IMG/VR virus record: IMGVR_UViG_3300008629_000018
Span: 1 to 31,654 of that record
Origin: a virus
Strand: one strand, 5' to 3'
DNA length: 31,654 bases
The notes beneath the pieces were generated by a model. That model saw nothing but the letters and a program-made list of their open reading frames with translations. It was not told where the DNA came from and did not search any database. A program made the position numbers and the translations under genes. Below are positions 1 to 31,654 of the stretch, one piece after another; position 1 is the stretch's first letter, and every line of letters begins with the position of its first letter.

Positions 1-41
1 GTAGCGTATTTTGCTAAAGGTTTATTTCCTATGTATGGCAT
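1..41 (-). CDS. N-terminus of a further fibre-like virion protein (partial)
   Basis: Only the first 13 codons lie in the window (MPYIGNKPLAKYA), reading off the left edge. The ATG at 39-41 is preceded by AGGAG with a 6-base gap, a good ribosome binding site. The opening M-x-Y-I-G-x-x-P is one I associate with tail fibre or other virion proteins of marine podoviruses, which fits its place directly after two virion genes. No function can be assigned from so short a piece; the call rests on the N-terminal pattern and context. Confidence 0.55.
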   Translation of the reverse strand, partial: MPYIGNKPLAKYA

Positions 42-50
42 TTATAACTC

Positions 51-389
51 CTATGTGCTGATAGCATCAACGTAAGAAACAATAGCATCTAATGATGATG
101 CCGTATCCGATACCGCAACAATTTTATCATTATCGTGTAAAACAAATTTAGCCCCTCCGTCAATTAATTCCAAACTTCCTCCAACTGGGATAGGAGATGA
201 CTTGATTAAATAATAATTTGTGGCTGAACGTACTATATAAACATCCACGCTAATACTTGAAGTAGCGTGGACATTAACTAATCGTACTCCAACAACTGCA
301 TCATAACTATCCACCAATGCCTCTGGAAGTATATCAACAGGGCTTGTGCCTGTATTTCTTGTTAAACTGTTTCTAAAATTCTGTGCCAT
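51..389 (-). CDS. Small predicted virion protein
   Basis: A 112-residue protein with ATG at 387-389 preceded by GGAG at a 7-base gap. It begins MAQNFRNSLTRNTGTSP and is rich in Val, Ile, Ser and Asp with alternating hydrophobic residues, as in a small beta-sandwich. I see no signal peptide, membrane segment or catalytic motif. Proteins with this kind of opening sit among tail and fibre genes in marine phages, and it lies here between a repeat fibre and another fibre-like gene. A fibre accessory or decoration protein is a reasonable guess. The virion role is inferred from position. Confidence 0.6.
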   Translation of the reverse strand: MAQNFRNSLTRNTGTSPVDILPEALVDSYDAVVGVRLVNVHATSSISVDVYIVRSATNYYLIKSSPIPVGGSLELIDGGAKFVLHDNDKIVAVSDTASSLDAIVSYVDAIST

Positions 390-401
390 TAATTTTCTCC
401 G

Positions 402-2258
402 TTATAAGGCGATGCTCATAGCAATACTAAACCCAGCAGTAACCCCTGCGGTTGGTGTATCTATTGTTATTGTATCTGTTCCTGCGTTAGTAGTAATTGT
501 TGTTCCACCTGTTCCTGCAAAATTTAAAGTAGCAGCCGTATTGTCTGCAACAATATTGGATTGCCCACTAACAGCAACTGTACCAAATACATTATTAGCT
601 GATGTTGGCGATACATCCTGCCATGCTGATCCGTTGTAAACCCTGGTTTTATTTGAAGTGGTATTGAATACCATATCGCCTGTATTTAACGATGTTCCTG
701 GATCGCTGGAAGCAATTCGATAAACATTAGCAAAGTTGTTGACATCAGCTATATTCGTAGCAGTTGTATTTACACTGGCAACATTGTTAGCTACAGTTTC
801 CATATCGTCAGCAACGCCTGTCGCACCTAAAACTGCCATATCGGCAACTATATCTGCATCACCCAAGATCGCCATATCAGCAACCGCTGCCGATGTACCA
901 AGCAATCCCACTTCTGTTGCTTTACCAGCAACAGCAGTAACATCACTTGAAATTCCTGCAACTGTAGTTGTATTAGCAGATATACCTGCGACAGTTGTTA
1001 CATTACTAGCTATGCCTGCGACTGTAGTTGTATTAGCAGATATTCCAGCAACCGTAGTTACATTTCCAGATATGCCTGCGACTGTAGTTGTGTTGGCAGA
1101 TATGCCTGCGACTGTAGTTACATCACTTGAAATTCCTGCAACTGTATTTACATTAGCAATATTAGTTGCAACTATATTAGTGTCACCCTCTTTAGCAATT
1201 ATCTTATGGTAAGTATAAGTATTAAGAGTAGATGTAGAAACCACATGCATACCCAACCCATCAGCTATAGTGGTACTCTGGTATGCAGAAGGAATACTAT
1301 TAATCGTAACAGTTGAACCCCCCAAGGTACGTCCTGTGGTAGTTACACCAGAACCATTCACTACCAATCCACCTGCATTAGCTATAGAAACTACCGTACC
1401 TGCTCCATCATCTGGATCAGGATTAGTATTAGGAAATGATTGATCGTCAGCAACAGCATGAAAACCACCCACATCATTAACAAGTGAAACAATATCATCT
1501 CTTACCGCTTTAGATGTCGGGATAGCTTCGTTAGTGCTAGAAAGTGTAGTCTCAAGCGTTACCTCTTCCCAGTTACCCGAACCTGTTGCAACTCTTCCAA
1601 GAACTTTATTGGTTGCAGTTGCATCTACTATCTTAGGAAGTGTTACATTAGAATTTAATATCTTTGAGGTAATAACTTGATCGTCACCTATATGTGCCGA
1701 ATCAATACTGCCATCAGTATAATGTTCACTATCACAAGCGTTGTCTTCTAACTTAGTTCCATCAATACAATCAGCAGATAGATGAACTTTATCAATACTT
1801 CCATCAGTATAATGTTCACTATCACAAGCGTTGTCTGCTAATCTAGTTCCATCAACCGCATCTCCAGCTAACTTACTAGTTGAAACCTCTCCATCTGTAA
1901 TATTTGCAGCTACTATTGAATTAGTAGTTAGCGTCAATACGCCTGTATTAGACAATGTCGCATCACCTGATATGGCTACGTTATCAAAGTCAGTACCATC
2001 TGCCACCATGATATGCGTATCAGTAGCAGCAAGAGTATCATCTACAAAACTTGCCTTCGCAGGAGTAACAGCATCATCCGCTAAGTCTGCCGTACTTACA
2101 TTCCCAGTAGCCTCTAAAGTATCAAGCCTGACATCCTGTGCATTTGACTCGGTAACTAACTGGTCAAACTCATCGTCCATGCCCTGCGCTGAAATAGCAA
2201 CAGGCGGTGTGGCATCCCTGTCTGCTGTAAAATCTCTTAACCTACTTAATGTAGCCAT
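402..2258 (-). CDS. Repeat-rich tail fibre-like protein
   Basis: A 618-residue protein, very rich in Thr, Ala, Val, Asp and Asn, with ATG after AGGAG at a 5-base gap. Residues 1-60 form a short head with a coiled-coil-like stretch. Residues 131-190 hold two near-identical 30-residue units (NACDSEHYTDGSID). Residues 371-443 hold about seven decapeptides of the type TTVAGISANT, consistent with a repetitive trimeric shaft. The C-terminal part (about 515-618) is Gly/Thr-rich and beta-like and includes YNGSAWQDV, a motif common in phage fibre tips. The likely role is receptor contact on the virion tail. It lies 8 bases downstream of the nozzle-sized gene and is probably co-transcribed with it. Cys at repeated positions in the 30-residue units is unusual for a fibre. 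Confidence 0.8.
   Translation of the reverse strand: MATLSRLRDFTADRDATPPVAISAQGMDDEFDQLVTESNAQDVRLDTLEATGNVSTADLADDAVTPAKASFVDDTLAATDTHIMVADGTDFDNVAISGDATLSNTGVLTLTTNSIVAANITDGEVSTSKLAGDAVDGTRLADNACDSEHYTDGSIDKVHLSADCIDGTKLEDNACDSEHYTDGSIDSAHIGDDQVITSKILNSNVTLPKIVDATATNKVLGRVATGSGNWEEVTLETTLSSTNEAIPTSKAVRDDIVSLVNDVGGFHAVADDQSFPNTNPDPDDGAGTVVSIANAGGLVVNGSGVTTTGRTLGGSTVTINSIPSAYQSTTIADGLGMHVVSTSTLNTYTYHKIIAKEGDTNIVATNIANVNTVAGISSDVTTVAGISANTTTVAGISGNVTTVAGISANTTTVAGIASNVTTVAGISANTTTVAGISSDVTAVAGKATEVGLLGTSAAVADMAILGDADIVADMAVLGATGVADDMETVANNVASVNTTATNIADVNNFANVYRIASSDPGTSLNTGDMVFNTTSNKTRVYNGSAWQDVSPTSANNVFGTVAVSGQSNIVADNTAATLNFAGTGGTTITTNAGTDTITIDTPTAGVTAGFSIAMSIAL
930..1148 (-). repeat. 30-bp tandem repeats encoding TTVAGISANT-type decapeptides
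   Basis: About seven consecutive 30-bp units inside the fibre gene, each encoding T-T/A-V-A-G-I-x-x-x-x. Alternate units are more alike (SANT versus SSDV/SGNV/SNV), so the present array may descend from a 60-bp doublet. The units are similar enough at DNA level for slippage or unequal recombination to change shaft length. Confidence 0.9.
1689..1868 (-). repeat. Two 90-bp near-identical repeats in the fibre gene
   Basis: Two units 90 bp apart encode residues 131-160 and 161-190. They share a stretch of more than 40 identical bases covering the codons of NACDSEHYTDGSID. The first unit continues KVHLSADCIDGTKL and the second SAHIGDDQVITSKI, so only the central part is strictly conserved. Confidence 0.85.
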
Positions 2259-2266
2259 GATTGCTC

Positions 2267-4105
2267 CTAATCGTTTGCTCTAAATCCTGCGTTAGCATAT
2301 TTAACTCCATAAAATGCAATACTTAAATCCGCTTGATGATTAGCAGAAAAAAGAAACCTAATAGCTCTTCCCATACCTATCATCGGAATTAATACTTTAT
2401 TCACATCAGGAAAGTCCCAGTAAGTACCATCCCATTCTGATGAATCAAACTCTGCAGGAGTAGATTGTAAATAAAATGTTTTATAAGATGTATTCTCAAA
2501 ATCAAAAGAAACATCAAGGGTAAACAACCCACCAGACCCAGTTCCTTTAAACTGAAAATACTTAAACATCTTCTTAATGGAAATATTATCGAACCAAAGC
2601 CAAGGAGTCTGCCATTTCCAAGAAACATTTGCGTTGTCATTCCCATCACCATAAATATCAGCACCAGAAGAATTAGTATATTCCCTGTATACTCTACCGT
2701 CAGCACCAGCACTTAAAATTTGATTATCTGGAGTACGCACAGACTGAAATATTTTTACATCCCTGTCTTCCATCCATGCTTTTATTTCATAATCATAAAT
2801 ATACCGCCTGTTAATAGAAGGAATATTAATCCAAAACTCATTCTCGGCTTTATGGTTAACAACATTAACCTCTGAAGGATCAGCAACATCTGCCAACAAT
2901 GGATTTATTCTGTCTCGTATCCTGTCACTTAGCTTCTTGGTTTTTAAACCCTGAACAATAAGTTCCATCTTTACCGAGTTTAATCCTTCTGTCTCAACAA
3001 TATAATTGTCTAACCCAACCTCGTCCATCCCCCTGTGACTCATTACCCCTGTATTAAAAATCTGCTTGTCTATGGCTATATCATTAAATGTTGCAGGAAC
3101 TTTATAGGTAACAATATGGTTGTTCAGTCCTATGATAAGAGAATTTGTTTGCCCTAATCTTGCCAATCCAGTAATCGAATCACCACGAGCCAATACAGCA
3201 GCTAAATCAATATTCACATAGTCAGAAGCTGTTGACCAATCATCTTCATTATCTACAGCACAACCAGAGAATCTGGTTCTTTCATCATCCATTCCTGCAA
3301 CCCAAACCCTGTTGTTTAATGAGTAAACATATTTACCTTTCGGTGGGTTGTCTGCAAGGTCTATAACATACCAGCCTGTATGAGTTGTCGGAGGGGCGGC
3401 ACCATCATTTAATGATCCTGTTGTCTCCGTATAATTTGTACCTATTGCTATCGGGGACGCATTCTGTAATTTTAAAGACCCAGAAACAGTATGATGATAC
3501 ACATTCCAATGAGTTGCCCCAGGTAAAGTAACAGGGCTTGTCACCGTTAAAACATCATTAGCGTTAATAGCCTTAGTAACCTGTTCGCTAGCCACCGATT
3601 GTCCATTGGCTGTTACATAGGTAACTGCTACATAATAAGTTCTTGCACCTTTTGATCCTGAAGTTGAAACCCCTGTAGTGGGTGAAAACGGTCTAGGAGT
3701 ATACCCATACTTAAATGGATTATCCGTTCCGTTAGTCAAAATCATCTTGTTATTAAACATTGTCCAGTTTAATTTCTTATTTGCAGACAAACCAGACTTG
3801 ATAGTAGTATTAAAAGCACTTGCGGACGAATCATACCTAAGCAAATTAGTCCCAGCTTGAGCCAAAACCTCGTATGTTCCAGGATAGTTGCCATCATAAA
3901 CCATCAACCCGATAACATCTGGAGTTGATGTAATAGCAGTAGTATTTAAATAAGTTCTACCCCTTCTCTTAGACACTTCTCCGTTCAAAGCAACACGACT
4001 GTTTTGCAATTCGGTAGCATAACTGGCTGAGATGTTACCTTCGCCAACAGCAACATCAAACAACCCCTTATTATTAGACTCGAATATTTTTTGTCTTAGT
4101 GGCAT
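2267..4105 (-). CDS. Large tail protein, nozzle/hub candidate
   Basis: A 612-residue virion protein whose ATG overlaps the stop of the adaptor gene (TAATG), so translation is probably coupled. There is no strong Shine-Dalgarno sequence of its own. The sequence is Trp/Tyr-rich and dominated by beta-strand-like segments with spaced repeats such as GLMVYDGNYPGTYEVLAQAG and NNRVWVAGMDDERTRF, reminiscent of beta-propeller blades. In short-tailed phages the gene after the adaptor commonly encodes the nozzle (T7 gp12-like or P22 gp10-like) at about this size. The order portal, scaffold, capsid, adaptor, this gene, fibre supports that reading. The nozzle role is inferred from synteny and composition. 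A different beta-rich tail protein is possible. Confidence 0.55.
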   Translation of the reverse strand: MPLRQKIFESNNKGLFDVAVGEGNISASYATELQNSRVALNGEVSKRRGRTYLNTTAITSTPDVIGLMVYDGNYPGTYEVLAQAGTNLLRYDSSASAFNTTIKSGLSANKKLNWTMFNNKMILTNGTDNPFKYGYTPRPFSPTTGVSTSGSKGARTYYVAVTYVTANGQSVASEQVTKAINANDVLTVTSPVTLPGATHWNVYHHTVSGSLKLQNASPIAIGTNYTETTGSLNDGAAPPTTHTGWYVIDLADNPPKGKYVYSLNNRVWVAGMDDERTRFSGCAVDNEDDWSTASDYVNIDLAAVLARGDSITGLARLGQTNSLIIGLNNHIVTYKVPATFNDIAIDKQIFNTGVMSHRGMDEVGLDNYIVETEGLNSVKMELIVQGLKTKKLSDRIRDRINPLLADVADPSEVNVVNHKAENEFWINIPSINRRYIYDYEIKAWMEDRDVKIFQSVRTPDNQILSAGADGRVYREYTNSSGADIYGDGNDNANVSWKWQTPWLWFDNISIKKMFKYFQFKGTGSGGLFTLDVSFDFENTSYKTFYLQSTPAEFDSSEWDGTYWDFPDVNKVLIPMIGMGRAIRFLFSANHQADLSIAFYGVKYANAGFRAND

Positions 4106-4770
4106 TATCTGGATAAGGAATAATTACGTCTAGTTAATGGACTAAATCTTACAGCACCCCTGTTTTGTGCCTGTAATTTCTGTAATAAAGCATTTGCCAA
4201 TCCCATTTCCCTGTCACGCTTTGCGAAATCCATATCATATTCAGCATACTTCGCTTTGACCATATGCCTGATTACAACTTCTTGAAAAGGCGTTGTATCA
4301 GAATCAGCACTTAAATCTGTCAACTTGCGTGTGTACCAATAGGTCAACACCATGTCATTCTCGTCAGCAGAAGGCAGAGGATCAATCTTAATCCTGTCGT
4401 TTTGAGATGCGTCCTTCCCAAACGGTATCCATACAAGCGGTATACCTGTATCGTTCTGTATTACTTCTTCTTGAAAAGCCTGATTGGAAGTAGCCATATG
4501 AACAAAAGCATCTTCCGCATCTATATAGAACCTATTACTCATAATCTTATTAACATCTGCATCAGACGCTAACGAATATTCTCTTTGGCTTGTAACCAAA
4601 GTAATAGTTCCCTCAGACTTTAATATGTCCCACTTGCCAAGAATATTTATTTCCTGTATCGCTTCATTTATATAATCAAGGATACGTTGCTTAACATCAC
4701 TAACAAGTGCTGAACTAGAATCAAGCCCTAAGTCTCTTAAGATTGGGTCACGGATAGTAGCTAATGACAC
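4105..4770 (-). CDS. Head-tail adaptor protein, SU10-adaptor-like
   Basis: A 221-residue protein with a GTG start that shares one base with the upstream stop codon. GAGGAG lies about 8 bases ahead of the start. The N-terminal half is helical (ILDYINEAIQEIN), then W43 and a short beta segment (GTITLVTSQREYSLASD). The C-terminal half ends in a long helix (VVIRHMVKAKYAEYDMDFAK). This pattern of N-terminal helices, a conserved Trp and a beta insert before a C-terminal helix matches the small neck/adaptor proteins of podoviruses (SU10 adaptor family, analogous to T7 gp11 and P22 gp4). It would dock on the portal and start the tail. The preceding and following genes fit this. Confidence 0.7.
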   Translation of the reverse strand: MSLATIRDPILRDLGLDSSSALVSDVKQRILDYINEAIQEINILGKWDILKSEGTITLVTSQREYSLASDADVNKIMSNRFYIDAEDAFVHMATSNQAFQEEVIQNDTGIPLVWIPFGKDASQNDRIKIDPLPSADENDMVLTYWYTRKLTDLSADSDTTPFQEVVIRHMVKAKYAEYDMDFAKRDREMGLANALLQKLQAQNRGAVRFSPLTRRNYSLSR

Positions 4771-4928
4771 TATTCATTCTCCTCTTTGTCTTCTTCCTTT
4801 AATAGTTCAACCTTTTCTTTAAGTAATTCCGTAGGCTGTTCTTTTTCTTCGTTCTTCGGTTCTACTTTATAAGGTTCTTTCTTTCTTAATACATCTTGTG
4901 TAAATTCGTAAGTAGTTAATACGCCCAT
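4770..4928 (-). CDS. Small highly charged protein (52 aa)
   Basis: A 52-residue ORF starting MGVLTTYEFTQDVL and ending in a Lys/Glu-rich tail. The ATG at 4926-4928 has AGGAAG 6 bases upstream, inside the 3' end of the preceding gene. Its TAG overlaps the GTG of the adaptor gene by one base, and this tight packing is the best evidence that it is translated. About half of residues 15-52 are Lys or Glu, so that part is probably a solvent-exposed helix. No family is recognised. A minor virion or assembly factor is possible from context alone. Confidence 0.6.
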   Translation of the reverse strand: MGVLTTYEFTQDVLRKKEPYKVEPKNEEKEQPTELLKEKVELLKEEDKEENE

Positions 4929-4929
4929 A

Positions 4930-5679
4930 TTATCTTCCTGTGAAATAGCTTTTAATTTTATTTATAATGTTCATCTGACTTTCACCAAAGCCACCGCCTT
5001 GACGCATATACCTTCGGTCTTTTTCTTCGTTCATCAGTTCGGGGAAAATTCTTTCAAATACCAACCAATCGCCCATCGGCCCATTTTTAGCGTTTTCAAA
5101 ACTTTCCCAATTACTACCAAGAGGTATCCCTTTTTTATTAAGATAGTTAACTGTATTATTATACCTGTCTCGCAATTCCACCTTTATATCGTGATTGTCT
5201 GGTAGACTATCTATATTGTCTAACAGCTCTCTTTTCCAGTTAAATACTTTTTTATCAAATGGAACTCCATTGATAACATCTGTCAACTGATGAGTAGTTT
5301 CAGCAGCAAATAATTCTTTAAGTTTACCTCTCTCACCACTATCATGACGAATTGAGGGGTCTAAATATCTTTGTCCTTTTTGAAGCTCAATACGCATTGC
5401 CTCTGGATTTGGAATATCCGTACTCCCAACAGTATATGTTTCAGACCAACCCATACCTTCTGGATTTCCCAAGCTTAAATTAACAGGTGTATCACCAAGC
5501 GATTTGTCAATACCTGGAAGTTCTCTTCGCATTTCATCGAACACTTGTCTCGCATAGCCAAGGTCAGTACTGCCCATCCTAGAACCAGTTTCATGAAGCC
5601 AACTCGGATTATACTGAGCTTGTTGGACATCTGCCCTAGCACCATCCACAGGCTGTTCTTGATTTGGAGTTCCACCCAT
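4930..5679 (-). CDS. Hypothetical virion-region protein (249 aa)
   Basis: A 249-residue soluble protein without membrane segments or recognisable catalytic motifs. The N-terminus is Gln/Asp/Ala-rich and probably flexible; residues 110-215 look helical (LKELFAAETTHQLTDVING, KRELLDNIDSL). The ATG overlaps the upstream stop (TGATG), indicating coupling. It lies between the capsid and adaptor genes, where podoviruses keep minor head, internal or ejection proteins. The C-terminus is basic (NKIKSYFTGR). I do not recognise the family, and a lytic or peptidase role cannot be supported from the residues seen. Confidence 0.65.
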   Translation of the reverse strand: MGGTPNQEQPVDGARADVQQAQYNPSWLHETGSRMGSTDLGYARQVFDEMRRELPGIDKSLGDTPVNLSLGNPEGMGWSETYTVGSTDIPNPEAMRIELQKGQRYLDPSIRHDSGERGKLKELFAAETTHQLTDVINGVPFDKKVFNWKRELLDNIDSLPDNHDIKVELRDRYNNTVNYLNKKGIPLGSNWESFENAKNGPMGDWLVFERIFPELMNEEKDRRYMRQGGGFGESQMNIINKIKSYFTGR

Positions 5680-6038
5680 CAGTAATTATTATTACAAACA
5701 CGATATTCAGGATGATCCTGAAAGAAACGCTTTAATGCTTTCTGCATTGCTTTCTGGTCGCCATCTATAATGTCCTTATACTCTGGCCTCATTAAGAATA
5801 TAGATGGTATACTCCCTACTTTTCTCATAGTACGCCCATCAGTAAAACCATTGTCCGTATTCAAACGCTCAAGTTTTACCTGTAATCCTGTATCATCCAG
5901 CCTTTGTATATGCTGGATAGATGTCTTTGCCTTCTTAAAAGGATTCCCCTCTTCATGAACTACACGAGTAACAGTATCACTTGTATACCCATCTTCATCA
6001 GGAATATCCTGTTGTTTTGTATGTATAGTTTTTTTCAT
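5679..6038 (-). CDS. Hypothetical protein downstream of capsid gene (119 aa)
   Basis: Begins MKKTIHTKQQDIPDEDGYTSD. I chose the ATG at 6036-6038; an in-frame TTG at 6068 would place the start inside a GC-rich hairpin. No clear Shine-Dalgarno precedes the ATG, so expression may be low or coupled to read-through of the hairpin. The C-terminal half (DIIDGDQKAMQKALKRFFQD) is helical and resembles a short DNA- or protein-binding end. It overlaps the next gene by one base. No family is recognised. It may be a minor head protein by position. Confidence 0.6.
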   Translation of the reverse strand: MKKTIHTKQQDIPDEDGYTSDTVTRVVHEEGNPFKKAKTSIQHIQRLDDTGLQVKLERLNTDNGFTDGRTMRKVGSIPSIFLMRPEYKDIIDGDQKAMQKALKRFFQDHPEYRVCNNNY

Positions 6039-6050
6039 AATATTAAGCAA

Positions 6051-6066
6051 GGGGGGTTGCCCCCCC
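6051..6066 (-). terminator. GC hairpin after the capsid gene
   Basis: On the minus strand seven G, CAA, then six C form a very stable 6-bp hairpin 25 bases after the capsid stop codon, followed by the moderately T-rich TTGCTTAATATT. The T-tract is short, so I read it as a partial (attenuating) terminator that would lower expression of the following genes relative to capsid. Confidence 0.6.
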
Positions 6067-6091
6067 AAGCCGTTTTATTCAAGCTTCCAAA

Positions 6092-6997
6092 CTATTGGAC
6101 GTTTAATTCTTCAATAACGCCTGAAGCTTTTTCTTCAAAAGAAACCACTGTCCATTCAGCCTCAACCATACCTGCTCGTGAAGAACCGAGCTTCGCAATC
6201 GGAGTATGTTTAACTGGGCGTAGCATTGCTATGCTCCACATATCCTTCTGCAACTGTGCAAGCTTATCGGTAGGCATATACCGATCAAGGATTACACGCT
6301 GTAGGCCAAAATCACTCTCATAAACATCTACCGAATAAATCAGCTTCTTTGAAGAAGCTTCGATGTTTCGAGTGTTGGTAGCAGAGAACGCAGTAACTTT
6401 ACGTTTTTGCCAACCATTAACATAGGTTGTATCAGGGTTGCCGCCAGTGCCGAAAATATCCTGCAAATTGTCATTGTAGATAGTTTCCGTCAAATCACGA
6501 CCACCACCTGCGGTACTTAGATTAGTTGTAACCCAAGGAATTACTCCCTTAGAACCTCTAGCTGTTCCTGCAGAACCTGCCGCAGAAGCACCTGCTACAA
6601 CATCAACCTCCATTGCTCTAGCCATAATCTTCAAGGCTTTCGCAAGTTGGTATTCATACTCGCCACCTTTAATGCCTGCCTTATCGACAGCATCCAAGGT
6701 ATCCGATACTTCAAACACTTCACGATTAATCTGACAGTAGTTGCTCAGTCGTGTTCGTGCTACAGCAATATTAGCTGAATTAGAGAATGCCGCTCCTTCA
6801 GCAACCCTTGAAGCATTTGCAGTACCAAGAGTATCCGTTAACCATTCATGCGTTGTCGCATTGGCTTTAGATTTCTTGAAACCACTCAACATCGGGGTTT
6901 CTGTCGGAGAGATATTCACGATAACATCAAGCAAGTCCTCACGCATACCACCGCCGCCAGTACCTGCCGCTTCCGTATATGTCTCAAATAGAGCCAT
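6092..6997 (-). CDS. Major capsid protein, DUF5309 / SU10 major head protein family
   Basis: A 301-residue protein with ATG after AGGAG at a 6-base gap. It opens MALFETYTEAAGTGGGG and continues REDLLDVIVNISPTETPM, then HEWLTDTLGT. This combination is the hallmark of the DUF5309 capsid family (Kuravirus SU10 and relatives), an HK97-fold capsid protein without a long delta domain. About 300 residues is normal for the family. It follows the scaffold-like gene directly and is followed by a GC hairpin, as expected for the most strongly expressed virion gene. It forms the icosahedral shell. No maturation protease gene is seen nearby. Confidence 0.9.
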   Translation of the reverse strand: MALFETYTEAAGTGGGGMREDLLDVIVNISPTETPMLSGFKKSKANATTHEWLTDTLGTANASRVAEGAAFSNSANIAVARTRLSNYCQINREVFEVSDTLDAVDKAGIKGGEYEYQLAKALKIMARAMEVDVVAGASAAGSAGTARGSKGVIPWVTTNLSTAGGGRDLTETIYNDNLQDIFGTGGNPDTTYVNGWQKRKVTAFSATNTRNIEASSKKLIYSVDVYESDFGLQRVILDRYMPTDKLAQLQKDMWSIAMLRPVKHTPIAKLGSSRAGMVEAEWTVVSFEEKASGVIEELNVQ

Positions 6998-7016
6998 AAT
7001 TATCTCCTAACTAAAT

Positions 7017-8033
7017 TTATGGCCTCCAACTATGCCCACGCTTTTGCAACATGCTCGCAAAGTCTTCAACGCCACCACCACGAAGATTGTTAGCTTCACT
7101 CCTAAAAGAAGGAGCTTGCTTCTTATTACTTCGTTGCGATGGAGCCACATTCCCTGCCATTGGTGCTGCTTGCTGGCGTGGTGCAGGTCGATTGCCAAGT
7201 AATTGTTGATATTTGTTCGCATCAACCATTAACTTGCTCAACTCAGCAGCCATTACCATATCCTGTGGATGATCTTTGAAGTTCGGCCCCATTAGATTTT
7301 CTAACATGGGATAAGCTTTAGTCTTGAGAGTCTGATAGTATTCGCTCTTAGGATCACTAACAAAATCGTAATTCTCCCTGACGAATTGATCCGACTGCTC
7401 TCTCATTCTCTTTTGTTGGAGAACCAACTGTTGAGCATTAGATTGACTATTAGCGACTTCTTGCTTTTTAGTTTGCAAATCCTGTCGCTTTTGCATATGC
7501 CTTGCAACTTCCGCAGCCGTATAAGTATCACCCTCATCCTCTAAGAGTTGATCCAACTCCGTAATTTGGGTATCTACTTCGGCTACATCACCTTGAGGTG
7601 GCACATAATTAGCTTGCAATTTCTGGTATTCCTCTGCCATTTTGGATAACTCTCCAATCTGCTGTTCTCTCGCAGCTATAATTGAATCCTTCTCCGCAAT
7701 AACTTGGTCTTTACCTGCTAGCTTTTGCTGCTCCTGTTGCTTCATTTTGCTGATGCGTTTGGACATGCTATCGGTTAATCCTTCTTCCGTCCTAGAAGTA
7801 GAATCCACTCCACGCTCGTTTGCAATCTGGTCGAACTCTTCCAGCGGTTTCATGTCAGACCAATCAAGTTGCGTAGAGGCTACATCATCAACAAGGGGTA
7901 ATGTATTACCCATTTCCGATGCATTATTCTCAATAGCATCCATATTTACTTCTGGTGTTTCCGCAGGAGCCGAATCCTGCTCGGTAGCTACGATTGTTTC
8001 TTCATTAACAATCCTCTTTCCGTCTTCTGGCAT
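7017..8033 (-). CDS. Scaffolding-like protein
   Basis: A 338-residue acidic protein with AGGAG and a 7-base gap before the ATG. Residues 1-75 are acidic and disordered-looking. Residues 85-230 are Gln/Glu/Lys-rich and predicted coiled coil (ISKMKQQEQQKLAGKDQVIA, QLVLQQKRMREQSDQF). Residues 285-338 are Pro/Gln/Arg-rich and basic. An acidic N-terminus, coiled-coil middle and basic C-terminus directly before the capsid gene is the usual pattern of an internal scaffolding protein that binds capsid subunits through its C-terminus. Sequence identity among scaffolds is low, so the call rests on architecture and position. Confidence 0.75.
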   Translation of the reverse strand: MPEDGKRIVNEETIVATEQDSAPAETPEVNMDAIENNASEMGNTLPLVDDVASTQLDWSDMKPLEEFDQIANERGVDSTSRTEEGLTDSMSKRISKMKQQEQQKLAGKDQVIAEKDSIIAAREQQIGELSKMAEEYQKLQANYVPPQGDVAEVDTQITELDQLLEDEGDTYTAAEVARHMQKRQDLQTKKQEVANSQSNAQQLVLQQKRMREQSDQFVRENYDFVSDPKSEYYQTLKTKAYPMLENLMGPNFKDHPQDMVMAAELSKLMVDANKYQQLLGNRPAPRQQAAPMAGNVAPSQRSNKKQAPSFRSEANNLRGGGVEDFASMLQKRGHSWRP

Positions 8034-8043
8034 TTTTTTACTC

Positions 8044-8340
8044 CTATTTATTCTGTCCCATAATTACAGGGGGACGAATCCTGTGTCGCCTGTTTGCAAC
8101 AATGTTCATAAGGCCATTCAAACCAGCCACCTTCTTTAATGCGATAGCTTCACTTTGAACTCGTATGAAATCCTCATATGTTTTACAAGAATCTAATTTT
8201 TCATAACACTTGATTAATACGTCTTCTACCTCATCTCTAACCTCTTCCCACTGTGAGGTAGAAAGAAGACCAGAAAGTTTTTTTAAATGTCTTTCTTTTT
8301 CTTCTGGTGATTTATTAGCTCTTATATATTTATTAAGCAT
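8044..8340 (-). CDS. Small helical head-module protein (98 aa)
   Basis: A 98-residue, mostly helical, basic protein starting MLNKYIRANKSPEEKERHLK. Its ATG follows the portal stop immediately (TAAATG) with no Shine-Dalgarno of its own, so translation is likely coupled to portal. The C-terminus NRRHRIRPPV is strongly basic. The place between portal and scaffold and the size are shared by small uncharacterised head genes in related phages. No family is recognised. Confidence 0.65.
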   Translation of the reverse strand: MLNKYIRANKSPEEKERHLKKLSGLLSTSQWEEVRDEVEDVLIKCYEKLDSCKTYEDFIRVQSEAIALKKVAGLNGLMNIVANRRHRIRPPVIMGQNK

Positions 8341-10647
8341 TTACATTATTTGTTGTGGTGGAGGCGGTGGCCCTTGTGGTTGTGGGGGCTGTTGTCCAAC
8401 ACCACTAAATAATTGTTGTAAAAAAGGAACTGCCTGCTGTATCAATCCCTGTAAATCTATTCCACCCTGTCCACCTTGCCCACCTTGTGTCGGCATAGCA
8501 GGCGAGGGTTGCCCAGCGGGTTGAGTTTGAGGAGGCTCTATCAACCCTGCCTGCGTAGCCAGTTCGTCTATCTGCTGTTTCAGTCCCATTAATAAATTAG
8601 GATCAGCCATTGCCTTTCTTAATACTGCCTCAGTTTCTGGTACTGAAATTTCATCTGCCATTCTAGAACCAGACTTACGCATGAACTCTTTAATCAACGG
8701 AGAAACATTCACATGCTCAGGCCCTGCTCTTAGAGCAAGCTCCAACTGTTGTTGGATTTCGCTTAATTGCATTAACCTGTTTGTGTTAACAGAATTTGCA
8801 GATATATCTACATCATATTGCCCCTGTATATCTCTGGCAGAAACCTTCTTCATTGTAGATTTAGCACCCTCAACTACACGAAACAACATGTTGTCGCTAC
8901 CAAACTGTTGGATAAGTTGTAATGTTTGCAATACGGCTTCATTTAAACCAGTGGCAACATTACGAAGCATCATCTCCAGCCTTTGGTTTCCTTCATTAAC
9001 TATCGCACTCACACCAGTAGCTGTCTTGTTCTGAATAGCTGTGGCATCATTACCAATAGCAAAATCCGAAACACCAATACGATCTTGAATCAACCTACGC
9101 ACTAACTCTTCTTCTCTAAAGGAAGAGAACTTAACATCCCCTGTCTGCAAGATACCAATTTGATTCGGCCCTGCAGGGAATCCCATGCCAGGCCCTGGTC
9201 GATGTATCTCTGGGTCAACATCGGAGTTAGGGTCATACCAAAACATAACCGCATTAGTAATGGTTCCATTATCTATTCTCTGGTTATGTATATCGTTTAA
9301 CTCTTGCTGTAAGTCAGTAATAATCTCTGGCACACCTTGAGACTCAAACCGCCCAGGTACTGGAAACATTTTAATTTCTGCAAAAGGTTTCTTACCATGC
9401 AACAAATCTGTTTCCCTTACCGACAACAACACACCCTGTCTAGGAGCATAAGTAGCAACAATATCTTCCATACGACCATCATCATCTATGTCAAACTTGC
9501 CATGAAATTCAATTAATTCTATTTCTGACAGGTTTTCTTCTGCTTCCTGTTGCACATTTTCATACCCCTCTTCCAACGTCTGCACATCTTTCAACATGCT
9601 TTCGCCATGAGAAGAAATGATAGTAGACTCTGAGCTAGAACTACTGGGGTGTAACAAATCAACATTAGAATAGATTCCCTGATCCTGTGCTTTTAATAAG
9701 GAATCATAATCCATTCTGAATCTATGCCCAACATAAGGAGATGAAGCTATATCAATAGCCCTTGGGTGGAATATAAAATCTTCTATAGGAATAAAAACCC
9801 AATCAGGATTATTGTAAACTTGTTCTTCTCTTTCCATAGACAGTAGCGGTCTTCGCTCCCAATCATGCGTGTCAGCTAAAAAAGCCATCTGATCTAGGAA
9901 CTCTATGGTTTCTAATTCAGCGTCACCTTGTTGTATTTTTTCCTGATAGATGGCTATTTCTTCTTCTACATCTTGCCTAGATAATTTTCTGGTTGTCTTT
10001 CTATATTCTTCTTTCCATACAATTTTCATTACTCCACGACCATATATAAAAGCTTCTCTAATCCAATCCTGAACTTTTGGATACACCTTTATTCTTTTCG
10101 TAAGAATAAAATCTAAAAAGTGTTCAACGTCATAAGCTTTATCATGATCTGAAACGTAAGGACTGTGAGGGGAATCGTTCCCCCCACTGGGCATAACCGC
10201 CTGCGGAGCAGGTTGGCTCACCCCTCTAGCCGTTACAAACGGCTGTGTTCCGAAAATAGGATTAATCATTCTACTAACAAGCGTATCTATGATTATCCCA
10301 GTAATAGGTATGTGTAAATTAGAACACCCCTCCCAAGGGAAGTTCTTGGGTTTTAAGACACCCTTGTATTGTTTATACCAAGTCTCCAAACCTTCTTGCC
10401 AATCACGTCTGGAATCAACAGAGTTCTGTATTGAATCACGAAGATAATTTATCAGCCTTGCTATATCCACACGCTTGTCTATAGCATCTGGCTTGGGGGC
10501 TTCCATTCTTTTTACACTATCACCAGAAGCTAGTTTTGCCTTGCCCTTGGTTGGAGAACCTGCGTATTGTTTGGAAGTATCTTTCTTTTCGTCTTCCGAG
10601 CTAACAGGAGTGCCACCCGATATTTGATTTTTAGAAAGCTCTGCCAT
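8341..10647 (-). CDS. Portal protein
   Basis: A 768-residue protein forming the dodecameric DNA channel at the capsid vertex. Typical portal features are the N-terminal wing beginning at about residue 55 (DIARLINYLRDSIQNSVDSR), the segment KNFPWEGCSNLHIPI near residues 97-112, the central QGVPEIITDLQQELNDIHNQ helix near 440, and RNVATGLNEAVLQTLQLIQQ near 585. The final 80 residues are an unusual Pro/Gln/Gly-rich tail (GGQGGQGG, then PPQPQGPPPPPQQ) of low complexity. The ATG lies 3 bases after the preceding gene's stop. Length fits the long portals of SU10- and P22-like podoviruses. Confidence 0.88.
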   Translation of the reverse strand: MAELSKNQISGGTPVSSEDEKKDTSKQYAGSPTKGKAKLASGDSVKRMEAPKPDAIDKRVDIARLINYLRDSIQNSVDSRRDWQEGLETWYKQYKGVLKPKNFPWEGCSNLHIPITGIIIDTLVSRMINPIFGTQPFVTARGVSQPAPQAVMPSGGNDSPHSPYVSDHDKAYDVEHFLDFILTKRIKVYPKVQDWIREAFIYGRGVMKIVWKEEYRKTTRKLSRQDVEEEIAIYQEKIQQGDAELETIEFLDQMAFLADTHDWERRPLLSMEREEQVYNNPDWVFIPIEDFIFHPRAIDIASSPYVGHRFRMDYDSLLKAQDQGIYSNVDLLHPSSSSSESTIISSHGESMLKDVQTLEEGYENVQQEAEENLSEIELIEFHGKFDIDDDGRMEDIVATYAPRQGVLLSVRETDLLHGKKPFAEIKMFPVPGRFESQGVPEIITDLQQELNDIHNQRIDNGTITNAVMFWYDPNSDVDPEIHRPGPGMGFPAGPNQIGILQTGDVKFSSFREEELVRRLIQDRIGVSDFAIGNDATAIQNKTATGVSAIVNEGNQRLEMMLRNVATGLNEAVLQTLQLIQQFGSDNMLFRVVEGAKSTMKKVSARDIQGQYDVDISANSVNTNRLMQLSEIQQQLELALRAGPEHVNVSPLIKEFMRKSGSRMADEISVPETEAVLRKAMADPNLLMGLKQQIDELATQAGLIEPPQTQPAGQPSPAMPTQGGQGGQGGIDLQGLIQQAVPFLQQLFSGVGQQPPQPQGPPPPPQQIM

Positions 10648-10649
10648 TA

Positions 10650-10871
10650 TTATCTGCCCATAAATTCATCAAATTTGTCTTTGTATTTTCTAACCTTCTT
10701 CGCCGCTTGGCTTCTAGTCCTTCCTACTTTTGTCAACCCCATCATGTCTGTTTTCTTTTTAATAGCCTTGCGTTTCTTCGCACCCTCAACTCTTTTCTTT
10801 TTTTCTTCCTCGCTGATACCAGCCCATTTACCTTTCCTCTTACCAGCTCCAGTTTTCCTTTTTGTTCCCAT
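10650..10871 (-). CDS. Small very basic protein upstream of portal (73 aa)
   Basis: A 73-residue, Lys/Arg-rich protein starting MGTKRKTGAGKRKGKWAG. I chose the ATG at 10869-10871 because GGAG lies 6 bases upstream; an earlier in-frame start would fall inside the terminator hairpin. Nearly half of the residues are Lys or Arg, so nucleic-acid binding is likely; the C-terminus KVRKYKDKFDEFMGR is amphipathic. It precedes portal by 2 bases and is the first gene after a terminator. Small basic proteins here could be packaged with DNA or help packaging; this is inference only. Confidence 0.65.
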   Translation of the reverse strand: MGTKRKTGAGKRKGKWAGISEEEKKKRVEGAKKRKAIKKKTDMMGLTKVGRTRSQAAKKVRKYKDKFDEFMGR

Positions 10872-10880
10872 GATTGCTCC

Positions 10881-10927
10881 AAAAAAAAAGGCTGACACAC
10901 AAAGGCATAACGCCTTGCATACCAGCC
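10881..10927 (-). terminator. Rho-independent terminator between the small-gene block and portal
   Basis: On the minus strand GGCTG pairs with CAGCC (outer stem) and AAGGC with GCCTT around the loop GTTAT (inner stem), followed at once by nine T. It would end transcripts from the kinase/HNH block. Because the next ribosome binding site starts right after the T-run, the portal operon would depend on read-through or antitermination unless a promoter lies within the hairpin region, and I see none. Confidence 0.85.
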
Positions 10928-10952
10928 GTCTATTTGTTAGGTGGGCTAAAAT

Positions 10953-11090
10953 CTATAAGTTTCTTGTTACTTCCTTAATCTCAACCTTCATCAGATTACC
11001 CTCTGAAAAGTGAATTGTCATACTGCCATTGAAGTAATTGTTCATTAAAGACTTTAACTTGTTGATTAGCTTATCAAAGTTTATACTCAT
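10953..11090 (-). CDS. Small DUF2292-like protein (45 aa)
   Basis: A 45-residue ORF starting MSINFDKLINKLKSLMNNYF. The C-terminal half NGSMTIHFSEGNLMKVEIKE resembles the small bacterial DUF2292 family, whose pattern is a short helix then G-S-I/V-T-I-x-x-x-x-G-x-x-x-x-I/V-E with a basic end. No strong ribosome binding site precedes the ATG at 11088-11090. A terminator starts 26 bases after its stop. The biochemical role of the family is not known to me. The coding call rests on the family-like pattern. Confidence 0.5.
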   Translation of the reverse strand: MSINFDKLINKLKSLMNNYFNGSMTIHFSEGNLMKVEIKEVTRNL

Positions 11091-11120
11091 ATGATAGTTA
11101 AAAGCACATTTTTAAAGGGT

Positions 11121-11144
11121 TGTCAAGTGAGAAATATCTGTCAA
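11121..11144 (-). promoter_or_regulatory. Two TTGACA boxes 18 bp apart upstream of the 45-aa gene
   Basis: The minus strand carries TTGACA at 11139-11144 and again at 11121-11126. Each matches a sigma70 -35 box perfectly, but the best -10 candidate for the second box (TTTTAA at 17 bp) is weak. They could be one weak promoter or a repeated operator element. Confidence 0.3.
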
Positions 11145-11410
11145 TCAGAGAAAGACAGGTTCCTTATTAATTTTATCATTGCTTTTGGGATTTTTATTCT
11201 TTCTCCCACAACCTTTCCTGGTGGAATATCCCCATGCATCACAAATACCAACGACTCTTTATCACGTTTTGAATACCATCCCATGAATCTAACAGTAGGA
11301 GGGTCTTTAAGAAAATCATCCGTATCGTCCTCAGTCCAATCACTGCGGATCAAGGTGTCATTCCATTCCACATAATACATTCCACCCTTTTTTAATCTTG
11401 GTATTTTCAT
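11141..11410 (-). CDS. Hypothetical protein (89 aa)
   Basis: An 89-residue protein starting MKIPRLKKGGMYYVEWNDT. The short strand segments YYVEWND, TVRFMGWY and SLVFVMHGD suggest a small beta-barrel of SH3 or related type. The ATG overlaps the preceding stop (ATGA), so translation is probably coupled; there is no clear Shine-Dalgarno. No family is recognised and no catalytic residues stand out. The context is a block of small minus-strand genes with an HNH protein and a nucleotide kinase. Confidence 0.6.
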   Translation of the reverse strand: MKIPRLKKGGMYYVEWNDTLIRSDWTEDDTDDFLKDPPTVRFMGWYSKRDKESLVFVMHGDIPPGKVVGERIKIPKAMIKLIRNLSFSD

Positions 11411-11550
11411 GAAACACTAAATGGAAATTGAGTTCTATGCCGTGATTTCTGCTTTTCGCCATCAACTACAAAGTCCCACACCACCCAGAATATAGCATCT
11501 TTATCTCTTCTTATTATCTTTTTTACTTTTATTTCTATTTTTTTCGGCAT
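11407..11550 (-). CDS. Small basic protein overlapping the HNH gene (47 aa)
   Basis: A 47-residue ORF, MPKKIEIKVKKIIRRDKDAI followed by FWVVWDFVVDGEKQ, that overlaps the 3' end of the HNH gene by about 50 bases in another frame and ends in an ATGA overlap with the 89-aa gene. AAGGTG lies about 11 bases before its ATG. The alternating pattern of the first 12 residues and the FWVVWDFVV strand suggest a small beta protein. The overlap with the next start is the main evidence for translation. No family is recognised. Confidence 0.5.
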   Translation of the reverse strand: MPKKIEIKVKKIIRRDKDAIFWVVWDFVVDGEKQKSRHRTQFPFSVS

Positions 11551-12082
11551 CATAATGAAACACCTTGGTGCAATTTTTAACAAATACTTTCACAGACAAA
11601 GACCCTTTTGCCCAGTTCGCCCACTTCGACAACCATTGCAAATTCGAAATTTTTTTTATAAGGTGAGGGTATTTAGAGGTAGGTTTGATATGGTCAAGAC
11701 TCATATTCACCCCTGCCCTTAAAGTATCTCCAGTTAGTGGACAAATATAATTCTGTTTTTCAGCAAGCTTTTTAATGCTTTCTGCCAGAGAAACATCCTT
11801 GAGAGTTCTTCTGGCTGACATTTCAAAGAAATGATCGGGGCAAAAAGTACCACCCCTCTCCGTCTTTTTATAGCATCCCATACTCAAACAAGTACCAGTA
11901 GCTTCGGATATCTTCTTCTGCTTCTTATATCTCTTGCTATGGTAAACTTTGAGGCAATGTCTACAAGTAGTCCTTAAACCATCATTCGTACTTCCAGACT
12001 TATGAAAATCTTTTAACGGAACAAGTTTTTTACACTTACCACAAAACTTCTTATCCTTGTTCGCATCTTCGACATTTTCCAT
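11501..12082 (-). CDS. Zinc-finger HNH endonuclease-like protein
   Basis: 193 residues from the ATG at 12080-12082, which has GGTG 8 bases upstream; an in-frame TTG 12 bases earlier is less likely. The N-terminus carries a zinc ribbon, C14-x2-C17 and C40-x2-C43 (CGKC, CRHC). A second Cys/His cluster follows at C65, C70, C81 and H84. The HNH-like core has CPLTG at 114-118, LDHIKP at 129-134 and NLQWLSKWANWAKG at 147-160. It would be a metal-dependent nuclease, perhaps a packaging-associated nicking enzyme or a free-standing homing endonuclease. The second Cys pair usual in HNH proteins (CxxCN) is replaced by KWANWAKG, so activity is uncertain. Confidence 0.75.
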   Translation of the reverse strand: MENVEDANKDKKFCGKCKKLVPLKDFHKSGSTNDGLRTTCRHCLKVYHSKRYKKQKKISEATGTCLSMGCYKKTERGGTFCPDHFFEMSARRTLKDVSLAESIKKLAEKQNYICPLTGDTLRAGVNMSLDHIKPTSKYPHLIKKISNLQWLSKWANWAKGSLSVKVFVKNCTKVFHYDAEKNRNKSKKDNKKR

Positions 12083-12143
12083 GAAATGCACCAAAGATAA
12101 TATCTTACGCTAATGTGATACCTTATTCTTTCAAAGTAACCCA

Positions 12144-12329
12144 TCACTCAAAATAAGGCATCTTATACGCAATCTCTTGGATGCTTTCAGTAAGCTCACG
12201 CAATGCTACAACTACTTCAGTCTGAACTTTTAATGTATCCCTGCTTATATTCAAGGAATCATTAAGAAGTCTTAGCAGTATCTCTTCATTCTCTAATACT
12301 ACCTTTGTCTTCTCTGCTGGATATCCCAA
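12144..12329 (-). CDS. Small helical protein overlapping the kinase gene (61 aa)
   Basis: An ORF with no ATG in a suitable place. I chose the TTG at 12327-12329 because GGAG lies 8 bases upstream; an in-frame TTG at 12359 is the alternative (71 aa). Residues from LENEEILLRLLNDSLNISRD to ELTESIQEIAYK form a heptad-like, probably coiled-coil helix. It overlaps the 3' end of the kinase gene by about 30 bases. No family is recognised. The start is uncertain, and the coding call is moderate. Confidence 0.45.
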   Translation of the reverse strand: MGYPAEKTKVVLENEEILLRLLNDSLNISRDTLKVQTEVVVALRELTESIQEIAYKMPYFE

Positions 12330-12892
12330 GGTCTTGGCTCCACATCCTCCCCATTCCAAACAGGAGGCGATAGAATCGCTCTGATATTAAGGTGCAAATT
12401 CTCTATTGATCCATTATTGTGAATAATAACATCAGCTTCAATATCGGTTTGCTCCGTTTCAGAAACATGACCATTGTTTAAAAAATTAGGTCTTACCACT
12501 CTCCAAATTTCACCACCTAACTTCTTTACAAGTCTAGCTTCGTTGAGATACCTTAAATCTTCCGCTACTACATGGGAGAAATCATCGACATAATTCTCCC
12601 AACTGTCTAACCAAATGTTCTTGCTAACTAAGTCTCTACCCCATTCCGTCCCCAATGTCTGCATTACTTGTCTCGGTGTCTGCCCACCAAGAATCTCTTG
12701 CGGTGTTTCCTTATACCTACCCTCAGTCATCTCCTCTGTCATACCAGGTATTTGCAGTAACATCCGCTTTATAGTTCTACTGAACTTTACCCTCGCAAAA
12801 GGTGTATGTTTACTTTTTGAACGACTCAAATACTCGGCAATAGTTGACTTGCCTGATCCTGCCGCTCCTGTTAACGCTATTAACTTTATCAT
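12299..12892 (-). CDS. Deoxynucleoside monophosphate kinase
   Basis: A 197-residue P-loop kinase. GAAGSGKS at residues 9-16 is the Walker A motif. The segment RQVMQTLGTEWGRDLVSKNI (about 84-103) is characteristic of phage dNMP kinases (T4 gp1-like). VVAEDLRYLNEA (108-119) supplies the acid/Arg strand, followed by TDIEADVIIHNNGSIENL, the usual C-terminal core. It would phosphorylate dNMPs to dNDPs to feed phage DNA synthesis in the cytoplasm. It is the first gene behind the minus-strand promoter at 13.22 kb, with a roughly 320-base leader. The ribosome binding site is weak (AAGGA about 12 bases from the ATG). Confidence 0.85.
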   Translation of the reverse strand: MIKLIALTGAAGSGKSTIAEYLSRSKSKHTPFARVKFSRTIKRMLLQIPGMTEEMTEGRYKETPQEILGGQTPRQVMQTLGTEWGRDLVSKNIWLDSWENYVDDFSHVVAEDLRYLNEARLVKKLGGEIWRVVRPNFLNNGHVSETEQTDIEADVIIHNNGSIENLHLNIRAILSPPVWNGEDVEPRPWDIQQRRQR

Positions 12893-12904
12893 CTCTAAAT
12901 TCCT

Positions 12905-13213
12905 TTTTTAAATTGCGAGGCGTAGCCGAGCAATCATTCCTTTAGGAATGTGTCAGCTATTAATTTAATTGGATTGAAGTAATCTAGGCGTACAAGTGCC
13001 ACACAGTAGGGTTTGTCTTTTTCTCATTAGCCACCGCCCTTACGGTTCTAACTGAAGGCTTGTCGGGGATTGTCGGCACTTTCGCTTCTACTCCGCAACA
13101 AGTTTGGCTTGGCTCATCACCAGAAGCCTCGTCTATCCAGACTGCTCCCTATTCCTTGTGAGTGGTTAGGGAAGCACTTTCGCCCCACTTAAGGTGCAAG
13201 TGGTAGGCTAGTA
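12905..13213 (-). ncRNA. Potentially structured leader or small RNA upstream of the kinase
   Basis: This region has no clear gene but is not AT-rich like its flank, and on the minus strand it folds locally: CCACTT/AAGTGG, TGC(T)TCCCTA/TAGGGAGCA, GTCT/AGAC, GGCTT/AAGCC, CATTCC/GGAATG (12935-12950) and ATTGC..GGC/GCC..GCAAT (12912-12934). The 7-mer CCGACAA occurs twice, 3 bases apart. It starts where the near-consensus promoter at 13.22 kb would begin transcription. It may be a regulatory 5' leader or an independent RNA. A 54-codon open stretch without a canonical start also lies here; see findings. No Rfam family is recognised by eye. Confidence 0.45.
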
Positions 13214-13219
13214 AGTGTA

Positions 13220-13248
13220 ACTCTAATCGTAAATATATCAAATGTCAA
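13220..13248 (-). promoter_or_regulatory. Sigma70-type promoter for the minus-strand kinase/HNH block
   Basis: The minus strand reads TTGACA (13243-13248), a 17-base spacer, then TAGAGT (13220-13225). The -35 box is perfect, the -10 box matches 4 of 6, and the spacer length is optimal. Transcription would start near 13213. An AT-rich tract upstream (13249-13310) could act as an UP element. Confidence 0.65.
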
Positions 13249-13427
13249 ACGAAAAAATAATAAAAAAATTTTAATGAAAAAAGAAAACCAATAAAAACAA
13301 GGATGATGGTTTTTGTGCAGGCAGTATACGCTGACTGTGCCTTGCCCCCCCAAAACTGCGATTTCAAAAATGTGACAAAAATATGTCTGAGACAACCCAT
13401 ATTTATATACGGCTCCACCCACCCTTG
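13249..13427. other. AT-rich intergenic tract with inverted repeats
   Basis: No gene is supported here. The first 60 bases are very A/T-rich. AAAACCA and TGGTTTT form an inverted repeat at about 13284-13315. TGTCTGAGACA (13384-13394) is a near-perfect palindrome of operator size. A run of seven C lies near 13345. An easily melted AT tract beside palindromes in a divergent control region could hold operators, IHF-type bends or a replication origin, but nothing seen decides among these. Confidence 0.4.
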
Positions 13428-13466
13428 GGACTCCTAATCGGGGGGGTAGGGGGTTCGATATCCCCT
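13428..13466 (+). other. tRNA-Arg(CCU)-like 3' half, attP core candidate
   Basis: The sequence contains CTCCTAA (13431-13437), identical to the anticodon loop of tRNA-Arg(CCU). Eleven bases later GGGGG TTCGATA TCCCC follows, a T-arm with the universal TTCGA. The spacing from anticodon loop to T-arm is that of a tRNA within one base. There is no D-arm or 5' half upstream, so it is not a functional tRNA. A tRNA fragment from anticodon loop to T-arm is the usual core of attP in phages whose tyrosine integrase targets a tRNA gene. A 53:61 G-U pair in the T-stem is abnormal for a working tRNA. Confidence 0.45.
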
Positions 13467-13474
13467 TAACATAC

Positions 13475-13483
13475 TGTTATATA
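13475..13483 (+). promoter_or_regulatory. Possible extended -10 element
   Basis: TG, one base, then TATATA resembles an extended -10 box facing the plus-strand genes. No good -35 box is seen. Transcription would begin close to 13490, immediately before the AGGAGG of the leader ORF, which is unusually tight. Low confidence. Confidence 0.25.
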
Positions 13484-13500
13484 TACACTTAGGAGGCATT

Positions 13501-13520
13501 GTGGCTAGAGTGTGGCTAGA
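13501..13520. repeat. Tandem GTGGCTAGA repeats one helical turn apart
   Basis: GTGGCTAGA occurs at 13501-13509 and 13512-13520, 11 bp apart, and a related inverted copy (TTAGCCACC) lies at 13028-13036. Short direct repeats on the same face of the helix next to a putative attP core resemble arm-type binding sites of tyrosine integrases. A repressor operator is the alternative. Confidence 0.4.
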
Positions 13521-13563
13521 AGCCTTTAAAAACAACAACTTACAAAGGGGTCATAGGGGTTAA
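13501..13563 (+). CDS. Possible leader peptide (20 aa)
   Basis: A GTG-started ORF, MARVWLEAFKNNNLQRGHRG, with a perfect AGGAGG 4 bases upstream (13491-13496), in otherwise gene-free DNA ahead of the plus-strand early operon. Its stop codon lies in the loop of a predicted hairpin (13555-13573), and downstream hairpins can form in mutually exclusive ways, as in translational attenuators. The opening codons coincide with two 9-bp repeats, so the apparent ORF may instead be a by-product of a protein-binding site. Confidence 0.35.
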   Translation: MARVWLEAFKNNNLQRGHRG

Positions 13564-13590
13564 GGCTTCCCCTTCCCTGTCTAAAAGCCT
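13520..13590 (+). promoter_or_regulatory. Mutually exclusive hairpins after the leader ORF
   Basis: AGGCTT (13563-13568) can pair with AAGCCT upstream (13520-13525) or with AAGCCT downstream (13585-13590). A third option pairs AGGGG (13555-13559) with CCCCT (13569-13573), which buries the same AGGCTT in its loop. A further 6-bp hairpin, GGGAGC AAGT GCTTCC, lies near 13640-13656. Such competing folds are typical of attenuators or riboregulators. No long T-run follows, so control would act on folding or translation rather than on a standard terminator. Confidence 0.35.
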
Positions 13591-13670
13591 AAACCTCTTT
13601 ATTTACAACACTTTACAAGCTGTCTAATCTTAAGGGTGAATGGGAGCAAGTGCTTCCAATACTTTAATAG

Positions 13671-13682
13671 CCTAACAAAGGA
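13671..13682 (+). promoter_or_regulatory. CCTAACAAAGGAG translation-start element
   Basis: Holds the Shine-Dalgarno of the first early gene. CCT can pair with AGG of AAAGGAG, a weaker version of the hairpin motif found upstream of three other genes at 16739, 20762 and 21419. Confidence 0.4.
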
Positions 13683-13689
13683 GTTTAAA

Positions 13690-14115
13690 ATGGCTAATTC
13701 TAAAGATGTAACAGTAAATCGTAACAAGTTTGAAAAGCTAGCATTGTCTCAAGACTTGCCGTATGATGTTGATTTTATTGGGACTTTGGAAGCTAATCAG
13801 ACCGAAGCTAACAAAGAGTTTTTGGAATCTGTCAATGCTTTAGCTGATAGAGAGCCTAAATTCAACAAGTTAGTTAAGATTCACAAAGATTTACTGAATA
13901 GCTTGCGTTTAAAAGGCGATTCACCTATGGATATGCAAATTAAGAGTGTAATTGCTAAATTCCATAATGATTGGCAAGATCATTGTGCTAATCCGTCTAA
14001 ACGCAAGTCTCAAAGCATTCCTGTTGTTGTTATGGATGATCGTATGCAAGCCTTATGGGATGCTATGAACAAGCCTGAAGAACCAACGAACATTCAGGAT
14101 GCAGTAAATCAGTAA
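13690..14115 (+). CDS. First early protein, hypothetical (141 aa)
   Basis: Starts at the ATG at 13690, with AAAGGAG 6 bases upstream; an in-frame start at 13636 has no ribosome binding site. The protein begins MANSKDVTVNRNKFEKLALS, is mostly helical and has no membrane segment or known motif (ESVNALADREPKFNKLVKIH, IKSVIAKFHNDWQDH). It is followed by a strong terminator, so it is transcribed as a separate unit at the head of the early region. That arrangement suits an abundant early protein such as a host-takeover or DNA-binding factor, but no function can be assigned. Confidence 0.75.
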   Translation: MANSKDVTVNRNKFEKLALSQDLPYDVDFIGTLEANQTEANKEFLESVNALADREPKFNKLVKIHKDLLNSLRLKGDSPMDMQIKSVIAKFHNDWQDHCANPSKRKSQSIPVVVMDDRMQALWDAMNKPEEPTNIQDAVNQ

Positions 14116-14133
14116 GGTAGCACTAGCAGTACT

Positions 14134-14164
14134 GGGGGGGGCTTATGCCCTCCCCTTTTTTTTT
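14134..14164 (+). terminator. Strong Rho-independent terminator after the first early gene
   Basis: Eight G and C pair with GCCCTCCCC around the loop TTAT (9 bp, one G-U), followed by nine T. A second hairpin, TCAGCCT/AGGCTGA (14173-14192), follows directly. Genes downstream need read-through, antitermination or a promoter of their own. Confidence 0.9.
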
Positions 14165-14198
14165 GTCTTTTTTCAGCCTAAATCAAGGCTGATTTATA

Positions 14199-14227
14199 GG
14201 GTGAATAATAACTTTAATCAAAGGAGA
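14199..14227 (+). repeat. Duplicated 5' leader, copy 1
   Basis: The 29-base leader reads GGGTGAATAATAACTTTAAT, then CAAAGGAGA. It recurs at 14420-14448 with one mismatch (C to G). Each copy sits immediately before a gene and contains its Shine-Dalgarno, so the leader and ribosome binding site were duplicated as a unit. Confidence 0.85.
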
Positions 14228-14231
14228 TGTT

Positions 14232-14351
14232 ATGAAAGAAAGTACAGCTAGAAAGTTTAAAAAACCTATGACTAAAAGGCGTGCAGACCGCTTTCGCAGA
14301 AAACTATTAAAGCAAGAGAGACTGCAAGCACAAGCACAAGCTATCCGATAG
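14232..14351 (+). CDS. Small Arg/Lys/Gln-rich protein (39 aa)
   Basis: MKESTARKFKKPMTKRRADR continuing into a helical Gln/Ala-rich end (LQAQAQAIR). AAGGAG lies 6 bases before the ATG. Highly basic, so probably nucleic-acid or ribosome associated, but no family is recognised. It uses the duplicated leader that also precedes the HAD phosphatase gene, which is good evidence that it is expressed. Confidence 0.6.
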   Translation: MKESTARKFKKPMTKRRADRFRRKLLKQERLQAQAQAIR

Positions 14352-14419
14352 TCAATCCAACAGGGTGCATCAATCTATATTGGTGCATCCGATTGGGTGC
14401 TGAAATGAGTACCTAAAGA
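14352..14419 (+). other. Spacer with GGTGCATC direct repeats
   Basis: GGTGCATC occurs twice about 20 bases apart in the space between the 39-aa gene and the second leader copy. No gene or clear promoter is seen. Confidence 0.35.
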
Positions 14420-14448
14420 GGGTGAATAATAACTTTAATGAAAGGAGA
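14420..14448 (+). repeat. Duplicated 5' leader, copy 2
   Basis: Second copy of the leader described at 14199, differing at one base. It supplies AAAGGAG to the HAD phosphatase gene. Confidence 0.85.
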
Positions 14449-14453
14449 AATTG

Positions 14454-14969
14454 ATGGACATAGTATTTGATGTAGATGGAACACTCATGAACATAGAACA
14501 CAGGGTGAAGTATGCGAGGAGGACTATACCACATCCAGATGTACCCATTTACTTGCATGAGATAAAGCCTTCGGCATATCGCATACCTAATCCTGACTAT
14601 GACTATGAGAAGTTTGAAGCGGAGATAGTTAATGATACTCCGAACATTGAAATTTTTACAATAGCTCATGCTCTAAAGGAACAAGGGCATACAATAATCA
14701 TTGCAAGTGGGCGAAAAATAAAACAGGCAGGGGTTACACTCAGGATGTTGGATGAGTACTATGTCTGGGGTGATTCATTCTGGGATACTTATTATTTCCG
14801 AAAGGATGATGACAACAGAAAGGACTGTGTTGTTAAATATGAGATGTATAAACAGATGCTAAAGGATAACTTCGATCCGAAGCTAGTCTTTGATGACAGG
14901 CAACAGGTTGTAGATATGTGGAGAGATAAAGGCATAAGAGTATGCCAAGTAGCAGAGGGTAATTTCTAA
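14454..14969 (+). CDS. HAD-family phosphatase, PseT 3'-phosphatase-like
   Basis: 171 residues from the ATG at 14454 (AAAGGAG, 6-base gap); a TTG three bases upstream is less likely. The HAD motifs are complete: DVDGT at 6-10 (nucleophile D6, acid D8), IIASGR at 82-87 (motif II), a Lys in the region of K128, and FDDR at 146-149 (motif III/IV). The C-terminal DDRQQVVDMWRDKGIRVCQV closely resembles the phosphatase domain of phage T4 polynucleotide kinase. It probably removes 3' phosphates from nucleic acid or dephosphorylates nucleotides. There is no kinase domain. End repair of RNA or DNA damaged by host defences is a fair guess. Confidence 0.75.
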   Translation: MDIVFDVDGTLMNIEHRVKYARRTIPHPDVPIYLHEIKPSAYRIPNPDYDYEKFEAEIVNDTPNIEIFTIAHALKEQGHTIIIASGRKIKQAGVTLRMLDEYYVWGDSFWDTYYFRKDDDNRKDCVVKYEMYKQMLKDNFDPKLVFDDRQQVVDMWRDKGIRVCQVAEGNF

Positions 14970-14985
14970 CTAACAAATGAAAGGA
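14954..14985 (+). repeat. 32-bp direct repeat, copy 1
   Basis: The bases AGAGGGTAATTTCTAACTAA and the next 12 recur exactly at 15406-15437. In this copy the first half encodes the last residues of the HAD protein (EGNF and stop); in the second copy the same bases are noncoding. Confidence 0.9.
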
Positions 14986-14991
14986 AAAACA

Positions 14992-15399
14992 ATGACTGAA
15001 CGCATAGTTAAGATTGAAGAATTTATAGGAAACGATGATGCCTTTGATGATGATGACTATGGCTATAGTGGGTACAAGATACATACTGACAAACAGGTCA
15101 TCAGTCTATTGATATCCAATGGGCAGAGTTGTTGTGAAGATTGGGGTTATCTCATGAGTGAGGAGTTGAATGATGGTGATAACTTCATTGGTGCAAACAT
15201 CACTAGCATAAAAGAAGTGAGTCTGGCAGACATCACTAAAGATGAGGATGAGGATGACTATTTTGATCCTTGCATTTTCATCAACGTAAATACTGACAGG
15301 GGTACGCTACAGTTCAAGGCGTACAACAGTCACAATGGATACTATGGGCATGATGTTCGTGTGCATAGTGAGCAGTTGAAGCTTAAAGAAACATTATAA
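14992..15399 (+). CDS. Hypothetical early protein, DUF7448-like (135 aa)
   Basis: Starts at the ATG at 14992 with AAAGGA 6 bases upstream. The N-terminal section is acidic (NDDAFDDDDYGYSGY). Then KIHTDKQVISLLISNGQSCC begins a beta-rich domain with the paired Cys followed by Glu (NGQSCCEDWGY) that I associate with the phage DUF7448 family. A strand, an acidic linker and a final beta hairpin follow. The function of that family is unknown. The gene is bounded by the two copies of the 32-bp repeat, so it looks like a cassette inserted or duplicated as a unit. Confidence 0.65.
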   Translation: MTERIVKIEEFIGNDDAFDDDDYGYSGYKIHTDKQVISLLISNGQSCCEDWGYLMSEELNDGDNFIGANITSIKEVSLADITKDEDEDDYFDPCIFINVNTDRGTLQFKAYNSHNGYYGHDVRVHSEQLKLKETL

Positions 15400-15405
15400 A
15401 GCAGA

Positions 15406-15437
15406 AGAGGGTAATTTCTAACTAACAAATGAAAGGA
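15406..15437 (+). repeat. 32-bp direct repeat, copy 2
   Basis: Exact copy of 14954-14985, including a vestige of the HAD gene's last codons, here placed after another gene's stop. It supplies AAAGGA(G) to the next gene. Confidence 0.9.
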
Positions 15438-15443
15438 GAGGTA

Positions 15444-15719
15444 ATGAATATCAACTGGAATGATATAAACTCTTGGGATAGAACCCTAGCTGTAGACGGT
15501 ACAAAAATGAAGGGTTTGCATGATGCTTACCTTGATTTAATCAACTTACCTTTAACCCCAGAGCGTAAGCATAACCTAGAGAAAAAACTTGAGGGGTTAT
15601 TTGATACTGTAGATGATAAGTACATTCAATGGCTAGAAACAAAGATGGAAGTTAGCGAATGCTATGATACGCATTGGTCGTATTCTGATGGGGCAATGAT
15701 GCCAAATAAAAGGAGGTAA
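15444..15719 (+). CDS. Hypothetical early protein (91 aa)
   Basis: Begins MNINWNDINSWDRTLAVDGT; the ATG at 15444 follows GGAGAGGTA. Helical centre (LTPERKHNLEKKLEGLFDTV) and a Trp-rich end. No membrane segment or known motif. Transcribed with its neighbours, with AGGAGG for the following gene embedded at its 3' end. Confidence 0.65.
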   Translation: MNINWNDINSWDRTLAVDGTKMKGLHDAYLDLINLPLTPERKHNLEKKLEGLFDTVDDKYIQWLETKMEVSECYDTHWSYSDGAMMPNKRR

Positions 15720-15720
15720 T

Positions 15721-15834
15721 ATGAGAAAGGATTTTGGATGGCGAGACTTGTTTAGAAATATACTAGATGGTGGATTTTTAATCATCATATTATTAATAGG
15801 TCTTGCGTTAGCTCTAACTATTGGGAGGCTCTAA
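15721..15834 (+). CDS. Small single-pass membrane protein (37 aa)
   Basis: MRKDFGWRDLFRNILDGGFL, then a continuous hydrophobic helix ILLIGLALALTIGRL. AGGAGG lies 5 bases before the ATG. The stop overlaps the next start (TAATG). A positively charged N-terminus ahead of one transmembrane segment predicts N-in topology. Small early membrane proteins of this type may affect host membrane functions or lysis timing, but no specific role can be assigned. Confidence 0.65.
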   Translation: MRKDFGWRDLFRNILDGGFLIIILLIGLALALTIGRL

Positions 15835-16253
15835 TGGATGACATACAAGAATGCATTAGAGTGATTCCAGAAACAGGTCATTTCATAAGGGTGGATTCCC
15901 CATCCTTCGTTGAAGCTGACCTAAATAAGAAAGGAGATGGGATGAATAACTACCTGTTAAATAAGTACCCATACATATATGGATGGGGAAAATCGCTAGG
16001 CTCACAAAGTTGGTACATAGAAAACCAAATAGATTTAGCAAACAAGGAGAACGCTCCAACGGATGCCATTTATCGGCATCATGATGGAGTATGGTCTGTT
16101 CTTAGTGAGGTTAAATCTGAGGCAACAAGAGAAGAAGTTATTAACTTCGCATCGTTTATAACTTCTAGGTTCAGCATCGGGGACTGGCTTGATTCGATAC
16201 CTGATGATGATGAGGAGGAGGAGGAGGAGGAGGTAAGTGATGAAAACAACTGA
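15834..16253 (+). CDS. Hypothetical protein with acidic Asp/Glu tail (139 aa)
   Basis: Starts by TAATG overlap with the membrane-protein gene; GGGAGG lies upstream. The first 120 residues contain WGKSLGSQSWYIENQIDLAN and a helical segment. The last 20 residues are SIPDDDEEEEEEEVSDENN, encoded by GATGATGATGAGGAGGAGG and further GAG codons. An acidic tail suggests binding to a basic partner or DNA mimicry, but neither is shown. The same GAG run carries the ribosome binding site of the next gene. Confidence 0.65.
   Translation: MDDIQECIRVIPETGHFIRVDSPSFVEADLNKKGDGMNNYLLNKYPYIYGWGKSLGSQSWYIENQIDLANKENAPTDAIYRHHDGVWSVLSEVKSEATREEVINFASFITSRFSIGDWLDSIPDDDEEEEEEEVSDENN
16205..16233 (+). repeat. GAT/GAG triplet run acting as multiple Shine-Dalgarno sites
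   Basis: Three GAT followed by about seven GAG triplets. Translated they give an Asp/Glu tail; untranslated they offer overlapping GGAGG sites for the start at 16240. Slippage would lengthen or shorten the tail and change the strength of the site at the same time. Confidence 0.6.
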
Positions 16254-16473
16254 GTATGTAGTAGAACTAAAGTACTACAAAGAGAATGCTTTGTCATCAG
16301 CCCTTACTGACTCGTATCACTACCCTCAATCAACTTGTGTAGGTGAAGAAACGATAACTGTATTTGCTGTCAGCGAAGCACAAGCAAGAAGCACAGCTAT
16401 CAATCATGGAATACGCAAGGGAAATCCCGAAGGAAGTGGGGTTGAAGTTGTATCTATAAAGAAGGGGCAATAA
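16240..16473 (+). CDS. Hypothetical early protein (77 aa)
   Basis: MKTTEYVVELKYYKENALSS and a central ETITVFAVSEAQARSTAINH look like a small beta-alpha-beta protein. The ATG at 16240 is preceded by GGAGG at 6 bases; an adjacent GTG at 16237 is less well placed. It overlaps the acidic-tail gene by 14 bases. No family is recognised; strand-helix order resembles single-domain host-takeover proteins of other phages, without real evidence. Confidence 0.6.
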   Translation: MKTTEYVVELKYYKENALSSALTDSYHYPQSTCVGEETITVFAVSEAQARSTAINHGIRKGNPEGSGVEVVSIKKGQ

Positions 16474-16506
16474 TGCCAAGTAATAATGAATCAAAGGAGG
16501 TACATC

Positions 16507-16701
16507 ATGAATGATTGTGTCGATCAGTTCAAAGAGAATAAGGAGACAGGACTGCTTGACGTAATGGATGAAGCAATAATACAGGGTGATGCACAAGCCT
16601 ATGTTAAAGCTACATTCAAAGCAGTAGTTGATGAGAAGAAAGTAGCGAACATGATGGATGTGAAAGCTACTAGACTAACAGGCATAGGTGTGATAGACTA
16701 A
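16507..16701 (+). CDS. Hypothetical early protein (64 aa)
   Basis: MNDCVDQFKENKETGLLDVM, fully helical, with AGGAGG 6 bases before the ATG at 16507. The centre IIQGDAQAYVKATFKAVVDE is amphipathic. No motif is recognised. A noncoding gap of about 60 bases follows, containing the hairpin motif at 16739. Confidence 0.6.
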   Translation: MNDCVDQFKENKETGLLDVMDEAIIQGDAQAYVKATFKAVVDEKKVANMMDVKATRLTGIGVID

Positions 16702-16738
16702 TATTTTCAGTTAGTTAGTATGCCTACCTATTAACCCT

Positions 16739-16753
16739 ATCCTTACGAAAGGA
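16739..16753 (+). promoter_or_regulatory. RBS-containing hairpin motif (copy 1)
   Basis: ATCCTTACGAAAGGA can fold as TCCTT/AAGGA around ACGA. It buries the Shine-Dalgarno of the zinc-ribbon gene. Related elements lie at 20762 and 21419. Confidence 0.5.
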
Positions 16754-16764
16754 GGGCCAATTAA

Positions 16765-18132
16765 ATGCCACAACCAGAGAGAGAACCCACCGTTTTCTGG
16801 GAAGAACGAGAACGAAAGAGGTTCGAGACAGGCGTATACAAAGAGTTGCCTTCAAGTATCCGCCGCTTCTTAGATAAAAACCCTGATACTCAAAGACATT
16901 ATGCTCATGTTGATGTAGAGGGTAAAGGGTTGGTTGCTTATACTGAGGATGAACGCAGAGGTGAAGCGGACACTCAGAAAGTAATTAAAGTAAGAAGATA
17001 TGTCAGGAATTTCTTTTGTAAATGGTTGCAATCTAGCTACGGCTTCAGCCCACAGGTTGTAGAAGAAATGCTAGAAGAAATGGCAATCGACTTGTTCAGA
17101 ATGGTTAATAAACCACAAGTATTATTAGCCATGAATCCAGATCATATCAACTGGGTTTTATCACACTCAAGAAATCTCCATGACATTCGTGAGAGAGAAG
17201 ATGGCAGTGAATATGTCATAACTGGCAATGATGTGCCAGAAAAACACAGGGGTTGCCCCTCGTGTATGACATATCAACCAGAAGGAAGCCGTCTTCATAG
17301 TAATAGTGGGTACAAATGCAAACCCATTATGCCTTGCGAAGTTTATGGGTACGGTGATCTTGCGATTGCTCACATAGTTTCTTCAGACAATCCCAACCTA
17401 GTGAAATCCCGTGTTTTAGTCTGGCCTGATAAGAAAATTATATCAGGTAATGGTAACACAGGTTACTTCAAGGGAAGAGATGGATGGGAGGAGAAATTAA
17501 AATTGGGACTCTCAGATATGGGGTACACAGTAGGACATATCAGGGGAGCCAAGATGTACCGTTGGGAGCATAATGGAAGTGTTATTGTTCCTTATCTTGA
17601 TGGTGATGACGGCATTATAGATCACGGAAATTATCTAGAGATAACTCGCAATGAAGATGGCGTTGACTATATTGCCGACCAGATTGATGGGACACCAAAT
17701 CGTAGGCAAGAAGAAGAGTATTGCTTCGCTTGCGATGGCTATTACGCCCCTGATGATATGTCTGGTATGTACCACCATGACGGCAGGGTATGTGTTGGTT
17801 GCGAAGAAGACTTCTTCACTTGTTACAACTGTGAAGAGGTAGCACATAACGATGATTGGTTTGAAGTAGATTGCGATGGATGGTGTGGTTATTGTTATGA
17901 AAACGATGCATTCACTTGCAATCATTGTAATTGTGCGAGAAGTTCGCATGATACTAGTCAGAATTATGACAAGGATGGAGATGTCATCTGTGATTCCTGT
18001 GTTGAAGCGAGTGATGAATATATATTCATGAATAGCGGATGCCTAGGAATTATTATTAATTATTCTGTAACAGTAGCACAATCGGTTGATGATTCTTCTG
18101 TGCAAGAAGAACTAACTAGAGAGGAGGTTTAA
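16765..18132 (+). CDS. Multi-zinc-ribbon (LIM-like) early protein
   Basis: A 455-residue protein. A helical N-terminal half (1-150) is followed by C164-x2-C167 and a beta-rich middle. The C-terminus carries three tandem Cys pairs: C320-x2-C323 with C343-x2-C346; C353-x2-C356 with C374-x2-C377; C385-x2-C388 with C409-x2-C412. This is a treble zinc-ribbon or LIM-like array suited to protein or nucleic-acid binding. GGAGG lies about 10 bases before the ATG, inside a potential hairpin. The stop codon ends where the metallopeptidase start codon begins, so the two are probably translated together. Function unknown; similar Zn-finger proteins occur in other marine phages, but I cannot name a described one. 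Confidence 0.6.
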   Translation: MPQPEREPTVFWEERERKRFETGVYKELPSSIRRFLDKNPDTQRHYAHVDVEGKGLVAYTEDERRGEADTQKVIKVRRYVRNFFCKWLQSSYGFSPQVVEEMLEEMAIDLFRMVNKPQVLLAMNPDHINWVLSHSRNLHDIREREDGSEYVITGNDVPEKHRGCPSCMTYQPEGSRLHSNSGYKCKPIMPCEVYGYGDLAIAHIVSSDNPNLVKSRVLVWPDKKIISGNGNTGYFKGRDGWEEKLKLGLSDMGYTVGHIRGAKMYRWEHNGSVIVPYLDGDDGIIDHGNYLEITRNEDGVDYIADQIDGTPNRRQEEEYCFACDGYYAPDDMSGMYHHDGRVCVGCEEDFFTCYNCEEVAHNDDWFEVDCDGWCGYCYENDAFTCNHCNCARSSHDTSQNYDKDGDVICDSCVEASDEYIFMNSGCLGIIINYSVTVAQSVDDSSVQEELTREEV

Positions 18133-19116
18133 TTGATAGAACAAATAGCAGAGATGTTGACATATTGCAGACCTGCTTATTCCAAAACGGATGAAGCGTT
18201 CATTGATAACTTCATTAAACCTGTCGGTGTAATAAGTGATAAGGCAGGTAATCTTGTGAAGGTAATCGGTGACAACCCGACAGTTATGTGGTCGTGTCAT
18301 ACAGATACAGTGCATAGCAAAGAGGGTTTCCAAGCTGTCGATTTCAAGGGGCAGTACATCAGACGTAAAGATCAGAAAGAAAAGAAAGCTTGTCTTGGTG
18401 CTGATGATACTGCAGGAGTATGGCTCATGTTGGAAATGATTCGTGCTAAGAAAGACGGCATGTATATATTCCATAGGGCTGAAGAGGTAGGAGGGAAGGG
18501 TTCCTCTTACATAGAAAAACATACTCCCGAATTACTTGATGGTATCAAGTATGCAATAGCCCTTGATCGTAAAGGCACGAGGGATGTTATCACCCACCAA
18601 GGAATGATGCGGTGCTGTAGTAATGAGTTTGCAGGTTCATTAGCTGATGCGATAGGCATGAAGTACAAGCCTGATGATACAGGTTCGTTCACGGATACAG
18701 ATAACTATACTGATCTGGTTGGTGAATGCACAAATCTATCTATTGGTTATGAGTATGCACATTCAAGTAAAGAAATATTAGATGCTGGGTTCCTGATGAA
18801 GTTACGCCAACGTCTAATAGACTTGGACTATTCCAAACTAAAAGAGAAGAGAAAGAAAGGAGAGGAAGACCCAGACTACCATAGAAATTATGGCTATTGG
18901 TACAGTGCTGGAGGTTATAGTGATGTAAATGACAGGCGTTTTAGTTACGACAATGTCATTGTTGATGCAGGGTATGGAACAGTAGATAAAACTACTGATC
19001 TTGATGAGCTAGTGTATGACTACCCTGATGTAGCAGTAAGGATGTTGAAAGAATGGGGTGTCACGGCAAGTGATATGCGTGATGAAATCTATAAACAAAC
19101 AGGAGACTTAGTATGA
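18133..19116 (+). CDS. M20/M28/M42-like zinc metallopeptidase
   Basis: A 327-residue protein started by TTG at 18133 (AGGAGG, 5-base gap; no nearby ATG is suitable). The metal ligands of the di-zinc MH-clan peptidases are all visible: H56-x-D58 in WSCHTDTVH, D91/D92 in LGADDTAG, E117-E118 in HRAEEVGGKG, D145 in ALDRKG, and H210 in YEYAHSSKE. It would be an aminopeptidase or amidohydrolase acting on small peptides or amide-linked substrates in the cytoplasm. Residues 225-327 are an extra acidic C-terminal part. Such an enzyme is rare in phage early regions. Its physical coupling to the zinc-ribbon gene suggests a joint task. Confidence 0.75.
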   Translation: MIEQIAEMLTYCRPAYSKTDEAFIDNFIKPVGVISDKAGNLVKVIGDNPTVMWSCHTDTVHSKEGFQAVDFKGQYIRRKDQKEKKACLGADDTAGVWLMLEMIRAKKDGMYIFHRAEEVGGKGSSYIEKHTPELLDGIKYAIALDRKGTRDVITHQGMMRCCSNEFAGSLADAIGMKYKPDDTGSFTDTDNYTDLVGECTNLSIGYEYAHSSKEILDAGFLMKLRQRLIDLDYSKLKEKRKKGEEDPDYHRNYGYWYSAGGYSDVNDRRFSYDNVIVDAGYGTVDKTTDLDELVYDYPDVAVRMLKEWGVTASDMRDEIYKQTGDLV

Positions 19117-19361
19117 ATAGTGAAAGATGGATGTGGACTCCACAAAAGAACAAGTTCATAGAAGATACAGCTAGTGTGTGTGCCTCTCTAACCAAGAGGC
19201 TTCTTGATCTGGAGAAACTAAACAAGGAATCATTGAGTGACTTGCTTGATTGCATAGAAAAATTACAGAATCAAGTAGATGAAATCAAACTTGTCGTAGC
19301 TAAACATTTGGTAGATGAGTGTATTGAAAAGCCAAAGCTAAATAGAAAGGAGGATGAATGA
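19113..19361 (+). CDS. Hypothetical helical protein (82 aa)
   Basis: ATGA overlap with the peptidase stop; GGAG lies 7 bases upstream. Residues 20-70 form a coiled-coil-like helix (LLDLEKLNKESLSDLLDCIE, KLQNQVDEIKLVVAKHLVDE). No family is recognised. A small partner or scaffold for a neighbouring protein is possible. Confidence 0.6.
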   Translation: MNSERWMWTPQKNKFIEDTASVCASLTKRLLDLEKLNKESLSDLLDCIEKLQNQVDEIKLVVAKHLVDECIEKPKLNRKEDE

Positions 19362-19552
19362 AAAACACAATGATTAGTGGAAGCACATTGTTTGATCTGT
19401 TGAGAGAAGCATGGGATGAAGGCTACTGTCAGGGAGTAGAGCATGGCAAGAGTATTACAAAAACAAAGCAGAGTGATTGTTTATATGTAGTAAGAGAAAA
19501 ATATCCTAAGCTTACTGTCCCAATGAAAGGTGAGTACGATGACTACGAATGA
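19358..19552 (+). CDS. Hypothetical protein (64 aa)
   Basis: Starts by ATGA overlap with the preceding gene, with AGGAGG in that gene's 3' end. Begins MKNTMISGSTLFDLLREAWD and ends in an acidic MKGEYDDYE. Helical, no known motif. Confidence 0.6.
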   Translation: MKNTMISGSTLFDLLREAWDEGYCQGVEHGKSITKTKQSDCLYVVREKYPKLTVPMKGEYDDYE

Positions 19553-19733
19553 TAAGTTAATTCTTATGGCACATAAAACAGATGGTGTTACAGGGGTAAC
19601 ATATTATGTCACCAATCTACCCAGTTGGTGGGAGATGTTATTAATATGCGGTGCTTACTCAGTCATGGCAATGACTGTATTCTATACTGGCTTATGGATT
19701 GCCAGTAGATTCTATCTAACAAAGGAGAAATAA
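19539..19733 (+). CDS. Single-pass membrane protein (64 aa)
   Basis: MTTNDKLILMAHKTDGVTGV then YYVTNLPSWWEMLLICGAYS and a hydrophobic helix VMAMTVFYTGLWIASRFYL before a Lys/Glu end. I chose the ATG at 19539 (AAGGTG, about 6 bases); a GTG at 19530 is in frame. It overlaps the previous gene by 14 bases. A small inner-membrane protein of unknown role. Confidence 0.6.
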   Translation: MTTNDKLILMAHKTDGVTGVTYYVTNLPSWWEMLLICGAYSVMAMTVFYTGLWIASRFYLTKEK

Positions 19734-19734
19734 A

Positions 19735-19932
19735 ATGATAAAAGAATTAACAGACGTTATAGATGATTACTGTATAGATAACTATGGACATACTAATTGG
19801 GAATGGACAGACACACTCCAAATAGAAGCAGATCAAAGAGCAATAACAACAAATGAAAAGGGAGAACAAATAGCGGATATAGAAGGAAAAATTATTTTTT
19901 ATTACAAGGAGGAGAGTGATGAATCTAACTAA
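19735..19932 (+). CDS. Hypothetical acidic protein (65 aa)
   Basis: MIKELTDVIDDYCIDNYGHT; GGAGAAATAAA precedes the ATG. Acidic, mixed alpha/beta, with a strand KIIFYYKEE near the end. No family recognised. AGGAGG for the next gene lies in its 3' end. Confidence 0.55.
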   Translation: MIKELTDVIDDYCIDNYGHTNWEWTDTLQIEADQRAITTNEKGEQIADIEGKIIFYYKEESDESN

Positions 19933-20119
19933 TGATGTTAAAAAATCATGGGCTTTATTAAGGGAAGGCTTCTTGTCTGAAGTGAGAGCCTCGCAAGATA
20001 CAGAATATATACATGCATTCTTTATTATTGATAGAGCTATTAAGGAAGAGATGAAAGAAACAAAAGGACGACTTAGTAATGACGAAGTTGATAGAATTGT
20101 ATTCAAAGGAGGTGACTAA
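19919..20119 (+). CDS. Hypothetical protein (66 aa)
   Basis: Starts at the ATG at 19919 with AGGAGGAG upstream; a GTG three bases earlier is an alternative. Helical throughout (SWALLREGFLSEVRASQDTE, IDRAIKEEMKETKGRL). Overlaps the previous gene by 14 bases and the next start by one (TAATG). No family recognised. Confidence 0.55.
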   Translation: MNLTNDVKKSWALLREGFLSEVRASQDTEYIHAFFIIDRAIKEEMKETKGRLSNDEVDRIVFKGGD

Positions 20120-20322
20120 TGAGCAGAGTCATGAAGCTATACAGGATCGCTCATCCTGATATGAGAATAAATAGTGAGCAGTTTATCCACACCATGACGG
20201 AGGCTAACAAGTACAGGAGAGATGGGTGGATAGTAGATGAAGTAGAAGTAACAGTAACAGTCAAAGGAATATGTGAAGCATTAGAAAACCTACCATTCAG
20301 AGGAGATGTTAGAGATGAGTAA
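20119..20322 (+). CDS. Hypothetical protein (67 aa)
   Basis: MSRVMKLYRIAHPDMRINSE; TAATG overlap with the previous stop, AGGAGG upstream. Ends in a beta-type segment GWIVDEVEVTVTVKGICEAL. Small alpha/beta protein of unknown role. Confidence 0.55.
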   Translation: MSRVMKLYRIAHPDMRINSEQFIHTMTEANKYRRDGWIVDEVEVTVTVKGICEALENLPFRGDVRDE

Positions 20323-20788
20323 ATTAAATTCAATACTAAAGAATGTACCATTGGATTTGATGTGGAAGTTACGCAAGTACCATACTCGCAACGGACATCA
20401 TCAAATAAAATGGAAAGCAAGAGAGCCTGTTGAGGGTGTGAAGTATGGGTTCGGTGGTAGCTTGAAATGGAAAGACGCAAAGTCTGCTGACCTGTATGCC
20501 TATGACAGAACAGGTAAGCAAAAGCGTTGGGAATACTACCAAGAACTAAAGGACACAAAGGAAAATTATGAAAGATTATATAAAGAATACGTTGAAAGAT
20601 TAAAAGAATACGAGGAACTTGACGACAGATATCAGTCTATCCTGTCCTTGTATAGAACCTTACATAGTAAGACACATAATAAGGGTAAGGTGATTAGGAT
20701 GTGGAGACAATGGCATCCTATTAGTTGGATGTTGCAAAAGATTGTAGACTTTCTTTTATTAATCCTAGCGAAAGGAAAATCAAAATGA
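20315..20788 (+). CDS. Coiled-coil protein with C-terminal membrane anchor (157 aa)
   Basis: Starts at the ATG at 20315, with GGAG 9 bases upstream. Residues 1-70 are basic and Trp/Tyr-rich (KWKAREPVEGVKYGFGGSLK). Residues 75-120 form a long charged coiled coil (YQELKDTKENYERLYKEYVE). The final 20 residues (WMLQKIVDFLLLILAKGKSK) form a short hydrophobic helix with a basic end, a tail-anchor pattern. Spanin or holin function is not supported by sequence or by position in the early cluster. Unknown function; membrane-linked if the anchor is real. Confidence 0.6.
   Translation: MSKLNSILKNVPLDLMWKLRKYHTRNGHHQIKWKAREPVEGVKYGFGGSLKWKDAKSADLYAYDRTGKQKRWEYYQELKDTKENYERLYKEYVERLKEYEELDDRYQSILSLYRTLHSKTHNKGKVIRMWRQWHPISWMLQKIVDFLLLILAKGKSK
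20762..20776 (+). promoter_or_regulatory. RBS-containing hairpin motif (copy 2)
   Basis: ATCCTAGCGAAAGGA, with TCCT/AGGA pairing around a GCGA-type loop, lies in the last codons of the 157-aa gene and contains the Shine-Dalgarno for the next gene. Confidence 0.45.
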
Positions 20789-21369
20789 AAAAAGAAACAG
20801 AACCAGAAGTTAAGTATCCGTTTACTGAAGTTGAAGTTCTTGATTCAGAAGCAAAGAGGAAGAAGTTTCAGAGAGCCTATGAAACTGGTGCTTTGGTTGA
20901 AAGATTATTGTCAATGAAAGAAGACGACCAAGTTACCTATGAAGAGTTGTCTGACATAGCTCATGGTGATGTGTCTTATAATGGAGACAAGACTAACTTC
21001 CTAGTCTCAGCAAGATACATTGTGAAAAAAGATAAGGGCTATGAGTTCAAAGCTATCCATAATGTTGGACTAAGAAGAATGACTACATCAGAAAAGGTTG
21101 CGAAGTATTCAAGGTTTAATCAGCAGATAGTTAAGAAGTCCAGAGCTGGAATGATAAGCATGTCTATGTTATCTCCATCTGATTATAATAAATTATCTGA
21201 AGAGGATAAACTCAAGTACAACACAGCCTTTACCATGTTAAATGTTCACAAGAAATATGGCAGTCCAGAAGTAGTTCATAGAGTAGAGAAGGCAATCAAA
21301 CAAAGAAAAGAACCACTAGCTTTAAAAGAATTTATCAAAGAGTTTAACAAGAAGAACCACTCTAAATAA
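20785..21369 (+). CDS. Hypothetical conserved-looking early protein (194 aa)
   Basis: Starts by ATGA overlap at 20785, with AAAGGA upstream. The N-terminal part (YETGALVERLLSMKEDDQVT, YEELSDIAHGDVSYNG) resembles a winged-helix-like fold, followed by a strand pair (FLVSARYIVKKDKGYEFKAI). The C-terminal half is strongly basic and helical (KYSRFNQQIVKKSRAGMIS). DNA binding is plausible from charge and layout. It stands just before the DUF932 gene, separated by an AT-rich 70-base gap. No family is identified with confidence. Confidence 0.6.
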   Translation: MKKETEPEVKYPFTEVEVLDSEAKRKKFQRAYETGALVERLLSMKEDDQVTYEELSDIAHGDVSYNGDKTNFLVSARYIVKKDKGYEFKAIHNVGLRRMTTSEKVAKYSRFNQQIVKKSRAGMISMSMLSPSDYNKLSEEDKLKYNTAFTMLNVHKKYGSPEVVHRVEKAIKQRKEPLALKEFIKEFNKKNHSK

Positions 21370-21418
21370 GAAAGGAGGTGCGAGTTCACAGAGTACCTAG
21401 TTTAATTAATTTAATTTA

Positions 21419-21433
21419 ATCCTAACGAAAGGA
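21419..21433 (+). promoter_or_regulatory. RBS-containing hairpin motif (copy 3)
   Basis: ATCCTAACGAAAGGA, preceded by the AT-rich TTTAATTAATTTAATTTA, lies just before the DUF932 gene and contains its Shine-Dalgarno. Confidence 0.45.
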
Positions 21434-21439
21434 AACGAA

Positions 21440-22513
21440 ATGAAACAGGGAAAGACTAGCATCGTAGAGTTGGCAAAGGCTATCCAACATGAGGCTGATA
21501 ACAAGAAGGATTACATATCACCCTCCCAACTCATGCATGTCCACGCCAATGGAGATTTAAAAATTTCCATGAGAGATGCGATCAATGGTGATGCACTTGA
21601 TATGCCTTTGACTCAACATGCCTCACGCCAGATGGCATCTAAGTTTGGTATACCTGCCAAGTATTTTGACAGGATGTTAGCTGATGCTCCAGATTTACTG
21701 GCTACCAATGCAAACCATTGGCTTCATAAAGAGCCAAAGGAATTGATGGTGAGGACACTCTTCGGTAAGGTGCGTGGTATAATGTCTAGTAGGTATCAGC
21801 GTATTGACAATGTTAATATTGCTGAAGACTTACTTCCATTCTTGTTAGAGCAACAAGAGAATGGACTTGAGATTGCTTCATGTGAAGTAACTGAAAAGAA
21901 ACTTTACATTAAAGCTGTCATGCACAAGATGATTAGCGAGATTAAGAAGGGTGATATTGTTGAGGCTGGTCTTTGGATCAGTAACTCTGAGATTGGATGC
22001 GGTCAGTTCGAGGTAGCACCTTTCATCCATCGGCTTGTATGTGCTAATGGTATGAAGGTGAACGATGCCAAGTTCGGTAAGCGTCATGTAGGTGCAAGGG
22101 CTGATGTTAATGACAGCACTTACAGTATCTTGTCGGATGAAACATTGAGGGCTGATGACAAAGCATTCATGTTGAAGGCTCGTGATGTAGTGAAGGCGGC
22201 TTTTGATGAGAAGATATTTGAAGGTCATGTCGATAAGTTGCGTGACACTACGGAGCGTAAGCTTGAAGGCAATCCTGTCAAAGCCATCGAAGTTCTTGGT
22301 GCTACTCATGGCTTGTTGCAAGGAGAGCAAAGCAGTATCCTTCGCAAGTTGATTGAGGGTGGTGATACAAGTCAGTATGGTTTACTCAATGCTGTTACAG
22401 CATACAGTCAGGATGTAACTGACTATGACAGGGCGAGTGAACTTGAAGAGTTGGGCGGTAAGATCGTTGACCTTACTGAAGCAGAATGGCAACCTATAGC
22501 AGTGGCGGCATAA
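21440..22513 (+). CDS. DUF932-family protein
   Basis: A 357-residue protein with AAAGGA about 8 bases ahead of the ATG. Family features are the early SMRDAINGDALDMPLTQHAS, PAKYFDRMLADAPDLLATNA (74-93), LMVRTLFGKVRGIMSSRYQR (102-121), and WISNSEIGCGQFEVAPFIHR followed by LVCANGM (173-200). These match the DUF932 phage/plasmid-type proteins, which are common in early regions of phages and in plasmids and are thought to act in DNA metabolism or as host-takeover factors; the exact activity is unknown. It lies directly upstream of the exonuclease/SSB pair, which favours a recombination or replication link. Confidence 0.75.
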   Translation: MKQGKTSIVELAKAIQHEADNKKDYISPSQLMHVHANGDLKISMRDAINGDALDMPLTQHASRQMASKFGIPAKYFDRMLADAPDLLATNANHWLHKEPKELMVRTLFGKVRGIMSSRYQRIDNVNIAEDLLPFLLEQQENGLEIASCEVTEKKLYIKAVMHKMISEIKKGDIVEAGLWISNSEIGCGQFEVAPFIHRLVCANGMKVNDAKFGKRHVGARADVNDSTYSILSDETLRADDKAFMLKARDVVKAAFDEKIFEGHVDKLRDTTERKLEGNPVKAIEVLGATHGLLQGEQSSILRKLIEGGDTSQYGLLNAVTAYSQDVTDYDRASELEELGGKIVDLTEAEWQPIAVAA

Positions 22514-22516
22514 GTT

Positions 22517-22711
22517 ATGACAAGAAAAGAGTTTGATGATGTTATGAATGAATCATTATTAATAATGGGAGATGATACATATGAATCAAACGATCCTGCT
22601 TGGGACAAAGAGTATAAAGCTATGAAGTTCTTGGATATACCATCCTTTAAGAAGTTGTGTAAGGTGATGGTAAACTACTGGGACAAGTCTAAAAAGGCAG
22701 GAAACAACTGA
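22517..22711 (+). CDS. Hypothetical acidic protein (64 aa)
   Basis: MTRKEFDDVMNESLLIMGDD, with 3 bases between the DUF932 stop codon and the ATG and only a weak ribosome binding site (GGCGG), so probably translated by coupling. Helical and acidic. A stable hairpin follows 3 bases after the stop. No family recognised. Confidence 0.6.
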   Translation: MTRKEFDDVMNESLLIMGDDTYESNDPAWDKEYKAMKFLDIPSFKKLCKVMVNYWDKSKKAGNN

Positions 22712-22714
22712 TTT

Positions 22715-22736
22715 ATGGGGGCTTCGGCCCCCATTT
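22715..22736 (+). terminator. UUCG-loop hairpin after the DUF932 unit
   Basis: ATGGGGGC TTCG GCCCCCAT is a perfect 8-bp stem with an extra-stable UUCG loop, followed only by TTT. It may terminate partly or protect the 3' end of the upstream transcript. Confidence 0.7.
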
Positions 22737-22774
22737 CCCATTGACTTTACTAACTGATTGTTATAGGATAGCTT

Positions 22775-23635
22775 ATGAGTCTTACTAAGCAACAGCTTAA
22801 AGACAGGAAGAAAGGTTTATTTGGTACGGATGCCTCAATGGCAGACGGAACAAACGATTATCATGACGAATACTATTTGTATAAAGTCAAGAGGGGAGAA
22901 TGGGATGATCGTATTGAACCAGCACCTCACCTTGATATTGGTCATGAGTTAGAAGATTACATAGCAAGATCATATACACAAAGGACAGGCAATAGAGTAC
23001 GAAGAGACAATCGTACTGTGTGGAATAAGAAGTATCTATATAATGGTGAGCCTTTCATGGGTTGCCATGTTGATCGTAGAGTTGTAGGCAAGAAAAGAAT
23101 TCTGGAATGTAAGACAGCTTATTCCAGAAACAAATGGGGAAAGGACGGCAGTGGTATCATTCCTTCAAACTATCGTTCCCAGATAAAACATTACTGCTTG
23201 GTGCTTGGTATACATGAGGCAGACCTGGCTGTATTGTTTATGGGCTTCCCCCCTACATTAGAAATACATTCATTCAACTTCAGTCATATTGAATTGGATG
23301 CTTTACTAGAAAAAGAAAAAGCTATATGGGATTGTATAACTAAGGGTATAGAACCAGACGTTGGCTATACCTTATCTACCAACCAAAAACTCAGAGAGGA
23401 ATTTCCAGAGTCGAGCGAAGATTTGATTATCTCAACGACAGATATCAATAAAGCAGTCAATGAACTTAAAGATATTAAGAGTGGGATAAAGGATTTGAGC
23501 GAGGCAAAGTTACGACATGCCAACAAGATTATCCATCATATGAAAGAGGGTGGTGTCTTGGTGGATCATGAAGGCGATGAAATCGCCACCTTTAAAACTG
23601 ATTCCAAGGGAGTCAGGAAACTTTTAATTAAATAA
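22775..23635 (+). CDS. YqaJ-like viral recombinase / exonuclease
   Basis: A 286-residue PD-(D/E)XK exonuclease of the lambda Exo/YqaJ type. GHELEDYIARSYTQRTG (56-72) is the opening motif. D100 (CHVDRR) and E111-x-K113 (ILECKTA) form the catalytic centre. Q136 in SNYRSQIKHYCLVLG completes the usual Q-x-x-x-Y motif. It would resect 5' strands of double-stranded DNA to start single-strand annealing. Residues 210-286 are an extra helical part ending in a small strand pair. AGGA lies 6 bases before the ATG. It is followed 14 bases later by the putative SSB, its natural partner. Confidence 0.85.
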   Translation: MSLTKQQLKDRKKGLFGTDASMADGTNDYHDEYYLYKVKRGEWDDRIEPAPHLDIGHELEDYIARSYTQRTGNRVRRDNRTVWNKKYLYNGEPFMGCHVDRRVVGKKRILECKTAYSRNKWGKDGSGIIPSNYRSQIKHYCLVLGIHEADLAVLFMGFPPTLEIHSFNFSHIELDALLEKEKAIWDCITKGIEPDVGYTLSTNQKLREEFPESSEDLIISTTDINKAVNELKDIKSGIKDLSEAKLRHANKIIHHMKEGGVLVDHEGDEIATFKTDSKGVRKLLIK

Positions 23636-23649
23636 TGAGGAGCTAATCA

Positions 23650-24291
23650 ATGGCTACGAAGAAGAAAGCAAGATATCTAACACCAATCGGAACATTTAAT
23701 TATCCTTGGTTGGATCAGCCTAGCAAGTGGAGTAACTCTGCAAGGGATGGTCAAGGAGGTAGTGTTCCAGCCGAGCGTACAGATGTTAACGCAAGGTATA
23801 GTGTCAAGGTTACTTTTACCCAAGATGAATTTGATAAATCTGATTTCAAAAAACAGATAGATGATGTCTGGGCTTTGGCACAAGAAGAATACAAAGGCAG
23901 ATTCAAAGCTACTAAGCCACCCTATTGGAAGGATGAGGATGATAACTATGTTATCACGGCAAGATGCAACGCCGCATTCCAAAAGAATGGCAAGACAGTA
24001 ACCATGCAACCTGTCCTTGAGGATTGTGAAGGAAGAAATGTAACTGACTTCATAGTTAACGAAGGAATACAGGTTGCTTCTGGTTCTATCGGCAGACTTG
24101 CTGTTAGTACCTATATGCCAGAGCCTCAGAAGGATAGAGATACTGGCGAAGTCACACTCAAAATGATGCTTGATCTGAAGAAAGCTCAGTTCAAAAATCT
24201 AAAACGGTGGGAAGGTAGTGATGGTGGCAGTGAACCCATTGAGGGTGGTGTTCCTGTCTCTGAAGATTATGGAGATGGTATAGCAATTTAG
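23650..24291 (+). CDS. Putative single-stranded DNA-binding protein
   Basis: A 213-residue protein. The segments TPIGTFNYPWLDQPSKW, SVKVTFTQDEF (51-61) and VNEGIQVASGSIGRLAVSTYM (136-156) fit an OB-fold core of the T7 gp2.5/DUF2815 type. The C-terminus is Gly/Glu/Asp-rich (GSEPIEGGVPVSEDYGDG), resembling acidic SSB tails, although it ends in GIAI rather than an acidic tip. Position directly after the YqaJ exonuclease supports a role in annealing or replication. A RecT-like annealase is less likely from length and composition. It ends the transcription unit before the structured RNA and terminator. Confidence 0.6.
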   Translation: MATKKKARYLTPIGTFNYPWLDQPSKWSNSARDGQGGSVPAERTDVNARYSVKVTFTQDEFDKSDFKKQIDDVWALAQEEYKGRFKATKPPYWKDEDDNYVITARCNAAFQKNGKTVTMQPVLEDCEGRNVTDFIVNEGIQVASGSIGRLAVSTYMPEPQKDRDTGEVTLKMMLDLKKAQFKNLKRWEGSDGGSEPIEGGVPVSEDYGDGIAI

Positions 24292-24329
24292 AAGTGACAT
24301 GAGGGGCCTCCTTTGAACATGTATCCCGA

Positions 24330-24434
24330 TGCTAGTGGACATGTATAAACCGCTTGCTCTGCCTTCTACGTCTGTGAGGTAAACGTCTGTTGCCCCTTAA
24401 TTGTTAATGACAGACAAAGAGCAATCAGCTAGCA
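24330..24434 (+). ncRNA. Candidate structured RNA with nested stems
   Basis: Three nested pairings: TGCTAG (24330-24335) with CTAGCA (24429-24434); TTGCTCT (24354-24360) with AGAGCAA (24418-24424); GTCTGT with ACAGAC (24410-24415). Two copies of ACGTCTGT (24368-24375 and 24383-24390) compete for the last stem, which could give two states. TTAA-TTG-TTAA forms a terminal stem-loop. It lies between the SSB candidate gene and a strong terminator, with ACATGTAT repeated at 24318 and 24340. No promoter is obvious, so it is either a processed 3' RNA or a 3' UTR. No Rfam family is recognised. Confidence 0.5.
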
Positions 24435-24437
24435 ACC

Positions 24438-24507
24438 GCACACATGATGGGTAGGGGAGTTTCTCCCTCCTTTCCTCCTCCTCACCCATCATTGTGTGCT
24501 TTTTTTA
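24438..24507 (+). terminator. Large Rho-independent terminator before the integrase unit
   Basis: GCACACATGATGGGT pairs with ACCCATCATTGTGTGC (15 bp with one bulged T), enclosing an inner GGGAG-TTT-CTCCC hairpin, followed by seven T. It cleanly ends the recombination unit; the integrase and replication genes beyond need read-through or their own promoter. Confidence 0.9.
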
Positions 24508-24535
24508 TTATGAGAACTTTTACATGGAGGTGTTA

Positions 24536-24850
24536 ATGTTATACCCAGTTAAAATCTTTGATGGAAAAGGAAATCTACTTAGAATTGTAGGAGTAGATGA
24601 ATTAAAAAAGAAAGCTGATAAAGATTTAAAGAACTCTGGTTACATTGCGAAACAAAAGCAACAAAACAAAATCAATATGGCTATGAGGAAAGCAGAAAAA
24701 AGGAAGGAAGAAGAAAGAAATATTAACCTTAACGCAGACGGAATGCAAGGAGGCGAGCAATGCAACGATGCACTCTCAAACTCGGCAGAAGAAAGCATTC
24801 CCCCTACTGGCAGGTTGAAGGATACTTCGGGGGAAAGCGAAAGCGAATAA
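24536..24850 (+). CDS. Small charged protein overlapping the integrase gene (104 aa)
   Basis: Starts at the ATG at 24536, with GGAGG 5 bases upstream; earlier in-frame starts lack a site. MLYPVKIFDGKGNLLRIVGV is followed by a Lys/Glu-rich helical middle (ADKDLKNSGYIAKQKQQNK, AMRKAEKRKEEER) and a Ser/Glu-rich end. It overlaps the integrase by 91 bases in another frame. A small basic helical protein paired with an integrase could be an excisionase or accessory factor, but no winged-helix motif is evident, so this is only a suggestion. Confidence 0.6.
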   Translation: MLYPVKIFDGKGNLLRIVGVDELKKKADKDLKNSGYIAKQKQQNKINMAMRKAEKRKEEERNINLNADGMQGGEQCNDALSNSAEESIPPTGRLKDTSGESESE

Positions 24851-25890
24851 GCACAGGCACTAAAGATAAGGGCAAGGCTCAATTAGCTATGGCTACTATC
24901 ATTAGTGAGTTGGAGCATGGGAAGCAACACAAGCAAGCTACATTTGAAGAAGCATGTAATGAATACTTCTCATTCTCCACAAAGAAAACTCGTGACAAAG
25001 ACTTTGAGTATTACAATAAGTTACAACCATACATTGGTGATATGTACCTCAATGATCTTGGCACTAGACCGAAACAATCTAGAAAGCAAGATGTCCATGT
25101 GCTTAATAGATATGTAATGGATCGTTCAGAAGTAAGGACGTTATCTATTACTACCCTCAACAAAGAGTTGGCATTCGTCAACATGATAGGTAAGAAAGCA
25201 GTCGCTGAGTATGGACTGATTGATTACTGGACACCCATCAGACAGCTAGATAAAGATGAAGGGTATTTCTATGGGCTTATTCCGCCTAAAAAGAAAAACC
25301 ATCTTGACTATGACCTCCAAATTCTATTGTTAAATGAACTACCAGAATATCTGAGGGACATGGCGTTGTTCAGTATCAATACAGGACAGCGTGATGCAGT
25401 AGTATGTGGCTTAAGAAGGGAATGGTTGCATGAAGAATGTGGTGGGTTATGGTACTTCAAAATTCCAAAAGAATTTATGAAGTCAGAAGAATATATGACT
25501 GAAGACTTTGCTTATGTTGTTTTAAATGATACCGCAAGGAGTATGGTATTTAAAAATATGAACTCTAACCATCCACGAATCTTTACCGATAGGGGTGAGC
25601 CAGTTCAATGCATGAATAACTATGAGTACCAATGTGCAAGGGAACGTGTGGCTAAGATACATCCAGAAGTAATGAACACTGATGTTCATTCTTTCAAACG
25701 AACATTTGTTACTCGTTTGATAGACAAGGGTGTGCCTTATGATTGGGTACAAAGGATGGCTAACCATAAATTACCAGAGGTAACAGAGCTTTACAACCAG
25801 ATGAATCCTGAGAAGAGAAGAACCATGTACGAGTATCTTCAAAGGTTAGTAGAGAAACCTCAACTAAAGGAGGTGAAGTATGGAACATGA
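24760..25890 (+). CDS. int: Tyrosine recombinase (phage integrase) with Lys at the second catalytic Arg
   Basis: A 376-residue integrase, AGGAGG 6 bases before the ATG. Residues 1-60 form an arm-binding-like beta domain ([20 protein letters not shown]) and 60-165 a core-binding domain. The catalytic domain has R211 in [15 protein letters not shown]310 in VHSFKRTF, H336 in MANHK, and Y345 in ELYNQM. The position normally held by the second catalytic Arg (H-x-x-R) is K313, with R314 beside it. It would catalyse site-specific integration or excision, or resolve concatemers. It overlaps the methyltransferase start by 11 bases. Confidence 0.85.
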
Positions 25891-26950
25891 TTGGGACTTT
25901 CCATTCGTTATGCATGGAGATGTAATGGAAATGCTAGAACATATAAAGGAAGATTCAATACAAACTTGTGTCACATCCCCACCCTACTGGGGGTTGCGTG
26001 ACTATGATACTGGCACATGGGTTGGTGGTAAAGATGATTGCTCTCATGTCAGAGACTCGAAGAAGAGTGAGCATACCATAACAGGACACAAGAATAATCC
26101 TATGGTTGGTGACGCAATTTATAAAACAATTTGTCCCAAGTGCGGAGCCAAGAGGGTTGACAATCAGCTTGGACTTGAGGAAACACCAGAAGAATACATA
26201 GAGAATATGGTCAAGGTGTTTCGTGGAGTTCACAAAGTATTAAAGGATGACGGTACGCTATGGGTAAACATAGGAGATACCTATTGTGGTACTGGACACA
26301 AGGGAGATTTAGTAGACCCTATGTTTCCAGAAAGAAGGAATGCTCAGTCAACAGCTATCAACAACAAGGTAGAAGGTGTGAAGCCAAAGGATATGATTGG
26401 CATACCTTGGCTGTTAGCATTAGCATTAAGGAATGATGGGTGGTATCTGAGGCAGGACATCATATGGAATAAACCAAACGCTATGCCAGAGCCTGTCAAA
26501 GATAGATGCACTAAGTCACATGAGTATATCTTTTTACTATCCAAGAGTAGACAGTATTACTTTGACTATGAAGCATTGCAAGAACGTGCTTTATATGCAG
26601 GGGATAACAGAGGTGAACGTCCAGATGCAAGGCGTGGCACTTCAATGAACTCAATCAATACAAATACTGGTGAGTTTAGAAACAAAAGAGATGTATGGAA
26701 TATTAACCTCAAGCCATACAGTGAGGCACACTTTGCTGTATTCCCACCCAAGCTACCAGAATACTGTATCAAGGCAGGTAGTAAGGTAGGTGACACGGTG
26801 CTTGATCCTTTCTGGGGGTCAGGTACTACTGGAGTTATGGCTGTCAAACTAGGAAGGAAGGTGATTGGAATAGAATTGAACCAAGATTATATAGATATAA
26901 GTATGAAAAGATTTAGTCAACGAAACTTAGATTTTTATGAGGAGGACTAA
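25880..26950 (+). CDS. DNA methyltransferase, SPPY type (beta order)
   Basis: A 356-residue protein. The catalytic motif SPPYWG (33-38) precedes the AdoMet motif DPFWGSGTT (309-317), with IELN (331-334) after it; this is the beta-class order of N4-cytosine or N6-adenine methylases. SPPY is more usual for N4-cytosine. CPKC at 85-88, perhaps with C54, could bind zinc. AGGAGG precedes the ATG, which overlaps the integrase. No cognate restriction gene is beside it, so it is an orphan that may shield phage DNA from host restriction or regulate phage genes. Residues 145-270 hold the target-recognition region. Confidence 0.9.
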
Positions 26951-27315
26951 TGACCAAGAAGACAGCAGGAGAAATCATTGGTGACTTGAAAGCTATATAC
27001 GAGGAACATTTTGGTGTGCCTCATAGCAATAAAGCCTACCAAGAACAAGGTAGAAACATCAATGCTCTTGCTACCGCAGTAGGTTATGAGAATCTGGTTG
27101 ATACATTCAAGTTCCTTCTTGAGTGTAAAGACCCTTGGTTGCAGAACGCCAAGAACATTCCAGGTTTTATCAAATGGTTTGATGCTATTCAAACTATGAG
27201 ATTGAACAGTACCAAAGCAGCAACCTTCGGTTCTCTATCTGAGGTACGAAGAGTACAGCAACAGAAGGAGCAGTTAAGATTAGAACAATATAGAAAGGAG
27301 ATGCTAAATGAGTAA
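26950..27315 (+). CDS. Putative replication protein, helicase-loader candidate (121 aa)
   Basis: TAATG overlap with the methyltransferase stop; AGGAGG lies upstream. The segment KDPWLQNAKNIPGFIKWFDA is reminiscent of the C-terminal motif of phage replication/DnaD-type proteins. The rest is helical, ending in a Gln/Lys/Glu-rich coiled coil. Immediate upstream overlap with the DnaB-like helicase gene is the classic place for a helicase loader. The role is mainly inferred from position. Confidence 0.5.
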   Translation: MTKKTAGEIIGDLKAIYEEHFGVPHSNKAYQEQGRNINALATAVGYENLVDTFKFLLECKDPWLQNAKNIPGFIKWFDAIQTMRLNSTKAATFGSLSEVRRVQQQKEQLRLEQYRKEMLNE

Positions 27316-28687
27316 GCCTGTGTTTGATGTAGGCAGAATGGCTCCATTCTCCAGAGAGTCAGAGTATTCTATTATTGGTTCTATCTTTCATCCAGGTTCA
27401 CAAGGGGCAGTACATGAAGCCATGTCTCTTGTGGATGTTGAAGATTTCTGGACTGATGTGGGTCGTCATTCCTATCAAGCAATGATAAATCTTAGCAAGA
27501 AAGGACAGCCGATAGATGTTATCAATGTCTCTGAAGAGCTAAAGAATTTAAATTTGTTAGACAAGGTTGGCGGTATTGAAAAGTTAAGTGATGTGGAAGA
27601 TTATATTCCAACATCAACTGCACTTGCTCACCATTGTAGAAAGGTAAAAGCTTTAGCAATTAAGAGAAAGTTTCTTAAACAGGTAGAGCCAATCATAAGT
27701 AATGCCTTCAAGGTAGATGATGACCCATCCGATGTATTGGATGATACTCATTCAATTATTTTTAGATTAATGAATGAGGTTGAGGGTAACAAGAAGTCGA
27801 TTGATGTTTATTCACCAGAAGATATGGCATCACTTGGCTATAAGAATGCGAAGCAAAGGTATGAAGCACCAGAGGAAACAGGAGGATACCAGACAGGTTT
27901 CCCTTTGTTAGATAGATACATGAAAAGATTGCGAGATGTTAATTGCATCGCAGCTAGTACAGGTGTGGGCAAGACAGGGTTATCATTGAACATGGCGTTG
28001 AACCTAGCTGTTACAAACGTACCTGTTCTATACATTAACCTTGAGATGAACATTGATGAAATCATTACTCGTGTATTGAGCATCTTATCTGGTGTTGAGA
28101 TTGACAAGATAGACACTGGTGATTATGGAAACAACCCAGAGGATTTTAAACTGGTGGCTAGATTTGCAGAGAAACTTGAAGAGTCTTCCCTGTATATGAC
28201 AGACAACACACCAAAAAATATAAACCATATAACAACCTTGATACATAAGTATCATTCAAGGCACGACATCAAGGTAGTCATTGTTGATTACATAGGACAC
28301 ATCAGGAATGACAAGCTAGCATTTAAAGAGAACTCCAAGAGGATTAGCCTTGGAAGATACAACCAGATGCTCAAGCAAGTATGCACAACGCTTGGGATTA
28401 AACTGATTGTCGTAGCACAGATGAACAGGGATGGCGAGAAGGAACCAGAACTATCAAACATCGGTGAGTGTTGGCAGTTGGCTCAAGATGCTGATACGTT
28501 TATGATTCTTTATTATGAATGGATTAAGAATACAGATAAGGGGGAAAATGAACCAGACAAATACAAACAGTACATAGTTAATCTTAGAAAGAACCGTAAC
28601 GGTGTAGCACCTAGAAACATATACCTTAACTACAATGAGCGTACTCAATTAATGACGGAAGGAGAGATGCCAAGTGGGAAAATATGA
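27308..28687 (+). CDS. dnaB: DnaB-like replicative helicase
   Basis: A 459-residue protein with the two-domain layout of DnaB. The N-terminal helical domain begins SRESEYSIIGSIFHPG and includes LLDKVGGIEKLSDVEDYIPT (83-102). The C-terminal RecA domain has Walker A AASTGVGKT (215-223), LYINLEMNIDEI (241-252), Walker B VIVDYIG (324-330), and AQMNRD (370-375) for motif H3. It would unwind the phage replication fork 5' to 3' on the lagging strand. It overlaps its putative loader by 8 bases. No polymerase gene is seen, so host polymerase or a gene outside the window is needed. The start has a good site (AAAGGAG). Confidence 0.9.
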   Translation: MSKPVFDVGRMAPFSRESEYSIIGSIFHPGSQGAVHEAMSLVDVEDFWTDVGRHSYQAMINLSKKGQPIDVINVSEELKNLNLLDKVGGIEKLSDVEDYIPTSTALAHHCRKVKALAIKRKFLKQVEPIISNAFKVDDDPSDVLDDTHSIIFRLMNEVEGNKKSIDVYSPEDMASLGYKNAKQRYEAPEETGGYQTGFPLLDRYMKRLRDVNCIAASTGVGKTGLSLNMALNLAVTNVPVLYINLEMNIDEIITRVLSILSGVEIDKIDTGDYGNNPEDFKLVARFAEKLEESSLYMTDNTPKNINHITTLIHKYHSRHDIKVVIVDYIGHIRNDKLAFKENSKRISLGRYNQMLKQVCTTLGIKLIVVAQMNRDGEKEPELSNIGECWQLAQDADTFMILYYEWIKNTDKGENEPDKYKQYIVNLRKNRNGVAPRNIYLNYNERTQLMTEGEMPSGKI

Positions 28688-29186
28688 ATCAGATGCTGAT
28701 GCAGTATTAGAAAAGAAAGGGGTTGAACCTGATGAACCTTTAATTCTTTTGACGTTAGGTGACAAGACAAGGGAAGTTTATAAAGGATTCATTGATGATG
28801 CCAAGGGTGATACAATAGCCGATAGACAAAGGGATGCCCTTGATAAAACATTCAAAGCACTTGATATCATTCAAGTAGAAAGGTGGAGAGAACAATATAA
28901 AAAACAAGGTTACATTATGTTATATTCACCACATCTTGGTGAACCATTTTATTTAGCTAGAGATTCACATGCATTTGATATTCTTTCAAAGAAAGAAAAT
29001 AGTTTACATCAATGGAAAGATAAGCTTGGCGTGAATCTCGCATACAAGAAAGACTTGGCTGTGTATATGGAAAGTGAACTGCCAAGATTAAAGGGGCTGG
29101 ATAAAGAAATGCTTTACTGGCTCCATCAAGGTAAGAAGTTTGGTGGTAAAATTTTAAAAGGAGAAAGAAATGAAAGAGGAAAATAA
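28674..29186 (+). CDS. Hypothetical protein downstream of helicase (170 aa)
   Basis: GTG start at 28674, overlapping the helicase by 14 bases with GGAG about 9 bases upstream. It opens MGKYESDADAVLEKKGVEPD; the middle is LDIIQVERWREQYKKQGYIM with strand YSPHLGEPFYLARD. The C-terminus is basic (KKFGGKILKGERNERGK). No motif is recognised. Proximity to helicase suggests a replication role. It is followed by AAAGGAG and the next gene. Confidence 0.6.
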   Translation: MGKYESDADAVLEKKGVEPDEPLILLTLGDKTREVYKGFIDDAKGDTIADRQRDALDKTFKALDIIQVERWREQYKKQGYIMLYSPHLGEPFYLARDSHAFDILSKKENSLHQWKDKLGVNLAYKKDLAVYMESELPRLKGLDKEMLYWLHQGKKFGGKILKGERNERGK

Positions 29187-29445
29187 GCATAAACCAACAA
29201 TAGAAGAGCTGGATAAAGCAAGAGATGAAATGAGAGAAGCATTGAGGCAAGCAAGACTTGAAAAGGAAAGCAAGTTTCCTATAGTACCTCAAGACCTTTC
29301 AAGGATAGAGCTTCTAGCTTATAATACATGGGCGGCAAAGATGGCAGTAAACAAAAGGGATGTAAGGAACATAACCGAAGGAGAAAGAGCAGATTACTTT
29401 GATGAACTAGAAAAAATTAAGAAGGAATATCTCAGGTGCTATTGA
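29170..29445 (+). CDS. Hypothetical helical protein (91 aa)
   Basis: MKEENKHKPTIEELDKARDE, a charged helix, followed by LSRIELLAYNTWAAKMAVNK and a C-terminal helix. AAAGGAG precedes the ATG; it overlaps the previous gene by 17 bases. No family recognised. The pattern is that of a small partner protein. Confidence 0.55.
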   Translation: MKEENKHKPTIEELDKARDEMREALRQARLEKESKFPIVPQDLSRIELLAYNTWAAKMAVNKRDVRNITEGERADYFDELEKIKKEYLRCY

Positions 29446-29446
29446 T

Positions 29447-29929
29447 ATGGAACTCAATAAAAATGAAAGAATGATTGCAGTATTGGTGGGCAAGGAAAGG
29501 TATGCGTCTAATAGAAAGAAGGGTATAGTCAACCAGAAAGCAGGCACAATGTCTGCATATGAAACAGAGGTAGAAGGTGTTGGCGGTGAGCTTGTTTTCG
29601 CTAAGGCATGTAATCTATACCCAGATTTTGCTACTATTCCTGGCAAGTATGATTTCTTAGCACATGGTATGAAGGTAGATGTTAAGACAACAAGGCACAA
29701 GAATGGAAGGTTACTTGTATCATCAACAAAAAAAATATCAGAGTGTGATGCTTACGTTCTTGTTGTTGGCTCCATGCCTCGGTATGAAATAATAGGATGG
29801 GCTTATGCCCCAGAGATTATTAACAAAGAACACCTTGGGGAACTGGGTAACGGCCCAGTTTATATGATGGATCAAAGTGAACTTCATAATTTCCCTGAGA
29901 ATCTATTAAAACCTTGGGGGAAAAAATGA
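29447..29929 (+). CDS. PD-(D/E)XK nuclease-like protein (160 aa)
   Basis: Residues E48 (VGGELVFAK), D69 (PGKYDFLAHG) and D78-x-K80 (KVDVKTT) reproduce the E...D...(D/E)-x-K active site of restriction-type nucleases on a matching helix-strand order. KNGRLLVSSTKKIS and a final strand set complete the small fold. It would cut or trim DNA or RNA with Mg2+. The missing recognition domain suggests structure- or partner-dependent specificity. It precedes a zinc-ribbon protein and a second, resolvase-like PD-(D/E)XK protein. The ribosome binding site is weak. Confidence 0.6.
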   Translation: MELNKNERMIAVLVGKERYASNRKKGIVNQKAGTMSAYETEVEGVGGELVFAKACNLYPDFATIPGKYDFLAHGMKVDVKTTRHKNGRLLVSSTKKISECDAYVLVVGSMPRYEIIGWAYAPEIINKEHLGELGNGPVYMMDQSELHNFPENLLKPWGKK

Positions 29930-30099
29930 ATGAAGAGATATGTAGCATCTGTAACAGGGTAACAATACCAGTAGAGATTCATGGTCATGTCCAATGCAAT
30001 AATTGTGGGCAGAACTATTCACCGTGTTGTCAAGGAGAAACAGCAGATGAGCCGAGCAAGCAGACAGAAGGGGCAAAGGGGAGAGAGGGAAGTGTGTAA
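29926..30099 (+). CDS. Small zinc-ribbon protein (57 aa)
   Basis: ATG at 29926 overlaps the nuclease stop (ATGA). C6-x2-C9 (CSIC) pairs with C24-x2-C27 (CNNC), followed by CC at 33-34. The tail is Glu/Lys/Gly-rich. A two-Cys-pair ribbon of this size usually binds nucleic acid or protein. Its last 53 bases overlap the resolvase-like gene. Confidence 0.6.
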   Translation: MNEEICSICNRVTIPVEIHGHVQCNNCGQNYSPCCQGETADEPSKQTEGAKGREGSV

Positions 30100-30412
30100 G
30101 ATACTGAGTGATAAACTCGGTGGAGAATTTAAACGTAACCTGATGCAGACAGCAGAGGGTGGTTATGATGTACTAGGATTAAAAGGATGGGCAATCGAAG
30201 TCAAGTTCCAAGAGAAATTATCTATTGAAAAATGGTGGAAACAAACTGTTGAACAGGCGAATGGCAAAAAGCCTGTCTTGTTCTTCAGAAAGAGTAGAGA
30301 GAATTGGAGGGTGGTAATACCTTACGAGAATGTATCTCATGAATACTATTCGGTAATACCATTGGATACCTTTTGCACCCAATTAGCAATAGGAGAAAAT
30401 TATGTGGGATGA
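30047..30412 (+). CDS. Holliday junction resolvase-like PD-(D/E)XK nuclease
   Basis: 121 residues from the ATG at 30047 (AGGAG about 10 bases upstream). KGQRGEREVCKILSDKLGG (8-26) supplies E14, D41 lies in EGGYDVLGLKG, and E51-x-K53 lies in AIEVKFQEK. A later helix contains WWKQTVEQANGKKPVLFFR. These are the motif and order of archaeal-type Hjc/phage junction resolvases. It would cut branched DNA before packaging. Its overlap with the zinc-ribbon gene and nearness to the end of the replication block fit that role. Confidence 0.7.
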   Translation: MSRASRQKGQRGEREVCKILSDKLGGEFKRNLMQTAEGGYDVLGLKGWAIEVKFQEKLSIEKWWKQTVEQANGKKPVLFFRKSRENWRVVIPYENVSHEYYSVIPLDTFCTQLAIGENYVG

Positions 30413-30773
30413 TATCAAATATTTTAACCCAAGAGAATTTGCTTGCCAACATTGTGGTAGTGGTAAGGGGAAAATTAAACTTGAGTTAGTAGAAAAGTTA
30501 GACAGATTGCGTGGACTGTATGGACTACCCATCATTATTACATCAGGGTATAGATGTCCAGAACATCCAATTTCTATATCTCGGCCTACCAGTTCTCACA
30601 TAAAAGGGGAAGCGGTAGATATCTCAGCAAAGAGTAGCAGGGAAAGATATGTCCTACTGGATTTAATATTCAAGCATCAGCTTTTTAAACGTATTGGTAT
30701 CTCTGGCAAGGATAACTTTATCCACGTTGATATAGATAAAGATAAGTCACAAATGTTGACATGGATTTACTGA
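30402..30773 (+). CDS. M15-family peptidase, likely endolysin
   Basis: A 123-residue D,D- or L,D-carboxypeptidase domain: ITSGYRCPEHP (46-56), SSHIKGEAVDIS (64-75, metal ligands H66 and D73), RIGISG, and FIHVDID (106-112, ligand H108). It would cut peptidoglycan stem peptides for lysis. AGGAG precedes the ATG. No signal peptide or holin gene is visible beside it, so export may need a holin elsewhere. It converges on and overlaps the terminase gene by 7 bases. The position at the end of the plus-strand cluster, opposite the terminase, is unusual but suits late read-through. Confidence 0.8.
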   Translation: MWDDIKYFNPREFACQHCGSGKGKIKLELVEKLDRLRGLYGLPIIITSGYRCPEHPISISRPTSSHIKGEAVDISAKSSRERYVLLDLIFKHQLFKRIGISGKDNFIHVDIDKDKSQMLTWIY

Positions 30774-31489
30774 ATTACTTCGCATACTATATCCCCAAAG
30801 AAAGTTCCACCAGATGCAGAGCTTAATCCTATAATCTTTTTAGCCATAGGAATCGCTGCTGTATATGCTGATTCAAACTCTGGTTGGAATGCACACTCAT
30901 CTGATATAACCAGACTAGCAGTGTGCGATCTAATGATATGCCCACCTTCTGGTATCCCCCATACAATACTGCCATTGGCAAATCTTATTTTGGCATAGCT
31001 AGTATCAATAGGAACCATTGCCTTTAGCCAATCTGGTAGATGAAAGTAAACAAAACTCATTCGTGAGTTCTCTATCTTCTTGTCAAATACTAGAGCGGCC
31101 GCATCTTCTTCCTTCTTGGATTGTATAAAGATGGATTGATGTGGGAAAAATAAAGCAACCCATAAAGCATACAGTACCATGACCCAAGACATTCTTATCT
31201 GTCTGCTCTTGGGTATAAATAACCTGTCAGAATTATGGACTACATCTATTACTTCTCTTAGGTAGGGTTTATCTGGGAATGGTTTAACAGGATTGTCTGC
31301 ATCATGTTCATCTTTTGTCTTAACATAACCAGAAAATATAAAATTGTTTGGATGCTCTGACCAATTTTTAATTAGCAGTAGGCGGTGTAGTTCCTCCAAG
31401 GAGTCCGAAGATAGCTGACTCAATTTTCTTTGAATCAATTCCTTGTCCACTCCCTGCAACGAGGTGAGCGTGCTTAGCTGGTTTGTCAT
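30767..31489 (-). CDS. terL: Terminase large subunit, ATPase domain only (truncated)
   Basis: A 240-residue TerL-type ATPase. The Walker A-like motif is PKSRQIRMSW (93-102), Walker B is LVISDE (193-198), and the coupling motif is SSASGGTFF (223-231). The protein stops nine residues after that motif, whereas a normal TerL continues for some 200-300 residues with an RNase H-like nuclease that cuts DNA in packaging. The nuclease part is not in any frame of the neighbouring sequence. It may be a separate gene beyond the window, or lost. The ATG overlaps TerS by about 122 bases; GGAG lies about 10 bases upstream. Confidence 0.85.
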   Translation of the reverse strand: MTNQLSTLTSLQGVDKELIQRKLSQLSSDSLEELHRLLLIKNWSEHPNNFIFSGYVKTKDEHDADNPVKPFPDKPYLREVIDVVHNSDRLFIPKSRQIRMSWVMVLYALWVALFFPHQSIFIQSKKEEDAAALVFDKKIENSRMSFVYFHLPDWLKAMVPIDTSYAKIRFANGSIVWGIPEGGHIIRSHTASLVISDECAFQPEFESAYTAAIPMAKKIIGLSSASGGTFFGDIVCEVIQ

Positions 31490-31654
31490 ATCCGAACATC
31501 TCCCTTAATGCTTTTAGTGCATCCATCTTATCATGAAACTTTAAGGTAATGGTATTCTTTCCATTAGAACCCTTGCCTGATCTGCTTTCCTGTATCTCAA
31601 CTACAGGTCTTAGGTCAACCTGACCAGAATTTTTAGAAACTACACCGCCATCTT
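31368..31654 (-). CDS. Terminase small subunit-like protein, C-terminal part (partial)
   Basis: An open frame of about 94 codons enters from the right edge. It reads SGQVDLRPVVEIQESRSGKG, then NTITLKFHDKMDALKALREM and FGYDKPAKHAHL. A helix of this type followed by a basic end is normal for the C-terminal part of TerS, which recognises phage DNA. It overlaps the TerL start by 122 bases in another frame. Its location directly upstream of TerL supports the call; the N-terminal DNA-binding part is outside the window. Confidence 0.6.
   Translation of the reverse strand, partial: DGGVVSKNSGQVDLRPVVEIQESRSGKGSNGKNTITLKFHDKMDALKALREMFGYDKPAKHAHLVAGSGQGIDSKKIESAIFGLLGGTTPPTAN

Follow-up and report, generated by a model that had tools for sequence, protein, structure and literature searches.

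A metallopeptidase gene of phage early regions and its near-obligate upstream partner gene, also found on a conjugative plasmid

Klebsiella phage KP34 and Pectobacterium phage PhiM1 each carry a peptidase gene with a second gene directly before it (KP34p10-KP34p11 and PhiM1_09-PhiM1_10, respectively), and both members of the pair are among the conserved genes of the KP34-like and PhiM1-like genera (PMC4411677, PMC6115819). The literature on these genera names only the peptidase; the partner is listed as 'hypothetical' (PMC4411677, PMC6115819). The same order is present in Rhizobium phage Pasto (gp4-gp5) and Bradyrhizobium phage BDU-MI-1 (ARQ95236-ARQ95237). We found no described function for the pair in the literature, which mentions it at annotation level only. 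We examined a pair with this gene order in a 31,654-base viral contig (hereafter the window), consisting of a partner gene, ORF A, and a peptidase gene, ORF B. The ORF B product is about 33-37% identical to the peptidases of KP34 and PhiM1 and 40-42% identical to those of Pasto and BDU-MI-1. Unlike the window pair, that of Pasto has the antirestriction gene ArdA directly upstream and that of BDU-MI-1 has rIIA directly downstream. Among the scanned viral neighbours an ArdA gene was seen once.

ORF A encodes a protein of 455 aa at positions 16765-18132 on the + strand, from an ATG start to a TAA stop at 18130-18132, and a Shine-Dalgarno-like AAGGAGG was read at 16749-16755 (+ strand), before the ATG. 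ORF B, which encodes an M28-like clan MH metallopeptidase of 327 aa (18133-19116, + strand), starts with a TTG at 18133 that touches the ORF A stop codon, so that the two genes abut with no gap, as originally predicted. A Shine-Dalgarno-like AGGAGG for ORF B (18122-18127, + strand) occupies the final codons of ORF A and ends 5 nt before the TTG, and its position inside ORF A suggests that translation of the two genes is coupled. Both genes belong to an extended + strand block (about 13.6-30.8 kb) whose products include a DUF932 protein, a YqaJ/RecE-like exonuclease, a ssDNA-binding/annealing protein, a tyrosine integrase, an N6/N4 DNA methyltransferase and a DnaB helicase; the structural genes are on the opposite strand, divergent from this replication/recombination block. 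This layout makes the predicted early operon reasonable, although early expression itself is something that we infer from it.

ORF B exceeded the threshold of the Pfam Peptidase_M28 model (27.2 bits against 21.3) and matched phrog_4191, 'peptidase', with an E value of 4e-75. Residues H56, D58, D91, E117, E118, D145 and H210 are the metal ligands and catalytic Glu expected for a two-metal site (H-x-D, D, E-E, D, H). In alignment columns they were 100% conserved in 69 non-redundant relatives, which is not a chance outcome; the stretch that carries these invariant residues, H56 to H210, lies at 18298-18762 (+ strand). The active site is thus intact, as the original prediction held, and the metal ligands of the homologues, whose loss it had named as a weak point, proved invariant. 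The predicted structure (mean pLDDT 88.7) aligned with tripeptidase 3rza (373 residues) at Z 24.8, with 225 residues at 2.4 A and the lid domain of 3rza left uncovered. As only 34 residues separate H56 from D91 and 64 separate D145 from H210, these gaps are too short to hold an inserted lid domain. PepT-like M20 tripeptidases (3gb0, 3rza) therefore share the catalytic fold and metal ligands of ORF B but differ in possessing a lid/dimerisation domain, whereas members of family M28 have a single catalytic domain, as ORF B does.

Judged by its sequence and its structural model, ORF B is a minimal single-domain clan MH enzyme that is M28-like in build, having the ligands, the score and the lidless form of that family. 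A PepT-like M20 identity was not supported, the score being 35 bits against the cut-off of 274 for the equivalog TIGR01883 and the lid being absent, nor was an M42 identity, with a score below the curated Pfam threshold (21.6 against 23.2 bits). Two features set ORF B apart from family M28: an unrelated gene as its near-obligate partner, and a conserved extension at the C-terminus (about aa 290-320) that follows a low-confidence linker in the predicted structure.

No Pfam or PHROG hit was obtained for ORF A itself. A BLAST search from ORF A reached one phage record, and profiles revealed the partner family. Column conservation delimited an N-terminal region (aa 10-115; 16792-17109, + strand) with W12, H45, H48 and a PGRYL region, where ORF A reads VRRYV, and a central 'SCM' domain (aa 118-300; 17116-17664, + strand) in which Cys167, Tyr194, Arg216, G253 and Asp279 are invariant across the family. 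The C-terminal part contains six CxxC-type pairs, which fit the three Cys-pair zinc modules that had been predicted; these LIM-like, putatively zinc-binding modules (aa 320-410; 17722-17994, + strand) vary across the family and, in the ORF A model (pLDDT 82.7), gave a weak fold match (E 0.02) and a weak profile match (E 0.034). CxxC pairs number from 0 to 11 among partners, and four members (L064, L066, L047 and L052) retain the central domain with no or almost no cysteines. The invariant part of the family is therefore something other than its zinc modules, and 'zinc-ribbon protein' suits the member in the window without describing the family, so the idea of a zinc scaffold as the core of the partner did not hold. 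Among the structural neighbours of the partner in BFVD, one, aligned over 121 columns, bears the name amidoligase. No Amidoligase_2 match was found in the four host genomes of the pair, but no control genome matched there either, so that absence is not proven; the hits among 142 relatives were not necessarily in phage genes. The amidoligase link was set aside.

Scanning viral contigs with the peptidase alignment yielded 80 loci, 78 of them with enough upstream sequence, and 77 of these 78 encode a partner homologue directly upstream in the same orientation. The three other loci comprise two whose contigs leave under 420 bases of sequence upstream of the peptidase gene and one (L057) that truly lacks a partner. 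When the scan was started from partners, an adjacent peptidase was found in 85 of 95 loci, a count biased to the commoner partner type since an 11-sequence partner subset served as the query. Among the ten exceptions, two are truncated by the contig end, the peptidase gene of another is 0.8 kb distant, and two more are chromosomal copies in decay. The remaining five, which represent four distinct sequences (L106, L125, L127/L128 and L131), are real solo partners on contigs classed as viral, several with extra cysteine modules. The solo partners and the solo peptidase of L057 indicate that either protein can function alone at least sometimes.

Partner and peptidase genes overlap or are separated by no more than 50 bp in 62 of 77 loci. 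The two proteins co-diverge, their identity matrices being correlated across 66 loci (Mantel r 0.69; permuted maximum 0.17), a value that shared phage ancestry raises by itself. The proteins upstream of the peptidase in Drulisvirus, Phimunavirus and Maculvirus form phrog_6980 and phrog_13313, which match each other; the BDU-MI-1 partner matched phrog_6980 at 4.6e-5, and the Pasto partner did so weakly (0.01). The two-part system posited in the original prediction, which had proposed co-occurrence in phages and plasmids as its check, was thereby upheld from both directions and extends to a plasmid, pMC4. Taken as a whole, that prediction is partly supported: its observations were confirmed and the two genes very probably form one functional unit, while the zinc scaffold, as described above, and the rarity claim, addressed below, did not stand.

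A few loci depart from the common arrangement. In L019, L023 and L042, tandem partner-type proteins are encoded 5' of the peptidase gene, the first being short and without zinc modules. In L184 (6001-7362), a chromosomal partner gene is in frame with an RtcB-like ligase-like fragment, probably through decay or an assembly join. The 642-kb genome of an uncultured phage (L014; LR756502.1 238846-249553) has four peptidase-matching places, and no adjacent partner was seen at the one that was read.

Cytoplasmic peptidases of this type had been described as rare in phages. By tblastn, relatives of ORF B were found in 375 of 50,697 phage records, chiefly 230 Klebsiella, 51 Pectobacterium and 42 Vibrio phages, which does not bear out that description. 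Most lie in early regions of Drulisvirus, Phimunavirus and Maculvirus, where many are annotated 'peptidase', and these three genera and Rhizobium phages have the same pair. The 'peptidase' of hundreds of Klebsiella, Pectobacterium and Vibrio podophages has a faithful partner that annotation has missed. In a subset of loci a rIIA-like gene follows 3' of the pair, and then rIIB. The pair is also present on the Sphingopyxis indica conjugative plasmid pMC4, flanked by ParB-like/DUF2958 genes on one side and by toprim, DUF2493, HEPN and Abi genes on the other, and related sphingomonad chromosomal loci carry it with the same neighbours. Across several proteobacterial groups the pair is near-obligate in phages, and outside phages it has locations both on a conjugative plasmid and in chromosomes. 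A Limnohabitans plasmid has the peptidase gene with a gene immediately 5' whose size makes it a candidate partner, and seven Bradyrhizobium plasmids of about 0.98 Mb (H130-H136) match the middle 47% of the partner.

Protein-level data are available for Drulisvirus fHeKpn01: LC-MS/MS of purified particles detected its partner (gp12), its peptidase (gp13) and the product of the next gene (gp14) (PMC7291057). Within gp02-gp23 these three were the only products detected, with primase, helicase and DNA polymerase undetected (PMC7291057). RNA polymerase, exonuclease and endolysin were likewise detected in the particles, under a permissive detection cut-off (PMC7291057), so carry-over from the lysate is possible. 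The data show at least that partner and peptidase are both made and are alike in behaviour. The three genes occupy MN380459.1 4312-7498 (L239), and a hypothetical gene 3' of the peptidase gene is also present in PhiM1 and KP34.

We propose that the pair encodes a two-subunit hydrolase that owes its specificity to ORF A and has a host target at an early stage of infection, a reading to which we assign a probability of roughly 45%. ORF B would be an active di-metal, single-domain M28-type peptidase or amide hydrolase, lacking the lid domain that shapes M20 and M42 enzymes and selects their substrates. ORF A would be its dedicated partner and would take over the job of the lid: its invariant central domain may bind the target or the enzyme and so decide what is hydrolysed, with the variable zinc modules serving as added docking surfaces. 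The two-component unit would be produced early, and perhaps also carried in the particle, and would help the incoming phage or plasmid to become established by hydrolysing a host substrate, be it a protein, a peptide or an amide-linked compound. For a physical complex between the two proteins we put the odds at about even. Genes common to phage early regions and plasmid accessory regions often serve counter-defence or establishment, and by analogy the pair may do so too, although we hold an anti-host or anti-defence role only tentatively. Models of PADLOC, a library of defence rather than counter-defence proteins, gave no match at E 0.01 to three peptidases and three partners. If the pair does act in counter-defence, that activity would be of a widely spread, enzymatic kind; in any case a long-ignored core early function becomes testable as one unit in laboratory phages such as relatives of KP34.

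Other explanations divide the work of the two proteins differently. The partner could be a divergent GNAT-type transferase that forms an amide bond to attach an acyl or aminoacyl group, with the peptidase removing that group or one made by the host. In a second-look structural alignment of aa 118-258 of the ORF A model, all 50 rows were GNAT-fold proteins, among them the arginyl transferase ATE1, FemA and aminoacyl-tRNA-dependent peptide synthases, and partners have a conserved RxYGD after the third strand, at about the position of the GNAT RxxGxG loop. The best of these rows, however, reached Z 5.8 over 86 residues, in a range that the tool calls unspecific and lower than is typical for models without any true match, and the RxYGD letters are absent from ORF A of the window. 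Moreover, no Pfam GNAT hit was present among the families listed for 67 partner members at E values up to 10, and a profile comparison of the partner with 29 GNATs (hhalign) was not significant (P 0.05, probability about 1%). Because the best Z is unspecific and neither the Pfam nor the profile-profile test lends support, the partial resemblance to the GNAT superfamily weakly suggests a GNAT-like central domain and is a lead rather than a finding. We regard the transferase explanation as unlikely. Its more specific form, an undescribed amide-chemistry pair common to phages and conjugative plasmids, is more doubtful still: a divergent transferase of the GNAT type, bearing zinc docking modules, and a dedicated hydrolase of the M28 type would jointly add and take off, or rewrite, an amide-linked group on a component of the host or of a defence system as infection begins.

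The proteomics of fHeKpn01 raise the alternative that both proteins, and in Drulisvirus the next product too, are taken up into the particle, leave it with the DNA and work at entry instead of after early expression. Detection of the adjacent gp12-gp14 alone within gp02-gp23 speaks for packaging, and the chance of such contiguity for three of 22 products is about 1.3%, but this was computed post hoc, the permissive cut-off also admitted non-virion proteins, and the genes sit in the early region; we consider it rather unlikely. PepT and TET aminopeptidases are the solved structures closest to the ORF B model, as would suit an ordinary aminopeptidase that recycles host peptides or amino acids with the partner as a regulator or chaperone. 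Such salvage would leave unexplained both a large, near-obligate partner and the occurrence on a conjugative plasmid beside ParB, toprim and abortive-infection genes, and it seems quite unlikely to us. It is less probable again that the two early genes are independent and stay together only through the block-wise movement of phage early regions. The absence of partner-peptidase fusions among the scanned loci and the existence of solo partners would agree with this, but among 73 loci the members of the pair were present in 73 and 68, against 16 and 15 for the next neighbours (rIIA-like and integrase); the other neighbours change almost completely while the pair stays. Lastly, the zinc protein might carry an amino acid that an M20-type enzyme releases, as with LysW and LysK. 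The ORF B model aligned with LysK at Z 21.9, and the NCBIfam family [LysW]-lysine hydrolase was matched weakly (E 0.075). LysW, however, is small (about 54 aa), and partners are far larger, at 278-588 aa, with unconserved C-termini that lack a conserved acidic end; on these grounds the carrier was rejected, and we give it next to no credence. The two-subunit hydrolase is the reading that we retain.

Several other features of the window were recorded. Just 3' of the first + strand ORF, a strong intrinsic-terminator-like hairpin is followed by nine T (14134-14157, + strand). A stand-alone gene at 14451-14969 corresponds to a HAD-type polynucleotide kinase phosphatase domain (PNKP phosphatase). 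The tyrosine integrase gene (24760-25890) is in the middle of the replication block, and similar integrases are encoded 3' of the pair in about one-fifth of related loci. The match of the N6/N4 DNA methyltransferase (25880-26950) covers 316 residues against a 221-position model, which suggests an internal insertion.
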